Source: Alphaproteobacteria bacterium
GTDB lineage: Bacteria; Pseudomonadota; Alphaproteobacteria; Micropepsales; Micropepsaceae
Direction: 5' to 3'
DNA length: 64,000 bases
Assembly: GCA_025350465.1 (NCBI GenBank)
Contig: JANXXU010000008.1
Span: 1 to 64,000 of the forward strand
Positions 1 through 64,000 of the stretch are shown here, piece after piece. The position numbers and the translations under genes are program-made. How positions within the stretch are numbered: position 1 is the stretch's first letter; each line of letters begins with the position of its first letter. The notes below the pieces were generated by a model that searched no databases, was not told where the DNA came from, and saw only the letters and a program-made list of their open reading frames with translations.

Positions 1-27
1 AACGTCAGCCAATAGTTCGACCATCCC

Positions 28-45
28 CGCATACAAGCGGGGGCC
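28..45. repeat. Short GC-rich hairpin at the left edge
   Basis: A perfect CCCCGC / GCGGGG stem with a short A-rich loop lies about 20 bases upstream of the initiator tRNA. It resembles the short palindromic repeats found elsewhere in this window. It could also be the terminator of a gene outside the window, but no T-run follows it on either strand. Confidence 0.4.
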
Positions 46-63
46 CATGTACAAAACCCATAA

Positions 64-140
<77 letters not shown>

Positions 141-144
141 ATAT

Positions 145-181
145 AACGCCCCTGGACGAAAGTCCTGGGGCGTTGCGTTTT
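145..181 (+). terminator. Rho-independent terminator of the initiator tRNA
   Basis: An AACGCCCC / GGGGCGTT stem is extended by three inner base pairs after one T-T mismatch, with a short loop and then GCGTTTTC. It starts five bases after the tRNA CCA end. Confidence 0.8.
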
Positions 182-475
182 CAGACCAGCATCACCGCAT
201 GCGGTCTTCGTCAAAAACCGGCTGGGTACCCGAAGAGATCGGTGACGGAACTTTGATGAAACCAATCCGCCAAACCTTGACGGCGCCGCGATTTAGCGCG
301 AAGCCGCGCCAATATCTCGAAGTTGAACGATAATTATATTGAAACTTGCAAATGCCAGGATTGACAGACTGTCTGTATGCAGGCGCATCTATATTATTAT
401 GGTCGTTGCATCCGGCGCGAATCAGGCTGGATGAAGACGATGAAGACGATAAAGACAGAGAGCGAAGGGGGCCAC
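182..475. other. Leader region between tRNA terminator and receiver gene
   Basis: I see no gene here. The right half is AT-rich against the GC-rich surroundings and holds a TTGACA hexamer overlapping a perfect 6+1+6 palindrome, followed by a TATATTATTAT tract, so it most likely carries the promoter of the receiver-domain gene. The reading frame of that gene stays open upstream to a start at 377, but that start lies inside this promoter-like stretch and lacks a ribosome binding site. Confidence 0.45.
361..376 (+). promoter_or_regulatory. Candidate operator: TTGACA overlapping ACAGAC-T-GTCTGT palindrome
   Basis: A consensus -35 hexamer TTGACA (361-366) overlaps a perfect palindrome, ACAGAC T GTCTGT (364-376). 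Palindromes of this form are typical of TetR-family operators. The nearest good -10 (TATATT at about 390) would give a spacer of 23, which is too long for sigma70, so the promoter assignment is weak. The palindrome itself is seen directly. Confidence 0.35.
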
Positions 476-853
476 ATGGCCAGGATTCTCGTCGTCGATG
501 ACAACGATCTCGTCAGGGCTTCAACTCGCTCCATTCTGGAGAGCGAAGGTTATCTTGTTGAGGAGGCGGGTGATGGTGACGTCGGCATGGCGTGCGCAAA
601 GGCCTGCGGCCCCGATCTGATTCTGACCGACATCGTGATGCCGAACAAAGAAGGTATCGAAATGATCCGCGACCTGCGCGGTCGCGGCTATGACGGGCCG
701 ATCATTGCGATGTCGGGCGGCGGGCGTCTTGAGGCGACCGAAATCCTCGACCTCGCCGGCAAGCTGGGGGCTGATGCCTGCATCGCCAAGCCGTTCAAGA
801 AGGCCGAGCTGTTGGCCAAGGTGAAGGCCTGCCTCGAGAGCACTTCCAACTGA
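476..853 (+). CDS. Stand-alone CheY-like response regulator receiver protein
   Basis: This 125-residue protein is a single receiver domain with no output domain. The acidic pocket is Asp8/Asp9 (VVDDN), the phospho-acceptor is Asp52 (LILTDIVMP), the switch Ser is Ser80 (AMSGG) and the conserved Lys is Lys105 (AKPF). I place the start at 476 because AGGGGG lies 5-10 bases upstream and the domain begins at once (MARILVVDD). The longer frame from 377 would add 33 low-complexity residues. No histidine kinase gene is nearby, so the partner cannot be named. It probably relays phosphate or modulates a kinase by protein-protein contact. Confidence 0.9.
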   Translation: MARILVVDDNDLVRASTRSILESEGYLVEEAGDGDVGMACAKACGPDLILTDIVMPNKEGIEMIRDLRGRGYDGPIIAMSGGGRLEATEILDLAGKLGADACIAKPFKKAELLAKVKACLESTSN

Positions 854-871
854 CGCCGCGCTGCCGACGCA

Positions 872-2113
872 ATGCCTGCCCGCACTGATTCATTTCGGAC
901 AAGAGAAATCTTGTCGCGTGCGGAAGTTCGTCGTATCGCGATCGTCGCACAGGGTTTCGAGCCGCGCACTTCGAGCGTGCCCAGCCGGCAAAGTGTGATG
1001 AAGTTGATCAAGCGGATCGGTTTGCTTCAGCTTGATTCCGTCAATGTCCTCGTGCGCTCGCACTATCTGCCTTTGTTTTCCCGGCTCGGTCCTTATTCGA
1101 CGAAGCTCCTCGACCAACTCTCCTACGGGCAAAGGCGTGCGCTCTTTGAATATTGGGGCCACGAAGCGTCGCTGATCCCGCTCGAGTATCATCCTCTCTT
1201 TCGCTGGCGCATGGAGCGTGCCGCGAAAGGTCATGGCGTTTGGGGCGGCCCCAAAAGCATTGCCCGCGAAAAGCCCGATTACCTCGCCGCGGTTCTCAAT
1301 CAGGTCGCCGCACAAGGGCCGTTGCGCACGTCCGATTTGTCCGAGGGCGGACGATCGCTTGGCGGTTGGTGGGGCTGGGGCGACGGCAAACGTGCGCTGG
1401 AATATCTATTTTGGACCGGCCAAGTGACCGCCGCCGAGCGGCGCGGCTTCGAGCGCCTCTATCACATCGCCGATCGCGTTCTGCCCAGTGACGTATTGAG
1501 CGCCCCGACGCCGCCCGTCGAAGAAGCTCAGCGTCGCTTGCTCGAGATGGCGGCTCGCGCGCACGGCGTCGCAACGGAAGCCGATCTGCGCGATTATTTT
1601 CGCTTGCCGGTGGCGGATACCAAGGCACGCCTTGCCGAACTCGTCGAGGCCAAGACGCTCGTGCCGGTCCGCGTCGAAGGATGGAAGCAACAGGCCTTCG
1701 TTCATGCTGAGGCAAAGATTCCCCGCGCCGTTTCCGTGCGCGCCCTGCTCTCGCCGTTCGACTCGTTGATCTGGATGCGTCCGCGCACCGAGCGCTTGTT
1801 CGATTTCCACTATCGCCTCGCCTTCTACACGCCCAAGAGCAAGCGCGCGCACGGTTACTATGTCATGCCCTTCTTGCTCGGCGACCGCCTGGTCGCACGC
1901 GTCGATCTCAAGTCCGATCGCAAACGCTCGCGCCTGCAAGTGCTCGGCGGCCACGCGGAGCCCCACGTCGAGATGGATGCCGTGTTGGGACCGCTCCGCG
2001 CGGAGCTGGGCCTATTGGCCGGTTGGCTGGGGCTCGAGAGCGTCGAAATCAAACTTAGCGGTGCTCTTTTGCGCGCACTTCGCCGCGTCAACGCGCCAGC
2101 AAGCCCTGGCTGA
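872..2113 (+). CDS. ycaQ: Winged-helix DNA glycosylase, YcaQ/AlkZ family
   Basis: This 413-residue protein matches the HTH_42 family of E. coli YcaQ and Streptomyces AlkZ, glycosylases that unhook DNA interstrand crosslinks and excise bulky alkylated bases. The characteristic N-terminal block LLQLDSVNVLVRSHY is at about residues 51-65. The catalytic Q-x-D motif (Gln53, Asp55) is of the YcaQ subtype rather than AlkZ's Q-x-Q. The FEYWGHEASLIP block typical of the family follows. The start at 872 has only a weak ribosome binding site, and it lies 18 bases after the receiver gene, so the two may be co-transcribed. The 3' end overlaps the converging PPK2 gene by 26 bases. Confidence 0.85.
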   Translation: MPARTDSFRTREILSRAEVRRIAIVAQGFEPRTSSVPSRQSVMKLIKRIGLLQLDSVNVLVRSHYLPLFSRLGPYSTKLLDQLSYGQRRALFEYWGHEASLIPLEYHPLFRWRMERAAKGHGVWGGPKSIAREKPDYLAAVLNQVAAQGPLRTSDLSEGGRSLGGWWGWGDGKRALEYLFWTGQVTAAERRGFERLYHIADRVLPSDVLSAPTPPVEEAQRRLLEMAARAHGVATEADLRDYFRLPVADTKARLAELVEAKTLVPVRVEGWKQQAFVHAEAKIPRAVSVRALLSPFDSLIWMRPRTERLFDFHYRLAFYTPKSKRAHGYYVMPFLLGDRLVARVDLKSDRKRSRLQVLGGHAEPHVEMDAVLGPLRAELGLLAGWLGLESVEIKLSGALLRALRRVNAPASPG

Positions 2114-2891
2114 TCGCCGCCTCCGAAAAGGGAAAGACGATTTCCTTGTCATACGCCAAGAGCTTTTTCTGCTTGCCCTTGTAGTCGCATAGCGACAGCA
2201 AATGACGGATCACGTTCAGCCGCGCGCGCTTCTTGCTGTTGGCTTTGACGACGTGCCACGGCGCCGCCTCGTGGCTGGTCTTCACGAGCATTTGGTCGCG
2301 AGCCTTCGAGTAGTCGTCCCACTTCTTGATGGCGGCCGCATCGATCGGTGAAACCTTCCATTGCTTGAGCGGGTCCTCGCGCCGCGCTTCAAGCCGCTCC
2401 TTTTGCTCGTCTTTCGTAATGTCGAGATAGTATTTGATCAGCTGCATGCCGGAACGTGCGAGCATTCCTTCGAAATCCGGTGCTTCGCGCAGAAATTGGC
2501 GGTGCTCTTCTTTCGAGCAAAATCCCATCACCGGTTCCACGCCGGCGCGATTGTACCAAGAGCGGTTGAACAGCACGAATTCGCCGCCGGCCGGCAAATG
2601 CGGGACGAAGCGCTGAAAATACCAAGACGTTCGATCTCTCTCGGTTGGCTTGCCGAGGGCGACGACGCGCGTATCGCGCGGGCTCAGGTGCTCGATGATC
2701 CGCTTGATCGTGCCGTCCTTGCCGGCACCGTCGCGCCCCTCGATGACGACGCAGACCTTCCATGATTGCCCGATCAAATCGCGCTGAAATTTTACGAGCT
2801 CGACCTGAAGGTCGTAGAGTTCGCGCTCGTACTCCTCGTCCGAAAGACCGCGTCCGGCGTCATCCGTCCTGTGCTTGTGTTTATGTCCCAT
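2088..2891 (-). CDS. ppk2: Polyphosphate kinase 2 (PPK2 family)
   Basis: A 267-residue, one-domain PPK2 that transfers phosphate between polyphosphate and nucleotides, usually making NTPs from NDPs in the class I type. Walker A is GRDGAGKDG (52-60), the lid and Walker B region contains FNRSWYNRAGVEPVMGF (about 108-124), and the family block GKPTERDRTSWYFQRF is at 80-95. The His/Lys-rich N-terminus (GHKHKH) is common in these enzymes. It converges on ycaQ with a 26-base overlap of the 3' ends. Confidence 0.92.
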   Translation of the reverse strand: MGHKHKHRTDDAGRGLSDEEYERELYDLQVELVKFQRDLIGQSWKVCVVIEGRDGAGKDGTIKRIIEHLSPRDTRVVALGKPTERDRTSWYFQRFVPHLPAGGEFVLFNRSWYNRAGVEPVMGFCSKEEHRQFLREAPDFEGMLARSGMQLIKYYLDITKDEQKERLEARREDPLKQWKVSPIDAAAIKKWDDYSKARDQMLVKTSHEAAPWHVVKANSKKRARLNVIRHLLSLCDYKGKQKKLLAYDKEIVFPFSEAAISQGLLAR

Positions 2892-2960
2892 GGCCGCCTC
2901 GTCCCTGTGAGACGCGAGCTTTCATCCGCAAGCGGAAAAAGGAAAGCCCATGCCGAGCGC

Positions 2961-2991
2961 AAAAAGAAGGGGCCGCGTGTTGCGCGGCCCC
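2961..2991 (-). terminator. Rho-independent terminator for the padR-sensor operon
   Basis: A perfect 9-bp stem (GGGGCCGCG / CGCGGCCCC) with a 5-base loop is followed, reading the minus strand, by CTTCTTTTT. It lies about 35 bases past the stop of the membrane sensor gene and in front of ppk2, so it insulates the two minus-strand units. Confidence 0.85.
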
Positions 2992-3027
2992 GGGGGTGTC
3001 CTTCCCTGATTTTGGGATCGAGTGAGA

Positions 3028-3945
3028 TCAGGCTCGGACAAGAAGGGCTTCCGCGATGCGTCCATGGATATAGCCGATGACGCGCGCGATATGCAGCGTC
3101 AGGATGATGCCGAGGATGCCTGCGACCACGAGCGACGCAAGGCCCGGCGTCGTCGTGAAAAACGCTTCGAGTTCGGGATAACCGTGCAGTTGGACAACAT
3201 GCTTACCTGTCGCCAGCTCATAGGCTGCCGAGGATAAGACGCCGAGCGACACCGCGCCCGACACGACCGCAATCGTGAAATAGAGCGTTCCGAGCACGAG
3301 GTGCAGGATCATGTAGATAAGCGACGTCCAGGTGCGCCCATCCTTCAGCACCGCTTTGATATTGCCCCAAAGCGTGCCTTGTTCGCTCGTCGTCGGCAAT
3401 CGCCGCGGCATGCGCACGCCGAGAAGCGCTTCAACGATGCGTCCTTCGATCCACCCAATGACCCGCACCGAGCCGATGAAGAGCAACGCGAACGGCACGC
3501 CGATGATCAAGACGGCAAGGCCGAGCGAAAGACTGACGCCAGTGACCGCCCAGGTGAAATAAAATATGCCGGTCGCGAGCGACAGCAGCATGTAGATCAG
3601 CGCGCCGTAGGCTTTCGGATCTACAAGCACGCCGAAAAATCCGGGACCCCGATCGACTTCGCTTTCGTCAGCAGTCGCCGAAGAGGCAAATGGTCCTTTG
3701 ATCGCTTGTTCCATGGCAACGTACTCCTCGGCCACTTCCTGTGGCGTTCCGTAGGTCTCGATGATTTCGGCAAGTACTTCGGCTTCGCTTTTGACTGGCG
3801 CGTCGGCGCGCGCGGCACGCAAATGTTCCTCGCAATCGGCCAGCGCGTCTTGGATAAGAGCCGGCGGATGATTGCTCAGGCGTGCTTTGAGTTCGGCGAG
3901 ATAGGCTTTGATCGTTGCTGGCGCCTTGCCGTTGTCGTTAGCCAC
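3028..3945 (-). CDS. HAAS-type membrane protein with duplicated sensor domain, partner of PadR
   Basis: A 305-residue protein. Residues 1-85 form a helical cytoplasmic domain of the HAAS/DUF1700 kind. Two homologous membrane modules follow, from about 110 (AYGALIYMLLSLATGIFYF) and 205 (WTSLIYMILHLVLGTLYF), each ending in a matching helix (IGWIEGRIVEALLG and IGYIHGRIAEALL). It looks like an internal duplication of the two-helix Sensor domain. I chose a GTG start at 3945, which overlaps the padR stop in GTGGCTAA and follows GGGAGAG; the longer frame from 4032 would run through padR. Translational coupling to padR fits the common PadR plus HAAS-membrane-protein pairs. Its ligand and task are unknown. 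Confidence 0.75.
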   Translation of the reverse strand: MANDNGKAPATIKAYLAELKARLSNHPPALIQDALADCEEHLRAARADAPVKSEAEVLAEIIETYGTPQEVAEEYVAMEQAIKGPFASSATADESEVDRGPGFFGVLVDPKAYGALIYMLLSLATGIFYFTWAVTGVSLSLGLAVLIIGVPFALLFIGSVRVIGWIEGRIVEALLGVRMPRRLPTTSEQGTLWGNIKAVLKDGRTWTSLIYMILHLVLGTLYFTIAVVSGAVSLGVLSSAAYELATGKHVVQLHGYPELEAFFTTTPGLASLVVAGILGIILTLHIARVIGYIHGRIAEALLVRA

Positions 3946-4306
3946 GGGCTTGCTCTCCCACAATGCCGTCGACGAATTCGCGCAGGTCGCCCCAAACGCC
4001 ACGCCAAGCTTCGAGCGCCTGGCGCCCCGCATCTGAGATCATGTAGTAGCGCCGCGGCGGGCCTGACATCGAGACCTCGACGCGGCTCGAGAGAAGGCCC
4101 GTCGCGTGCAGCGAGCGCAAAACGGGATAGATCGCACCCTGTTTCAAGAACGAAGCGCCGCCCGCTTTTGCACCGATCTCCTTTGCAATCTGATAGCCGT
4201 ACATTTCGCCCCCCGTCCGTTCCAACAGCGCCAGAAGCACCATGGCCGCGATACCGCTATGCAGCTCTTTGCGGAATTTCTTCAGATGCGCTTCTACGTT
4301 CGTCAC
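3938..4306 (-). CDS. PadR-family transcriptional regulator
   Basis: A 122-residue winged-helix protein with the PadR layout: helix block MVLLALLERTGGEMYGYQIA (about 22-41), recognition region FLKQGAIYPVLRSLHATGLL (about 53-72), and a wing ending PPRRYYMISDAGR. The C-terminal dimer helix is short (PadR-s1 type). It is the first gene of a two-gene operon with the membrane sensor. Likely autorepressor: an inverted repeat lies about 55 bases upstream of its start. Confidence 0.9.
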   Translation of the reverse strand: MTNVEAHLKKFRKELHSGIAAMVLLALLERTGGEMYGYQIAKEIGAKAGGASFLKQGAIYPVLRSLHATGLLSSRVEVSMSGPPRRYYMISDAGRQALEAWRGVWGDLREFVDGIVGEQARG

Positions 4307-4360
4307 GCGACCAATCTTCCCCCAAGTCCGGCCCGCACAGGCGGTGGCAGGTAGTTTCCT

Positions 4361-4395
4361 GTATCATGGATGAGCATATAGTGAGAAGATGATAC
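4361..4395 (-). promoter_or_regulatory. Candidate PadR operator, GTATCAT-N21-ATGATAC
   Basis: Two 7-base half-sites in perfect inverted orientation (4361-4367 and 4389-4395) flank an AT-rich stretch with CATATAG. The location, just upstream of padR and divergent from the gene at 4478, suits autoregulation. The 28-base centre spacing is longer than in many PadR operators, so assignment to PadR is inference. Confidence 0.4.
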
Positions 4396-4477
4396 TAGTC
4401 AACGACCGACGACGCGGGTTGACCAATTCGGCGGGAATCGTAGGCTCTTTCCTGCAGGTGCAGGCGGGGAGGGTTGC

Positions 4478-6178
4478 GTGCGCCACGGGGGAATTGGCCT
4501 GGCCCAATTGCGGCCGGCTGGCATCTTAGTTGCGCTCTGGCTTATCGCCATGGTTAGCGCACCGCCGCTCCATGCCCAGCCGACGATGGCGTATCGGGTC
4601 TTTCACGACAGCTGGACCGACGCCGATGAACGCGGCTATGGCGAGTTCATTCAAGCTATCGGCAACACCGGCTGCCATTCCGTCAACCAATGTTTGAGGA
4701 GCAGTGCCAATCCCTTTGCGAAGAGCGATCCGCCGACTGGCGAATTTTTCTCGGATTGTGCTGATCTGCCTTACTACCTGCGCGCTTACTATGCGTGGAA
4801 ACTCGGCCTGCCGTTTTCTTACATTTCGGCGGTCAGTCCGTTGGGCAACACGACCGACATTCGCTACACCGCACGCGGCAACGAAATCGCCACAAGGCGC
4901 GATGTCCTCTCGGGGTCGGTGAACGGCCTCGACCTTCTGGTGACACTGCGCGATTCTGTTTCGTCCGCAACCTATCGTCTCCACCCGGATATGGAGGGCA
5001 CTGACCTCTATCCTGTGCGCATCGACCGCAAAGCGATCAAGCCGGGCACCGTGCTCTACGACCCGAACGGCCACCTTGCCATTGTCTACCGCGTCGAAGA
5101 TGACGGTCGCATCGAATATATCGACGCGCATCCCGACAACTCCCTGACGCGCGGCACCTATGGGCGCAAGTTTGTGCGCTCGTCACCCGGCATGGGCGCG
5201 GGCTTCAAGAATTGGCGCCCCATTCGCCTTGTCGGTGCGACACGTGGGCCCGACGGGTCGTTGGTCGGCGGCAAGGTCACATTCGCAAAAAATGCGGAGC
5301 TTCCTGATTACTCGACAGAACAGTTTTTCGGCAACGGCGAACGTCCGGCTGACCGGGAATGGGCGAGCGGCGGCTTCATGCTCGAGGACCAACTCGTCGA
5401 TTACTACGACTATATGCGCGCCAAACTCGGCGGCGGGACGCTCGCTTACGATCCCATCGTCGAGGTGCGCAACATGGTGCACTCCAATTGCGAGGATATC
5501 GCATACCGTGCCGAAGCGGTCGATCTTGCAATCAAGAACGGCATCCAACTGAAGCCGCAGCCCTCGCGGCTGCCGCCCAACATCTACGGCACGGAGGGTG
5601 AATGGGAGGAATTCTCCTCGCCTTCGCGCGATGCACGGTTGAAGACGTCGTTCAAAGAGATTCGTGATCAGGTTCAACGTTTTGTCGAATGGTACACGGC
5701 CGGCGACAAGCGGATCGTCTATCAAGGCAGCGATATCTTGCGCGACCTCCTGCAGACTTATGACACCGAGGCCGCCGCCTGCACCATCGTCTACGCGCGC
5801 AGCGACGGCTCGCCCGTTCAATTGGGCTACGAGGAGGTGCGCCGGCGCATGTTCAAACTGTCCTTCGATCCCTATCACTGTATCGAACGGCGCTGGGGTG
5901 CGATCGGGCCCGAACTCGCCACCTGCCGCGACGAACTGCTCAAGGCCGCGTGGTACGACGCCGAACAAGACCTTCGCAATCAGATCGACCGCACCTATGA
6001 GGCGCGCATGGACTTTGGTCTCGACGACTTGAAGCAGGCGCCTGGGCCCGGCAAAGGCGTCGCGGTTCCGCCTGATATTGACGTGCGCGCCTACCTGCTC
6101 GCGATGATGACCCAGCGTGCGACGACGGTACAGCAATCGGGTGCGCGGTCACCGTTTCCGGCGATGCCCCAGAGATAA
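4478..6178 (+). CDS. Secreted protein with possible Cys/His/Asp peptidase-like fold
   Basis: A 566-residue exported protein of no family I can name. The signal peptide ends at PPLHA/QPT (about residue 33). In the N-terminal half, Cys94 (FSDCADLPYYLRAYYAWK), His199 (NGHLAIVYRV) and Asp216 (EYIDAHPD) follow the order and local context of NlpC/P60 or transglutaminase-like cysteine hydrolases: Cys on a helix start, His and Asp on adjacent strands. A second Cys/His-containing region (VHSNCEDIAYRAEA) lies at about 330. Starts at GTG (4478), preceded by GGGGAGGG. The frame has no break. The catalytic triad is inference from pattern. It could equally be a non-enzymatic envelope protein. Confidence 0.55.
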   Translation: MRHGGIGLAQLRPAGILVALWLIAMVSAPPLHAQPTMAYRVFHDSWTDADERGYGEFIQAIGNTGCHSVNQCLRSSANPFAKSDPPTGEFFSDCADLPYYLRAYYAWKLGLPFSYISAVSPLGNTTDIRYTARGNEIATRRDVLSGSVNGLDLLVTLRDSVSSATYRLHPDMEGTDLYPVRIDRKAIKPGTVLYDPNGHLAIVYRVEDDGRIEYIDAHPDNSLTRGTYGRKFVRSSPGMGAGFKNWRPIRLVGATRGPDGSLVGGKVTFAKNAELPDYSTEQFFGNGERPADREWASGGFMLEDQLVDYYDYMRAKLGGGTLAYDPIVEVRNMVHSNCEDIAYRAEAVDLAIKNGIQLKPQPSRLPPNIYGTEGEWEEFSSPSRDARLKTSFKEIRDQVQRFVEWYTAGDKRIVYQGSDILRDLLQTYDTEAAACTIVYARSDGSPVQLGYEEVRRRMFKLSFDPYHCIERRWGAIGPELATCRDELLKAAWYDAEQDLRNQIDRTYEARMDFGLDDLKQAPGPGKGVAVPPDIDVRAYLLAMMTQRATTVQQSGARSPFPAMPQR

Positions 6179-6197
6179 GACGAGCTCTTTGTCTCTC

Positions 6198-7070
6198 CTA
6201 CCGCTGCGGAGCGGCCATCGCGGTCCGCGATCCGCGAAGACTCGCGACCGGTACATCCGTTGCCGGCGGCGTTCGGTAAGGATCTAAACTCGGAATCTGA
6301 TCGAGCGTGACGAACCGATACCCATCCGCCACCAGCGTCGGCAGCATCGACTGCAACAGCCACACTGAACGTTCGCGAATATCGTGCATCAGCACGATGC
6401 CGCCGTTCTTTTTCGCGATCTCGCGCAGATAGCCGGCCTGGCATTGTTCGGTCGACCAATCGTGCGACCAGCAGTCCCAGTCCGCCGCCGCACGGACATT
6501 TCCCGCGCCGTCATACTCGATGCTTCCGCCCACCTCCCAGTAGATCGGACCTACGTAGTTGCGCAGGACAGGATCTTGGTTGAGGTAGTCGGCATGGACC
6601 TTGCGCCAGATACCATAGGGCGCACGGAAATAGAGCCCCTGATCCGGACGCAGATATGGCGCAATCGCATCATGCGTCCGCCCGATCTCCTCGATCAGAT
6701 ACTCAGGATGCAATGCGAAGCGGCGTCCCATCTTTGGATGCGTGAGCGAGTGATTTGCGATCACATGCCCTTCGCGCGACATACGCTCGAGAAGACTAGC
6801 GTGTTGCGCGGCGCGTGAGCCGAGGACGAAAAATGTCGCCTTGACGTTGTACTGCGCCAATTCATCGAGCATTCTGCCGGTGAACGCGGACGGCCCGTCG
6901 TCGAAGGTCAGCGCCAATGTGTGTGTGCCGATCAATCCCGACGAATAGATATTCGTTTGTTGGAAGTAGGCATTCGCCGGTTCAATCGGGCCGCCGGGCA
7001 GAACAGCCACGAACGCAGCCAGCGCGACCGTGACCATCGCTGCAGCGCACAATGACAAAAGACGCAGCAT
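6198..7070 (-). CDS. Polysaccharide deacetylase, NodB homology domain (CE4)
   Basis: A 290-residue exported enzyme expected to remove acetyl groups from N-acetylglucosamine polymers such as peptidoglycan. The CE4 motifs appear in order: TFDDGP (Asp57, Asp58), HSLTHP (His107, His111) for the metal, RAPYG (from Arg149), DWDCWSHDW, and IVLMHD with the catalytic-base partner His. The N-terminal hydrophobic stretch (1-25) ends at EPANA. I chose the ATG at 7070, preceded by CGGGGGAAA; the frame continues upstream to 7160 but those 30 residues precede the signal peptide and look non-coding. Confidence 0.88.
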   Translation of the reverse strand: MLRLLSLCAAAMVTVALAAFVAVLPGGPIEPANAYFQQTNIYSSGLIGTHTLALTFDDGPSAFTGRMLDELAQYNVKATFFVLGSRAAQHASLLERMSREGHVIANHSLTHPKMGRRFALHPEYLIEEIGRTHDAIAPYLRPDQGLYFRAPYGIWRKVHADYLNQDPVLRNYVGPIYWEVGGSIEYDGAGNVRAAADWDCWSHDWSTEQCQAGYLREIAKKNGGIVLMHDIRERSVWLLQSMLPTLVADGYRFVTLDQIPSLDPYRTPPATDVPVASLRGSRTAMAAPQR

Positions 7071-7242
7071 TTTGTCCGTTTCCCCCGAACCGGCGTGCCG
7101 AATGAGCACTTCGCCAGAATTCGCAGATTGGCACAAGGGGAACCGGCCCCTTGGGCCCAAGCTTTACGGGGATGTGGGCGCCAAGCCTCAACACATTCGG
7201 GGCATTTCTGTATAGACAACCCACCGATCGCACGAGGGACTC

Positions 7243-8106
7243 ATGAAGTGGGAAGGCCAGAGGGAGAGTGAAAACGTTGAGGATCGGCGTGGGCAGGGTG
7301 GTGGAACGCGCATTGCCGCCGGCGGCGGGCTAGGCCTTGTCGTCATCGTCGTTCTGTCGCTCCTGTTCGGTGTCGACCCGAGACAGATTCTGGACCAGGG
7401 CGGCGGAGACCAGGCGTCCGAGCAGCAGACGCCCGGTCAGCCCTATCAAGAAACGCCGGACGAAGCCCAACGCAGTAAATTCGCCAAGGTCGTCCTTGCC
7501 GACACCGAGGACACGTGGGGCGCACTCTTTAGCGCTTCCGGCAAACAATATGAGGCGCCGACGCTCGTTCTGTTCAGCGGCGAAGTGCAATCCGCATGTG
7601 GTTTTGCGCAGAGCGTCATGGGACCGTTTTATTGCCCTGGCGATCACAAGGTTTACCTCGATCTCTCTTTCTTCGACGAGATGGACGGCAAGCTCCAAGC
7701 GGGCGGCGACTTCGCCAAGGCCTATGTGATCGCGCACGAAGTCGGCCACCATATCCAGACGCTTCTCGGCATCACCTCGCGAATCGATGCGCAGCGTGCC
7801 GCGGCGGGCGAAACTCAATCAAATGCGTTGTCGGTGCGCACCGAGCTTCAGGCCGATTGTTTTGCCGGCGTGTGGGCAAACCGCACCGAAAAGGAAAAAC
7901 ACATTCTGGAGGCGGGCGACATCGACGAAGCGTTGAACGCTGCCGCGGCGGTCGGCGACGACCGCTTGCAGAATCGCGCCCGCGGCTATGTCATGCCCGA
8001 GACCTTTACGCACGGGACCTCGGCGCAACGCTCACGCTGGTTTCGCAAAGGCTTCGAAAGCGGCGACACCGACAAATGCGACACGTTCGCCGCACCAAGT
8101 CTCTGA
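7243..8106 (+). CDS. Membrane-anchored neutral zinc metallopeptidase, YpfJ family
   Basis: A 287-residue protein of the PF04228 neutral zinc metallopeptidase family. A charged N-terminus (MKWEGQRESENVEDRRG is typical) precedes one membrane helix at about 25-43. The catalytic HEVGHH motif (His165, Glu166, His169) follows YVIAHE, and the family blocks CGFAQS and PFYCPGDHKVYLDLSFF precede it. ELQADCFAGVWA supplies the third ligand region. The active domain is predicted to face the periplasm. The biological substrate of this family is not known to me. Confidence 0.9.
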   Translation: MKWEGQRESENVEDRRGQGGGTRIAAGGGLGLVVIVVLSLLFGVDPRQILDQGGGDQASEQQTPGQPYQETPDEAQRSKFAKVVLADTEDTWGALFSASGKQYEAPTLVLFSGEVQSACGFAQSVMGPFYCPGDHKVYLDLSFFDEMDGKLQAGGDFAKAYVIAHEVGHHIQTLLGITSRIDAQRAAAGETQSNALSVRTELQADCFAGVWANRTEKEKHILEAGDIDEALNAAAAVGDDRLQNRARGYVMPETFTHGTSAQRSRWFRKGFESGDTDKCDTFAAPSL

Positions 8107-8116
8107 CACCGTAACG

Positions 8117-8575
8117 TCAGCGCGCGTAAGGCCGTCCGTCCTTGTGCGTATAGCCGCCTGCCGTCGAATCGAACAGCATGTCGATGTCGGAGTACTCGGT
8201 GTTGTCGTCCTTGCTGCGAGTCCCGACCTCAAGCACCAACGCATCGCCGTTCGACCGATTTTGCAGCTGATGACCGTCTTTCTTACCGGCGGGAAATCCC
8301 GCGCAGTCGCCGGCCCGCAAGATTTCTTCGCCGCCATCGGTGATGAGGACAACCTCACCCTGCACGACGTGGATGAACTCATCCTCATGGCTGTGCCAGT
8401 GGCGTTGGCTCGACCACGCGCCCGGAGGAAGCCTCATCAGATTCACACCGAATTGCGACAAGCCGGCGGCGTCGCCCAGGCGCCTGCGGCCGCGTTTCAC
8501 GCACGGCAGGTCGAACGGCTTCGGATATCCGCAGCCGATCATTTCTTTCACCGTCGCGATGTCTATCTTTGCCAT
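8117..8575 (-). CDS. Single-domain cupin protein
   Basis: A 152-residue cupin. Motif 1 is HWH with Glu66 (His59, His61 in RHWHSHEDEF) and motif 2 includes His102 (AGKKDGHQLQN), together the usual metal site. Proteins of this kind are often sugar-phosphate isomerases or dioxygenase-like, and substrate cannot be told. I chose ATG 8575 over an in-frame GTG at 8587 because AAGGTGG sits 8 bases upstream. The start lies right after the stop of the decayed DUF885 gene, so the cupin was probably the second gene of that operon. Confidence 0.82.
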   Translation of the reverse strand: MAKIDIATVKEMIGCGYPKPFDLPCVKRGRRRLGDAAGLSQFGVNLMRLPPGAWSSQRHWHSHEDEFIHVVQGEVVLITDGGEEILRAGDCAGFPAGKKDGHQLQNRSNGDALVLEVGTRSKDDNTEYSDIDMLFDSTAGGYTHKDGRPYAR

Positions 8576-8576
8576 G

Positions 8577-8963
8577 TTACCGACCACCTTTCCGATCCTT
8601 GATCCACGCGTCGACGCGTGTCTCGAGCACGGTCAGCGGCATCGCTCCGCCATCGAGGATCACGTCGTGGAACGCCTTCAAATCGAAGCCTGCTCGCGCA
8701 GTTCGAGAATTTTGAGCATGCCGATCTTGTAAGCGCAAACTTGGCTGGGCCGACGATATAGGCGATCGCCTGCGCGCGTGTCCAATGCTGTGAAAGTCGA
8801 GCACGGTCCCGTCGATGATTCCAAGGTTGGACAGCAGCTGCGGGTCGTCGATTAGGTGGTCGAAATTGAACGGCGTGCCCCAGACGAGCCGGTAGGTCCA
8901 ATACCCGCCGGCAACCACTGCAAGGAGAAAAATAATTCCGGCGACACGTAACGAAGTGCGCAT
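8577..8963 (-). pseudogene. Decayed DUF885 hydrolase: both ends kept, middle deleted, frameshifted
   Basis: The 5' part encodes a signal anchor (MRTSLRVAGIIFLLAVVAGG) and then the typical DUF885 opening GTPFNFDHLIDDPQLLSNLG with IIDGTVLDFHS. The 3' part encodes the typical DUF885 ending: RAQAIAYIVGPA in one frame, AYKIGMLKILELREQA in the next, and GFDLKAFHDVIL plus LETRVDAWI in a third. Full-length members are about 600 residues; roughly 450 are missing here. At least one deletion and two further frameshifts within about 120 bases show a dead gene rather than one sequencing error. The final stop abuts the cupin start. Confidence 0.8.
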
Positions 8964-9145
8964 CCCAAAGCCTGATTGTGTCTCGCGAGGAGCAGAGCGA
9001 GCCCGCGCAAGCAAAGCGCCCCCAAGGCGCCTCACGCTCCCGTGAAGAGGGAGCTGGCTGCCAACCTCGTGAAAACTGTTGCACTTTTGTGGCAGTGATG
9101 TTGCCCGGACCAGAGGCTTGCATAGTGCCTTAACAACAACCCATT

Positions 9146-9151
9146 TATACT
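9146..9151 (+). promoter_or_regulatory. Possible -10 box of sppA
   Basis: TATACT lies 33 bases upstream of the sppA start within an AT-richer stretch. No convincing -35 sits at 16-18 bases upstream; a TTGCAT is 22 bases away. Low confidence. Confidence 0.25.
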
Positions 9152-9183
9152 CTGCCGTTCAATTTTCCTCGGTGGGGTTTTCC

Positions 9184-10962
9184 ATGTGGTCTTGGTTTTT
9201 GACGCGGGTGAAGAACATCTTCAACCGGATTGCTTCCGTCATCATCTTTTTGGTGCTGCTTGTTCTGACGTTCAGCGTCATCGGCGCGTTCACGCAGGCC
9301 AGATTGCCTGGCGAAATGGTGCTGACGATTGACCTGCGCGACGCCTTGACGGACCAGCACTCGACAAACCCGTTTGCCAGGGCTGCGGGAAAAATGTCGG
9401 TGATCGATGTGGTTGCCGCTCTGGCACGCGCCGAGAGTGATGAGCGCGTCAAGGGCCTCTACATGCGCGTCGGTGGATCGGGGATGCCATCGGCACAAGC
9501 TGAAGAGTTGCGCGGCGCCATCAAGGCGTTTCGCGCCAAAGGCAAGTTCGTCATCGCCCACGCCCAGGCCTTCTACACGAATGCGCTCGGCGACTATTAC
9601 CTCGCCAGCTCCGCCGATCAGATCTGGATGCAACCGGTAAGCGAGATGAACACGGCCGGTGTCGCGGCGACGGCGGTCTTCTTGAAGGGGTTGCTCGACA
9701 AGATCAGCGCCCAGCCGGAGTTCGTTCAGCGTTATGAATACAAGAACGCCGCGAACATGTTCACCCAAACGGACTACACGCCCGCACATCGCGAGGCGAA
9801 CCAGCGGCTGATCGAGTCGATCTTCGAAAGCGCGACGGCGGGCATGGCCGGCGACCGCAAAATGACGCGCGATCAGGTGGTGGCGCTCATCAACGGCGCG
9901 CCCTATCTGACGCAAGATGCGATCGACAAGAAGTTGATCGACAAGCAAGGCTACGACGACGAGGCTGAAAATGCCGCCATCGCTCGCGCCGGCGGCAAGG
10001 CTGAGCTCAAGAAGCTCTCGGAATATTTCGCCCTTGTCGGCAATCCGTGGGAAGGTTCGGGGCGTCCGACGATTGCCCTGATCCAAGGTGAAGGCACGAT
10101 CAACGACGGTGAGTCGGAATCGTCCGCGTTCGGCGGTTCGACCTCGATGGGTGGAGACACCATCGCCAAGGCCTTCCGTGACGCCACGGAAGACAAGGAC
10201 GTGAAGGCGATTCTGTTCCGCGTCAACTCGCCTGGGGGGTCTGCCCTCGCATCCGACCAGATCCTGGACGCGATCAAGAAGGCCCAGAAAGCCGGCAAGA
10301 AGGTCATCGTCAGCATGGGCGATGTTGCCGCTTCCGGTGGCTACTACGTCTCTCTCGCGGCCGACAAGATATTTGCTCACCAGACCACCATCACCGGTTC
10401 GATCGGTGTGCTGTCCGGCAAGATCGTGACGTCCGGCTCGTGGGCCCTGCTTGGCGTCAACCTCAAACCGCTCGGCATTGGCGAGAATGCACTGATGCAG
10501 TCCGCGGTACAGCCGTTCACGCAAGCGCAGTGGGATTCCTTCAACCACAGCGTCGATCAGATCTACGCAGACTTCACCGCCAAGGTGGCGGCCGGACGCA
10601 AGATGCCGATCGAGAAAGTGCGTGACATCGCCAAGGGCCGCGTGTGGACCGGCGCCGACGCAAAGCCGCGCGGCCTCGTCGACGAGTTCGGCGGTTTCCG
10701 CGCCGCGCTCGAGGCGACGAAGGCGATGGCCGGTATTCCGGTGGATACCGAGATCAATTTGAGATTGTTCCCCGGTCCCAAGACGCCGTTCGAAGAGATC
10801 GCTCAGGCCTTCGGAACATCGGCCGAGGTCGTGCGCACGGTCTCGATCATCGGCAAAGTCATGGACTCGCGTCCGGTTGCCGATCTGATGGAAGTGATGG
10901 CGAGCGATGGCAAAGAAGACCGCGCGCCGCAAATGCGCATGCCTCGCGAGCAGGTACGCTAA
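9184..10962 (+). CDS. sppA: Signal peptide peptidase SppA, 67K type
   Basis: A 592-residue inner-membrane serine protease that degrades cleaved signal peptides. One N-terminal membrane helix lies at about 17-36. The double-domain layout of E. coli SppA is present: the catalytic Lys187 (RYEYKNAANMF) lies in the first domain and the nucleophile Ser384 (GDVAASGGYY) in the second, after the RVNSPGGSA block. I chose ATG 9184 (MWSWFLTRVK); the frame extends 35 codons upstream without a ribosome binding site. A strong terminator follows. Confidence 0.93.
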   Translation: MWSWFLTRVKNIFNRIASVIIFLVLLVLTFSVIGAFTQARLPGEMVLTIDLRDALTDQHSTNPFARAAGKMSVIDVVAALARAESDERVKGLYMRVGGSGMPSAQAEELRGAIKAFRAKGKFVIAHAQAFYTNALGDYYLASSADQIWMQPVSEMNTAGVAATAVFLKGLLDKISAQPEFVQRYEYKNAANMFTQTDYTPAHREANQRLIESIFESATAGMAGDRKMTRDQVVALINGAPYLTQDAIDKKLIDKQGYDDEAENAAIARAGGKAELKKLSEYFALVGNPWEGSGRPTIALIQGEGTINDGESESSAFGGSTSMGGDTIAKAFRDATEDKDVKAILFRVNSPGGSALASDQILDAIKKAQKAGKKVIVSMGDVAASGGYYVSLAADKIFAHQTTITGSIGVLSGKIVTSGSWALLGVNLKPLGIGENALMQSAVQPFTQAQWDSFNHSVDQIYADFTAKVAAGRKMPIEKVRDIAKGRVWTGADAKPRGLVDEFGGFRAALEATKAMAGIPVDTEINLRLFPGPKTPFEEIAQAFGTSAEVVRTVSIIGKVMDSRPVADLMEVMASDGKEDRAPQMRMPREQVR

Positions 10963-10978
10963 AATCTAGGTTGGAGTC

Positions 10979-11012
10979 AAAAGGGCGCGGCGCACATGCC
11001 GCGCCTTTTTTG
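10979..11012. terminator. Bidirectional terminator between sppA and the cyclase-RDD gene
   Basis: A perfect 8-bp stem GGCGCGGC / GCCGCGCC with a 6-base loop is flanked by AAAA on the left and TTTTTT on the right, so it can serve both converging genes. Confidence 0.85.
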
Positions 11013-11029
11013 TTTGCCTCTCCGACCGT

Positions 11030-12397
11030 TTACCGTGTCCCCTCGGATGAAGCTGCGACGACAATGCAATCCGCGAACGCGTCGTGCAGAGCTTGATGGC
11101 GTTTGGTCCACAGCACCATCAAAAAGCCGATGAGCGCCGTCGCCAGCGACAAGAGTTTCGCCAGGTTGCGTGCGAACGCTTGCTTGAGTGTGGCGGCCTC
11201 TCCGTTCGCCCCCAATACGCGCAAGCCGAAGAGAGACTTACCAGGCGAGGATCCGCGTAGGAGAAAGCCTTCGCAAAGCGCGAGCATGATGAAATAGGTC
11301 GCGATCGCGACGAGCGAGAGAGACGGGCGGCTGAGATCGCTGCGGCTCGCGGGATCGATCAGGACATCCGCGCTCGTGCCGCTCAGCTTGAGAAGCGCGG
11401 CGTCGGCTGCGCCTCGCGCAGGCTCGGAACTGTTGGCATTTCGGTTGACGGTCAGATCGACGTGCGTGCGCCGAACCGTTTGCGTCGCCAGGCCGAAAAA
11501 ATTGCGCTCGACAATAGAGCGCTGCGTCGTCTTGACTTCCCGCCCACCGCCGGCGATCTCGATGGACGGCGAATCTGTTTCAATCGTCCTTTCGATGGCG
11601 AACGGAATAACCGGATCGTCGATTTCGATGACGTTGCCGAATGCCGCGATGAGAGCAAGGCTGAGTAGAAAGCCCAGGACCAAGGCCGAAATCCCATCGA
11701 CAAGACCTGCGCCGGCGCGACTCAAAAAGCTCCCATACGCGTAGGCCGTCTCGCTCTTGGCGCGCGCATTCTTGCCGCCCATGGGCGAAACAATTGCGGC
11801 GCCGCTAGCGATCGCCATCGCGCCGTCATGCGCGACAATAAACACCGGGACTTGTTCCGCGATATTCTTGACTTGCTGGTGGCCCATGAAGTTGAAGCCG
11901 AGCGACAGCTTGTTCTTTACCTGGTCGTGCACCGATCCCGAGATTAAGATTCCGCCGGGTTTCGCCAGCGACTGGAGCCGCGAGGCGATGTTGACGCCCT
12001 CGCCGAAGATGTCGTGATCCTCGATCATGACATCGCCCAAATTGATGCCGATCCGGAACTCCATGCGCTCGCCTTCGATCTTGCCGTCGTTGCGAGCCTT
12101 GAGTTCTTTTTGGATTTCCACTGCGCACTGCACGGCTTCGACGACGCTGGCAAAATCGGCCAGGACCGCGTCGCCCGACCAGCTGACGACGCGCCCGCGG
12201 TGGCGGTCGATGAACGCGGCAATGAGTTCTCGGCACTCCTTTAGGCGCTTGAGGGTTCCGGTCTCGTCCACACCCATCAAGCGGCTGTAGCCGACCACGT
12301 CGGCGCAGAAGATGGTGGTGAGTTTGCGTCTGACGGCGTGGTTCAAGGGGAGCTCTGTGGGCGGTTCGCCAATCGGGGTGGATTCTTGCGGGATCAT
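11030..12397 (-). CDS. Class III nucleotide cyclase domain fused to an RDD membrane domain
   Basis: A 455-residue fusion. Residues 20-190 are a class III adenylate/guanylate cyclase domain with both metal Asp (Asp33 in IFCADVVGYSR, Asp76 in SGDAVL) and the transition-state Asn136/Arg140 (NIASR). The position that carries the adenine-specifying Lys in canonical members (VVKTTGD) reads Ser (VVSWSGD), so substrate and even activity are uncertain. The C-terminal half (about 222-455) is an RDD domain with membrane helices (RAGAGLVDGIS, SPGKSLFGLRVLG, LWTKRHQALHDAFADC) and a periplasmic insert. Start uncertain: ATG 12397 or TTG 12412. The cytosolic cyclase precedes its anchor, the reverse of most membrane cyclases. 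Confidence 0.82.
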   Translation of the reverse strand: MIPQESTPIGEPPTELPLNHAVRRKLTTIFCADVVGYSRLMGVDETGTLKRLKECRELIAAFIDRHRGRVVSWSGDAVLADFASVVEAVQCAVEIQKELKARNDGKIEGERMEFRIGINLGDVMIEDHDIFGEGVNIASRLQSLAKPGGILISGSVHDQVKNKLSLGFNFMGHQQVKNIAEQVPVFIVAHDGAMAIASGAAIVSPMGGKNARAKSETAYAYGSFLSRAGAGLVDGISALVLGFLLSLALIAAFGNVIEIDDPVIPFAIERTIETDSPSIEIAGGGREVKTTQRSIVERNFFGLATQTVRRTHVDLTVNRNANSSEPARGAADAALLKLSGTSADVLIDPASRSDLSRPSLSLVAIATYFIMLALCEGFLLRGSSPGKSLFGLRVLGANGEAATLKQAFARNLAKLLSLATALIGFLMVLWTKRHQALHDAFADCIVVAASSEGTR

Positions 12398-12623
12398 AGG
12401 GGCGAACTGCAACCCTAGAAAGTTTATATCGTGTCCGTTACCGCCTCAAACAGGGGCGAATCGATGTCCCGCAGATTGTTCAGGCCGCCATAAACCAGCT
12501 CCGACAGAACGTTCGGTCCCCAAACCACAGCGAATTGAACCGATGCAGGATGGTCCGTTCTTTCCGCAACTGCGTTCTGCCCTTAGTATTTGGAGACCAA
12601 CGGCGGAAGAAGAGGGGTTTGCC

Positions 12624-12959
12624 ATGGTGCGGATGTTGGCTTTAGCGGCTCTGGCCCTGGCAATCCAATCGGGCATTGCATCGGGGGCCGAGAACCGAGG
12701 TTGCTTGCACTACAACGATCTGAACGGAATCACGAAAGCCGATGGCCAAACACTAATCGCCAAGGTGAAGGGCGGCGGTCGCTACAAGATTATCGTCGAC
12801 GCCCGGTGTCGCTATCTCGAGTGGCCTCAGGACTATTTCGTGACCCGCAATATGAGTCCTTGGGAGTGTGTTCACGCCGGCGATGCATTAGAACTTAATC
12901 GCGGCGGCAATTGCTTTGTTCAGAGCGTGACGCCGATGGAAGACCCGCCGGCGCAGTAG
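12624..12959 (+). CDS. Small secreted protein, DUF6491-like
   Basis: A 111-residue protein with a clear signal peptide (MVRMLALAALALAIQSGIAS then GAE) and four cysteines in the mature part. The spacing GCL...TLI...Y.I....C..L...ECVHAGDAL....CFV resembles the DUF6491 family of small alphaproteobacterial periplasmic proteins, but I give that with reserve. AGAGGGG lies 6-10 bases upstream of the ATG. It ends 40 bases before tldD and may be co-transcribed. Function unknown. Confidence 0.6.
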   Translation: MVRMLALAALALAIQSGIASGAENRGCLHYNDLNGITKADGQTLIAKVKGGGRYKIIVDARCRYLEWPQDYFVTRNMSPWECVHAGDALELNRGGNCFVQSVTPMEDPPAQ

Positions 12960-12999
12960 TCACCGCGCCGAATTGCAAACCTTTTTGGGGGACAAATTT

Positions 13000-14433
13000 A
13001 TGTTTGACGCGCTGGAACGCGCTTTCACACGTGCCGTGCCGGTCGGCATCGACTGCAGTCTGCGCGCAGAACGCAGCATCAGTGAATCGTATTCGGCTCG
13101 CCGTGGCGTGCCGGCGCCGCCACGCCGTTCAACCAGCGTGGGTGCGATGATCACGGTCGAGCATGGCGGGGCAATCGGCTACGCGGCGACGACGGACCTG
13201 TCCGAGCAGGGGTTGCGCCGTGCGCTCACGGACGCTCTTGATTGGGCGAAAGCGTCCACCGGACGCATGGTCCCGGGCTACCCGGCATCGGCCCTGACGG
13301 GCGAAAAGGGAACCTTCGACACGCTTGAGCGAGAGCCGTGGACGGCGGTTTCCCCCTCCGACAAAATCGAATTGCTGCTTGATTTATCTCGCCGCTTGAA
13401 AGTCGACGATCGCATCAACGACTGGGGTGCGAGCATTGCGCACGCGCAAACCGAAAGTCTCTTGCTGACCACGAAGGGCGGGGGTGTTCACCAAAATATC
13501 TGCGTCGTCATGCCGGCCATGTTTGCGACGGCGAGCTCCGGCGCTCAGACGCAACGTCGCTCGTTCGGCGACTCGAAGATTCGTCAAGGCGGTTTCGAGG
13601 TCCTCGATGACATGGGATTTAGCACCGCGCCGGAGCGTATCGCACACGAAGCATTGATGCTCATTGAAGCGCAAGAATGCCCGAGCGACCGCATGGATAT
13701 CATAATCGGTCCCGATCAGATGGTGCTTCAGATTCATGAGTCGATCGGACACCCCTTGGAGCTCGATCGCATTCTGGGCGACGAACGCAACTACGCCGGG
13801 ACAAGCTTCGTCACGCCCGAAATGTTCGGCACCTATCGCTACGGCTCAAATCTGTTGAACATCAGCTTCGATCCCGCCGAGGCCGGCGAGGCGACGTCTT
13901 ACGCGTTTGACGACGAGGGTCGGCGGGCTCGGAAAGAATATCTGATCAAGGACGGCGTTCTCGCTCGCCCACTAGGCAGCGCCACGAGCCAGCACCGCGC
14001 CAACCTCGATGGCGTCGCAAACGCCCGCGCCTGCGCCTGGAATCGTCCAGCGATCGATCGCATGGCAAACTTGAATCTGGAGCCCGGCAACTCGAAATTC
14101 GACGATCTCGTCGCTCAGGTCGAGCGTGGGATCTACGTCGAAACGAATTTTTCCTGGTCGATTGACGACTCGCGAAACAAATTTCAATTCGGCTGCGAGT
14201 GGGGCCAGATGATCGAAGATGGTCACCTGACGCGGGTGGTTCGCAATCCGAACTATCGCGGCATCTCCTCGAACTTTTGGCGCTCGTTGAAGGGCGTCGG
14301 CGACCGCGACAGCTACTTTGTCGGCGGCGCTTCGCAATGCGGCAAGGGCGAACCGAACCAGGCGGTCCGCGTCGGCCATGCGACGCCGGCGTGCCTCTTT
14401 GCCGATGTCGATGTCTTCGGTGGGGCAGCATGA
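13000..14433 (+). CDS. tldD: TldD-type metalloprotease subunit
   Basis: A 477-residue TldD-family protein, the catalytic half of the TldD/TldE heterodimeric protease that degrades unfolded peptides processively and, in some hosts, matures modified peptides. The zinc-binding HExxxH reads HESIGH (His246, Glu247, His251), followed by the family-typical PLELDR. The glycine-rich C-terminal tract GGASQCGKGEPNQAV.VGH is also typical. ATG 13000 has GGGGGA upstream; the frame extends 9 codons further with no signal. The stop overlaps the tldE start as ATGA. Confidence 0.93.
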   Translation: MFDALERAFTRAVPVGIDCSLRAERSISESYSARRGVPAPPRRSTSVGAMITVEHGGAIGYAATTDLSEQGLRRALTDALDWAKASTGRMVPGYPASALTGEKGTFDTLEREPWTAVSPSDKIELLLDLSRRLKVDDRINDWGASIAHAQTESLLLTTKGGGVHQNICVVMPAMFATASSGAQTQRRSFGDSKIRQGGFEVLDDMGFSTAPERIAHEALMLIEAQECPSDRMDIIIGPDQMVLQIHESIGHPLELDRILGDERNYAGTSFVTPEMFGTYRYGSNLLNISFDPAEAGEATSYAFDDEGRRARKEYLIKDGVLARPLGSATSQHRANLDGVANARACAWNRPAIDRMANLNLEPGNSKFDDLVAQVERGIYVETNFSWSIDDSRNKFQFGCEWGQMIEDGHLTRVVRNPNYRGISSNFWRSLKGVGDRDSYFVGGASQCGKGEPNQAVRVGHATPACLFADVDVFGGAA

Positions 14434-15758
14434 ACTTCCACCGCCACTTTCAGGACATCGCCGATCGTGTCACGGCGTTGACGCATGGCGAAGAAATAAG
14501 CCTGTCGAACTACTACGCTGAGCAATCGGACTTTTTGCGTTTCAACCGCTCGGCCGTTCGACAGCCGGGCTCGGTCACTGACATCGAGCTCACGGTCGAT
14601 CTGGTCAAAGGGCGAAAGCGCGCGTCCGCGGCGACGCGCTTGACCGGTGACAGGGCCGAAGATGAGGCGCGCGTTGCCGCCATAGTTGCGGATGCGCGTC
14701 AGGCGCTCGGCGCCGCGCCGGACGATCCGTTCTTGTTGTTCAATTCTTCGCCGCAATCGAGCGAGCACATCGCCGAAAACGATTTGCCGACGCGCGCGGC
14801 AGCGATCGACGCGATAACCCGCGCCGGCACAGGTCGCGACATGGTCGGCATCTATGCCGCCGGCCGCACAGCCTATGGCTTTGCCAACAGCTTGGGCCAG
14901 CGCAATTGGCACAGCGCGGACAGTTTCAATCTCGACTGGTGTTTCTATCACTCGGCCGACAAAGCGGTGAAAGCAAACTATGCGGGCTTTGAGTGGCGTG
15001 ATGGCGAGTTCGAACGGATTGCAGCTGACGCCGCCAACACGCTTCCGGTTTTATCGCGCACGCCGAAAACGGTGCCGCCCGGCAGCTACCGCGCCTATCT
15101 GACGCCGGCCGCTCTGGCCGAGGTCTGGGGCTGGTTGGGTTGGGGCGCGTTCGGCCTGCAGACCCACAAGACGCGCTCGACACCGTTCCTGCGGTCGATC
15201 GACGGGGCCGACGAACTCGCCAAGAATGTCTCTTTGGGCGAAAACATTGCCGCGGGCGTCGCGCCTGCTTTTCAAAGCGACGGCTTTCTGAGGCCGGACC
15301 GGATTTCGTTGATTGGTCACGGCGCCTACGACCAATGCCTCGTTAGCCCCCGTTCGTCCGCGGAATACGGCGTTGCGACAAACGGGGCGAACGAGGCCGA
15401 ACAACCGCAATCGCTTGATATGGCAGGTGGCGAGTTGAAACGCGGCGACGTCCTGCGCGAGCTTGGCACCGGGGTCTATGTGTCGAACCTCTGGTATCTG
15501 AACTACTCCGATCGCAACAACGGGCGCCTGACCGGTCTGACGCGCTTTGCCTCGATGTGGGTTGAAAACGGTGAGATCGTAGCGCCGCTGAATGTGATGC
15601 GATTTGACGATACGATCTATCGCATGCTGGGGAGCGAGTTGTTGGGGCTGACGTCCGAACGCGAGATGATTCTCGACACCGGCACCTATGGTCGGCGTTC
15701 GGTCGATAGCATGCGCCTGCCCGGCGCGTTGATCGGGGACTTCAGGTTGACGCTCTAG
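14430..15758 (+). CDS. tldE: TldE/PmbA-type protease partner subunit
   Basis: A 442-residue member of the same superfamily, lacking the HExxxH zinc motif, as expected for the non-catalytic TldE (PmbA) half of the dimer. It begins within the tldD stop (ATGA), which couples translation and keeps the two subunits equimolar. The family blocks YGFANSLGQ (about 150) and the C-terminal LGTGVYVSNLWYLNYSDRN are present. No modified-peptide precursor is visible nearby, so a general peptide-turnover role is the simplest reading. It converges on the opp gene set at 15783. Confidence 0.9.
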   Translation: MNFHRHFQDIADRVTALTHGEEISLSNYYAEQSDFLRFNRSAVRQPGSVTDIELTVDLVKGRKRASAATRLTGDRAEDEARVAAIVADARQALGAAPDDPFLLFNSSPQSSEHIAENDLPTRAAAIDAITRAGTGRDMVGIYAAGRTAYGFANSLGQRNWHSADSFNLDWCFYHSADKAVKANYAGFEWRDGEFERIAADAANTLPVLSRTPKTVPPGSYRAYLTPAALAEVWGWLGWGAFGLQTHKTRSTPFLRSIDGADELAKNVSLGENIAAGVAPAFQSDGFLRPDRISLIGHGAYDQCLVSPRSSAEYGVATNGANEAEQPQSLDMAGGELKRGDVLRELGTGVYVSNLWYLNYSDRNNGRLTGLTRFASMWVENGEIVAPLNVMRFDDTIYRMLGSELLGLTSEREMILDTGTYGRRSVDSMRLPGALIGDFRLTL

Positions 15759-15782
15759 CGAGAGTAAGCGCGCGAGCGCGAG

Positions 15783-17495
15783 TTATGAGTTCCACCACTT
15801 CGACCATGCTTCGGCGCTGAACCACGAGCCCACCCAATCCCAGAGGCCGCGATCGTGTTGGGTGGTGGCGCCGGCATCGGCCGTCGGTGTGCCTTGGCCT
15901 TGGCCCGGGCCTATATCGAGCCAGCGTGTGCGATTGACGTCGCGCGGATTGTCGATCCAGTTCAGCACGTAGCTCTTCACCAGATGCCGCGTGTACGGGA
16001 AGAACTGCGGCACGGCCGGCAGATCGGCCAGAAGCTTGGCGTCGGCTTGGCCCAGTAATTTGGCGCGCGCCGACAAATCCTGCTCGAGATCGGCGCTGTG
16101 CAGCGCCTCTTCGAAGGAGGCGTTGTCGTAGGCCGAATTGTTCATTTGAACCGCGGCCGCTTGGAACTGGAAGAACCAGTTCTTGGCGTCGTTGTAATCG
16201 AATACCCAGCCGTTTTGCGCCACCTCGAAATTCCGCACTTGCAGCAAATTCCAATGCACCTTGGCTTCCGTCGCCACCAAGTCGACCTCGACGCCGATGT
16301 CGTGCCACATAGATTGCATCGCGACCGCAGCGCGTTTGGGATCGGGCGCGCTGATATAGTTGTATGAAAACTTGAGCGGGTGATTGGGACCAAAGCCTGC
16401 TTGTGCCAGAAGACTTTTCGCCTCCGCGCGGCGCTGATCCATCGTCATTCCGGCCCACGGCACCTTGGCCGAACGGTCGACATTCGCCATGCCGGGCGGC
16501 AGGAAGCTGTCGGCCACGTCGCCGAAGAAACCTTGATAGACGTCCTTGGCGATTGCTTCGCGATCGATCGATTCCGCAAGCGCTTTGCGCACGCGGATAT
16601 CATCGAAGGGTTTGCGCGTCATGTTGAACGAGACGTAGCTGACGCTCAGCCCGGTCGCGTGATGTGCCTCGGTCGGAATGTTGGCCATCAGCCATTTGTG
16701 TTCGTTGAACGGCCAGCGGTCCTGCATGTCGAGTTCGCCGGCGCGGTAGCGCTTCAGCGCGGCATTGTCCTCGTCCGCAGGATAGTAGAATACCTCGTCG
16801 ATCTTCACATTCGCCGCGTCGTAGAATTTCGGATTCTTCACCAGCCGTACGTGATCGTGCGGCCGCCACTCGGCCAAGACATAGGGCCCGTTCGACAGCA
16901 TCGTTCCCGGCCGCGTCCAATCGCTGCCGATTTTTTCGACGACATGTTTTGGGATCGGGAATGTCGTGTAGTGCGTCAGCAGTTCGGGCAGGAACGGCGC
17001 CGGATTCTCCAGTTCGATGACGAGCGTCTTCGCGTCGACAGCGCGCACGCCCATCTTGTCGACGGGCAATTGCTTCTGGTTGATCTTGAAGGCGTTTTTG
17101 ATCGGATAGAGGATCGAGGCGTACTCTGCCGCCGTATTCGGGTCGATCTCGCGGCGTAACGCATAGACGAAATCCTCCGCCGTCACCGGCTGGCCGTCCG
17201 ACCAGGTATGATCGCGCAGCTTGAACGTCCACGTCAGCCCGTCGGCGCTGGTCTCGGCGCTTTCGGCCGCACCTAAAATGGCGGCGCCTTTCGCATCCTC
17301 GGTATAAAGCCCGATAATCATGTCGCCGATGATGTTGTTCTCAGCGGCCGAGACAGCGCGATGCGGGTCGAGGCTGTAGGGCTCTGAGGAATTCCCGCGA
17401 TGCAAGGTCTTCCCGGCTTGTGCCTCGAACGGGATTGCGCTCAGTACGAAGGCGGTCGCCAAGACCAAGGCGCAAAAACGAGGCAAGTGTTTCAT
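15783..17495 (-). CDS. oppA: Periplasmic peptide-binding protein, OppA family (paralogue 1 of 4)
   Basis: A 570-residue SBP_bac_5 protein that captures peptides for ABC import. The signal peptide ends at FEAQA/GK. Family blocks are HRGNSSEPYSLDPH at the mature N-terminus, LTWTFKLRDHTWSDGQPVTAEDFVYALRR split across about 130-160, and SNGPYVLAEW. A Gly/Thr-rich linker leads to a Trp-rich end (VGSWFSAEAWSKWWNS). It is the last of four tandem paralogues transcribed leftward. ATG 17495 is chosen at the signal peptide; the frame is open upstream to 17618 into the previous gene. It is the most divergent of the four. Confidence 0.9.
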   Translation of the reverse strand: MKHLPRFCALVLATAFVLSAIPFEAQAGKTLHRGNSSEPYSLDPHRAVSAAENNIIGDMIIGLYTEDAKGAAILGAAESAETSADGLTWTFKLRDHTWSDGQPVTAEDFVYALRREIDPNTAAEYASILYPIKNAFKINQKQLPVDKMGVRAVDAKTLVIELENPAPFLPELLTHYTTFPIPKHVVEKIGSDWTRPGTMLSNGPYVLAEWRPHDHVRLVKNPKFYDAANVKIDEVFYYPADEDNAALKRYRAGELDMQDRWPFNEHKWLMANIPTEAHHATGLSVSYVSFNMTRKPFDDIRVRKALAESIDREAIAKDVYQGFFGDVADSFLPPGMANVDRSAKVPWAGMTMDQRRAEAKSLLAQAGFGPNHPLKFSYNYISAPDPKRAAVAMQSMWHDIGVEVDLVATEAKVHWNLLQVRNFEVAQNGWVFDYNDAKNWFFQFQAAAVQMNNSAYDNASFEEALHSADLEQDLSARAKLLGQADAKLLADLPAVPQFFPYTRHLVKSYVLNWIDNPRDVNRTRWLDIGPGQGQGTPTADAGATTQHDRGLWDWVGSWFSAEAWSKWWNS

Positions 17496-17568
17496 CCGAG
17501 CTGGCCTTTCGGGCACGGTGGGTGATGGCGTCTGCGGTGGCGATAGAGCGGCCGATTCGCGCCCAACG

Positions 17569-19299
17569 TCAAGAATTCCACCACTTCTGCCACGCCCCAG
17601 GGCTGAACCACGAGCCAAGCCATCCCCAGAAACCGCCCTCCGACGCCGACACGCCGCCGCCGGTACCGGCCACGTTCTGTTGAGGTCCAGGCTTGTCGCC
17701 GATGTCCAGCCACCGCGTACGATTCACGCCGCGTGGGTTCTCGGTCCAATTCAGCACGTAGCTCTTCACCAGCGGTCGGATGTATTGGAAAAACGTCGGC
17801 GCGACCGCAACGTCATTGAGCAGGAGCCCCGCGGCCTCGCCAAGCAATTTACCCCGTGCCGTCGCATCGGCTTCAATGCCGGCCTTGCGCATCAAATCGT
17901 CGAACGCCGCGCTCTTATAGCCTGGGTAGTTCAATTGGTCCGTCGTGCTTTCAAACAGGAACAACTGGCTCTGAGCGTCGTTGTAGTCGTAGATCCAGCC
18001 CGCGTTGGCGAGCTGGAAGTTCGCGGTCTTGAGCAAGTCGTAGTGGACCGCAAACTCTTTGGCGACGATGTCGACGTCGACACCGATCTGCTTCCACATC
18101 GCCTGCATCGCCACGGATTGCCGCTTCGGGTCGCTGCCGCTGTTGATGTAATTATACGTCAACTTGAGCGGCTTCTCCGGACCGAAGCCCGCTTGCTGCA
18201 GCAGCTGCCTGGCCTGTGCACGACGATCGTCCATCGATATGTCTTTCCACGGCACGTGCGCCGACATATCGACATTTGCGGTGCCGGGCGGCAGTACCGA
18301 AAATGCCGGAAGGCCATGCTGGCTGAAGAAAACCTGCCGCTGGATCGCTTCGGTGTCGATCGCCAGCGCCAACGCCAACCGCACGCGCCGATCGTTCAGC
18401 GGCGCGGCGCGCATGTTGATCACCGTATAAAGCACCCGCAGGCCCGTATATTTCCGCGTCTCGTTCGGAATGTTGGCGAAAAGCCATTTGTGTTCGGTCA
18501 GCGGCCAGCGGTCGAGCGTGTCGAGTTCGTCGGCGCGATACATCTTGAGCGCCGCGTTGCCGTCGGAGGTCGGGTAGAACCAGACCTCATCGATCTTCAC
18601 GTTGGCCGCATCGTAGAAGTAGGAATTCTTGACCATCTTGATGTGATCGTTCTGCCTCCGCTCCGCCAGCATATAGGGCCCGTTCGAGACCATGTTGCCG
18701 GCCTTGGTCCATTCGTCCTTGAATTTCTCCAGCACATGCTGAGGCAGGGGGTAGGCCGTGTAATGCGTCAACATTTCAGGCAAGTACGGTGCCGGATTCT
18801 CAAGTTCGATCACGAGCGTCTTCGCGTCGACGGCGCGCACGCCGAGTTTTTCGATCGGTAGTTCGCCCTTGTTGATTTTCTCGGCGTTCTTGATCGGATA
18901 GAGAATGTTTGCGTATTCCGCCGCAGTCGCCGGGTTGAGGATGCGGCGATAAGCATAAACAAAATCGTGGGCTGTCACCGGCGTGCCGTCCGACCATTTG
19001 TGATCGCGAATCTTAAAGGTCCAGCTCAAGCCGTCGGTTGCCGTCGTGGCGCTTTCCGCCGCGCCCAGGATGGGATGCCCCGCCGCGTCTTCGGTGTAGA
19101 GACCCACGAACAGGTCGCCCAGAATTTGATTCTCCGGGTCGCCCGAGACGTGATGCGGATCTAGGGACTTCGGTTCCGCGCCGTTGCCACGGCGCAGTAC
19201 CTTCGCCGCATCGGCGGGAGCGCCGAGTGCAATTGCCGTCAGCAATACAACGGCAAACCATGCCAGACGCGCGAGCCAATTTTCCCCGAGCTGCGTCAT
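17569..19299 (-). CDS. oppA: Periplasmic peptide-binding protein, OppA family (paralogue 2 of 4)
   Basis: A 576-residue paralogue. The signal peptide ends at APADA/AK; the mature start is KVLRRGNGAEPKSLDPHH, where a Lys replaces the Tyr seen in the other three copies. AGGGA lies 7 bases upstream of the ATG. The end is WLGSWFSPGAWQKWWNS after a GTGGG linker. It lies 73 bases upstream of copy 1 and 89 bases downstream of copy 3, with no terminator between, so a polycistronic transcript is likely. Confidence 0.9.
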   Translation of the reverse strand: MTQLGENWLARLAWFAVVLLTAIALGAPADAAKVLRRGNGAEPKSLDPHHVSGDPENQILGDLFVGLYTEDAAGHPILGAAESATTATDGLSWTFKIRDHKWSDGTPVTAHDFVYAYRRILNPATAAEYANILYPIKNAEKINKGELPIEKLGVRAVDAKTLVIELENPAPYLPEMLTHYTAYPLPQHVLEKFKDEWTKAGNMVSNGPYMLAERRQNDHIKMVKNSYFYDAANVKIDEVWFYPTSDGNAALKMYRADELDTLDRWPLTEHKWLFANIPNETRKYTGLRVLYTVINMRAAPLNDRRVRLALALAIDTEAIQRQVFFSQHGLPAFSVLPPGTANVDMSAHVPWKDISMDDRRAQARQLLQQAGFGPEKPLKLTYNYINSGSDPKRQSVAMQAMWKQIGVDVDIVAKEFAVHYDLLKTANFQLANAGWIYDYNDAQSQLFLFESTTDQLNYPGYKSAAFDDLMRKAGIEADATARGKLLGEAAGLLLNDVAVAPTFFQYIRPLVKSYVLNWTENPRGVNRTRWLDIGDKPGPQQNVAGTGGGVSASEGGFWGWLGSWFSPGAWQKWWNS

Positions 19300-19388
19300 T
19301 TCCAATCCCTTCCTCGCGAAAAATCGCTCGCACTCACCCGCAGAATCAACTGGCCCGCCACTGCGGCGGGCCATATCTCGCTAGATCG

Positions 19389-21101
19389 TCAAGATTTCCA
19401 CCACCTGGACCACGCCTCCGGACTGAACCAAGAACCGAGCCACGACCAGAAGCCGCCTTCCGACGCCGTTGCGCCGCCGGATGTGCCGGCGACATTTTGC
19501 TGCGGCCCGGGCTTGCTTTCCATGTCGAGCCAACGCGTGCGGTTGATGTCGCGCGGATTGTTCACCCAATTGAGCACATAGCTTTTCACGAGAGGTCTGA
19601 GATACGGATAGAAATTCGGCGCGAACGGCACGTCGTTCATGATCACGCCCGCTGCTTGGCCTAGCAGCTTGCCGCGCGTTGCGACGTCTTTCTCCGAATC
19701 TGCCCGCGCCATCAGCTTGTCGAATACGGGGTTCTTGTAGCCCGGATAGTTCATCTCGACGGTGGAGCTGACGAACAAGAAGAGCATGTTCTTCGCGTCG
19801 TTGTAGTCGAACACCCAAGCCGTCTGCGCAAGATCGTAGTTGTGTGTTTCGAGCAGTTTGTAATGAACCTTGAATTCAGTGGCCGCGAGTTCGATGTCGG
19901 CGCCGACGTCCTTCCACATCGCCTGCATGGCGACAGCGGCGCGCTTGACGTCGGGATTCTGAACGTAGTCATAGGTCAGGTGTAGTGGATGTCCGGGACC
20001 GAATCCGGCGGCGGCCAGCAACTTCTTGGCGTCGGCCTTACGCTGCTCCATCGTCATGCCGACCCATAGCACTTGCGCCGACTGATCGACGTTGGCTGTA
20101 CCCGGCGGCAAGATCGAGAGTGCCTCCACGCCATAGACGTGGCCATAAACATCGCGCTCGATCGCCTGACGATCGACGGCCTCGGCAAGCGCTCTGCGCA
20201 CGCGCACATCGTCCAGCGGCTTGCGGTTCACATTGAAGCTCGTGAACGTCACATTGAGCGCCGTATAACTGCGCGCTTCATTGGGGATGTGCTGTTGGAG
20301 CCATTTGTGCTCGTTCAGCGGCCATTGTTCCTGCGTGTCGAGTTCATCGGTGCGAAACCGCTTCAGCGCCGCTTCGTCGTTGTCCGTCGGATAGAAATAG
20401 ACCTCGTCGATCTTGACATTGGCCGCATCCCAGAACTTCGGGTTCTTGACCAGTTTGACGTGATCGTGGGGCCGCCATTCCGCAAGCACGTAGGGCCCGT
20501 TCGAGATCATGTTGCCGGGCTTCGTCCAATCGCTGGCGTATTTTTCGACGACATGCTGCGGCAGCGGAAACGCGGTGTAGTGCGTTAGAAGCTCAGGCAA
20601 GAACGGTGCCGGGTTTTCCAATTCGATGATCAGCGTCTGCGGATCGGGCGCGTGCACACCGAGCTGATCGAGCGGCAGCGTTCCTTTATTGACCTTCTCC
20701 GCATTCTTGATCGGATAAAGAACGTTGGCGTATTGCGCCGCGGTCGCCGGGTTCATTTCGCGCCGCAACGAAAAAACGAAATCGTCGGCCGTAACCAGCG
20801 TGCCGTCCGACCATGTGTGGTCGCGGATCTTAAAGGTCCAGGTTAGGCCGTCGTCGGAGGTCTTGACGCTCTCGGCAGCACCGAGGATCGGTTTCGCATC
20901 GGCCGCTTCGGTATAAAGACCCATAATCAGGTCCCCGATGATGTTGTTCTCGGGCGTGCCTGTCGCGCGCTGGGGGTCGAGGCTGTAGGGCTCGGCCAAG
21001 TTTCCGCGCCGCAGTATCTTTTCGGCCTCCGCTGGAATCGCGACCGACAACATAGCCGCGGCGGCAAGCAGTGCAGTCAGCAGGACTCGCCCTTCTCTCA
21101 T
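19389..21101 (-). CDS. oppA: Periplasmic peptide-binding protein, OppA family (paralogue 3 of 4)
   Basis: A 570-residue paralogue with a strong GGGAGG ribosome binding site and a short signal peptide ending IPAEA/EK. The mature start is KILRRGNLAEPYSLDP, identical to copy 4 in this block. The C-terminal tail is WLGSWFSPEAWSRWWKS after a TSGG linker. Ligand-pocket residues cannot be compared reliably by eye, but differences from the other copies concentrate in the middle domain, as expected if the copies bind different peptides. Confidence 0.9.
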   Translation of the reverse strand: MREGRVLLTALLAAAAMLSVAIPAEAEKILRRGNLAEPYSLDPQRATGTPENNIIGDLIMGLYTEAADAKPILGAAESVKTSDDGLTWTFKIRDHTWSDGTLVTADDFVFSLRREMNPATAAQYANVLYPIKNAEKVNKGTLPLDQLGVHAPDPQTLIIELENPAPFLPELLTHYTAFPLPQHVVEKYASDWTKPGNMISNGPYVLAEWRPHDHVKLVKNPKFWDAANVKIDEVYFYPTDNDEAALKRFRTDELDTQEQWPLNEHKWLQQHIPNEARSYTALNVTFTSFNVNRKPLDDVRVRRALAEAVDRQAIERDVYGHVYGVEALSILPPGTANVDQSAQVLWVGMTMEQRKADAKKLLAAAGFGPGHPLHLTYDYVQNPDVKRAAVAMQAMWKDVGADIELAATEFKVHYKLLETHNYDLAQTAWVFDYNDAKNMLFLFVSSTVEMNYPGYKNPVFDKLMARADSEKDVATRGKLLGQAAGVIMNDVPFAPNFYPYLRPLVKSYVLNWVNNPRDINRTRWLDMESKPGPQQNVAGTSGGATASEGGFWSWLGSWFSPEAWSRWWKS

Positions 21102-21152
21102 TCTTATTTTCCTCCCGGGTCGGTTGCATGTTTCGGCCGAGTTCAGTCGGCT

Positions 21153-22919
21153 TTACGAATTCCACCACTTTTGCCAAGCGTCCGGATTGAACCACGATCC
21201 GAGCCAAGATCCGATCCCGCCTTCCGACGCGATGGCTCTGCTGTTTGTTCCGGCCACGCTTTGTTGCGGCCCTACGTGGTCTGCGATGTCGAGCCAGCGT
21301 GTGCGATTGATGCGATGCGGATTGGTCACCCAACCGAGCACATAGGGCTTCACCAGCTGGCGCTGATATGGAAAGAAGCTCGGCGCGACCGGCATATCGG
21401 AGAGCAGCGTCGCTGAGGCCTGCCCGAGCAGTTTGCCCCTCGCGTTAACGTCGGCCTCTGCGTCCGCCTTGTCCAATAAGCTGTCGAAGGCCGCGCTGTG
21501 ATACGAGGCATAGTTCATCTCTACCGTTGATGTTTGGAAAAGGTAGAGCTGGTTCTTGGCGTCGTTGTAATCGAGGATCCAGCCGTCGCCCGCGACGTCG
21601 AAATCGTGCGTTTGCAAAAGCTTCTGATGCACCTTGGACTCGGTGGTCGCGATCTCGACGACAACGCCGATGTCCTTCCACATCGATTGCATCGCGACTG
21701 CGATGCGGCGGTTGTCGACGTTGGAACTGAAATTGTAGGTGAAGTGCAGCGGGCGTTCTGGTCCGAATCCCGCGACGGCCAGCAGCTTGCGCGCATCCGC
21801 GCGCCGCTCGTCCATTGTCTTGCCCGCCCATTCGACCTGCGCGGACCGATCGACGTTGGCGGTACCGGGCGGCAGGACGTTCAACGCCTCCGCGCCATAG
21901 CTCCCGGCGAAAATATCGTCAGCGATCGCCTTCCGGTCGATCGCCATCGCAAGCGCCTTGCGCACACGTACATCGTCGAAAGGCTTTCGCGTGGAGTTGA
22001 AGGACGTGTACTGAGCCCATAAGGCGGTGCCGCGATGCGCTTCGTTCGGGATATTCTTTGCGACCCAATCCCGCATCGCGATCGGATAGCGTTCCTGGGT
22101 ATCGAGCTCGCCCGCACGATACTTCTTCAATGCCGCCAAATCGTCGTCGATCGGATAAAAATAAATCTGGTCGATCTTAACGTTTGCTGCGTCATAGAAA
22201 TTTGCATTCTTGACGAGCTTGATATGATCGTGCGGTCGCCATTCTGTGAGCACGTAAGGTCCGCTCGCCGGCATCACGCCCGGCTTAGTCCAACCGCCTG
22301 GATGTCTTTCGACGAATCCGTTTGGAATTGGTAAAGCGGTTTGGTGTATCAACAGCTGTGGCAGAAACGGCGCCGGATGTTCGAGCTCTATGATTAGAGT
22401 CTTCGGATCGGTCGCGTGTACGCCCAATTCCTCGACGGGGACCTTTCCCCCGCCCTTGTTGAGCTTCTCCGCGTTCTTGATCGGATAAAGAACGTTGGCG
22501 TATTCCGCCGCCGTACCCGGGTTCATCTCGCGGCGTAGCGCGTAAACGAAATCATCTGCGGTGACCGGCGAACCGTCCGACCATTTGTGATTGCGTATCT
22601 TAAACGTCCACTTCAATCCATCGTCCGATGTCTGGACGCTTTCCGCCGCGCCAAGAATCGGATCGCCGTTTGCGTCTTCGGTGTAGAGGCCAAGAAATAT
22701 CTCGCCGAGGATGTCGGCTTCGTTGAGGCCGGTCGTGTGATGCGGATCGAGACTGTAGGGTTCGGCCAGATTCCCGCGACGGAGAATTTTCTCCGCATGT
22801 GCGGGGGAAACGGCGAGCCACGCGCAGGTCACGAGCAAGCTGGCAAGCGTCGCGAGGCCGATGCGCCAATCGAAATTCATCGCCCTTGCGACCGCCCGCT
22901 GCAGCTGAGGTCTGGCCAT
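21153..22919 (-). CDS. oppA: Periplasmic peptide-binding protein, OppA family (paralogue 4 of 4, promoter-proximal)
   Basis: A 588-residue paralogue, first in the four-gene array. The signal peptide is long (MARPQLQRAVARAMNFDWR then a hydrophobic core ending SPAHA/EK). ATG 22919 has GGAAGAGG upstream; an internal ATG at 22880 is an alternative. It shares EKILRRGNLAEPYSL with copy 3 and ends WLGSWFNPDAWQKWWNS. It also has small insertions (GGG before KVPVEELG). The 284 bases upstream separate it from a divergent small gene and probably contain both promoters. Confidence 0.9.
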   Translation of the reverse strand: MARPQLQRAVARAMNFDWRIGLATLASLLVTCAWLAVSPAHAEKILRRGNLAEPYSLDPHHTTGLNEADILGEIFLGLYTEDANGDPILGAAESVQTSDDGLKWTFKIRNHKWSDGSPVTADDFVYALRREMNPGTAAEYANVLYPIKNAEKLNKGGGKVPVEELGVHATDPKTLIIELEHPAPFLPQLLIHQTALPIPNGFVERHPGGWTKPGVMPASGPYVLTEWRPHDHIKLVKNANFYDAANVKIDQIYFYPIDDDLAALKKYRAGELDTQERYPIAMRDWVAKNIPNEAHRGTALWAQYTSFNSTRKPFDDVRVRKALAMAIDRKAIADDIFAGSYGAEALNVLPPGTANVDRSAQVEWAGKTMDERRADARKLLAVAGFGPERPLHFTYNFSSNVDNRRIAVAMQSMWKDIGVVVEIATTESKVHQKLLQTHDFDVAGDGWILDYNDAKNQLYLFQTSTVEMNYASYHSAAFDSLLDKADAEADVNARGKLLGQASATLLSDMPVAPSFFPYQRQLVKPYVLGWVTNPHRINRTRWLDIADHVGPQQSVAGTNSRAIASEGGIGSWLGSWFNPDAWQKWWNS

Positions 22920-23203
22920 TCGGTCCTCTTCCTTCGCTATTTTCCAACCGGCAAGCATGCGTGCGACCGCGTGAACTGCGCCTGAACAGGCACGTTCCCG
23001 GTTATCGTTGAAGTGGCACTGAGTTCGGATCGCTGGCGGCATAGGAGCGTACGGGCACGAAGTTGCACCGAATCACCACGCTCTCGCCTCCTTGAGCAGC
23101 CCCCTTGGGCTGGCGGGCTAGGTTATATAGGCTACATGGGGTTATGCAGAGGGGCGGGTGCCGGGGCGTTCGTTCCCTCCAGTCACGAAATTGCGAGTTC
23201 ATC

Positions 23204-23752
23204 ATGCGATTCTATTGGATATTTGCGGGGATGGCCGTCCTCACGACTTCGGCTTGGGCTGATCCGGCGCGCGACACCTTGAAGGAAATCACAAAATGCG
23301 CCGACATCGCGGGCGCGACCGACCGGCTGAAGTGCTTCGACGCGGCTGTTCCTCACGCGCAAACCGCTTTGTCGGCGCCTGAGGCACCTCCGCCGGCGCA
23401 AACCGCCCAGACGACAGAGGAGAGCGGCGGCGTCCTGGGCTGGTTTGGCTTCGAGCGCCCCGTAACGAAGCCCGAAGATTTCGGCAAGCCGGCGGTAAGG
23501 GTTGCCGATCCGCGAGAGATTACGACGCTCAGCGCCTCGGTCACCGAGTTCGCCCGCACGCCGTCCGGCCGCGCGCTCTTCATTTTAGACAACGGCCAGG
23601 TCTGGCGTCAGATCGACGGCGACGTGACCGAAGTCTCCGATCCGAACACCGGCGAGCAATTCAAAGTCGCCATCGAGAAGGCCGTTTTCGGCAGCTACGA
23701 TATGAAGATCAACGGCCACACCGGCCTCATCAAGGTTCGCCGCCTCAAATAG
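23204..23752 (+). CDS. Small periplasmic protein of unknown function inside the opp locus
   Basis: A 182-residue exported protein with a signal peptide (MRFYWIFAGMAVLTTSAWA) and an N-terminal CADIAGATDRLKCFDAA motif. That two-Cys motif recurs in many alphaproteobacterial periplasmic proteins of unknown role. A Pro/Ala-rich linker follows, then a beta-rich C-terminal domain ending VFGSYDMKINGHTGLIKVRRLK. It lies divergent from the oppA array and convergent with oppF (8-base gap), so it splits the peptide-transport locus. I do not recognise a function. Confidence 0.75.
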   Translation: MRFYWIFAGMAVLTTSAWADPARDTLKEITKCADIAGATDRLKCFDAAVPHAQTALSAPEAPPPAQTAQTTEESGGVLGWFGFERPVTKPEDFGKPAVRVADPREITTLSASVTEFARTPSGRALFILDNGQVWRQIDGDVTEVSDPNTGEQFKVAIEKAVFGSYDMKINGHTGLIKVRRLK

Positions 23753-23759
23753 CGGCGTC

Positions 23760-24742
23760 CTAATCCGGGAAAAGACACGCGACCAAATGGTCGCTCGCGC
23801 CGCCGCGCGGTTCGAGCGCTGGGATATCTTGCGCGCACTGGGCCTGTGCCTTGGGGCAGCGTGTTCGGAAGACGCAGCCCGACGGCGGATCGAGCGGTGA
23901 GGGCAGGTCGCCTTCGATCAGCAATCGCTTCTTGCCGCGCTCGACTTCGGGATCGGGCACGGGTGCCGCCGAGAGCAGCGCCTGCGTATAAGGATGGCGC
24001 GGACGCGACAGCAGGACCTGCGACTCCGCAATCTCCATCACCTTGCCGAGATAGAGGACCAGCACGCGGTGACTGACATGGCGCACGACGGCCAGGTCGT
24101 GACTGATGAAGATGAGCGCGACGCCCATTTCCTTCTGCAGGTCGGCGAGGAGATTGATGATCTGCGCGCGAATGGAAACGTCGAGCGAAGAGACGGGCTC
24201 GTCAGCCACGATCAGCTTCGGCTTCAAAATCATGGCGCGCGCGATACCGATGCGCTGGTTCTGTCCGCCTGAAAACTCGTGCGGATAGCGATTGATCATC
24301 TGCGGCAGGAGGCCGACTTTCGCCATCATCTCCTGGACGCGCGCTTTGCGTTCGTCGGCCTTGATTTGAGGCTCGAACGTGTCGAGCGGTTCGGCGATGA
24401 TGTCGCCCGCCGTCATGCGCGGGTTAAGGCTGGCGAGTGGATCCTGAAACACGATCTGCATCTCGCGGCGGCGCGATTTCATTTGTGCGCGCGTGAAGCC
24501 CGCAATGTTTGTGCCGAGCCAGGCGACAGTGCCCGCCGTCGGCTTGATGAGCTGAAGCACGGCGCGCCCGATCGTGGATTTGCCGGAGCCCGACTCGCCG
24601 ACGATGCCAAGAGTCTCACCTGGGAAGACGTCGAAATCGACGCCGTCGACCGCCTTGAGCGGCCGCGTCGCGCCGAACAGGCCGCCCGAACTGGTCGGGA
24701 AATGGACCTTGAGGCCTTTGATCGAGAGAAGCGGTTCGCCGC

Positions 24743-24746
<4 letters not shown>
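23760..24746 (-). CDS. oppF: Oligopeptide ABC transporter ATPase, OppF type
   Basis: A 328-residue ABC ATPase. Walker A GESGSGKST is at 50-58, the signature is FSGGQ (about 158-162) and Walker B LIVADE (178-183). The C-terminal oligopeptide-transporter extension carries the Cys cluster CVFRTRCPKAQAQC that in related DppD/OppF proteins can bind an Fe-S cluster. The insert SGGLFGATRPLKAVDGV between beta strands is typical of OppF. It is the last gene of oppBCDF and overlaps oppD by 4 bases. Confidence 0.93.
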
Positions 24747-25732
<986 letters not shown>

Positions 25733-25754
25733 GGTTCTGGGCGCGCTCCGGGAC

Positions 25755-26702
25755 CTAGCGATCCTTCGGGTCGAGCGCGTCGCGCAACCCGTCGCCGATG
25801 AAGTTGAAGCAGAAGAGCGTCACCACCATGAAGGCGGCCGGAAAGATCAGCATCCAGGGATAGCTTTCCATCTGGTCCTTGCCGTCTGAGATCAAGACGC
25901 CCCAGGACGTCGCCGGCTCTTGAACGCCGAGCCCTAAGAAGCTCAGGAAGCTTTCGGCAAGGATCACCGCAGGCACTGTCAAGGTCACGTAGACGATCAC
26001 GGGCCCTACGACGTTGGGCAAGATGTGCCGGCGAATGATCCCCCAGTTGGAAACGCCGGCCGCTTCGGCGGCTTCGATGAATTCTCGCCGCCGTATGGAA
26101 AGCGTCTGGCCTCTGACAATTCGAGCCATCGTCAGCCATTCGACCGCGCCGATGGCGATGAACATGAGGATGTAGTTGCGTCCGAACACCACGACCAAGA
26201 TGATGACGAAGAAGATGTAAGGCAGCGCATAGAGCACATCGACGAAGCGCATCATGTAGTTGTCGATGCGTCCGCCCAAGAATCCGGCGGTCGCGCCGTA
26301 AAGCACGCCGATGAGCAATGCCACGAAGGTCGCCGTCACGCCGATCGAGAGCGAAACCCGCCCGCCATGCATGACGCGGATGAAGAGATCGCGCCCGTTC
26401 GCGTCGGTGCCGAAGATGTGCCCTTGACCGACGGCCGACGGACAGGCATCGGCTTGGGAGCCGAAAATCGCCGTCATGCCGAGATAGTCGGGCGGCGGGC
26501 AGGAGATGCGATCGATATAAACTTGATCGAATTGATGCGGCCAGACGAACGGCATCACCACCGAGAGAAAGGCGACGATCGCCAGGATGACCATGGACGT
26601 GACCGCGGCCTTGTTCGCGAATAAGCGCCGGCGCGCGTCCTGCCACAAACTGCGGCCTTGGATTTCGCGCGGAGGTGCGGCGGCGCCGGTGATGCTGGCC
26701 AT
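25755..26702 (-). CDS. oppC: Oligopeptide ABC transporter permease, OppC type
   Basis: A 315-residue permease with six predicted membrane helices and the EAA-type cytoplasmic loop EAAEAAGVSNWGIIRRHILPN. The first periplasmic loop has an insert with two cysteines (ISCPPP and ADACPS). The typical HIFGTDANGRDLF block follows. The start (MASITG) shares one base with the oppB stop (TGATG). The frame is open upstream into oppB but that part is the wrong frame of oppB. Confidence 0.93.
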   Translation of the reverse strand: MASITGAAAPPREIQGRSLWQDARRRLFANKAAVTSMVILAIVAFLSVVMPFVWPHQFDQVYIDRISCPPPDYLGMTAIFGSQADACPSAVGQGHIFGTDANGRDLFIRVMHGGRVSLSIGVTATFVALLIGVLYGATAGFLGGRIDNYMMRFVDVLYALPYIFFVIILVVVFGRNYILMFIAIGAVEWLTMARIVRGQTLSIRRREFIEAAEAAGVSNWGIIRRHILPNVVGPVIVYVTLTVPAVILAESFLSFLGLGVQEPATSWGVLISDGKDQMESYPWMLIFPAAFMVVTLFCFNFIGDGLRDALDPKDR

Positions 26703-27760
26703 CAGTCGTATCTCACCTTTGGATCGAGCACCCCATAGATCACGTCGGCGACGAGATTGAGCATGATGACGAGCGTGGCATAGAGAATCACGACGCCCAT
26801 CACGAGGGTATAGTCGCGCTGCAAGGCACCGTTGATGAAGTAGCGCCCGATCCCCGGCAAGCCGTAGATCTGCTCCATAACGAGAGAGCCCGTCACGATC
26901 CCGGCGGTCGCGGGCCCCAGATAGCTCACGAGAGGCAACAGCGCCGAGCGCAAGGCGTGGCGTGTGATCACAAGGCGCTCCGGCAAGCCCTTGGCGCGCG
27001 CCGTTCGCACGTAGTTCGAGCGCAAGACCTCGATCATGCCGCCCCGCGTCAAGCGCGAAATCACGGCGATCTGAGGCAACGCGAGTCCGATCACCGGCAA
27101 GATCATGTTCCTGAAGGCGCCGTCTTCCCATCCGGCGACCGGCAGCCATCCCAAATAAACGCCGAGGATCAGCGTCAAGATCGGCGCCATGACGAAGCTC
27201 GGGATCGTGATGCCGAGCATCGCCAGCGTCATCGTCGAATAGTCGGGCCAGCGGTTCTGACGCAAAGCCGCAAACGTGCCGAGGAGCATCCCGATGATCG
27301 TCGCCAAGATGATCGCCGTTGAGCCGAGCCGCAGCGACACCGGTGCGCCATCGGCAATCAGCTCGGCGACGGTGAAGTCCTTGTACTTGAAGGACGGCCC
27401 AAAATCGCCTTGCAGTAGTTTGCCGAGATAGCCGCCGAGGCAGCGTGCTTCGCGCCCTGAGCCATCGAAGAATTTGCCTTCGGGGGTTTGCGTCAAGCCG
27501 CGCTTCTGCAGCCACTCGGGTGTTGCGGTGGCGCCGAACCGGATGCTGCAAACCTCGGGATCGATGTCCAGGAATTGGCGAAGCAACGGCTTGTCGAGAT
27601 CGTAGGCGGCCTTGATGTTCTTCTCGATCTCGGGCGGCAGCCGGCGCTCTTGATCGAACGGTCCGCCCGGCGCGAGCCGCATCATGAAGAACGTCATCGC
27701 GATGATGATGAGGAGCGTCGGAATCGAGCCCAACAACCGGCGAACGATATACCGCAACAT
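26702..27760 (-). CDS. oppB: Oligopeptide ABC transporter permease, OppB type
   Basis: A 352-residue permease, about 45 longer than the usual 306. The extra length lies in the first periplasmic region after MRLAPGGPFDQE and holds two cysteines (PEVCSIR and REARCLGG). The rest is standard: TARAKGLPERLVITRHALRSALLP split around 240-265 as the EAA loop, and six membrane helices. ATG 27760 (MLRYIVRRLLG) is preceded by AGGGGAA. It is the first gene of oppBCDF, so the operon promoter should lie in 27761-28046. Confidence 0.92.
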   Translation of the reverse strand: MLRYIVRRLLGSIPTLLIIIAMTFFMMRLAPGGPFDQERRLPPEIEKNIKAAYDLDKPLLRQFLDIDPEVCSIRFGATATPEWLQKRGLTQTPEGKFFDGSGREARCLGGYLGKLLQGDFGPSFKYKDFTVAELIADGAPVSLRLGSTAIILATIIGMLLGTFAALRQNRWPDYSTMTLAMLGITIPSFVMAPILTLILGVYLGWLPVAGWEDGAFRNMILPVIGLALPQIAVISRLTRGGMIEVLRSNYVRTARAKGLPERLVITRHALRSALLPLVSYLGPATAGIVTGSLVMEQIYGLPGIGRYFINGALQRDYTLVMGVVILYATLVIMLNLVADVIYGVLDPKVRYD

Positions 27761-28046
27761 GCTAGCCGCCGATTCCCCTTGAGCACGCCCAGAGACCGTG
27801 CCGACGCTGCCTGCGCATGCCAGAGCACGCCCTTGACCTGACGGCGCAACTGGTAATGTCAAACTTCATGAGCGCGTCATCAAAGTCAATGTGTTGTTTC
27901 CGGCAGTAACTCTGCATTGCTGGGGGCGCAAAGACTTCCGGGTGCTCAATGTCGATGGCCGTTCCCCTGTCATTTTGGCGAGGAGATTGCTTGCGCGGAC
28001 TCAAAGTCTTGGCGCAAGTTCCGCCTGCGGATGAGGAAGCGTGAGA

Positions 28047-29231
28047 ATGCCCGGTGCGCTTGACGGCGTGAAGATCATCGACATGTCGGCGGTCATCGCC
28101 GGGCCGATGGCGACTCAAATTCTGGCCGATCAGGGCGCCGCCGTGATCAAGATCGAGAACCCCGGCCTGGGCGATATGGCGCGCTATCTAGGACCCCAAT
28201 CCGGCGGCATGGGCGCGATGTTTGCGGCCGTCAATCGCAACAAGCGCTCGATCGCATTGAACTTGAAGAGCGCGCAGGGCAAGGCGGTTTTCCTGGATCT
28301 CGTCAAGACCGCGGACGTCGTCGTCGAGAACTATCGCCCGGGCGCGATGGAGCGCATGGGCCTGACTTACGACACGCTGCGGCCTCTAAATCCCGGCCTG
28401 ATTTATGTTGCGATGAGCGGCTTCGGCCAAAGCGGACCTTATGCGAAGCGTCGCGTCTACGATCCGGTGATTCAGGCGGTCTCAGGTATCGCCGATTCGC
28501 AGAACGATCCGCAAACCGGCGAGCCGCGTCTCATTCAGTCGATCGTCGCCGATAAGGTCGCGGCCCTTACCATTTCGCAAACTATCACCGCCGCACTTTA
28601 CGCAAAAGCCAAAGGCGCCGGCGGCCAGTTCATCGAGTTCAACATGCTCGCGGCCGCGATCGCCTTCCAGTGGCCGGATGCAATGTACAACTACACCTTC
28701 ACCGATCCCGGCGTGGCGCGCACGCCGGATTTTTCGGATTTCTACGACATCATGAAGACGCTCGACGGTTTCGTCACCGTGATCGTCATCAGCGACGACG
28801 AATTCGCCGACTTCGCCCGCGCGGTCGGCAAGCCTGACCTCGCCAAGGACGCGCGCTTCGCCAACGTCTTTCTGCGGTTGCAAAATGCCGAAGCATTGAA
28901 AGGCGAAATGAAGAAGGTCATGGCGACGTTTCAGACGGCCGAGATCGTCAAACGCCTCGAGGCCGAAGATGTGCCGCATGCACGCGTCCTCAAACGCGAG
29001 GAAGTCATCGACGACCCACAAGTCAAATTCATCAAAGCGCTCGTTGAGACGACGCACCCCAAAGCCGGCGGCATGCGCGAACCGCGCCCTGTCGCAAATT
29101 TCTCGATGACGCCTTCGACCATCCGCCGCCCCGCGCCGATGCTGGGCGAACACACTGGCGAAATCCTGCGCGAACTCGGCAAGAGCGAAACGGAGGTCGC
29201 CGCGCTACGGACAGCTGGCGCGATCGGTTAA
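28047..29231 (+). CDS. CaiB/BaiF family (type III) CoA transferase
   Basis: A 394-residue CoA transferase that moves CoA between acyl groups. The N-terminal LDGVKIIDMSAVIAGP, the NRNKRSIALNLK block and the catalytic Asp169 (IVADKVAA), the same position as in formyl-CoA transferase, are all present. The acyl substrate cannot be told. I chose ATG 28047 with GAGGAAG upstream over GTG 28041. The gene stands alone, divergent from oppB, and converges on the phosphoesterase at 29273. Confidence 0.9.
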   Translation: MPGALDGVKIIDMSAVIAGPMATQILADQGAAVIKIENPGLGDMARYLGPQSGGMGAMFAAVNRNKRSIALNLKSAQGKAVFLDLVKTADVVVENYRPGAMERMGLTYDTLRPLNPGLIYVAMSGFGQSGPYAKRRVYDPVIQAVSGIADSQNDPQTGEPRLIQSIVADKVAALTISQTITAALYAKAKGAGGQFIEFNMLAAAIAFQWPDAMYNYTFTDPGVARTPDFSDFYDIMKTLDGFVTVIVISDDEFADFARAVGKPDLAKDARFANVFLRLQNAEALKGEMKKVMATFQTAEIVKRLEAEDVPHARVLKREEVIDDPQVKFIKALVETTHPKAGGMREPRPVANFSMTPSTIRRPAPMLGEHTGEILRELGKSETEVAALRTAGAIG

Positions 29232-29272
29232 GCGATGCATGCACGAGTTTTTGTCCCGCCGCGGTTGGCGAT

Positions 29273-30781
29273 TCAATGCAGCCTCAAATCGAGCGCATTC
29301 GTCAAATCACCCGCGGCTCGTCGCACGCCAGGCAGCGGTTGCAGCCCGAAGCGTTTGGTGATGAATTTGATGATCGATGTCGTGTCGTACATCGTGTGAT
29401 CGACGAAGTGGCGCTTGGCGAACGGCGAGATGATGATCGCCGCGACGCGCAATCCCGGACCCCAGCGGTCGCCCCTCGGCGGCGGCACGTGATCCCAGAA
29501 GCCGCCGTTCTCGTCATAGGTCACGATGACGACGGTCGACGACCATTGCGGGCTCGCCTCCAGACGCGCGATCAGGTCCGCCGCGTGATCGTCGCCCGCC
29601 TGCACGTTCGCATAGCCCGGATGCTGATTCAAATTTCCCTGAGGTTTGTAGAACGCGACCGCCGGCAACGTTCCGGCATCGATCGCCTTTAGGAATTCGT
29701 CTCCATCCCTCAGGTGCTCGGCACGCGCCGGCGTCCCCGGCGCATAGGCCGCAAAGTAGTTGAACGGCTGATGATGCGCTTGGAAGTTTGGCGCATCGTG
29801 GTCGGACTTGTAGATCACGTGTCGCTGATCCATCGGGCGCGCGCCGTCCTCAACGGCGGCGTTCCAAGCGCCGGAATACCACGCCCAACCAATGCCCTTG
29901 GCGCTCAACGTGTCGCCGATCGTGAGCGCATGTTGCGACGGCAACGGCCCCGCCGTCGGATCGGCAAAGCGGGCGTCGGCGGGTGAGGGCGGCAAGCCGC
30001 TCGGCTCATAAGATGATTGCGTCGTATTCACACTGTAGCCGTCGGGCGTCACCGCGCCGTCGTTGACCCACTTGGGTGGTCCATCCAGGGTCGCCGGCGA
30101 GTCAGGCGCACGCTGCAGCCAGCCGCGCGCGTCGAGCTTCGCGCGCATCGAGTCCGGCGCGTCCCTGAACTCCGGCGTGCAAGCGCAGATCAGCCACTGG
30201 TGATTGAGATAAGAGCCGCCGAACGCGCCCATGAAGAAATGATCGGCGAGCGTGTAGCGCTGTGCCACCGCCCACATTTTCAGCGGCGTCCCGTAGTGGC
30301 CCATCGTCAAGCCGCCTGAGTCTGAAACTGCGGCAAACCGGTCGAGCTTGCCGCCGTCGATTTGCTCCTGCTGCTGATAGAATTTGTGCACGAGGTCGCG
30401 TGTCTTGACGTCGAGCGGCTTGCCGTAGCCCGACGCGTCGTCGATACGAAACGGCGTATTCGGCAGATCGCTGCGATAATCCGGATCCGGAACGGCGGTA
30501 TCCTTGACCCAAACAGGCGGAAGCCGCGACAGAACGCTGCCGTCGCGGTCGCGCTGGATGGAATGCTCGGGCCGAGCATTGGGAATCCCATCGGCGCCCG
30601 GAAAGAGGCCGTAGAGGTTGTCGAAGCTGCGATTCTCGTCATAGATGACGACGATATGTTGAATGCGATTGAGACTGCTGGCCGCGTGCCGCGCTCTCGC
30701 GTGGCGCGCGTCGGCCGCCGGCGCCGCAAGCACTAGCGCCGTGACGCAAAGTCCCAAAGTGAAAATCGCGCGATGGCTCAT
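29273..30781 (-). CDS. Secreted phosphoesterase, AcpA / phospholipase C family
   Basis: A 502-residue exported enzyme of the PF04185 phosphoesterase family, which includes bacterial non-hemolytic phospholipase C and AcpA acid phosphatase. The signal peptide ends near PAADA. Metal-site motifs are IVVIYDENRSFDNLYG (from about residue 44), GLTMGHYGTP, and TYDENGGFWDHVPPP near the C-terminal third. There is no C-terminal DUF756 repeat as in classical phospholipase C, so an acid phosphatase or AcpA-like role is more likely. Confidence 0.88.
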   Translation of the reverse strand: MSHRAIFTLGLCVTALVLAAPAADARHARARHAASSLNRIQHIVVIYDENRSFDNLYGLFPGADGIPNARPEHSIQRDRDGSVLSRLPPVWVKDTAVPDPDYRSDLPNTPFRIDDASGYGKPLDVKTRDLVHKFYQQQEQIDGGKLDRFAAVSDSGGLTMGHYGTPLKMWAVAQRYTLADHFFMGAFGGSYLNHQWLICACTPEFRDAPDSMRAKLDARGWLQRAPDSPATLDGPPKWVNDGAVTPDGYSVNTTQSSYEPSGLPPSPADARFADPTAGPLPSQHALTIGDTLSAKGIGWAWYSGAWNAAVEDGARPMDQRHVIYKSDHDAPNFQAHHQPFNYFAAYAPGTPARAEHLRDGDEFLKAIDAGTLPAVAFYKPQGNLNQHPGYANVQAGDDHAADLIARLEASPQWSSTVVIVTYDENGGFWDHVPPPRGDRWGPGLRVAAIIISPFAKRHFVDHTMYDTTSIIKFITKRFGLQPLPGVRRAAGDLTNALDLRLH

Positions 30782-30800
30782 GCGTAGGCCGCCTCACTCA

Positions 30801-30908
30801 TTTTGCCGTTCCCGCGCTGGCGGGAATTCAGTCCGTTGTGAGAAAAGCTTGTCGTCAATGACTCAGCAACCTCGTTGCTGGATTCCCGCCTGCGCCGGAA
30901 CGACAAAA
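30801..30908. repeat. Composite palindromic repeat (REP-pair-like)
   Basis: Arms at 30801-30831 and 30878-30908 are an imperfect inverted repeat of about 30 bases with about five mismatches. Each arm holds its own small hairpin (TTCCCGCG...CGGGAA type). An inner perfect hairpin CAGCAAC-CTC-GTTGCTG is at 30864-30880. The element fills the space between the phosphoesterase promoter region and the polyamine transporter's last gene. Confidence 0.7.
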
Positions 30909-30921
30909 CTGGGGATGGACG

Positions 30922-31770
30922 CTACGACGCCTTGGCGCCCTGCGGCGTGTGACGCCGCCGCAGCTTCTCGACTGTAAGCAACAACAACGATGACACGATG
31001 ATGAGCAGCACCGCGACCGCGAGGATCGTCGGGCTGATCTGCTCGCGGATACCGGACCACATCTGGCGCGGGATGGTGCGCTGATCGGGCCCGCCGAGGA
31101 ACAGCACAGTCACGACTTCGTCGAACGAGGCCGCGAAGGCGAAGAGCGCGCCTGAAATCATCCCCGGCGCCACCAGCGGCAGGGTCACGCGCATGAAGGT
31201 GGTCAGCGGATCGGCGCCCAAACTGGATGCCGCCTTGATCAGATTGCGATCGAAGCCCGAAAGCGTCGCCGTCATGGTGATGACGACGAACGGCGTGCCG
31301 AGCGTCGTGTGCGCCAGAATGATGCCCAAATGCGTCTGCGCCAGTCCGATGCTCGAATAGAAGAAATACATGCCGGCCGCCGCGATGATGATCGGCACGA
31401 CGAGGGGCGAAATCAGGATCGCCATGATCAAATCGCGAAACGGCATATTCGATCGCGCGAGTCCCAACGCTGCCAATGTGCCCAACACGGTCGACAGCGC
31501 CGTCGCGCAGATCGCGATGATGAGGCTGTTGCCGATGGCTTGGAGCCACTGCGGATTTTCGACGATGTCTTGATACCAGCGCAGCGAAAATCCTTCGGGA
31601 TTCAGCGTCAGCATCTTGGTGGTGAAGCTGAAATAGGGCTCGGCGTTGAACGAGAGCGGTATGATGACGATGAGTGGCGCGACCAAGAAGAACAAGACTG
31701 CGATCGCGTAAGCCGCGTTGAAGCGCTTCTCGATTGTCGCCCACTCGAATCGTCTCTTCGCGGCCGCCAT
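30922..31770 (-). CDS. potC: Polyamine-type ABC transporter permease (PotC/PotI-like)
   Basis: A 282-residue inner-membrane permease with six helices and the EAA-type loop AASSLGADPLTTFMRVTLPL. It follows the PotC/PotI pattern (FNAAYAIAVLFFLVAPLIVIIPLSF in part at the first helix, FDEVVTVLFLGG before the end). ATG 31770 follows the potB stop by four bases. Specificity (putrescine, spermidine, GABA-like amines) cannot be fixed from the permease. Confidence 0.88.
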   Translation of the reverse strand: MAAAKRRFEWATIEKRFNAAYAIAVLFFLVAPLIVIIPLSFNAEPYFSFTTKMLTLNPEGFSLRWYQDIVENPQWLQAIGNSLIIAICATALSTVLGTLAALGLARSNMPFRDLIMAILISPLVVPIIIAAAGMYFFYSSIGLAQTHLGIILAHTTLGTPFVVITMTATLSGFDRNLIKAASSLGADPLTTFMRVTLPLVAPGMISGALFAFAASFDEVVTVLFLGGPDQRTIPRQMWSGIREQISPTILAVAVLLIIVSSLLLLTVEKLRRRHTPQGAKAS

Positions 31771-31774
31771 ATCT

Positions 31775-33007
31775 CTACCCGAGCCGCAACCGATTGAGAC
31801 CGATGACACGCGCGTAAACGATATAGAGCGCCATCACGCCGCTAAGCAGTATGCCGCCGAGCGCCGCCGCCAAACCCCAATTGAGCGACGTCTTCATATG
31901 AAACTCGATCATGTTGGAAATGAGCTGCCCCGTGCGCCCGCCGACCAAAGCCGGCGTGATGTAGTAGCCGAGCGCCAAGATGAAAACGAGCAAGGCACCC
32001 GCGCCGGCGCCCGGCAGCGTCATCGGGAAATAAACGCGCCAAAATGCTTGCCAGGGTCTTGCGCCCAACGACAGGGCTGCGCGGCGCAGCGCCGGTGGCA
32101 CCGACAACATCACGCTATACGTCGGCAAGATCATGAACGGCAGCAGGATATGCGTCATCGCAACCAGCGTGCCGGTCATGTTGTAGATCATTTGCGTGCG
32201 CGCACCGTCGCCGAAGAAGATTGCGAGAACGTCGTTGATCACCCCGTTCGTCTGCAGCAGAACGATCCACGCCGTCGTGCGCACGAGCAATGACGTCCAA
32301 AACGGCAAAAGCACGAGGATCAAGAGATAATTGCGCCACTTGTCCGATGCGTGCGCGATGAAATAGGCGAGGGGATAACCCAGCACGAAGCACAGCGCCG
32401 TCACCATCGCGGCCACGAACAAAGTCCGCGCGAACAGCATCATATAAACCTGGTCTTCTTCCGGCTGCATGATGATTTGCCCGTCCGCTTTGCGCGAGCG
32501 ATCGAGAGCCGAGATGTAGTAACCGATCGAGTTGGTGAAGCTCGCGTGGCGCAATGCGCCGAAGATCTCAGGGTCCGCCCAGCGCGCGTCGACCGCGTTG
32601 AAGGCCTGCGCATAGGGCGGTTCGAATTTGCCCGCAACGCGTGCGGTTGACATCAGCATCGACCGCATGCCCGGCACTTCGAAATTCATTCGCGTCGCCG
32701 CTCTGCCGATCGTCCCATCGCGCTGGGCCACCTCAAGATCGGAGGCAAGCGCCGCATAGGCCGAATAGGGCGGGCGTCCCTTGCCGTCCCAAGAGCGCAG
32801 GGCATCGGCTGTTCGCGGCAAGACCTGCGCAATCGTCGGATCCTCGACGCTGCGCATCAGCATGTCGCCGATGGGCAGAATGAATGTGACGGCAAGAAAC
32901 AAGAGCAGCGGCAGGACAAGCAAGAACGATATGCGTCGCGCGCGCATTCCGGAGCGCACGAAACGCGCTCTCAGATCGCTCGCCGTTATTGCCGCCGCCC
33001 CCGCCAT
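31775..33007 (-). CDS. potB: Polyamine-type ABC transporter permease (PotB/PotH-like) with large periplasmic insert
   Basis: A 410-residue permease. The first membrane helix (about 25-50) is followed by a periplasmic stretch of roughly 140 residues rich in Arg/Asp and Tyr before the second helix. Standard PotB members are near 290 residues. This long form is, as far as I know, a recognised subgroup in proteobacteria. The EAA loop AALSLGARPWQAFWRVYFPM is intact. Start choice is open: ATG 33007, or TTG 33016, which has the better-spaced AGGGGA. Confidence 0.85.
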   Translation of the reverse strand: MAGAAAITASDLRARFVRSGMRARRISFLLVLPLLLFLAVTFILPIGDMLMRSVEDPTIAQVLPRTADALRSWDGKGRPPYSAYAALASDLEVAQRDGTIGRAATRMNFEVPGMRSMLMSTARVAGKFEPPYAQAFNAVDARWADPEIFGALRHASFTNSIGYYISALDRSRKADGQIIMQPEEDQVYMMLFARTLFVAAMVTALCFVLGYPLAYFIAHASDKWRNYLLILVLLPFWTSLLVRTTAWIVLLQTNGVINDVLAIFFGDGARTQMIYNMTGTLVAMTHILLPFMILPTYSVMLSVPPALRRAALSLGARPWQAFWRVYFPMTLPGAGAGALLVFILALGYYITPALVGGRTGQLISNMIEFHMKTSLNWGLAAALGGILLSGVMALYIVYARVIGLNRLRLG

Positions 33008-33026
33008 TTCCCCCAACCGTCCCCTA

Positions 33027-34238
33027 TTATTTAGCGAGCCACGCGTTCCAGCGTTGGTTCAACTCTTCCTGATGATCCGCCCACCATTGGAAATCGACCT
33101 GTATCGCATTCGCCGCATTCTCCGGCGCGTTCGGCATGTTCGGTCGCATGTCGACACCCGACAATGCGCTCTTTCCCACCAACGGCAAGGATGAACGCCG
33201 CGCCGGTCCGTAGGCGATCCATCGCGCTTGGTCGGCAAGGCGCTGCGTGTCGGTAGCGAACGAAATAAAATCTCGCGCGAGATTGAGATGCTTGGTGCCT
33301 TTGGTGATCCCGAAAACGTCGAGTTCCAGCAACTCGCCGTCCCAGATGATGACGAACGGCTTTTTTTCGTTGACCTGTGCGTCGAAGATGCGGCCGTTGT
33401 AAGCCGACGTCATCGTCACCTCACCGTCGGCCAAGAGCTGCACGGGCTGCGCGCCCGCTTCCCACCACACGACTTGATTCTTGATCGTGTCGAGCTTCGC
33501 AAAAGCGCGATCGATGCCTGCCCTCGTCGACAGCGTTGCGTAAACCTTGTCGCCCGCCACGCCGTCGGCGCGCAACGCCATTTCCAGATTGATGGTCGGC
33601 GAAGTCTTTCGCAGGCCACGCTTGCCGGGGAAGGCGGTCAAATTGAAGAAATCCGCAAGCGTCCGCGGCGGGCTCGCGCCGAACTTGGTCGAGTCGTAGG
33701 CAATGATGTGGCCGAACACGATTGAGGTCACTGCGCACGGCGTGATGCCGTTCGGCACGAAGTCCTGAACCGCGGGCGTTCCGTCGGGCGCCGGCGGCAA
33801 GAGTCCGGCGTCGATCTTCTCGAGCAGGCCTTCGTCGCACGCACGCTGCGCGTCTGCGATTTCCATGTCGACGACGTCCCAGTTCACGTTGCCCGCTTCG
33901 ACCTGCGCTTTGATCTCAGCGACGCCTCCCGAGTAGTCGACGGAGTTGATCTTGGCGCCGGTCTTGGCTTCCCAGGGCTTGTGATAGGCCTCGATCTGGC
34001 TCTTCGTATAAGCGCCGCCCCACGAGACGACGACGAGCGATTGTCCGCGCAACGCGGCGCCCGCCGGACTGCCGGCCGGCATCGCGCCGTTGGCTGACGG
34101 CAGCGGCATCGAGTTGAGATCTTTGTTCATCTGCTCCGCGTCGTGCTCGGAATTGTTGTTGAGCATGAACAACAAGACGCCCGCGAGAATCACGATGGCG
34201 GCGGCAGCGGCGATGATGACGGTCGTCAGACGGCCCAT
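33027..34238 (-). CDS. potD: Polyamine-type ABC transporter substrate-binding protein (PotD/PotF-like)
   Basis: A 403-residue protein with an N-terminal membrane segment (MGRLTTVIIAAAAAIVILAG) that may be an uncleaved anchor, then a low-complexity linker (about 28-62) before the binding domain starts at LVVVSWGGAYTKSQ. The domain has the PotD-like blocks VDYSGG, NWDVVDME and the C-terminal ALSGVDMRPNMP. A tethered binding protein with a spacer is unusual for a diderm, where they are normally free. It is encoded between potB and the ATPase, in one operon. Confidence 0.85.
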   Translation of the reverse strand: MGRLTTVIIAAAAAIVILAGVLLFMLNNNSEHDAEQMNKDLNSMPLPSANGAMPAGSPAGAALRGQSLVVVSWGGAYTKSQIEAYHKPWEAKTGAKINSVDYSGGVAEIKAQVEAGNVNWDVVDMEIADAQRACDEGLLEKIDAGLLPPAPDGTPAVQDFVPNGITPCAVTSIVFGHIIAYDSTKFGASPPRTLADFFNLTAFPGKRGLRKTSPTINLEMALRADGVAGDKVYATLSTRAGIDRAFAKLDTIKNQVVWWEAGAQPVQLLADGEVTMTSAYNGRIFDAQVNEKKPFVIIWDGELLELDVFGITKGTKHLNLARDFISFATDTQRLADQARWIAYGPARRSSLPLVGKSALSGVDMRPNMPNAPENAANAIQVDFQWWADHQEELNQRWNAWLAK

Positions 34239-34275
34239 TTATTTTTGCCTCAAGCCTTGAGAATCGTGGATCAAT

Positions 34276-36156
34276 TTAGGATGCGGCAAACGCCCGGCAC
34301 GCGTAAGGCTCCCAGGACAGCGTCACGGTCACGCCTTTGGCTGGGATGCTCGCCGCGCGCGTCTGTGCTTTGACGTCGATTTCGTGTCCGCCTGTCGACG
34401 ACAATTTCACCCGAACATGGTCGCCATGGAAGACCATGTCGTCGACCATCGCGCCGAGTTGGTTCTCGCCGCCGCGTGGACCCGCCTCCTCCGACAGCGT
34501 CAGATTCTCCGGGCGCACACAGACGACTGCCGCCGAGCCGACGCCGCCGCAATTGCCTTTGATCGCCTTCACGCGCGTTCCGCCTGAGAGTTCGATGGTG
34601 CAGAGGTTGTCGTCGATCGAACGTACGCGGCCCGCGAGCGCATTGTTCTCGCCGATGAAGCCCGCGACGAACGCGTTCGCCGGCGCGTCATAGATTTTCG
34701 CGGGCGTGTCGAGCTGTTGAATCTGGCCGTCGTGGAAGACGGCGATGCGATCGGACAAGGTCAAAGCCTCGCCCTGATCATGCGTGACGTAGACGACGGT
34801 CACGCCGAGTTCGCGATGGATCCGCTTCAGCTCGTATTGCATTTGTTCGCGCAAATGCTTGTCGAGCGCCCCGAGCGGCTCGTCCATCAGCACGAGGGTC
34901 GGATCAAAGACCAGCGCACGTGCGACGGCAACGCGCTGCTGCTGACCGCCCGACAGCTGGTGCGGCTTACGCTTGTCGAAGCCTTCGAGCTCGACCATTT
35001 TTAGAGCGCGTTGTACGCGCTGGCGGATTTCCGTCTTGGACTTGCGCCGCACTTCGAGCGGGAACGAAAGATTCTCTCCAACCGACATATGCGGGAAGAG
35101 CGCGTAATTCTGGAAGACGAAGCCGAGCCCGCGCTGATGCGGGGCCAATGCCGACATCGATTTGCCGTCGAGTAAGATGTCGCCTTCGGTGGGCGTCTCG
35201 AATCCGGCGAGCATCAACAGCGTGGTCGTCTTGCCCGAGCCGGACGGACCCAGCAGCGTCAAGAACTCACCCTTCTCGATATCGAGGTTGAGATCTTTGA
35301 CGACGAGAGCGATGCCGTCATAGGTCTTGCGCACGCCGGCAAACCGAACGAACGGTACAGGGCCACTGGGTTCCGGCGCAGCCTTCGGTTCCTGGTCCGC
35401 AATTTCCGCCGAACCTTCGGCGAACACAGCGTCTTTGACTTCCGGCGTTGGCGGCTGCGGCTTTTCTTCCTTGGGTGGTGCCTTTCGTTCTGCAACCTTG
35501 GCTTCTGCGTTCACCTCGTCGACAAGCGCGGCTTTGATCTCCGACATCGCTTGCTTCGCTTCAGGTGGCAACGCGTCGGGTGATGGCTCCGGTGACGTGT
35601 CCTCGTCATCCTTTGGCTTCGAAGGGGTCGGCAATCCTAAGAAACGCGACCTGAACGAAAAGGTCTTGGCTGGGGCGGGAACAGCCGCCGCTTTCGCGGG
35701 TGGTACTTCGGTCGCCCCAATCGAAGTTTCGGGCTCGGAGACCTCGGCCGTTGGCGCCGCTTCCTCGGGAGGCTTCTCTTCGGGTCTGCTTTTCGCCGGC
35801 GATGCTAGACCCAAGAACCGCGACTTGAATGAAAAGGTCTTGGCCGGGGCCAGCGGCGAGGCAGGTGATACTGCGGGTGCCTCGACTGATGCCTCGGCCT
35901 CCGGCGTTGGCTTTTCTTCGACGACGGGCGCCTCGACGATTGCTTCGCTGACCTCCGCCTCGTCGCTGCCGAGCATGGCCGCGAGCAGCGCCGATCCGGG
36001 TCCAGTCTCGCTCTTGGGTTTTTCTTCACGCTTTTCGGTGGCCGGCGCAGGCTGCGCGGCAGGCTTCGACGACGACGCGAGACCCAAGAAGCGCGACTTC
36101 AACGAAAAGCCTTTCGACGGCGCTTTTGTCGCCGCATCCTGCGCGTCAGCCGACAT
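34276..36156 (-). CDS. potA: Polyamine-type ABC transporter ATPase (PotA-like) with repeat-bearing N-terminal extension
   Basis: A 626-residue protein. Residues 268-626 are an ordinary PotA-type ATPase: Walker A GPSGSGKT (303-310), signature LSGGQ (401-405), Walker B LVLMDE (421-426) and a TOBE domain at the end. Residues 1-267 are a Pro/Glu/Ala/Lys-rich, probably disordered extension that holds three near-identical 13-residue motifs: GFSLKSRFLGLAS (16-28), TFSFKSRFLGLAS (107-119) and TFSFRSRFLGLPT (165-177). PotA proteins are normally about 360-380 residues. Codon use and frame continue without a break, and no good internal start lies between the extension and the ATPase domain. First gene of the operon. 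Confidence 0.88.
   Translation of the reverse strand: MSADAQDAATKAPSKGFSLKSRFLGLASSSKPAAQPAPATEKREEKPKSETGPGSALLAAMLGSDEAEVSEAIVEAPVVEEKPTPEAEASVEAPAVSPASPLAPAKTFSFKSRFLGLASPAKSRPEEKPPEEAAPTAEVSEPETSIGATEVPPAKAAAVPAPAKTFSFRSRFLGLPTPSKPKDDEDTSPEPSPDALPPEAKQAMSEIKAALVDEVNAEAKVAERKAPPKEEKPQPPTPEVKDAVFAEGSAEIADQEPKAAPEPSGPVPFVRFAGVRKTYDGIALVVKDLNLDIEKGEFLTLLGPSGSGKTTTLLMLAGFETPTEGDILLDGKSMSALAPHQRGLGFVFQNYALFPHMSVGENLSFPLEVRRKSKTEIRQRVQRALKMVELEGFDKRKPHQLSGGQQQRVAVARALVFDPTLVLMDEPLGALDKHLREQMQYELKRIHRELGVTVVYVTHDQGEALTLSDRIAVFHDGQIQQLDTPAKIYDAPANAFVAGFIGENNALAGRVRSIDDNLCTIELSGGTRVKAIKGNCGGVGSAAVVCVRPENLTLSEEAGPRGGENQLGAMVDDMVFHGDHVRVKLSSTGGHEIDVKAQTRAASIPAKGVTVTLSWEPYACRAFAAS
35626..36111 (-). 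repeat. Three protein-level repeats, consensus [GT]FS[FL][KR]SRFLGL
   Basis: Copies are at 36073-36111, 35800-35838 and 35626-35664, within the coding region for the ATPase N-terminal extension. They are separated by 78 and 45 residues of acidic, Pro-rich sequence. Lys/Arg and Phe alternate around Ser, which resembles membrane-touching basic-aromatic motifs such as the MARCKS effector segment; that comparison is mine and speculative. Confidence 0.85.
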
Positions 36157-36305
36157 CGATCATGCCCAGACGAAACCGCAATCCCCGTGACCCAAGGCGG
36201 TGGCCGATCCTAGGCAAGTGGGCAGCCAAATGAAAGGGCACGGCGTCACTACTCTGTGGCCCGATTGCGACCGCCACGCCGTCGAAACGACCGGCAATTC
36301 GCCGG

Positions 36306-38306
36306 TCATTTGCCACCGCCGAGAATGTCATTGAGCTTATCAAGCGGGCTTTTCTTCTTGCCTTTCTTGGGCTGTTGACCCTGATCGTCCGCCGGTTGGC
36401 TGGTGTCGCCCCCGACCCCGGGAATGAGGCCGCCGAGACCCGCCGGTTTCTTGCCCTGCAGGACGGCATCGATCGCCGAATTCACCACGCCGCTCAGATC
36501 CGGCTCGTATTTTGGATTGCTCCATGAACCATGAATGCGGAACGGAATGCCGATGCCGGCGAGATCGCCGTTGCCCCCTTGACCCTTGATCGAGCCCACG
36601 GCCTTCGGCTCGACGCGATAGTCGAGCGTTTGTGATCCGATATCGATGACACCGGCGCCGTTCAGTCGCACGAACGGATTGAGCAGCTTGAGATCCTTGT
36701 TCGCCGCCACTCCGTTTCGAATCACGAATGAGCCTGACAGTTCCGCGAAGTCGGTCTTCGCCGCGCCGCCGATCGCGGACCCCGTCAGCGCCGATTGAAT
36801 CGCGCGCGCCATCTCGGCGAGATTGATGCCTTTGATCGCGCCGTTGAGGAAGCTGATGTTCGCCGTGCCGTCTAGCGAGTGCATCCAGGCACGCTGGCTG
36901 GAGCCGGTCGCCGATACGCGCACGACGAACCCACCCGTGCCTTCGAGTTTCGTGAAGCCGATGGCATCGGTCAGAAACGGTTCGCCCTGCACGCCGCTGA
37001 TCGTTAGATCGAGGGTGAGCGACGGCGTGCCCTTGCCGCCCTCAAGAGACAGATGACCTGAGCCGTGACCGCCATAAAGCTCGAGCTCTTTGAGGTGAGT
37101 GCCCAGGTTGCCGCCTTGAATCATGACGCTAAGTGCACTTCGTCCGATCTTCAGCTCGCCGACCTCGAGCGCGTCGACCGCGAAATCGAAATCCGCGTCG
37201 ACGAGAGCGAGTGGCCCGAAATCGATCGGCGAGTCGCTCCAGGCGGGGAAGCCGCCACTGCCGCTATTGCTTTGGCCGCGCGTGCCACCGCCCGTGTATT
37301 GATTGAGATCGAGGCGGTTGAGAGTAAAGTTTCCATCCACCCGTGGTTTCGCGCCGGCGGTATCGAGCGCCAGATCTCCCGATCCGTTCATGTTGTCGAG
37401 GCTGAGCTTTGCATTCGCGAACGAGACGCGTCCCGCCGACGAGGTCATATCGCCGGTGAGCGTCATGGGACCGAAGCCGCGCACCTGCGGCAGCGGTACG
37501 CCGAACCAGGCCGCCAGCCGGCGCGCGGACGTCGTCTTGAAATCGATCTTGCCGCCGATCGCGCCGATGCCCGCATTCAACGAGCCATCGAACGATGCGT
37601 TCATAACATCGCCCGCGATCTTGGCGTTGAGAGCGCTCTTGCCGCCCTGCGACAAGGCTCGCGGTTCAGCAACCGTCGCATCGATCTTGATGTTTTCTTT
37701 ATTCCACGTCAGCCCGCCCGAGAAAATCATGGGCTGATCGAGGCTCGGCAATTGGACCGAGGCGTCGATATTTTCGACCTGCTGCGCGACCTTCGAGCGC
37801 GCATCGCGGTAGGTCAATGTTCCGCCGGAAAGCCTCACGTCCTGGAAGCTCAAATCGCCAAGGCCGGAGCCGTGCCGCGCCGGAGCCTCCGGTGCGGTTG
37901 CAGGCGCTTGTGCGGCAGGCACATCGAACAGCCAATTGCCGCGTCCGTTTTTGTCGATCTCGAGATTGATGACGGGTTTGACCAGCGTGATGTGCGTGAT
38001 CTTCACTTGGCCCGACAACAGCGGAAAAAGTTCGGCGCCGACGACCAGTCGTTCCATTGTTGCCATGTCCGGCGTTGCCGCGCCGGCGGCGTTGCCGAAA
38101 TGAACTTGGTTCACCTCGACCCCAAGCTCGGGAAAGAACGAGATCCTCAGCGCGCCGTCGATCTTCAGATCGCGACCCGTGGCTTGTTTGGCCTGCGCGA
38201 TGATTTGGTCTTTGTAGACGTCGGCTGGCAGCACAAAGGGCAGCACGACGATGATCGCGATCAGTACGCCGACCGCAAGCAACACCCAGCGCAAATAACG
38301 CCACAT
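36306..38306 (-). CDS. AsmA-family envelope protein (copy A)
   Basis: A 666-residue AsmA-like protein. One N-terminal membrane helix (MWRYLRWVLLAVGVLIAIIV) anchors a long periplasmic beta-rich repeat region. Family blocks include ATGRDLKIDGALRISFFPELGVEV (about 43-66), THITLVKPVINLEIDKNGRGNW in part, and the C-terminal DLKLLNPFVRLNGAGVIDIG. AsmA-clan proteins are thought to bridge the periplasm for phospholipid transport. GAGGAG lies upstream of ATG 38306. The Lys-rich tail (KKGKKKSP) precedes the stop. It is a paralogue of the next gene. Confidence 0.9.
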   Translation of the reverse strand: MWRYLRWVLLAVGVLIAIIVVLPFVLPADVYKDQIIAQAKQATGRDLKIDGALRISFFPELGVEVNQVHFGNAAGAATPDMATMERLVVGAELFPLLSGQVKITHITLVKPVINLEIDKNGRGNWLFDVPAAQAPATAPEAPARHGSGLGDLSFQDVRLSGGTLTYRDARSKVAQQVENIDASVQLPSLDQPMIFSGGLTWNKENIKIDATVAEPRALSQGGKSALNAKIAGDVMNASFDGSLNAGIGAIGGKIDFKTTSARRLAAWFGVPLPQVRGFGPMTLTGDMTSSAGRVSFANAKLSLDNMNGSGDLALDTAGAKPRVDGNFTLNRLDLNQYTGGGTRGQSNSGSGGFPAWSDSPIDFGPLALVDADFDFAVDALEVGELKIGRSALSVMIQGGNLGTHLKELELYGGHGSGHLSLEGGKGTPSLTLDLTISGVQGEPFLTDAIGFTKLEGTGGFVVRVSATGSSQRAWMHSLDGTANISFLNGAIKGINLAEMARAIQSALTGSAIGGAAKTDFAELSGSFVIRNGVAANKDLKLLNPFVRLNGAGVIDIGSQTLDYRVEPKAVGSIKGQGGNGDLAGIGIPFRIHGSWSNPKYEPDLSGVVNSAIDAVLQGKKPAGLGGLIPGVGGDTSQPADDQGQQPKKGKKKSPLDKLNDILGGGK

Positions 38307-38398
38307 AGGGAAATCTCCTCGGCCGAGCGCCGGTCGACAGTGTAGGCGGATCAAACCATGCCCGGAACTGTCGCCACGATGAATCCCACAACCTGTGG

Positions 38399-40327
38399 TT
38401 ATCTGCCGGTGCCGAGGAAGTCGTTGATAGCGTCGAGCGGATTGTTGCCCTTCGTCTTCTTTCTGCCAGCTGGCTTCTCGCCGATCGAAGGCAGGAAATC
38501 GCCGATCCCCTCGACCGTATCGATCGGTGCGTTCAGCACGGTGTTGATCGCTGCGTTCACGACACCGCCGACTTCGGGCTCGTATTGCGGATGCTCCCAC
38601 GAGCCGAAGATGTGGACAGGCACGCCGAGATTCGGTACCCGCCTTCCGCCGCTCAGCGGTTTCGGCTCGACGCGATAGTTCAGCGAGCGTCCGCCGACAT
38701 TGACGACGCCGGCGCCGTCGAGCCGGACGCTCGGATTGAGCAGAGTGAGATTGCGGTTCACGGCCGTTCCCTCGCGCACCAAGAACGAGCTTGAGAGGGA
38801 CGAGAACGGTGTCGAGGCATTGGGCCCGAGTGCGTCGCCGACGACCGCCGAGGTGATGTTGTGTGCAATCGCTGCGAGATCGACACCGCGAACTGCGCCG
38901 TCCGTGAAGTTCATCGTTCCCGTGCCGGTGACGGACTGCATCCGGGCGTGCTCGCTCGCGCCACGCGCGGTCAGACGCAGCACGAACGCCGCTGATCCGC
39001 GCACGATCGTCAAGTCCGCGAGATCCCACAGGAACGGCGCCGCGTCGATACCGCCGAGCGTCGCGTCGACCGTCATCACGGGCGCGTCCTTGCGGCTGTC
39101 GATCGTAACTGTGCCCGTGCCGCTGCCGCCGTAAAGCGCGACGCGCTTCAGTTTTGCTTCGAGCAACCCGTCGTTCAGCGCCAGATCGACGTCGCTCTGC
39201 CCGATCTTCATGTCGCTCCACGTCGCGGCGCCGACCGAAAGCGCGAGTTGCGCGTCGACAAGACCGAGCGCCGTGAAGTCGTTGGGCGAATCGCTCCACC
39301 CGGAATGCGCGCCCGCCGCGCGGCCGCTGCGATGGTTCGAGTATCGGTTGACGTCGAGCCGATCGAGCGTGAAATCGCCTTTGACCAGTGGCTTTGCGCG
39401 CGCCGTATCGAGTGTGAGATTGCCCGAACCGTGCACGTCGTCGAGCACGACTTTCGCGTTCGTGAAGGCGATTTTCCCAACCGACGAACGCATGTCGCCG
39501 CTCAATGTCAGCGGCCCAAAGCCCTGCACTTTAGGTAGTGTCACGCCGAACCAAGCGGCGAGCCGTTGCGCCGAGGCGGTCTTGAATTCGATCCCGCCGG
39601 AGATTGCACCCGAGCCTGCGTCGATTGTCCCGTCGAATGACGCGTTCATCACCGGCGCGACGATCTTTGCGCCGAGTTCGCTCTTGCCGCCGTCAGTGAT
39701 CGCGCGGGGTCGTTTGACCTCGCCCGACAGGTTGAGCGCTTCCTTGTTCCAGGTCAGCACGCCGGCAAGCGTCATCGCCTCGTCGAGGCTCGGCAATTCG
39801 ACTGCCATGTCGATGTTCTCGACCGTTTGCACGATTCCCGACCGCGCATCGCGATAGGTGAGCCGACCGCCGCGAATGGCGACATCCTTGAAGCTCAAAT
39901 CACCGGCCTGCGGTCCCCGTGTCGGCGCCGATCCTGATTCTCCATCGAACAGCCAGTTGCCGCGCCCCGCTTTGTCGATCTCAAGATTGATGACCGGTTT
40001 GACGAGTGTGATGTGCGAGACCTTCACCTCCCCCAACAACAGGGGAAAGAACTCCGCGCCGACGACCACTTGTTCCATCGTCGCCATGTCCGGCGCCGTC
40101 GAACCAGGCGCATTGGCGAAGTGCACGCCGTTCAACTCGACGCCGAGATCAGGCAAGAAAGAGATCGAAAGCCCGCCGTCGATCTTGAGCTCGCGACCCG
40201 TCGCCCGCTTCGCCTGCGCGATAATCTGATCCTTGTAGACCCCGACCGGCAGCACAAACGGCAGCGCGACCGCCATCGCGACCAATAGAAGGAGCGCGAC
40301 GAGCACCCAGCGCAAATAACGCCACAT
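38399..40327 (-). CDS. AsmA-family envelope protein (copy B)
   Basis: A 642-residue paralogue of copy A, transcribed before it with a 92-base gap. The N-terminus MWRYLRWVLVALLLLVAMAV, the blocks ATGRELKIDG and VKPVINLEIDKAGRGNW, and the C-terminus (NPLDAINDFLGTG, compare SPLDKLNDILGGG) line up with copy A along the whole length. Both end in the same type of Lys-rich segment plus a short helix. GGGGA precedes ATG 40327. The pair is clearly a tandem duplication. Confidence 0.9.
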   Translation of the reverse strand: MWRYLRWVLVALLLLVAMAVALPFVLPVGVYKDQIIAQAKRATGRELKIDGGLSISFLPDLGVELNGVHFANAPGSTAPDMATMEQVVVGAEFFPLLLGEVKVSHITLVKPVINLEIDKAGRGNWLFDGESGSAPTRGPQAGDLSFKDVAIRGGRLTYRDARSGIVQTVENIDMAVELPSLDEAMTLAGVLTWNKEALNLSGEVKRPRAITDGGKSELGAKIVAPVMNASFDGTIDAGSGAISGGIEFKTASAQRLAAWFGVTLPKVQGFGPLTLSGDMRSSVGKIAFTNAKVVLDDVHGSGNLTLDTARAKPLVKGDFTLDRLDVNRYSNHRSGRAAGAHSGWSDSPNDFTALGLVDAQLALSVGAATWSDMKIGQSDVDLALNDGLLEAKLKRVALYGGSGTGTVTIDSRKDAPVMTVDATLGGIDAAPFLWDLADLTIVRGSAAFVLRLTARGASEHARMQSVTGTGTMNFTDGAVRGVDLAAIAHNITSAVVGDALGPNASTPFSSLSSSFLVREGTAVNRNLTLLNPSVRLDGAGVVNVGGRSLNYRVEPKPLSGGRRVPNLGVPVHIFGSWEHPQYEPEVGGVVNAAINTVLNAPIDTVEGIGDFLPSIGEKPAGRKKTKGNNPLDAINDFLGTGR

Positions 40328-40588
40328 CCGCAAATCCCCGCGAACCACCCAGAGTCGCCGACACTCTAGGCACCCGGTCGGCGCCGGGAAACCCCCGGGG
40401 GACGTCGCCTCGCCGAACCAAATGATGATGCGATCAACGGCGCACGCTGCAATTCGTTCCAGCTGTCGCCAAGCACGATGTGAAGCGGACCTTGGACATC
40501 CATCGACACAGCATATCAAAGGCCTGATTTCCCGCGACTCCGGAGGGGTGCTATAAGCCCGCCGCAATCTGGGTTGCAGGGGCCACTG

Positions 40589-41908
40589 ATGTCACGAACG
40601 AATGCCGACGCACGCGAAGCCTTTTGGCTGCCGTTCACGCCCAATCGCGAGTTCAAGGCGAGCCCGCGCATCGTCGCCCGCGCGCAGGGAATGTTCTACT
40701 ACGACGAGCAAGGGCGCGAGCTGCTCGATGGTCTTGCCGGCCTGTGGTGTTCGCTCGCGGGTCACGGACGGCCCGAGATCGCCGACGCCATCGCCGCCCA
40801 AGCGCGCGAACTCGACTTTGCGCCCACCTTTCAATTCGCTCATCCAAAAGTGTTCGAAGTGGCGCGCCGTCTCGCCGCGATGGCGCCGGGAGATCTCGAT
40901 CACGTCTTCTTTTGCAACTCGGGCTCGGAGGCCGCCGACACGGCGCTGAAGGTCGCGCTAGGCTTCTGGCGCGCCAAAGGCGAGGCGCATCGCACGCGGT
41001 TGATCGGTCGCGTGCGCGGTTATCACGGCACGAATTTCGGCGGCATGTCGGTCGGCGGCATGCCGGCGAACCGCCGCGCTTTCGGCAATCTGCTCTCCGC
41101 CGTCGACCACCTGCCGGCGACCTACAATCGCGAGCATCAAGCCTTCTCGCGCGGTGAACCGGAATGGGGTGCGCATCTCGCCGACGCGCTCGACGATCTC
41201 GTTGCGTTGCACGGCGATACGATCGCGGCCGTGATCGTCGAGCCGGTGGCGGGCTCAGCGGGCGTGCTACCGCCGCCGAAGGGTTATCTTCAGCGTCTGC
41301 GCGCCGCTTGCGACCGCCACCACATCCTTCTGATCTTCGATGAGGTGATCACCGGCTTCGGCCGCATGGGCGCCGCGTTTGCATCCGAGCGCTTCGGCGT
41401 CGTGCCCGACATGATCACCTTTGCTAAGGGCGTGACGAACGGTGTCGTGCCGCTCGGCGGCGTCATCGTCTCCAAGCGCATCCACGACGCCTTCGCGCAA
41501 AAGGACGATTGGCAGATCGAATTCGCCCACGGCTACACCTATTCGGGTCACCCGGTGGCCTGTGCCGCGGCGCTCGCGACGCTCGATATCTACCAGCGCG
41601 ATAACCTGTTCGAGCGCAGCCGCCAAATCGAGCGCTGGCTAGCCGAAGCTGTCCACAGACTGAAGGACGCGCCCTTCGTCGCCGACATTCGCAATTGTGG
41701 TGCCGCAGCGGCGATTGATCTCGCGCCCACGCCGGGCAGCCCCGGCAAGCGCGGTCACGAGGCGATCCGCCGGGCCTTCTTCGATGAAAATATCATGTTG
41801 CGTGTCGGCGGTGATACGATTGCGCTCGGGCCCGCACTCATTGCAGAACAGGGCCACATCGAACGGCTGGTCGCGGGCGTTGAGCGCGTGCTCAAGAAGC
41901 TGAGCTGA
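40589..41908 (+). CDS. Class III aminotransferase, omega-amino acid/amine:pyruvate type
   Basis: A 439-residue PLP enzyme. The PLP lysine is Lys280 (TFAKGVTNG), the pyridine-N Asp is Asp251 (IFDEVITGFGRMG), and the phosphate-binding SGSEAADTA is at 111-119. FWLPFTPNR near the N-terminus and YHGTNFGGMSVGG fit the omega-amino acid:pyruvate transaminase group (beta-alanine, taurine, putrescine or related amines to pyruvate). ATG 40589 follows CAGGGG; an upstream start at 40574 has none. It lies 30 bases before alanine dehydrogenase, which would turn the alanine product back to pyruvate. Confidence 0.9.
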   Translation: MSRTNADAREAFWLPFTPNREFKASPRIVARAQGMFYYDEQGRELLDGLAGLWCSLAGHGRPEIADAIAAQARELDFAPTFQFAHPKVFEVARRLAAMAPGDLDHVFFCNSGSEAADTALKVALGFWRAKGEAHRTRLIGRVRGYHGTNFGGMSVGGMPANRRAFGNLLSAVDHLPATYNREHQAFSRGEPEWGAHLADALDDLVALHGDTIAAVIVEPVAGSAGVLPPPKGYLQRLRAACDRHHILLIFDEVITGFGRMGAAFASERFGVVPDMITFAKGVTNGVVPLGGVIVSKRIHDAFAQKDDWQIEFAHGYTYSGHPVACAAALATLDIYQRDNLFERSRQIERWLAEAVHRLKDAPFVADIRNCGAAAAIDLAPTPGSPGKRGHEAIRRAFFDENIMLRVGGDTIALGPALIAEQGHIERLVAGVERVLKKLS

Positions 41909-41938
41909 TCGCCGAAAGAACGCGAAGGAGAATTCAGA

Positions 41939-43057
41939 ATGCTCGTCGGCGTCCCGAAAGAGGTCAAGGTTCATGAATATCGCGTCGGCCTGACGCCCTC
42001 CACCGCCCGCGAATTGATCGCTCACGGCCACAAGGTCCTCGTTCAAGTGAATGCCGGCACGGCGATCGGCTTGACTGACGACATGTATCGCAAGATCGGC
42101 GCGGAAGTCGCCGCCACCGCCGCCGATGTGTTCGCGCGCGCGGACATGATCGTGAAGGTAAAGGAGCCGCAGGCAAGCGAGATCAAAATGCTGCGCCCGG
42201 GCCAAGTTCTCTTCACCTACCTCCATCTGGCGCCCGACCCCGAGCAGACCGAAGGCTTATTGAAGTCAGATGCCGTTGCCATCGCCTATGAGACAGTGAC
42301 CGACACGCGCGGCGGTCTGCCCTTGCTCGCGCCGATGTCGGAAGTCGCCGGTCGCATGTCGATCCAAGCGGGCGCGCATTCGCTGGAGATGGAGCAGGGC
42401 GGTCGTGGCATGTTGCTCGGCGGCGTACCGGGCGTGCCGGCGGCCAAGGTCGTGATCATCGGCGGCGGTGTTGTGGGCGCCAACGCTGCGCGCATGGCGA
42501 TGGGCCTCGAGGCTCACGTGACGGTGCTGGACAAGAGCCTGCCGCGCCTCGCCGAGCTCGACCAGCAATTCGGCGCCATGCTGAACACGATCTATTCGAC
42601 CATCGACGCGATCGAGGAATACGTGCTCTCCGCCGATCTGGTAGTGGGCGCGGTGCTGGTACCGGGCGCCGCGGCGCCGAAGCTCATTACCGACGCAATG
42701 GTGGCACGAATGAAAAAGGGCTCGGTGTTCGTCGACGTCGCGATTGACCAAGGCGGCTGCTCCGAAACCTCGCACGCGACAACGCATGCGCAACCGACTT
42801 ACAAGGTTCACGACGTCGTTCACTATTGCGTCGCCAACATGCCCGGCGCGGTCGCGCGCACCTCGACTTTCGCGCTGAACAACGCGACCCTGCCGTTTAC
42901 GCTCGCTCTCGCCGGCAAGGGGTACAAGCGCGCGCTGCAAGAGAATCCGCATTTGCTCGCAGGACTCAACGTCCATCGCGGTGCCTTGACTTACGCCGCC
43001 GTGGCCGAGGCGCAAAAGCGCGAATTCGTGGCGCCGGAGCGCGCGATTGCCCGTTGA
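41939..43057 (+). CDS. ald: Alanine dehydrogenase
   Basis: A 372-residue NAD-dependent alanine dehydrogenase that converts alanine to pyruvate and ammonium. The substrate residues Arg15 (EYRVGLTP) and Lys75 (VKVKEPQ), the His96-containing YLHLAPD, the Rossmann [13 protein letters not shown] and the C-terminal [14 protein letters not shown] are all intact. A strong ribosome binding site (AAGGAGA) precedes the ATG. Length is standard (370-373). Together with the upstream transaminase it forms a pyruvate-recycling amine-catabolism module. Confidence 0.96.
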
Positions 43058-43061
43058 ACAA

Positions 43062-44102
43062 ATGAATCGCCGCGGCGTTTTGGCCGGCGGCGCAGCGCTC
43101 GCTCTCTTGCCATCGATCGCGCGAGCCGCCGCACCGCCGCCACCGGCAAGCGCCCAGGATATTGCCGATCTCGGCCAAATTGATGAATCTCTGCAAGCTC
43201 GCATCGCCGCGCTTGCCGACGAAGCGGGCCTGACGCGCATCGGCTTTGCGGCCTGCGATATCACCAAGGGCAGGGCCGCCTTCGTGCGTGGCGGCGAGCT
43301 CTTTCCACTGCAGAGCGTCGGCAAACTGCCGATTGCCGTAGCCGTCCTGCACATGATGCAGACGCGCCAATTGCGTTTCGAGCGCACGATCGATTTGAGC
43401 CGGCCGCAAATCGCGCCGGGCGCGAGCCCACTCGCCGACAGCCTGCGTCGCGCGCCGGTGCGCATCAGCGCGCGACGTTTGCTCGAGGCGATGCTGATCA
43501 ACAGCGACAACACGGCGGCCGATGGCTTGATGAAGCTCGCGGGCGGACCGGCGGCGATCCAGCGAAAGTTGAAGGAGCTCGACATCGACGGTCTGCGAGT
43601 CGATCGCTTCGAACGCGAACTGCAGGTCGAGGCGCTCGGCCTCACGCCGCCGGTCGATTTCGCGAAGCCCGATGCCTTGGCCCGCGCGCTCGACGAACTT
43701 GATGTGCTCGAGCAGCGCAAGGCGCTGGACCGTTATCTCCACGACCCGCGTGATACTGGCAACGCGCGCGGTCTGGTGAAGATGGTCGTGCGTCTCACTG
43801 ACGGGCGTATGATCCAGCCGCGTTACACCGCGATGCTCATCGACTGGATGAAGCGAACGAAGACGGGCAACGACCGCCTGCGCTCCGGCTTCCCGCAAGG
43901 CTGGACAGTGGCCCACCGCAGCGGCACCAGCGCAACGGTCGTCGGCGTGACGGCCGCCTTCAACGATGTGGCGCTGGCCGTCGGCCCAAAGGGTCAACGC
44001 ATCGCGCTCGCGCTGCTGATTGCCGGCGCGAGCCAGAGCGCGGCCGATCTCGCCCTCTTTCACAAAGCCGTCGCGCGCGCGGTGTACGAGGAATGGACCT
44101 AG
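43062..44102 (+). CDS. Class A beta-lactamase-like serine hydrolase with RSG motif
   Basis: A 346-residue exported protein. The N-terminus (NRRGVLAGGAAL...SIARAAA) looks like a Tat signal. The class A motifs are SxxK (Ser85, Lys88 in QSVGKLP), SDN (148-150), an omega-loop Glu (Glu184 or Glu186 in RFERELQ) and RSG (286-288) in place of the usual KTG. An Arg at this site is known from carbenicillin-hydrolysing CARB/PSE enzymes. The 30-residue N-terminal extension after the signal is Pro/Ala-rich. It starts five bases after the ald stop and is probably co-transcribed. Whether it hydrolyses beta-lactams cannot be told from sequence. Confidence 0.85.
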   Translation: MNRRGVLAGGAALALLPSIARAAAPPPPASAQDIADLGQIDESLQARIAALADEAGLTRIGFAACDITKGRAAFVRGGELFPLQSVGKLPIAVAVLHMMQTRQLRFERTIDLSRPQIAPGASPLADSLRRAPVRISARRLLEAMLINSDNTAADGLMKLAGGPAAIQRKLKELDIDGLRVDRFERELQVEALGLTPPVDFAKPDALARALDELDVLEQRKALDRYLHDPRDTGNARGLVKMVVRLTDGRMIQPRYTAMLIDWMKRTKTGNDRLRSGFPQGWTVAHRSGTSATVVGVTAAFNDVALAVGPKGQRIALALLIAGASQSAADLALFHKAVARAVYEEWT

Positions 44103-44184
44103 CGCCGTCCGGCAGCGACGCCGCCACTGGGCCTACCTGTCCTGGGCGAGCTGGAGTAGCGTCCGGTTGTTATCGAGGTTGGCC

Positions 44185-44634
44185 ATGACAACATCCGCGA
44201 TTTTCGCGTTCCTTCACCACATTTCGGCGTTCACATTAGTGGCGGCGCTGGCGATAGAATTCGTCTTGATCCGCGGCGAGCTGACGCTCGCAAACGCTCG
44301 CCTGCTCCAGCGCACCGACATCGTGTTCGGCATTGCCGCCGGCGTTCTGCTGGTGGTCGGTCTCCTGCGCATTTTTTATTTCGAGAAGGGCGCCGACTAT
44401 TATTTTTCGAGCGCGACCTTCATCGCCAAGCTCTCGCTCTTCGTCATTCTCGGCCTGCTCTCGATCGTGCCGACGATCGAATTCCTGTCGTGGCGTAAGG
44501 CGACTGCAGAGGGCCGGGTGCCCACCGTCGCGCTGGCGAAACTCGCGTCCGTCAGGCGCATTATTCATATCGAGTTGGCAGGGGTCGTCGTGATTATTCT
44601 TTGCGCTGCGCTCATGGCGCGCGGCATCGGCTAG
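44185..44634 (+). CDS. DUF2214 family membrane protein
   Basis: A 149-residue protein with four predicted membrane helices and the DUF2214 pattern (FLHHISAFTLVAALAIEF at 8-25 in part, GLLRIFYFEKGADYYF, then a KLSLF helix). ATG 44185 follows GAGG by 6 bases. It lies 82 bases after the beta-lactamase on the same strand. Function unknown. Confidence 0.82.
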   Translation: MTTSAIFAFLHHISAFTLVAALAIEFVLIRGELTLANARLLQRTDIVFGIAAGVLLVVGLLRIFYFEKGADYYFSSATFIAKLSLFVILGLLSIVPTIEFLSWRKATAEGRVPTVALAKLASVRRIIHIELAGVVVIILCAALMARGIG

Positions 44635-44697
44635 GCGCGAAATTAGCGCTGCTGTGTTCACCAGAGTTTTGGTTGAATCTGGTACCAGAGGATGCCG

Positions 44698-45432
44698 TCA
44701 GCAGTCCGTCTTCGGCGTCGGCATTTTCTCGCAGAGCTGCTTCAGCCGATCGACCTGACGCACGTACAGCGTCTTCGATTTGCGCTCGGCGATGCCGTCG
44801 GCGGATAGATGGCTCAACACGCGCGCGACGGTTTCGCGCGTCGTCGATGCCTGAGCCGCGATCTGCGCTTGCGTCGGCAAGGGATAGATCAGCCAGGAAT
44901 CCGGCCGCACCGGATCGGCCTTCATCAACTTGAGTATCTCGCTGTAGACGCGCTGATATGCGGAAAGCGTCGCGAGATCCATGATCCTGTCGTCGCTCGT
45001 GCGCACGATCCGCACGAGTTTATCCATCACCACGAACCCAACCTTCGGGTGTGTCTCCACGAGTTCGCGAAACACTTGCGGTGTGATTTGGGCGAGCGTG
45101 CAATCCTCGAGCGCGACCACCGTTGCCGACCGAGGCAATCCGTCGATCGCCGCCATCTCGCCAAAGAAGTCGCCGGCGTTCGCGACTGCATAGGCGACTT
45201 CACGTCCCGTCGATGAAAAATTCACGATGCGCAAACGCCCGCGCACGACGAAGAACACGTCGCGCGAATCCGAGTCGCGGCTCAGGATCGGCTCGCCGGT
45301 GTGCGCGGAGCGCCAAGTGCATTGCCCCTCCAGGCGCGTGATGGCGGCCCGGTCGAGCGGCGTCAGCATTTTGTTGCCGACCAGCGTTTGCTCGACGCGG
45401 CTTGCTTCGGCGCCGGCGGCCCCTGTCCGCAT
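44698..45432 (-). CDS. Crp/Fnr-family transcriptional regulator
   Basis: A 244-residue protein with an N-terminal cyclic-nucleotide-type sensor domain (phosphate-binding-cassette pattern GDFFGEMAAIDGLPRSATV at about 88-106), a dimer helix and a C-terminal helix-turn-helix (TQAQIAAQASTTRETVARVLSHL at about 187-208 in part). There is no N-terminal Cys set, so it is not an Fnr-type oxygen sensor. A fit to the cAMP pocket (Gly-Glu ... Arg-Ser-Ala) suggests Crp-like sensing. I chose ATG 45432 with GAGGGA upstream; the frame is open to 45492. Targets unknown. Confidence 0.88.
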   Translation of the reverse strand: MRTGAAGAEASRVEQTLVGNKMLTPLDRAAITRLEGQCTWRSAHTGEPILSRDSDSRDVFFVVRGRLRIVNFSSTGREVAYAVANAGDFFGEMAAIDGLPRSATVVALEDCTLAQITPQVFRELVETHPKVGFVVMDKLVRIVRTSDDRIMDLATLSAYQRVYSEILKLMKADPVRPDSWLIYPLPTQAQIAAQASTTRETVARVLSHLSADGIAERKSKTLYVRQVDRLKQLCEKMPTPKTDC

Positions 45433-45524
45433 TTTTTCCCTCGGATGATGACGGTGGTTGGCGTCGGGTCTCGGCTCGGGTGTACGGCTCATACCCTTAG
45501 CCTAGCCTTAAGCCGCCACCTCCC

Positions 45525-46298
45525 TCAAGCGATGGTCACGCCGCCGTCGATGACAAGCGCCTGCCCGGTCATGAAACTGCCCGCCTTCGACGCCAGGAAG
45601 ACAGCCGCGCCCGCGATCTCGTCGGGCAGGCCAATGCGTCGCAACGGCGCGGTCGCGGTCGACCGCTCCAGAATTGCCGGGTTCTCCCACAAGGCGCGCG
45701 CGAAATCGGTCTTAACCAAGCCTGGCGCAATGGCGTTCGCTCGGACGTTGTTGGGCCCGAACTCTGCCGCAATGTTGCGCACCAGCTGAAAGTCGGCGGC
45801 CTTCGAGATGCAATAGGCGCCGAGATAGGGACTGCCGCGCAGGCCGCCGATCGATGACACGACGATGACCGAGCCGTCCTTGCGCTCGACCATTTCGGGA
45901 ATCACCATTGTGCACAGTTGATGGTTGGCGCGCACGTTGGCGCCCATGATCTTGTCGAAAGCCTCGTCCTCGATGGCGCTCATCGAACCGAAGACGGGGT
46001 TGATCGCGGCGTTGCACACCAGCACGTCGATGCGGCCCCACTTGCTGCGCGATTTCTGAACGAGCGCTTGCAGTTGGTCGCGATAGTTGATGTTGCAAGG
46101 GATCGGCGTTGCAACTTCTCGTCCTTTTCCCCACTTCGCGTTGATCTCGCCAGCGACTTTTTCGCAAGCCTCCGCTTTGCGGCTCGACACGACAACCTTC
46201 GCGCCATGCTCTGCCAACCGGTGCGCGATGGCTTCGCCGATGCCTTTGGTTGAGCCCGTGACGACGGCGGTTTTACCGTTCAAATCAAACAGTTCCAT
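45525..46298 (-). CDS. Short-chain dehydrogenase/reductase (SDR)
   Basis: A 257-residue classical SDR. The NAD(P) motif is TGSTKGIG (14-21), NAA is at 96-98, and the catalytic triad Ser149, Tyr162, Lys166 (YCISK) is complete. The substrate is not evident. ATG 46298 has only a weak upstream AAAGG. It lies 92 bases upstream of the Crp/Fnr regulator on the same strand. Confidence 0.92.
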   Translation of the reverse strand: MELFDLNGKTAVVTGSTKGIGEAIAHRLAEHGAKVVVSSRKAEACEKVAGEINAKWGKGREVATPIPCNINYRDQLQALVQKSRSKWGRIDVLVCNAAINPVFGSMSAIEDEAFDKIMGANVRANHQLCTMVIPEMVERKDGSVIVVSSIGGLRGSPYLGAYCISKAADFQLVRNIAAEFGPNNVRANAIAPGLVKTDFARALWENPAILERSTATAPLRRIGLPDEIAGAAVFLASKAGSFMTGQALVIDGGVTIA

Positions 46299-46479
46299 CG
46301 GGATATACCAGCCTTTCTTCAACCTGCGTCTGAGAGTTTTCGACGGCAGGAGTTGAGGTTGAGCGAGAACATGCGTCAAGCGCCAAGTCTTGCGGCCAGG
46401 GAACACTCCCGCTATGAGCGCTGTTGGCCCCCGGTACCCTCCTGTTTCGGCGAGGGCCGTCAGCAAAGGATTTCATTTC

Positions 46480-47145
46480 ATGCGTATAGCAATCGCGGCT
46501 CTGGCATGCGCGGCATTCTTGGTCGCGGGCTGTCAGACTCAAAACGCCTATACCGGCGATCAGCAGACCAGCAACGCGACCCGCGGCGCAGTTATTGGCG
46601 CACTCGGCGGCGCGGCGGTCGGTGCGCTGACGAACACCTCCCACGGCAATCAAGCGGCACGCAACGCTTTGATCGGCGCGGGGATCGGCGCGCTCGCCGG
46701 CGCGGCGATCGGCAATTACATGGATGAAGAGGAAGCCGATCTTAGCCAGCGCCTGCGCGCCGCCGGTGTCAGCGTCACGCGCCAGGGCGACCGGATCATC
46801 CTCGACATGGCAAGCGACGTGACCTTCGACACCGACAGCGATCGGGTTAAGCCGCAATTCTATCAAGTGCTTGCCGCGGTCGGCGAGGTGCTGACGCACT
46901 ACAATCGCACGACGATCGAAGTGTCCGGCCACACCGATTCGACCGGCCCAGCGGAGCACAATCAGATCCTCAGCCAGCACCGCGCCGATGCGGTCGCCTA
47001 CGTCTTGTCGCAGAACGGCGTATTGCCGCAACGCATGTATGTCCAGGGCTTCGGAGAATCGCACCCGATCGCAACCAACGCGACGTCTTCCGGCCGGGCC
47101 AAAAACCGCCGCGTCGAGATCCAGATCATTCCGTTCACGTCCTAA
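46480..47145 (+). CDS. OmpA-family outer-membrane lipoprotein, YiaD-like
   Basis: A 221-residue lipoprotein. The lipobox is LVAGC (Cys18), followed by a Gly/Ala-zipper (about 35-79, with GALGGAAVGAL and GALAGAAIGN) and then an OmpA-type peptidoglycan-binding domain (GHTDSTGPAEHNQILSQHRA region at 150-170; ending KNRRVEIQI). It should tether the outer membrane to peptidoglycan. AAAGGA precedes ATG 46480. Followed by a strong terminator. Confidence 0.92.
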   Translation: MRIAIAALACAAFLVAGCQTQNAYTGDQQTSNATRGAVIGALGGAAVGALTNTSHGNQAARNALIGAGIGALAGAAIGNYMDEEEADLSQRLRAAGVSVTRQGDRIILDMASDVTFDTDSDRVKPQFYQVLAAVGEVLTHYNRTTIEVSGHTDSTGPAEHNQILSQHRADAVAYVLSQNGVLPQRMYVQGFGESHPIATNATSSGRAKNRRVEIQIIPFTS

Positions 47146-47170
47146 CCGAACGGACGGATACCGAAGCTTT

Positions 47171-47200
47171 ACGCCGCCGGACGATCCGGCGGCGTTTTTC
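47171..47200. terminator. Bidirectional terminator between the OmpA-lipoprotein and glutathione peroxidase
   Basis: A perfect 10-bp stem CGCCGCCGGA / TCCGGCGGCG with a 3-base loop is followed by TTTTT. It lies between the two converging genes. Confidence 0.9.
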
Positions 47201-47202
47201 GT

Positions 47203-47685
47203 TTAGGAACTCAGCGCAGCGTCGATTGCTTGGGCGAGCTCCGGCGCATTCGGCTCGGTGCGCGAGCCGAATGTTCCAGCGATCGATCCGTCCTTGCCGA
47301 TAAGGTATTTGTGGAAATTCCATTTCGGCGTGGCGCCCTCGCCAAGCTCCTTCGCGATCCACTGAAACATCGGATGCGCTGAGCCGCCGATCACGTGCTC
47401 CTTGGACGTCAGCGGAAAGTCGACGCCATAGCGCATCTCGCAGAACTCCTTGATCTGCTTTTCGCTGCCGGGCTCTTGAGCGCCGAAATCGTTCGACGGC
47501 ACGCCGAGCACGACCAACCCCTCGTCCTTGCGCGACTTCCACAGTGCTTCGAGACCTTTGTATTGCGGCGTCAGGCCGCATTCGCTCGCCGTGTTGACGA
47601 CAAGGACGGCCTTTCCCTTGAAGGTCGACATCGGCAGCGCTTTGCCCTCGATGGAGGTGAAGGAAAACGAGTGTGCGGTTGTCAT
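47203..47685 (-). CDS. Glutathione peroxidase-family thiol peroxidase
   Basis: A 160-residue cysteine-type GPx that reduces hydroperoxides, in bacteria usually with thioredoxin. Active-site residues are Cys36 (NTASECGLTPQY), Gln70 (SNDFGAQEPG), Trp122 and Asn123 (KWNFHKYL). The usual second hydrophobic block (FPLTSK) is present. Cytosolic: no signal peptide. Confidence 0.94.
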   Translation of the reverse strand: MTTAHSFSFTSIEGKALPMSTFKGKAVLVVNTASECGLTPQYKGLEALWKSRKDEGLVVLGVPSNDFGAQEPGSEKQIKEFCEMRYGVDFPLTSKEHVIGGSAHPMFQWIAKELGEGATPKWNFHKYLIGKDGSIAGTFGSRTEPNAPELAQAIDAALSS

Positions 47686-47801
47686 GGGGCTGCTCCTTGA
47701 AGGTTGTCTTCGGCAGTTAACGCGATGGTTAACGCCTTATCAACGCATCGGGCCGAACATAGCGATTCCAAGGGATACAAGGGAACGGGCCGGGCTGCTT
47801 G

Positions 47802-49091
47802 ATGCCGCGTTTGAGCCATTTGACGGTGTTGGCGCTTGCGCTCGCGGCGGGGTCGGTGATCGCGGCCGTGCTGTTTCGCTGGGGCGCGACCGATGCCGTC
47901 GGTGCGGTCCTGACGATGGGTTTTATCGTCATCTTGGCCTCTTATTTCGACTTGTTGTTCGAGCGTACTGAGGAACGCGGCCGGATCGGCGCCGCCTTCG
48001 ATCATCTGGGTCAAGCACACGATCGACTACGCAGCGATGCGGACCTGACGCGACGTGCCCTCGTTGAATTGAAGACGCATGTCGACGATCGAATCACCGC
48101 TCGCAACGACCGCATCGTCTCCGAGGTGAAAGTTCTTGAGTCGCTCATTCAGCGTCTCGCCATGTCGATCGCCGACCGCGCGCGCGATGTCGAGCCCGCC
48201 GAAATCGAGGACGACGAGGAACTCGCCGAGCCTTATCCCGATAACGTTGTCGCGGGCCCGATGGGCCCCGACGACGAAGAAATGCTCGAGACGATTCGCC
48301 GCTCGCTCGAAGACAATCGCGTCGACCTTTACCTTCAGCCGGTCGTCAGCCTGCCCCAACGCAAAGTGCGGTTCTACGAGGCGCTGTCGCGTCTGCGCTC
48401 CGAGGACGGCACGCTGATCATGCCGTCGCAATATATCCGCGTCGCCGAGCCCGCGGGTCTCATGTCGCTCGTCGACAACGTATTGTTGTTTCGCTGCATT
48501 CAGGTCGTTCGCCGTTGGGCCCAGCGCAACAAGGAGATCGGCGTCTTCTGCAATCTGTCGCGCGAGACCTTGCGCGATGCGAATTTCTTCACGCAATTCG
48601 CCGATTTCATGCGCGACAACCGTGAACTCTCCGGTCAACTCATCTTCGAGATCAGCCAAGCGACCTTCGACGACGTCGGCCGGACCGAGGACGCCAATCT
48701 CAAGCTCTTGGGCGAGATGGGCTTCAGCTTCTCGATGGACAAGGTCACCAATCTCGATATCGACGTCGCCAAGGCGCGCCACTATCAGGTGCGCCATGTG
48801 AAGGTGCCGACGGCGCTCTTGCTCGGCGATCCCGACGACACTGGCGCCACGGTCCACCCGGCCGATCTCAAGGACCTTCTCTCGCGCTTCGGTTTGAACC
48901 TGATCGCCGAGCGCGTCGAGGCGGAGCGCGAGGTGTTGAACTTGCTCGACTACAACGTCGACTTCGGCCAAGGCTTTCTGTTCGGCGAACCGCGCCCGAT
49001 CCGCGAGACGGTGCTGGGTGTCGCCCATCCGAACCTCGCGCCTGCCTCGCTGGCGAAGTCGCGCCCGCGTGCCGTTTCCGGCGGGCGTTGA
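47802..49091 (+). CDS. Membrane protein with degenerate EAL domain, TipF-like
   Basis: A 429-residue protein with two N-terminal membrane helices (about 5-25 and 32-52), a coiled-coil linker (about 60-130) and an EAL domain (from about 160). The EAL loop is kept (YEALSRLR, 193-195), as are Asn251 and Glu283, but the key metal motif DDFGTG reads MDKVTN (312-317, second Asp to Lys), so c-di-GMP hydrolysis is unlikely. This layout and the degeneracy match TipF, the c-di-GMP-binding flagellar-positioning protein of Caulobacter. No flagellar gene is in view, so the role is inference. Confidence 0.8.
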   Translation: MPRLSHLTVLALALAAGSVIAAVLFRWGATDAVGAVLTMGFIVILASYFDLLFERTEERGRIGAAFDHLGQAHDRLRSDADLTRRALVELKTHVDDRITARNDRIVSEVKVLESLIQRLAMSIADRARDVEPAEIEDDEELAEPYPDNVVAGPMGPDDEEMLETIRRSLEDNRVDLYLQPVVSLPQRKVRFYEALSRLRSEDGTLIMPSQYIRVAEPAGLMSLVDNVLLFRCIQVVRRWAQRNKEIGVFCNLSRETLRDANFFTQFADFMRDNRELSGQLIFEISQATFDDVGRTEDANLKLLGEMGFSFSMDKVTNLDIDVAKARHYQVRHVKVPTALLLGDPDDTGATVHPADLKDLLSRFGLNLIAERVEAEREVLNLLDYNVDFGQGFLFGEPRPIRETVLGVAHPNLAPASLAKSRPRAVSGGR

Positions 49092-49125
49092 CCGAGGCCG
49101 CGCGATCTGGCACGCCGCCCTTTGA

Positions 49126-50007
49126 ATGTCGCAGCCGATCCCCATCATTCCGGGCTTATCCGCGCTCGCGCCGCGTTATGAGGCGCTGATCTGCGACGTC
49201 TGGGGCGTCATTCACAATGGCCTCGAAGCCTATCCCGGCGCCGTCGACTGCCTGACCCGAGCACGCGCTGCGAAGAAGATCGTGCTGCTGTTGTCGAACG
49301 CGCCGCGCCCGTCGGAGCCGATCAAGGTCCAGCTTGAATCTTTCGGCGTCCCGCGCAGCGCCTATGACGGCATCGTCACCTCCGGCGACCTCACGCAAAG
49401 CGTATTCGCCGAGCGCACGGCGAGCGGCAAGGTCTTCAAAGTCCTGCATGTCGGCCCCGATCGCGTTCTGCCCCTTTTCGAAGGCTTCAAAGTCGAGCGC
49501 GTGTCGCTCGAAGAAGCCCAAGCGATCGTTTGCACCGGCCCCTTTGACGACACCAAGGAAGCGCCGGAGGATTATCGCGATCTTTGGGCGAAGGCTTTGG
49601 CAGCCCGCCTGCCGATGATCTGCGCCAATCCGGATATTGTGGTCCAGCGCGGCGATCAGCTTGTCTATTGCGCCGGCGCTCTGGCAAAGCTCTACGAAGA
49701 GATGGGCGGCGAGGTGCTCTATCTCGGCAAGCCGCATTTGCCGGTCTACGATTTCGTCGCCCGCCGCCTCACCGAAATAACGGGGCACGCGGTCCCGAGA
49801 AACAAATGGCTCGCGATCGGCGACGGCTTGAAGACCGATATCTTGGGCGCGACGCGCGCCGGCGTGGATGCGCTGCTCATCACCGGCGGCATTCATGAGC
49901 CAGAACTCTCCGATTCGAGCGGCGCGCCTGATCCAACTCGAATTGCACACGTTTTAAGCCGCGACCAGCTCAAGGCCGTTGCGGCAATGCGCCGGTTGGT
50001 TTGGTGA
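49126..50007 (+). CDS. HAD-superfamily class IIA hydrolase (TIGR01459-like)
   Basis: A 293-residue HAD phosphatase. Motif I is DVWGV (from Asp24), with the second Asp replaced by Gly as in this subfamily; motif II is LSNAPRP; the C-terminal AIGDGLKTDILGA is motif IV. The C2-type cap identifies class IIA (NagD-like). The substrate is not known. The gene lies in the ancestral-looking block before ribF. Confidence 0.88.
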   Translation: MSQPIPIIPGLSALAPRYEALICDVWGVIHNGLEAYPGAVDCLTRARAAKKIVLLLSNAPRPSEPIKVQLESFGVPRSAYDGIVTSGDLTQSVFAERTASGKVFKVLHVGPDRVLPLFEGFKVERVSLEEAQAIVCTGPFDDTKEAPEDYRDLWAKALAARLPMICANPDIVVQRGDQLVYCAGALAKLYEEMGGEVLYLGKPHLPVYDFVARRLTEITGHAVPRNKWLAIGDGLKTDILGATRAGVDALLITGGIHEPELSDSSGAPDPTRIAHVLSRDQLKAVAAMRRLVW

Positions 50008-50036
50008 AGTCGCGCTTGAAGCTACAAAACAACGCT

Positions 50037-50159
50037 GTCATGGTCCGCGAAGGCGGACCATCCACGTCTTTTTTCTGGTCGCGAAACGGAAGTCGTGGAT
50101 GGTCCGCTGGAGTTTATCCTCGGGCAAGGTGGAGCCGCGACCCGGGGACGGACCATGAC
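50037..50159. repeat. Nested palindromic element upstream of the MaoC gene
   Basis: The inner arms GCGGACCATCCACGTCTT (50053-50070) and AAGTCGTGGATGGTCCGC (50090-50107) are an 18-base inverted repeat with one mismatch. The outer arms GTCATGGTCCG (50037-50047) and CGGACCATGAC (50149-50159) are a perfect 11-base inverted repeat. The unit looks like a REP-type or small non-autonomous element. It contains an apparent ATG (50155) that could be mistaken for the MaoC start. Confidence 0.75.
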
Positions 50160-50184
50160 AACTGAAAGAGAGCGAGTGCGCCCC

Positions 50185-50610
50185 ATGTCCGAAGGTCATT
50201 TCATCGAAGATCTGAAGACCGGCCAATCGGCCTGCTTCGCCAAAACGGTCACGGATGCAGACATCGTGCTTTTCGCCGGTGTTTCGGGCGACACGAATCC
50301 CGTCCACCTCGACCAGACCTTCGCCGAGAAGACGCCGTTCAAGACGCGCATCGCGCACGGCATGCTTTCCGCCGGCTTCATCTCGACCGTCTTCGGCACG
50401 AAGCTTCCGGGGCCGGGTTCGATCTACATGAGCCAGACGCTGCGCTTCAAAGCGCCGGTGAAAATCGGCGACACTGTCGTCGCCACCTGCACGGTCACGG
50501 AAATCATCGCCGAAAAACGCCGCGCCATGTTCTCGACGATCTGCAAGGTCGGCGACACCGTCGTCATCGAGGGTGAGGCGATGATCATGGTCCCCTCGCG
50601 CAACAAATAG
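50185..50610 (+). CDS. MaoC-family (R)-specific enoyl-CoA hydratase
   Basis: A 141-residue hot-dog-fold hydratase. The hydratase-2 motif is intact: DADIVLFAGVSGDTNPVH followed by LD (Asp and His catalytic). Members of this size (PhaJ-like) hydrate trans-2-enoyl-CoA, feeding polyhydroxyalkanoate or fatty-acid metabolism. I chose ATG 50185 (MSEGHFIEDL) because the frame upstream to 50095 or 50155 runs through the palindromic element. The ribosome binding site is weak in both cases. Confidence 0.88.
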   Translation: MSEGHFIEDLKTGQSACFAKTVTDADIVLFAGVSGDTNPVHLDQTFAEKTPFKTRIAHGMLSAGFISTVFGTKLPGPGSIYMSQTLRFKAPVKIGDTVVATCTVTEIIAEKRRAMFSTICKVGDTVVIEGEAMIMVPSRNK

Positions 50611-50633
50611 CTGCGCCCCGCCGACACACGCCG

Positions 50634-51584
50634 ATGCAAATCTACCGCCACTTCGAGCATCTGCCGGCGGCGGGGCAGGGCGCCTCCATCGCCATAGGCA
50701 ATTTCGACGGCGTGCATCGCGGCCATCAAGCGTTGCTCGCCCGCGCCAAGGCCGAAGGCGCGAAGATCGGCGCAAAGCTCGGCGCCCTCGTCTTCGAACC
50801 GCATCCGCAGGAATTTTTCCGCCCCGACGCTCCGCGCTTTCGCCTGACGCCGTTTCGCGCCAAGGCGCGCCTGCTCGAGCACTACGGCACCGACATTCTT
50901 TACGCGCTGCATTTCGATCGCGCCATCGCCTTGCTGACAGCGGAAGAATTTGTCGTCAAAGTCTTGGTCGAAGGCTTGCGGGTGCGCCACATCGTCGTCG
51001 GCTCGGATTTCCAGTTTGGCAAGGGCCGCACCGGCGACACACAATTGCTGAAGGCGCTCGGCAGCCAACACGGCTACACCGTCACCGTTTTCGAGCCCGT
51101 CGGTGCGGGCAGCGAGCACAAGATTTCCTCGACCCGCATTCGCGAAGCGTTGCGCGAAGGCAAACCGGAAGAGGCGGCCCGTCTCCTCGGCCATTGGTGG
51201 ACCGTCGAAGGCCGCGTCGAACCGGGCGACAAGCGCGGACGCACGCTGGGCTTTCCGACCGCAAACGTCTCGCTCGAAGGTACCCTCGAGCCGGCGCTGG
51301 GCATTTATGCCGTGCGCGCGGAGGTCGGCGGCCATCGCTATGGCGGCGCCGCCAACTACGGCCGCCGCCCGACCTTCGACAAAAAAGACGTGCTGCTGGA
51401 GGTCCACATCTTCGACTTCAACGCCGACATTTATGGCCAGCAAATCGTCGTCGAATTCCTCGCCTACCTTAGGCCCGAAGTTAAATTCGCGACGATCGAG
51501 GAACTGACGGTCCAAATCGCCGCCGACTGCGAGGAAGCCAAGAGCGTTCTCGCCCGAACCCCCGACGCCGCGCCGCCGCTCTGA
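50634..51584 (+). CDS. ribF: Bifunctional riboflavin kinase / FAD synthetase
   Basis: A 316-residue RibF that makes FMN and then FAD. The N-terminal nucleotidyltransferase domain has GNFDGVHRGHQ (22-32) and ISSTRIREAL (about 165-174); the C-terminal kinase domain has GHWWTVEGRV, GRTLGFPTANV and the C-terminal EVHIFDF. Length is usual (about 310). It lies 23 bases after the MaoC stop. Confidence 0.95.
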   Translation: MQIYRHFEHLPAAGQGASIAIGNFDGVHRGHQALLARAKAEGAKIGAKLGALVFEPHPQEFFRPDAPRFRLTPFRAKARLLEHYGTDILYALHFDRAIALLTAEEFVVKVLVEGLRVRHIVVGSDFQFGKGRTGDTQLLKALGSQHGYTVTVFEPVGAGSEHKISSTRIREALREGKPEEAARLLGHWWTVEGRVEPGDKRGRTLGFPTANVSLEGTLEPALGIYAVRAEVGGHRYGGAANYGRRPTFDKKDVLLEVHIFDFNADIYGQQIVVEFLAYLRPEVKFATIEELTVQIAADCEEAKSVLARTPDAAPPL

Positions 51585-51941
51585 GGATCAACCTGCAGAC
51601 GTCCACGCGTCGCAGCATCATTCTGTGCCGGGCAAACCGGAGCTTCGCACGCGACGCGCGATTTCGCCGCCACGGCCGCTCGCTGTATTTCGCTGTAAAA
51701 AGTCAAAATTTACAGCGGGCGGCGACCGCGAAGTGCCGCGTCCGGTGTCCCCTTAGCACTCGCCGGCGAGAACGCAGTTCGGGGCACACATCGCGCGTAT
51801 GGCCGCGACAGCCTTTTTTGACCTGGATGGACGATGTCAAAGAGCTTGCCTTGCGACGGAGTTGAGTTAGGTCGCATGCAAGAACAAACATAGAACAAAA
51901 CTTCCGGAAATGCAAGGAAACAAGCGCGGTGCGCTGGTTGA
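51585..51941. other. Gene-free stretch after ribF with CGCTGTA repeats
   Basis: I find no convincing gene. Near the middle CGCTGTA occurs twice 10 bases apart (51681, 51691). The second copy opens a perfect 9-base inverted repeat CGCTGTAAA / TTTACAGCG (51691-51699 and 51709-51717) with an A-rich 9-base loop. The right part is AT-richer than its surroundings. Short frames on the minus strand (80 and 62 residues) have no recognisable content. Confidence 0.5.
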
Positions 51942-53186
51942 TCACGCCGCCTTCAAAATCGCGTCGAGCGCCGCTTCGTTGAAAGCATCCGCCGGCGCAC
52001 TTTCAGGGCCGGCGATGGGCGCCAGCATCAGTCCGGTCACCACCGGATCGATCATGAACATCGCGTGCAGTCGCGCGCGTCGGGCCCGGCCTTGCGCGTC
52101 GAACTCGCAGTCGCGCACCGCCGCTAGCCTGGCCGCCAGACGCAGCCGCCGCATCAACTCGCGCCGCTCCACCGCATAGTCGCGCAACGACGCCGTCGAC
52201 CAATCCGCCGTCGATTTCAGAATGTCGCTGACGATGCGCACGTCGCGATGCGAGATCGAGAGGCCCTGTCCGATGATCGGATCGTTGTGTCCCGCCGCGT
52301 CGCCGATGGCGACGACCCCCGGCGCGAACGGTTCGTCCGACCAGGTGTCGTTGTTGGGATAGACGAAGCAATGGCTCGCCGGTTTGGCGGCCGCGAGCGC
52401 CTCCGATTGCGGCACGCAGGCCAGGCGAAAGCCGTCGGCGAAACGCCGCGGCGCTTCGTCGCCCATGAAGCGCTCTTTGTCGCTGAGCGCGACGCCCTGA
52501 TAAAGCCTCACCCGGCCATCGCCCTGCGGGAAGGCGAGGAAATTGATGTCGCCCGCCGTGCCGATGACCTGTTTGTCCTCCGGCCAGCCATACGCGTCTT
52601 CGACCAGCATGCCGGAAAACCAGTGGTGTACCGGATCGGCATTGAGCTTGATCCCGACCTGCTGCGCCGTCTTGCCGTGCCGCCCGTCGGCGGCGACCAC
52701 AAGGCGCGGCCGGATTTCGTGCGCGACGCCTTGGTGCTCGAAGCGCACCGTCGGCGACACGCCCGGCACCACTTGCACCTTGCGCACGCCGCGAAGGAAG
52801 CTGGCGCCTGCCGCCACGGCCGCATCGTCCAAAATACCGCAGAGCCGCGGATGCCCGATCGTCAGCGGCCCTTCGCTACCGGGCATCATTGCGGAGAATT
52901 CGATCATCCGCGTATCGGCTTCGGCCGGCGGCATGTCCTCGTCGTAAGTGACATGGCGTTTGAGATGATGCGCGCCGTGCGAGCGATAGAGATCGTAGAG
53001 ACCGAGGCGCTTTGCCTCGTTCACGCCCCACGGCGCCATCCATTCGCCGCGCACGACGTCGCGATGCGCTTCGGTGATCTCGAGCATCAAGACCGAATGC
53101 CCCGCTCGCGCCATGACGGTCGCAAAGGCCCCGCCGCCGATCCCGCCGCCAATGACGACCAATTCAGGTGTCTCGATCGTCGCCAT
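51942..53186 (-). CDS. FAD-dependent monooxygenase
   Basis: A 414-residue flavoprotein of the PheA/TfdB or UbiH fold. The Rossmann dinucleotide motif is GGGIGGGAFATVMARAG (about 13-29), the middle DG block is VVAADGRHG, and the second FAD motif is GDAAGHNDPIIGQGLS. GAGGA precedes ATG 53186. The substrate is not evident. It reads opposite to ribF and ileS and is the first gene of the less conserved block between them. Confidence 0.88.
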   Translation of the reverse strand: MATIETPELVVIGGGIGGGAFATVMARAGHSVLMLEITEAHRDVVRGEWMAPWGVNEAKRLGLYDLYRSHGAHHLKRHVTYDEDMPPAEADTRMIEFSAMMPGSEGPLTIGHPRLCGILDDAAVAAGASFLRGVRKVQVVPGVSPTVRFEHQGVAHEIRPRLVVAADGRHGKTAQQVGIKLNADPVHHWFSGMLVEDAYGWPEDKQVIGTAGDINFLAFPQGDGRVRLYQGVALSDKERFMGDEAPRRFADGFRLACVPQSEALAAAKPASHCFVYPNNDTWSDEPFAPGVVAIGDAAGHNDPIIGQGLSISHRDVRIVSDILKSTADWSTASLRDYAVERRELMRRLRLAARLAAVRDCEFDAQGRARRARLHAMFMIDPVVTGLMLAPIAGPESAPADAFNEAALDAILKAA

Positions 53187-53330
53187 GTGGTCCTCGTTTT
53201 GGCTCCTTATACGCTTCCACCTTAGTGTCGGATTGACTGGCTGTCTCGCCGCCAGGCTTTGGTACGCCTCGAGAGCTATTTGAGTCGCCGCGATTGCAGA
53301 CAGTTCATTGATCGCGCATGATTCCACGCG

Positions 53331-54302
53331 ATGACGAACAAAGAGCCCCTCAAAATCGGCATCATCGGCGCGGCGCGGGTCGCTGTTTACGCGATGGTCG
53401 CGCCTGCCGCCGCCAACGCGCGCACTGAAGTGGTCGGCGTCGCTGCGCGCGACCCGACGCGGGCGCAGGAATTCGCCACCGCTCACGGCATCGCAAAAGC
53501 CTACGCCAGTTACGATGCGCTGATAGGCGATCCCGAGATCGACCTCGTCTACGTCGCCACGCCGCCGACGCTGCATAAAGCGGTCGCAATCAAAGCCCTA
53601 CGCGCCGGCAAACATGTTCTCGTTGAAAAGCCCTTCGCCGCCGACGCGCGCGAGGCCGCCGAAATCATCGCGGCCGTAGAGCCGGGTCGGCGCGTCTTCG
53701 AAGGGTTCCACTTTCGCCATCATGCATTGTGGCATCGCATCGTCCAGCTTCTGCGCGGCGACGAACTTGGCTCGATCAAATATATCGAAGCCGCGTTCTA
53801 CGTCCCGATCCCAAAGTCGGCGGATGAGTTTCGCTGGAATCCAATGCTCGGCGGTGGCGCGCTGATGGATCTGGGCTGCTATCCGCTGCAATGGGCGCGC
53901 GTGGTCGCGGGCGAGGAGCCACGCGTCGCCTCGGCGCGCATGCGCATGGTCGACGGAGTCAACGCTGAGACCGAGGCCGAACTTCGCTTCCCCTCAGGCG
54001 CTATCGCCAAGGTTTCGTGCGGTATGGACGGCGAGGGTTTCAAGGCTTTCCTCAACGTCGAAGGCACAAGCGGCTCCTTGCGCGTCGTCAATCCACTGGT
54101 GCCGCAGATGGGTCATCTCTTCGAAGTCACGACGAACGGAACGACCAGCAAGGAAAAGTTTGATGGGCCCGCGACCTTCGACACACAACTCGCGGCGATC
54201 GTTGCGACCCTACGCGACGGCGCCGCATTCCCGCTCGCAGACGACGATCCCGTCAAATCGATGAGTGCAATCGATGGCGTTAAGGCCGCCGCCCGCAAAT
54301 AG
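53331..54302 (+). CDS. Gfo/Idh/MocA-family oxidoreductase
   Basis: A 323-residue NAD(P)-dependent sugar-type dehydrogenase. The N-terminal GIIGAARVA Rossmann motif, the signature EKPFA (Glu98-Lys99-Pro100 region) and the GGGALMDLGCYPL block of the C-terminal domain are present. Members oxidise or reduce sugars and inositols; this one's substrate is unknown. Divergent from the FAD monooxygenase (gap about 144 bases), so the two may share regulation. Confidence 0.9.
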   Translation: MTNKEPLKIGIIGAARVAVYAMVAPAAANARTEVVGVAARDPTRAQEFATAHGIAKAYASYDALIGDPEIDLVYVATPPTLHKAVAIKALRAGKHVLVEKPFAADAREAAEIIAAVEPGRRVFEGFHFRHHALWHRIVQLLRGDELGSIKYIEAAFYVPIPKSADEFRWNPMLGGGALMDLGCYPLQWARVVAGEEPRVASARMRMVDGVNAETEAELRFPSGAIAKVSCGMDGEGFKAFLNVEGTSGSLRVVNPLVPQMGHLFEVTTNGTTSKEKFDGPATFDTQLAAIVATLRDGAAFPLADDDPVKSMSAIDGVKAAARK

Positions 54303-54457
54303 CCGCCTGCCGCCGCCATGCCGGAATCTCCGTGCCAGTCACGCCAAGTGAGAGACTCCGAAAATCTGACCGTCCGATTTCATGCACATTACCGACATGG
54401 CCTGCCATCGCCGCATAGGGCTCAAATTCGCTGAAATTAGTCATTGGGGTGTGTGTG

Positions 54458-55111
54458 CTACCAGACTAACGGCACAAGTGCCGCGACCTCGCGACGATAT
54501 TCTTCGTAAGGTTCACCAAACGTAGCGACCAGCATCGCGTCCTCAACCCGGATACGGTAGGCGTAAGCTGCCAACGTTGCCGAAATCGATGACAAGAAAA
54601 TCGGTACGCTGCATGACGCTAATGCAATGCCGTTGAGGCTCAGTAGCGACCCCAAATACCCGGGATGACGAACGAGGCGATACGGGCCGCAGCGTTCCAT
54701 TGAATGATCGTCGTGGATAAGCAACGTGCGCGTATAGCGTTTGCGCAATGTAAGAACTGCCCACAGCCTGAGTAGAAGGCCAAGAACGCCGAGCCAAACT
54801 CCGGTCCAGGCTGCAGCTATCATGCCTGGCGTTGCTCCAGGCCAGAAGATCCAAGCGGGAAATCGGACGAATTGAGTCAACATCGGCGGGTGCATCGCCG
54901 CCACAAATCCGACCATGACAACTGCCGAAGACAGCGACACTGCGAGCGTGCTGCCCCGGTCAGTTCGTCCTCCGAGCATCGTGCGCGCTTTGGCGCCAAA
55001 GCGGATCTCGGATTGAATGGCGTAAAGCAGGAGAACAAGCGCTGCGCCCATTCCGTAGGGCGGCAGTGCGAGTCCCAATGTGTCCGCGAGTCGCTGAAGA
55101 AATTCGGACAT
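54458..55111 (-). CDS. Isoprenylcysteine carboxyl methyltransferase-like membrane protein
   Basis: A 217-residue membrane protein of the ICMT/PEMT family. It has about five membrane helices, with the SAM-binding signature YRLVRHPGYLGSLL (about 145-158) and EDAMLVATFGEPYEEYRREV near the C-terminus. AGGAG precedes ATG 55111. The frame is open for more than 1000 codons upstream, but that part is antisense to ileS and is an artefact of the GC-rich coding pattern. Bacterial members methylate lipids or small molecules rather than prenyl proteins. Confidence 0.85.
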   Translation of the reverse strand: MSEFLQRLADTLGLALPPYGMGAALVLLLYAIQSEIRFGAKARTMLGGRTDRGSTLAVSLSSAVVMVGFVAAMHPPMLTQFVRFPAWIFWPGATPGMIAAAWTGVWLGVLGLLLRLWAVLTLRKRYTRTLLIHDDHSMERCGPYRLVRHPGYLGSLLSLNGIALASCSVPIFLSSISATLAAYAYRIRVEDAMLVATFGEPYEEYRREVAALVPLVW

Positions 55112-55552
55112 CAACACTCCTGAGCCCGAAAGGCCTGCTGGCGCAGCGACCCTACCGCCCACCCCGAAAGATATTGAACGATTGTGCGTGTGGCCGGAAG
55201 GGGGCCAAAGACGGCCTGATGGAAAGAGCATTACGAACGGCGCGAATGGGCCCGACAGCTGCCATTGGCCGGATCGCCTACCCATGTCGGAAAACCCGTG
55301 CGAGAGCGACTCAAAGTTCTTCTTCGCGCCGGATTGCTCTTCTGCACCACGTCCCTGGGCTCTTTGACCTCGTGCCTCGTGCCCTGTAGAACGTGCGCGC
55401 CCTGGGTCCCGAGGGGGATGGCGATGAGAACGATGATGATACGGATCTCGACGGCGCGAATTATTGGCGCGGTTGCTTAGGCAGCAGCCGCCGATTTGCC
55501 GCGCCTGCGCGGCGACACTCGACACTTCACTTCGCCGACCGACGAGAAATCC
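55112..55552. other. Gene-free stretch upstream of ileS
   Basis: No gene is supported here. Short frames on both strands lack ribosome binding sites and any recognisable motif. The stretch should hold the ileS promoter and the divergent promoter of the methyltransferase. I see no T-box-like or other known riboswitch structure. Confidence 0.5.
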
Positions 55553-58477
55553 ATGACCACGACCGACGCTGGCGCTCCGACCGAGAAGCGCGAATACAAA
55601 GACACTCTCTTCCTGCCCGACACCGGCTTTCCGATGAAGGCCGGCTTGCCAAAGGCCGAGCCCGAATGGCTCGCCCATTGGGACAAAATCGGCCTCTACA
55701 AGCGCCTGCGCGAGACTGCGAAAGGGCGCCCGAAATTCATCTTCCACGACGGCCCGCCTTATGCGAACGGCAACATCCATCTGGGAACGGGCCTCAACAA
55801 GATCCTGAAGGATTTCGTCGTCCGCTCGCAGGGCATGCTCGGCAAGGACGTGCCCTACATCCACGGCTGGGATTGTCACGGCCTGCCGATCGAATGGAAG
55901 GTCGAGGAGAAATATCGCAACGCCGGCAAGGACAAGGACCAAGTCCCGCTGATCGAATTCCGCCAGGAATGCCGCGACTTCGCGAACCATTGGCTCGACA
56001 TTCAGCGCAACGAGTTCAAACGCCTCGGCGCGACCGGCGATTGGGACAATCCCTACACCACCATGGCGCCCGCGAGCGAAGCGATCATCGTGCGCGAAAT
56101 CCAAAAGTTCGTGATGAACGGCACGCTCTATCGCGGCTCGAAGCCCGTCATGTGGTCGGTCGTCGAAAAGACCGCGCTCGCCGAGGCTGAAGTCGAGTAT
56201 CACGAGAAGCTCTCGCCGACGGTGTTCGTCAAGTTTCCGGTGCAGGCCGACACCGCGCGCAACCATCATCCCGACGTGGCTCATGCCAAAATCGTCATCT
56301 GGACGACGACGCCGTGGACGTTGCCCGGCAACCGCGCGATCTGCTTTTCGCCGAAGATCGCTTACGGCCTCTATCGCGTCATGTCGGTGGCGGAAGGATC
56401 CGGTTCGCAACCCGGCGAGCTCCTGCTCCTCGCCGACAATCTCGCCGAAACGGCGAAGAACGCGGCGAAGATCGAATCGTGGGTTCGCGAAGCCGATGTC
56501 GATCCGGCCGGCCTGCTCTGCCTGCATCCCTTCCACGGCCGGGGCTACGACTTCACCGTGCCGCTTCTTGCGGGCGATCACGTCACCGACGATACCGGCA
56601 CGGGCTTCGTGCACACGGCGCCCGGCCACGGCGAAGAAGACTTCGAAATCTGGATGCAGAATCCGAAATGGCATCCCAAGGACGGCGCGCCGATCCCGTT
56701 CACCGTTTCGGAGGACGGCTCGTTCTACCCCCACGTGCCGATCTTTTCCGGCAAGAAAGTGCTCACCGCCGACGGCAAGGACGGCGACGCCAACGGCGCC
56801 GTCATCGGCGAACTGATCAAGGCGAACGCGCTTCTCGCCAAGGGAAAACTGCGCCACGATTATCCCCATTCCTGGCGCTCCAAGGCGCCGGTCATCTTCC
56901 GCAACACGCCGCAATGGTTCATCGCGATGGACAAACCCATCGCCAATCTCGGCGGCAAGACGCTGCGTGAATTGGCGCTCAAAGCCATCGACGACACGAC
57001 CTTCGTGCCGGCGCAAGGCCGCAACCGCTTGCGGGCGATGGTGGAGAAGCGCCCCGACTGGGTGATCTCGCGCCAACGGGCCTGGGGCGTGCCGATCCCC
57101 ATCTTCATGCGCAAGTCCGACAACGCGGTCCTGCGCGATACCAACGTCAATGCGCGGGTCGCCGAAGCGGTCGCGCGTGCCGGCACCGACGTCTGGTTCA
57201 CCACCGACCCGCAGGAATTTCTCGGCAACGAATACAAAGCCGCCGACTACCAGAGGGTCGACGACATCATCGACGTCTGGTTCGAGTCGGGCTCGACGCA
57301 CGCCTTCGTCATAGAGCCGCGCGCCGATCAGGGTTGGCCCGCCGATCTTTATCTCGAAGGCTCCGATCAGCATCGCGGCTGGTTTCAGTCGTCGCTGCTC
57401 GAAGCATGCGGCACGCGCGGCCGCGCGCCGTTCAAGACCGTGCTGACCCACGGCTTCGTCCTCGATGAAAAGGGTTACAAGCAATCGAAGTCGCTGGGCA
57501 ACACCGTCGAGCCGCAAAAAGTCGCCGAGCAGAACGGCATCGAGATCATGCGTATCTGGGCGGCGTCCTCCGATTTCACCGAGGATTTGCGTCTCGGCCC
57601 GGAAATCCTGAAGGCGAACGTCGAAACCTACCGCAAGCTACGCAACACGATGCGCTATATCCTCGCCAATCTGATGGCCTGGGACGAGAGCGAACGCGTC
57701 GCGGTCGATAAGATGCCGGAACTCGAACGCTGGGTCCTGCATCGTTTGAGCGAACTCGATCAGATCGTGCGCCAAGGCTACGCGGCGTTCGATTTCAATC
57801 GCGTGTTCGCGGCGGTGTTCAACTTCTGTACCACGGACCTGTCGGCGATCTATTTCGACATTCGCAAGGACGCGCTCTATTGCGACGCGCCGTCGTCGCT
57901 CCGGCGCCGCGCCGCGCGCACGGTGCTCGATCTCCTCTTCGATCATCTGACCGCATGGCTCGCGCCGGTCATGGTCTTCACCATGGAAGAGGTCTGGCGC
58001 ACGCGCCACAAAGGCGAAAGCGACAGCGTTCATCTGCGCGTCTTCCCGGCGGTGCCAGCCGATTGGCAGAACAACGCGCTCGCCGAAAAATGGGGTCGCG
58101 TGCGCGAGCTGCGTCGGGTCGTGACCGGCGCGCTTGAAGTCGCGCGTCGCGACAAGATCATCGGCGCGAGCCTTGAGGCGGCACCTGTGCTTCACGTCAC
58201 CGATCCGAAGGACGCAGGGCTGTTCAATGCGCTCGACCTGGCCGAAATCACCATCACATCGGACGCCCGCGTGGCGACGGCGCCGCCGCCGGCCGACGCC
58301 TTCCGCCTGGAGGATGTGCCGGGCGTTGCCGCGGCTTTCGCCAAGGCCGGGGGCGCCAAATGCGCCCGCTGCTGGCGAATCTTGCCTGAGGTTGGTAAGA
58401 GCACGGCCCATCCTCATCTCTGCCTGCGCTGCGAAAAAGCAGTCGATGAGCATGACCGCAGAGGCAAGATCGCTTGA
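55553..58477 (+). CDS. ileS: Isoleucyl-tRNA synthetase
   Basis: A 974-residue class Ia synthetase with editing domain and C-terminal zinc finger (Cys937, Cys940, Cys957, Cys960 in CARCW...CLRC). The first signature reads HLGT (76-79, PYANGNIHLGTGLNK) where HIGH is usual, and the second reads KQSKS (643-647) where KMSKS is usual. The other landmarks (GWDCHGLPIEWKVEE, SDQHRGWFQSSLL, SSDFTEDLRLG) are normal. ATG 55553 is chosen (MTTTDAGAP); the frame is open to 55496. It is the essential single ileS of this window. Confidence 0.96.
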   Translation: MTTTDAGAPTEKREYKDTLFLPDTGFPMKAGLPKAEPEWLAHWDKIGLYKRLRETAKGRPKFIFHDGPPYANGNIHLGTGLNKILKDFVVRSQGMLGKDVPYIHGWDCHGLPIEWKVEEKYRNAGKDKDQVPLIEFRQECRDFANHWLDIQRNEFKRLGATGDWDNPYTTMAPASEAIIVREIQKFVMNGTLYRGSKPVMWSVVEKTALAEAEVEYHEKLSPTVFVKFPVQADTARNHHPDVAHAKIVIWTTTPWTLPGNRAICFSPKIAYGLYRVMSVAEGSGSQPGELLLLADNLAETAKNAAKIESWVREADVDPAGLLCLHPFHGRGYDFTVPLLAGDHVTDDTGTGFVHTAPGHGEEDFEIWMQNPKWHPKDGAPIPFTVSEDGSFYPHVPIFSGKKVLTADGKDGDANGAVIGELIKANALLAKGKLRHDYPHSWRSKAPVIFRNTPQWFIAMDKPIANLGGKTLRELALKAIDDTTFVPAQGRNRLRAMVEKRPDWVISRQRAWGVPIPIFMRKSDNAVLRDTNVNARVAEAVARAGTDVWFTTDPQEFLGNEYKAADYQRVDDIIDVWFESGSTHAFVIEPRADQGWPADLYLEGSDQHRGWFQSSLLEACGTRGRAPFKTVLTHGFVLDEKGYKQSKSLGNTVEPQKVAEQNGIEIMRIWAASSDFTEDLRLGPEILKANVETYRKLRNTMRYILANLMAWDESERVAVDKMPELERWVLHRLSELDQIVRQGYAAFDFNRVFAAVFNFCTTDLSAIYFDIRKDALYCDAPSSLRRRAARTVLDLLFDHLTAWLAPVMVFTMEEVWRTRHKGESDSVHLRVFPAVPADWQNNALAEKWGRVRELRRVVTGALEVARRDKIIGASLEAAPVLHVTDPKDAGLFNALDLAEITITSDARVATAPPPADAFRLEDVPGVAAAFAKAGGAKCARCWRILPEVGKSTAHPHLCLRCEKAVDEHDRRGKIA

Positions 58478-58506
58478 CGCGTCTCATGGCCAAACCCCCG
58501 TCAATT

Positions 58507-58550
58507 CTCCCTCGCCCTTCCTTTGGGAAGGGAGAGGGCCGGGGTGAGGG
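58507..58550 (+). repeat. Palindromic repeat A upstream of lspA
   Basis: The core CCCTTCC / GGAAGGG hairpin (58515-58532) sits in flanking C-rich and G-rich arms ending GGGGTGAGGG. It is the reverse complement of repeats B and C that follow. It begins 29 bases after the ileS stop and may also serve as a transcription terminator or mRNA end. Confidence 0.75.
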
Positions 58551-58636
58551 ATGGGCGCTGCCCAAGTCCGCATCTCAGAAATCTCGCGGCAACACTTTTG
58601 AGAATCTCGATCGATGTCGAGCGTCATGTCGGCCTT

Positions 58637-58687
58637 CCCTCACCCCCGGCCCCTCTCCCTTCCAAAGAGGGAAGGGCGAGGGGAGAA
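58637..58687 (-). repeat. Palindromic repeat B upstream of lspA
   Basis: CCCTCACCCCC, then CTCTCCCTTCC / GGAAGGGCGAG arms and GGGAGAA. This is repeat A in the opposite orientation, with near-identical arms. Elements like this are widespread REP-type sequences in alphaproteobacteria. Confidence 0.75.
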
Positions 58688-58749
58688 CGAGGGCTGCCTT
58701 CCGCGACGGAAGCGATATTCTGCGTCTAGCCATGAGCAAGCGCGCTTCA

Positions 58750-58800
58750 CTTCTCCCTCGGCTCTCCCTTCCAAAAGTGGAAGGGCGAGGGGAGAATGAG
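58750..58800 (-). repeat. Palindromic repeat C upstream of lspA
   Basis: A shorter, more degenerate copy in the same orientation as B, with core CTCCCTTCC / GGAAGGGCGAGGGGAGAA. It ends about 32 bases before the lspA start, so it lies in the lspA leader and could affect its mRNA. Confidence 0.7.
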
Positions 58801-58832
58801 GTTCGCTCTTTGCGACAGAAGGCGACAGATTG

Positions 58833-59348
58833 ATGTTTCGCTATGGCCTCATCATTGCTGGCGCGACCTTTGTCCTCGACCAGCTCGTCAAGGCCTTCAT
58901 CCTTTATGGACTGGAGTTCATAAAGGGCCTGAGCGGCCTGCCGGTCCCGCCCATCGAAATCACGCCATTCTTCAATGTGGTGATGGTTTGGAACCACGGC
59001 ATCTCTTACGGCTTGTTTCAGGCGTCGTCCGAGTTCGAACGCTGGATTTTGGTGGTCTTTTCCCTAGGGGTCACGGGCCTGTTGGTCTGGTGGCTGCGCG
59101 GCATCCGCGACTTGCGCATGGCCCAGGCAGTCGGCCTGATCGTGGGTGGCGCGGTAGGAAATGTGATCGACCGCATAGCCTATGGCGCGGTTGCGGACTT
59201 TTTTCATCTCCACGCCTTCGGTTATTCTTGGTACGTATTCAACGTCGCGGACACGGCCATCGTGGTTGGTGTAGTTCTGATGGCGGCCGACCTACTCCTG
59301 GGGGAGTGGCGCGGACGGTCCCGCGATGCAACGGAGGATCAGACGTGA
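58833..59348 (+). CDS. lspA: Lipoprotein signal peptidase (signal peptidase II)
   Basis: A 171-residue inner-membrane aspartyl protease that cleaves prolipoprotein signal peptides. The two catalytic Asp are Asp113 (GNVIDRI) and Asp140 (FNVADTAI), in the standard context. Four membrane helices. ATG 58833 is preferred over TTG 58830. The stop overlaps the bamF GTG start (GTGA), so the processing enzyme and a lipoprotein substrate are coupled in translation. Confidence 0.95.
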   Translation: MFRYGLIIAGATFVLDQLVKAFILYGLEFIKGLSGLPVPPIEITPFFNVVMVWNHGISYGLFQASSEFERWILVVFSLGVTGLLVWWLRGIRDLRMAQAVGLIVGGAVGNVIDRIAYGAVADFFHLHAFGYSWYVFNVADTAIVVGVVLMAADLLLGEWRGRSRDATEDQT

Positions 59349-59974
59349 AGACAGTAGCGCACACGGGGCAAAGTTCGCGCGTGGCACTTGCCATGGCGGT
59401 GTCGGCCTTCGCACTGACGCTGACGGCCTGCGGCAATTTCAAGGAAGCGATCGGCGCGACCAAACAATCGCCCGATGAATTCGCCATCCAAACGCGCGCG
59501 CCGCTCGCTGTGCCGGCGGATTTCTCCTTGAAGCCGCCCCAGCCGGGCGCACCGCGTCCGCAAGACGCCGATATTTCGACCCGCGCCCGCCAGGCGCTGA
59601 CCGGCAACGCTCCGGCACGGCCCGCGTCGGAAGGCGAGAATGCCTTGCTCGCCAGCGCCGGCGCCGACAAAGCCGACCCCAAGATTCGCACCGAGTTGCT
59701 GACCGAGCAGCGCGAGCGCCGCGCCGAGGCGGCACGCTATTCTTATGCCGATGCAATCCTGTTTTGGAATTCGGCGCCGACCGACCATGGCCAGCCCCTC
59801 GATGCGGCCGAAGAGTCGAGGCGATTGAATGAGACGCATACCATGACGGCGCAAGCCACCACGAACGGCAGTGCCGCCGCTGCCCCCGCGCCGGCCGAAC
59901 CGGAAAAGCCCGCCGACAAGCCGGTGATCGAGAAAGACGATAAGTCGGGCGGCTGGTTCTCGGGCTGGTTCTAA
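59345..59974 (+). CDS. bamF: DUF3035 lipoprotein, BamF-type BAM-complex subunit
   Basis: A 209-residue lipoprotein with lipobox LTAC (Cys29) and the family core SPDEFAIQTRAPLAVPADF followed by LKPPQPGAPRP. DUF3035 proteins are alphaproteobacterial BamF, an accessory subunit of the outer-membrane beta-barrel assembly machine. A low-complexity Ala/Pro/Glu tail ends in GGWFSGWF. The GTG start (59345) overlaps lspA. The frame is open further upstream through lspA in another phase but has no signal there. Confidence 0.85.
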   Translation: MKTVAHTGQSSRVALAMAVSAFALTLTACGNFKEAIGATKQSPDEFAIQTRAPLAVPADFSLKPPQPGAPRPQDADISTRARQALTGNAPARPASEGENALLASAGADKADPKIRTELLTEQRERRAEAARYSYADAILFWNSAPTDHGQPLDAAEESRRLNETHTMTAQATTNGSAAAAPAPAEPEKPADKPVIEKDDKSGGWFSGWF

Positions 59975-60066
59975 GATCAAGGCGCCCACATCACGAAATC
60001 GCGCGTATGGCCGGGTCCAAATCCCGGCCATAACGTTTTGGCTCCTGTGACAGACGGAACCTGCAA

Positions 60067-61407
60067 ATGGCATCCTCATTGATCCGTCTTCTGTCGGGAG
60101 TGGCCCTTTCGCTGGCGACGGCGTCGGCGTGCTTCGCCGCCAGCTCCGGCCCACCGGCGACCTTCAAGCTCGCCAACGGCCTTGAGGTGGTGGTGATCGA
60201 AGATCATCGCGCGCCGGTCGCGACGCACATGATTTGGTACCGCGTCGGCGCCGCGGACGAAACGCGAGGGCATTCAGGTATCGCCCACTTCCTCGAGCAT
60301 TTGATGTTCAAGGGCACCGACAAGATTGCGCCCGGCGACTTTTCGAAGATCGTCGCGCGCCAGGGCGGCCAAGACAACGCCTTCACCACGCACGACGAAA
60401 CGGTCTACTGGCAGCGCGTTGCGCGCGACCGGCTCGGCCTCGTCATGGGCATGGAAGCCGATCGTATGGCGCACTTGAAATTGACCGATAAGGTCGTTCT
60501 GCCCGAACGCGACGTCATCCTCGAAGAACGGCGCATGCGCATCGACAACAATCCCTCGTCGCTCCTGAGCGAACAGACCGCCGCCGCGCTCTTTCTCAAC
60601 CACCCCTATGGCATACCGGTCATCGGCTGGTTTCATGAGATGCAGAAGCTGACGCGCGCCGACGCCGAGGCGTGGTACGGCGCGCATTACGGACCGAACA
60701 ACGCCATCCTGATCGTCGCGGGTGACGTGACGCCGGCTGAAGTCAAAGAGCTGGCCGAAAAGACTTACGGCCAAGTTGCCGCGCGTGCCGTGCCGCCGCG
60801 CTGGCGCCCGGACGAGCCGCCGGCGATCGCCTCGCGCCGCGTGACCCTCGTCGATCCGCGCGCCACGCAAAGTTATTTCACGCGCGATTATCTGGCGCCG
60901 TCCTATCGCACCGCCAAGGGCCGTGCGGCCTACGCGCTGGCCGTCGGCGCCGAGATCTTGGGTGGCGGCGCGACCAGCCGCCTTTATCGCGCCCTTGTCG
61001 AGGACAAAAAATTGGCCGCGGAAGTTAGCACCTCCTACAGCGGCGACGACTATGACGATTCCACGTTCGGCATCAATTTGACGCCGCGCTCGGGCGTGAA
61101 GCTCGCCGTGCTCGAAGCCGCCGCCGACAAAGTCATCGCCGACTTCTTGAAGAGCGGCGCGACCGAAGAAGAGCTGAAGCGTGCGATCTCGCGCCTGCGC
61201 GCCAGCGCGGTCTTCGCACGCGACAACCAAAATACGATGGCGCAGATTTACGGCTTTGGCTTGATCAGCGGCGAAACCGTCGACGAAATCTACAAATGGC
61301 CCGATGTCATCGCGACGGTAAATGCCGATGAAGTATCTTCTGCAATGCGCAACGTCTTGAAGCCCGAGCGCTCGGTCACGGGCTTGCTCGTACCCAAAGC
61401 GGAATGA
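60067..61407 (+). CDS. M16-family zinc metalloprotease, catalytic subunit
   Basis: A 446-residue exported peptidase. The inverted zinc motif HFLEH gives His74, Glu77, His78 and the distal ligand Glu154 lies 76 residues on, exactly the M16 spacing. A signal peptide (1-25) ends ACFAA. It pairs with the next gene, which lacks the zinc motif, as in two-subunit M16B proteases like the mitochondrial processing peptidase. ATG 60067 has a poor ribosome binding site. Confidence 0.92.
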   Translation: MASSLIRLLSGVALSLATASACFAASSGPPATFKLANGLEVVVIEDHRAPVATHMIWYRVGAADETRGHSGIAHFLEHLMFKGTDKIAPGDFSKIVARQGGQDNAFTTHDETVYWQRVARDRLGLVMGMEADRMAHLKLTDKVVLPERDVILEERRMRIDNNPSSLLSEQTAAALFLNHPYGIPVIGWFHEMQKLTRADAEAWYGAHYGPNNAILIVAGDVTPAEVKELAEKTYGQVAARAVPPRWRPDEPPAIASRRVTLVDPRATQSYFTRDYLAPSYRTAKGRAAYALAVGAEILGGGATSRLYRALVEDKKLAAEVSTSYSGDDYDDSTFGINLTPRSGVKLAVLEAAADKVIADFLKSGATEEELKRAISRLRASAVFARDNQNTMAQIYGFGLISGETVDEIYKWPDVIATVNADEVSSAMRNVLKPERSVTGLLVPKAE

Positions 61408-61418
61408 GAGGACGCATC

Positions 61419-62738
61419 ATGAACTTGCGCGCACTCGCCATCGCCGCTTTCGCAATCCTTGTCCTGGCGCTTCCAGCCGATGCCGCGACAAAGCCGGTTG
61501 TGGTCAAGAGCCCCGGCGGCATCGAAGCTTGGCTCGTCGAAGACCACGGTCTTCCGGCAATGGCGATGTCGGTCGGCTTCACCGGCGGCGCGACGCGCGA
61601 CGTCAAGGGTAAAGAGGGCGCCGTGACGTTGTTGTCGATGATGCTCGACGAAGGCGCCGGCCAATACGACTCGCGCGCCTTCAAGCAACAGCTCGAAGAA
61701 CGCTCGATCAGTCTGGATTTCTCCGCCGCCCGCGATTCCTTCGACATCAACCTGACGACCTTGACGGAAAATCAGGGCGATGCCCTTCGCCTGCTCGGAT
61801 TGGCTTTGACCAAACCGCGTTTCGACGCGGCCGCCCTCGTCCGCGCCAAGGATCAACTGCGCGTTGCTCAGCGCCAAGTCAACGACGACGCGGAATCGCT
61901 CGCCTCGGAATCGTGGTACGCCGCCGCGTTCCCCGGCCACGCTTATGGTCGCCGGCTTTACGGAACGCCGGAGTCGATCGCCAAACTTTCCCGAGGCGAC
62001 CTGACGGCGGCGATGAAATCGGCGCTGACACGCGACGTGATGCATATCGTCGTGGTCGGCGACATCGATGCGAAGGCCTTGGGCGCTGCCCTTGACGCGC
62101 TCTTTGCCACTCTCCCCGCGAAGGGGCCGGCGCTCGTGGGTCCGCCGGAAATGGCGCCGCCCGCGTTGAAAATCATCGCCAAGGATAATCCGCAAACGAC
62201 CGCCATGTTCGGCTTGCCCGGCGTGGCGCGCGCCGATCCGGATTTCATGGCGGTCTACGTGATGAACTATATCCTCGGCGGCGGCAGCTTTTCCTCGCGC
62301 CTCATGGATGAAGTTCGCGAGAAGCGCGGTCTTGTCTACGGCATTTCGACCGGCGTCGATCCCTTCTTCATCGGCGGCGGCGACATCACCGGTTCGTTCG
62401 CCACCAAGAACGAGACCGCGGGACAGGCACTCGATTTGACTCGCGCCGAGTTCCGGAAATTGGCCGCGAAAGGCATCACGGCCCCCGAGCTCGCCGATGC
62501 GAAAACTTACCTCACCGGTTCCTTTGCGCTGCGCTTCGACACCAACGGCAAGATTGCGAGCCAATTCCTCGTCTTTGCCATGCAAGGCAAGAGCCCCGGC
62601 TATGTCGACCAGCGCAATAAGGACGTGGAGGCGGTCACCCTCGCCGACGTCAACCGTGTGGCGAAGCGCTTGCTCGATCCCGATCGCCTGGTTGTGGTCA
62701 TGGTCGGCAAGCCCGAAGGCGTGAAACCGGCTCCCTGA
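61419..62738 (+). CDS. M16-family non-catalytic partner subunit
   Basis: A 439-residue exported paralogue of the previous gene. Where the HxxEH motif should be it has GAVTLLSMMLDEGAG, so it cannot bind zinc. The C-terminal domain keeps the Arg/Tyr substrate-binding block REKRGLVYGIS. It should form a heterodimer with the catalytic subunit. ATG 61419 has AGAGGA upstream; ATG 61404 overlaps the previous stop as ATGA and is an alternative. Confidence 0.92.
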   Translation: MNLRALAIAAFAILVLALPADAATKPVVVKSPGGIEAWLVEDHGLPAMAMSVGFTGGATRDVKGKEGAVTLLSMMLDEGAGQYDSRAFKQQLEERSISLDFSAARDSFDINLTTLTENQGDALRLLGLALTKPRFDAAALVRAKDQLRVAQRQVNDDAESLASESWYAAAFPGHAYGRRLYGTPESIAKLSRGDLTAAMKSALTRDVMHIVVVGDIDAKALGAALDALFATLPAKGPALVGPPEMAPPALKIIAKDNPQTTAMFGLPGVARADPDFMAVYVMNYILGGGSFSSRLMDEVREKRGLVYGISTGVDPFFIGGGDITGSFATKNETAGQALDLTRAEFRKLAAKGITAPELADAKTYLTGSFALRFDTNGKIASQFLVFAMQGKSPGYVDQRNKDVEAVTLADVNRVAKRLLDPDRLVVVMVGKPEGVKPAP

Positions 62739-62835
62739 AGGATAAGGCGCCGGTTCCCGCCGATTCGGGTGGTCGTTAGAGTCCGCGGCGCGGATTTGTT
62801 AGGTTGAGCCCGGCTCTAGAATCGCGTGCTCTCCG

Positions 62836-64000
62836 ATGACTCTTTTCACCCAAGATCTATCCCTCTGCACCGGTGCCGGCGCAGCCAACAAGGCGCTCGC
62901 CGAGGCCTACGAAAAACGCGTCCACGAAACGCACAGGGCGCTCGATTGGATCACGACCGCCGCAAACGACAAATCTTTGACGGCGCTGAAGATGTCCTTC
63001 ACCGACGAGAGCGACATCGACGCCGCGCGCGAGGTCGCGCGGCACCTGGCGAACAATACCAGCGATCTCCTCGTGCTTGGCGTCGGCGGCTCGAGCTTGG
63101 GGGCGCAAGCGCTGGCGCAAATCGCCTATTGGGGTACGCCGGCTTATGCGCCGCGCGAAGGTATGCCGCGCGTCCGCTTCCTCGACAACCTCGACGGCGG
63201 GACGTTTGCGAGCTTGATGGCATCGTGCGATCTGCGCACGACGCGCTTCCTTTGCGTCTCGAAATCGGGCTCGACAGCCGAGACCATGATGCAAACCATG
63301 GCCGCCATCGACGCCATCGAAAACGCCGGCGGCGGCAAGTATCTCAAGTTTCACTTCGCCGGTATCACGGAGTTGAAGGGCAATCCGTTGCGCGCCGTCC
63401 TTGAGCACATTGGCGCGCCGATCTTGACCCACGACGCGAATTTGGGTGGCCGCTTTTCGGTGTTCAGTACGGTGGGTCTCTTGCCCGCCATGGTCATGGG
63501 GCTCGATCCGGTTGCGATCAGGGCGGGCGCGAAGCAAACCTTCGACCTCGAAGTCAATCGCAAGGAACACCATACTTTGCCGCTGGCGGCGCAAGGCGCG
63601 GCGCTCAGTGTTGCGGCGAGCGACGCAGGTCTCTCCCAAACGGTCCTCTGGCCTTACAGCGATCGCTTGGAACGTTTGGCGCAATGGTGGCGCCAACTCT
63701 GGGCCGAGAGCTTGGGCAAGAAGGGCCGCGGCACGACGCCGATCGCGGCGCAGGGTCCGGTCGATCAGCACAGCCAACTGCAGCTTTATCTCGAAGGCCC
63801 GGCCGACAAGCTCTTCACCTTCATCGACACGCCGTACGAAACGCAGGACGCGCGCATTGCCCCGAAATGGGCGCGTGAGCATGGCCTCGATCTTTACGCC
63901 GGTCACACCATGGGCGAAGTCGCGCGCGCCGAGTTGCAGGCGAGCGTCAAGACACTGGCAAATCACGCCCGTCCGGTTCGCACGCTGCGCCTCGTCGCCG
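62836..64000 (+). CDS. pgi: Glucose-6-phosphate isomerase (truncated by the window end)
   Basis: An open frame of 388 codons runs from ATG 62836 to the right edge with no stop. The phosphate-binding VGGSSLGA (83-90) and SKSGSTAET (142-150), GGRFSV (204-209) and the C-terminal DQHSQLQLYLEGP identify a Pgi of the shorter bacterial type. It interconverts glucose-6-phosphate and fructose-6-phosphate. The 97 bases after the M16 gene carry no terminator that I can see. The rest of the gene lies outside the window. Confidence 0.92.
   Translation, partial: MTLFTQDLSLCTGAGAANKALAEAYEKRVHETHRALDWITTAANDKSLTALKMSFTDESDIDAAREVARHLANNTSDLLVLGVGGSSLGAQALAQIAYWGTPAYAPREGMPRVRFLDNLDGGTFASLMASCDLRTTRFLCVSKSGSTAETMMQTMAAIDAIENAGGGKYLKFHFAGITELKGNPLRAVLEHIGAPILTHDANLGGRFSVFSTVGLLPAMVMGLDPVAIRAGAKQTFDLEVNRKEHHTLPLAAQGAALSVAASDAGLSQTVLWPYSDRLERLAQWWRQLWAESLGKKGRGTTPIAAQGPVDQHSQLQLYLEGPADKLFTFIDTPYETQDARIAPKWAREHGLDLYAGHTMGEVARAELQASVKTLANHARPVRTLRLVA

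Follow-up and report, generated by a model that had tools for sequence, protein, structure and literature searches.

The four oppA genes of the analyzed window (a stretch of 64,000 nucleotides) lie on the minus strand and, according to their ORF translations, all terminate in a Trp-rich tail (Table 1). With a probability of about 0.64, this tail is a C-terminal membrane tether that would lie interfacially at the inner membrane. The strongest evidence for this role is comparative: homologues have putative transmembrane (TM) helices or other hydrophobic tails in the equivalent place. From sequence, we infer membrane binding, the inner membrane as its site and a kinetic benefit.

Table 1. Features of the opp region, with positions counted within the window
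Feature	Position	Strand	Remarks
oppA copy 1	15783..17495	-	Start inferred at Met before putative Sec signal; mechanical ORF start 17618
Copy 1 Trp-rich C-terminal tail	15786..15845	-	LWDWVGSWFSAEAWSKWWNS, 20 residues
oppA copy 2	17569..19299	-	Start inferred at Met before putative Sec signal; mechanical ORF start 19374
Copy 2 Trp-rich C-terminal tail	17572..17631	-	FWGWLGSWFSPGAWQKWWNS, 20 residues
oppA copy 3	19389..21101	-	
Copy 3 Trp-rich C-terminal tail	19392..19451	-	FWSWLGSWFSPEAWSRWWKS, 20 residues
Copy 3 linker	19452..19535	-	Residues 523-550 of P0003
oppA copy 4	21153..22880	-	Start inferred; mechanical ORF start 23042
Copy 4 Trp-rich C-terminal tail	21156..21215	-	IGSWLGSWFNPDAWQKWWNS, 20 residues
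oppF	23760-24746	-	Transporter ATPase gene, named from sequence reading
oppD	24743-25732	-	Transporter ATPase gene, named from sequence reading
OppC permease	25755..26702	-	Possible partner
OppB permease	26702..27760	-	Possible partner

The OppA copies and their shared tail

All four window proteins match the Pfam family SBP_bac_5 (PF00496) with 252.8-264.8 bits (gathering score 32.4). Their scores against the NCBIfam OppA equivalog NF011684 (326-350 bits) remain under its cut-off of 947, and they are therefore OppA-like rather than members of that equivalog. Signal peptides were judged by eye and with simple rules. Each of the four N-termini contains, by eye, a hydrophobic stretch followed by an A-x-A-like site, and the copies found across the genus have putative Sec signals that look cleavable, with a lipobox in 0 of 22 (regular-expression rule). 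A single oppBCDF set adjoins the four oppA genes.

The tail has the consensus [FIL][WG]xW[LVF][GAS]SWF...AWx[KR]WW[NK]S in all four copies and is preceded by a disordered linker. In the AlphaFold model of copy 3 the linker has no secondary structure and low confidence, and similar linkers precede the other three tails. The tail of copy 4 has a G in place of the first W, which is unique among 22 copies. The original prediction of a tail shared by all four copies (15783-21215, running between the stop codon of the last copy and the tail start of the first) is thus borne out, and the motif it gave fits each of them. Its placement of the tail beyond the known binding-protein fold also holds, since the SBP_bac_5 match stops well short of the tail and the best match to a solved OppA covers profile positions 2-501 of 544.

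The tail is present in 22 of 22 full-length cluster copies from eight genomes of the genus, among the matches listed. One additional cluster copy of the genus is truncated upstream of its C-terminus. Copies for the conservation statistics were selected by the core motif, and no full-length cluster copy lacked it. Among the 22 copies, mean pairwise identity reaches 77% for the tail, against 63% for the body and 43% for the linker; only 13 of 526 windows of 19 residues score above the last 19 residues, in agreement with the earlier claim that the tail is more conserved than much of the body. Nine of 22 tail positions are invariant, including five Trp, two Ser and one Ala. The pN/pS ratio of the genus copies is lowest for the tail (0.21), with 0.40 for the body and 0.62 for the linker. 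Synonymous sites in the tail are saturated (pS of 0.69 versus 0.61 in the body), so selection acts at the protein level. With pS as high in the tail as in the body, recent gene conversion, a recent copy or a DNA-level repeat is ruled out as the source of the similarity. The expectation that the tail is functional thereby stands as far as protein-level purifying selection on these 22 copies is concerned.

The exact tail pattern, which diverged tails escape, was scanned across about 85,000 species genomes and occurred at the ends of long ORFs only in the OppA genes of this genus. It was found in 25 stretches, nine of which (19 matches, seven named isolates) are OppA ends of the genus; the frames in the other 16 have at most 218 codons, or at most 71 codons where the pattern is close to a stop codon. 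The genus is uncultured, and its seven isolates found by name are all metagenome assemblies. The profile search proposed with the original prediction gave, in 11 genus genomes, matches confined to the OppA clusters, except for one 13-residue piece and matches with E ≥ 0.17. The 13-residue piece lies at a contig end of genome G009. Distant Opp paralogues within the genus lack the tail, as do the two further PF00496 proteins of the window's own genome (contigs C44 and C25). These paralogues and the tailless homologues outside the genus rule out the tail as a universal SBP_bac_5 feature. Two outcomes had been named as speaking against the prediction, and they fell on different sides: the tail is not a part of all SBP_bac_5 proteins, but homologues outside the genus do lack it.

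Anchors on homologues in related genera

Relatives appear to anchor this type of protein by very different means. The regions read were picked among the matches listed in the homologue search. At the position of the Trp tail, homologues from sister genera have either a TM helix followed by RRR (genomes G015, G020, G023 and G029) or a WxW...C[SA]WFG[VI]AC (Trp/Cys) tail (G026 and G012); shorter Trp tails occur in G013 and G018. The tailed proteins of these eight genomes fall in one tree group (SH-aLRT 91, not starred) of a tree with 87 of the 108 aligned homologues, the 21 left out being fragments and distant paralogues. In G026, the Trp/Cys tail is also present on two other orthogroups (support 99-100) that are tailless in four sister genomes; the three G026 tails share 25-30 of 34 residues pairwise. 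Across 385 genomes of this class, a Trp/Cys tail profile had five matches (E 6.5e-4 to 0.006), all outside the reference clusters.

In two other genera, many of the homologues without a tail instead have an N-terminal lipobox or a Tat-type N-terminus. Among 82 cluster proteins (fragments included), 33 have a C-terminal tail (30 of them with a readable N-terminus), 16 a lipobox, none both and 33 neither, so that lipobox and C-terminal tail are mutually exclusive in this set. Among the 26 other, non-cluster homologues, none of which comes from g2 or g5 and some of which have unreadable N-termini, neither feature was found (0 of 26). In the sister genus g5, a match was present in 50 of 69 genomes, and 39 of the 42 previously unread genomes were taken in. 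By a crude rule, 37 of these 39 have one or more cluster proteins with a lipobox or Tat-type N-terminus, and by rule a C-terminal tail is found in 0 of 65 readable proteins. The lipobox and Tat calls are regular expressions; judged by eye, in the g5 set they overlooked a Tat-type N-terminus and three or more lipoboxes (LLFGC) and wrongly called at least two Tat-type N-termini. Some proteins in the counts of both the 82-protein and the g5 set are cut off at one end.

In most clusters read in the family, one or more of the binding proteins have another putative membrane anchor. The exception is G016, the nearest relative outside the genus, with a cluster protein that has neither tail nor lipobox. 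The single homologues read from G037 and G060, which belong to two other families, likewise show no anchor. In four of the five g6 genomes, one of the three copies in a cluster has a TM tail and the other two have neither tail nor lipobox; tethering is therefore not needed for every copy.

We tentatively suggest, at somewhat less than even odds, that throughout the family one or more of the peptide-binding proteins of the Opp cluster are held at the inner membrane, with the anchor repeatedly exchanged and the tails acting as swappable modules. The anchors exchanged would be an N-terminal lipid, a Tat-type signal anchor, a C-terminal TM helix with Arg residues, the Trp/Cys tail and, on every paralogue of this genus, the Trp-rich interfacial tail. 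If true, tethering and not free diffusion would be the selected state of the Opp importer in a Gram-negative lineage. A natural series of this kind, in which related OppA proteins bear one of five putative anchors or lack any, would make it possible to test directly how an ABC importer profits from tethering. The Trp tail itself is a candidate for a compact tag that fixes proteins on the periplasmic face of a membrane.

Membrane tethering and alternative roles of the tail

In the tether mechanism we propose, OppA would be exported by the Sec route and its signal cleaved, after which the body would fold in the periplasm. The body would be followed by a disordered linker (about 15-24 residues) and then by two short amphipathic helices (FWxWLGSWF and xEAWxKWWN). 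Their Trp/Phe faces would sit in the interface of the periplasmic leaflet of the inner membrane, and Lys/Arg and Ser/Asn would make up the polar face. OppA paralogues beside one oppBCDF set would in this way be held at high local concentration on the membrane, as opposed to diffusing freely.

The last 19 residues have a mean interfacial partition energy of -8.5 kcal/mol (on approximate scale values). With signal peptides left out, only two of 10,631 19-mers from the bodies reach the energy of the weakest tail and none reaches the mean. Two 9-residue amphipathic Trp helices are predicted in the tail. The half-helix moments at 100 degrees are 0.75 and 0.83, equaled by about 2% of shuffles for each half (again on approximate scale values). 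The whole 20-mer is not amphipathic as one helix (about 85% of shuffles score as high), and a break between the halves is therefore required. The AlphaFold model of copy 3 has short helices at residues 551-558 and 561-569, with a tail pLDDT of 42-47. The signal for helicity and amphipathicity is weak.

The tail could also be a docking peptide for a specific groove of OppB/OppC, or for a Cys...Cys insertion in OppB, by which four binding proteins serve one permease. This is unlikely, yet the most serious of the alternatives. It would account for residues that are strictly conserved across paralogues with bodies about 63% identical and for the one oppBCDF set next to four oppA genes, and the Ser, Ala and Trp residues are invariant to a degree that a purely physical anchor would not require, which is a hint of a specific partner. 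The OppB insertion (about 45 aa, after the first membrane helix) is present in 8 of 8 genus sequences. However, it also occurs in G016, whose cluster protein is tailless, and in G013, which has a different tail, and it is absent from G012 and G026, both Trp/Cys-tailed; its co-occurrence with the tail was rejected as docking evidence for this imperfect match. Tails so unlike each other at the same place, including a plain TM helix with RRR, would moreover be odd for a sequence-specific groove. Among the three roles originally proposed, membrane contact is best supported, by the partition energy and the anchors of homologues; docking is possible, with indirect support, and sorting weakly supported.

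A sorting or secretion signal for a processing enzyme or an outer-membrane route would also be a short conserved C-terminus behind a flexible linker, and the TM + RRR tails of g6 superficially resemble such signals (NCBIfam E-values of 0.0046, 0.037 and 0.49, all below cut-off). Yet no GlyGly-CTERM or LPXTG-like model exceeds its cut-off in 10 proteins, nor does rhombosortase in 11 genomes, its weaker matches occurring in 11 of 11 and equally in 14 of 14 control genomes. In 11 genus genomes, the tail profile, apart from the G009 piece, also points to no protein outside the OppA clusters with a match better than E 0.17. This role is highly improbable. Hardly more credible is a Trp cluster that joins the paralogues into a hetero-oligomer, a multi-ligand capture complex: the same tail does occur on all full-length paralogues of a cluster in this genus and in G026, but the four g6 genomes have a single TM-tailed copy. 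Least probable of all is an inherited passenger without function. The genus copies share a single ancestral gene, so one origin of the tail would suffice, and the tailless G016 protein, which joins the same clade, could be a loss; against this, the pN/pS of the tail is half that of the body at saturated synonymous sites, and the tail is present in every full-length cluster copy of the genus.

Comparison with known systems

Tethered binding proteins are known, and so are C-terminal amphipathic anchors. What appears to be new is their combination, together with the putative exchange of anchors among operons of the same type. In the titles and abstract openings of mainly open-access literature, no Trp-rich or amphipathic C-terminal OppA tail is named; one Lactococcus paper contains both terms.

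The genus proteins share the whole body and the oppBCDF neighborhood with the OppA/MppA subfamily of SBP_bac_5 (solved OppA 3tcf and 1b05), but the match to solved OppA stops where the genus linker begins, and solved OppA has no tail. Archaeal peptide-binding proteins have a C-terminal transmembrane segment, which follows a linker as in the TM + RRR tails of g6 but is a transmembrane helix, in contrast to the putative interfacial Trp tail of this genus. The literature search and the available part of PMC3824201 did not confirm this archaeal segment.

Escherichia coli PBP5 (DacA) has a C-terminal amphipathic helix comparable to the genus tail, and an unrelated membrane-spanning helix is reported not to restore its function (PMC2909392); anchors therefore need not be interchangeable. 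PBP5 is an unrelated enzyme; the tail of the genus OppA would instead consist of two Trp-rich half-helices that follow a disordered linker.

The binding proteins of Gram-negative bacteria are commonly regarded as diffusing freely through the periplasm. Exceptions with a lipid anchor have "not been generally appreciated," in the words of a study on Neisseria MetQ (PMC8416018). If the tether reading is true, MetQ and the genus OppA would both be membrane-held rather than free in the periplasm, MetQ by an N-terminal lipid (PMC8416018) and OppA, which has no lipobox, by a C-terminal peptide.

A Trp-rich tail specific to the window genus

The Trp-rich tail is real, conserved and genus-specific. It terminates each of the four window OppA proteins, as originally predicted, and all full-length cluster copies that we read in this uncultured genus. 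We compared 22 full-length OppA copies from eight genomes (G000, G002, G003, G004, G005, G007, G009 and G010), which were selected via the core motif, yet all full-length cluster copies read in the genus carry it; one additional G009 copy is truncated before its C-terminal end. Across the last 22 positions, nine never vary (W6, S9, W10, F11, A15, W16, W19, W20 and S22), and W4 is kept in 21 copies. The mean pairwise identity is 77% in the tail, 63% in the body and 43% in the linker, with pN/pS values of 0.21, 0.40 and 0.62, respectively, at saturated synonymous sites, and the tail is indeed better conserved than the body.

A search of 96 family genomes for the exact core pattern gave 23 occurrences in eight genomes, all of them from the window genus. 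The pattern was also found in 25 stretches of the genome_contigs collection (84,980 species according to its description). Nine of these (19 matches, seven isolates) are OppA C-termini, the isolates all being labelled just as Alphaproteobacteria metagenome assemblies, while none of the remaining 16 ends a frame of more than 71 codons. The tail is missing from distantly related Opp paralogues within the genus (G000, G005, G009, G010), and three of the 11 genus genomes (G001, G006, G008) gave no protein match among the matches listed.

C-termini of related binding proteins

Alignments to solved OppA structures stop ahead of the linker, placing the tail beyond the known binding-protein fold. Fifty-two regions were taken from among the matches listed, and the sequence past the conserved fold end was read. 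The majority of homologues end about 3-16 residues past this point; the tail is thus no normal part of all SBP_bac_5 proteins in the group. Three other types of C-terminus follow a linker: (a) a hydrophobic helix with RRR or RRRR, in a single copy per cluster (G015, G020, G023, G029); (b) a WYWWLxAAW[ED]W..GLLC[SA]WFGVAC-like tail on three G026 copies (pairwise 25-30 of 34 residues identical), with a close relative on two G012 copies and a shorter tail in G013; and (c) WWGWFMSFFQ in G018. A short RWFN ends two proteins of G039, a genome of another family.

In a tree of 87 homologues, with tail columns excluded, the 22 genus copies group with a tailless protein of G016 in a single clade (support 100); the G016 protein may branch outside these copies or among them. 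All three tail types (a-c) share one group (support 91), which includes a single protein without a tail, and the sister of this group consists of six proteins of sister genus g5 (support 89), five with Tat-type N-termini and one with a lipobox. Two further orthogroups (support 99-100) also bear the type (b) tail in G026; their counterparts in four sister genomes have no tail. Unlike hydrophobic tails thus substitute at the same site of related proteins. Loci L051 (G026) and L081 (G012) encode paralogues of differing orthogroups with near-alike WxW...C[SA]WFG[VI]AC tails and a conserved C-x6-C, a likeness in sequence which suggests that the tail module may have spread between genes.

Membrane attachment, docking or sorting

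The original prediction left the choice between permease docking, membrane contact and sorting. The tail is best explained as an inner-membrane tether (probability roughly 0.64), and we infer membrane attachment of the tailed OppA proteins. The Wimley-White interface energy of the last 19 residues ranges from -6.1 to -10.7 kcal/mol (mean -8.5), and only 2 of 10,631 body windows match the weakest tail. Each tail half is amphipathic as a helix, the entire 20-mer as a single helix is not. An AlphaFold2 model (21 sequences; numbering of window oppA copy 3) shows the SBP fold with a mean pLDDT of 78.6; residues 523-550, the linker, are without structure, and two helices follow (551-558 and 561-569), with a tail pLDDT below 50.

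Among 82 cluster proteins (fragments counted), a C-tail is present on 33 and a lipobox on 16, no protein has the two together and 33 have neither (Fisher p = 1e-4, kinship among proteins ignored); neither feature occurs on 26 non-cluster homologues. In genus g2, all 10 readable cluster proteins carry a lipobox. An additional g5 check (40 regions, 39 additional genomes, 66 proteins) assigned 11 lipoboxes, 33 Tat-type N-termini, 21 others and one unreadable, by a crude rule with errors in both directions apparent by eye; the Tat-type N-termini may or may not stay uncleaved. By rule, a lipobox or Tat-type N-terminus occurs on one or more proteins in 37 of these 39 genomes, and no C-tail was found (0/65). 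Against the pattern count the proteins read in G016 (same family), G037 and G060 (other families), which have neither C-tail nor lipobox, and four genomes of sister genus g6, where two of three copies lack both.

Docking of the tail to the permease, the main rival, is rather improbable. A Cys...Cys insertion that follows OppB's first membrane helix could serve as docking site; in the comparison headed by ALTERNATIVES and covering 30 of 33 matched genomes, it is present in 10 sequences (8/8 of the genus, G016 and G013) and absent from 20, with a segment length of 117-139 versus 74-75 residues. However, some genomes have the insertion but no Trp tail, and some with tails of another kind have no insertion. 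As to a sorting signal, sorting models in 10 proteins and rhombosortase in 11 genomes all remained below cut-off, and this part of the prediction is less likely. For the inner-membrane tether, the closest known cases in action are lipid-anchored MetQ (PMC8416018) and PBP5 with its amphipathic C-terminal helix (PMC2909392). As far as our searches tell, a binding protein with a Trp-rich tail as its probable anchor is so far undescribed in the openly licensed literature.

Organization of the window locus

The window genome comprises 4.06 Mb in 52 contigs. Its four OppA-like (SBP_bac_5) genes form a head-to-tail array, with one gene each of oppB, oppC, oppD and oppF upstream on the same strand. 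An ORF on the opposite strand sits between oppF and the array, and the oppA group is thus not simply the tail end of an oppBCDF operon.

Features of the Opp locus and its surroundings in the window
Feature	Position	Strand	Remark
OppA-like ORF	15783-17618	minus	mechanical ORF
OppA-like ORF	17569-19374	minus	mechanical ORF
OppA-like ORF	19389-21101	minus	mechanical ORF
OppA-like ORF	21153-23042	minus	mechanical ORF
215-aa ORF	23105-23752	plus	between oppF and the oppA genes
oppC	25755-26702	minus	Cys pair SCPPPDYLG...ADAC, residues ~68-87, in loop after first membrane helix
oppB	26702-27760	minus	~45-residue Cys...Cys insertion, residues ~65-109
Two ORFs resembling permeases and one resembling a binding protein	30922-34238	minus	

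Several g5 genomes have another Cys pair, SCAPDWW...C, at the same OppC loop. In the fragmented assembly of G006 (window genus), an OppB gene with the insertion (G006:C176:1428-2480) is present and no OppA cluster match is listed. The permease-like and binding-protein-like ORFs of the window appear, from their sequences, to resemble a polyamine-type ABC transporter.
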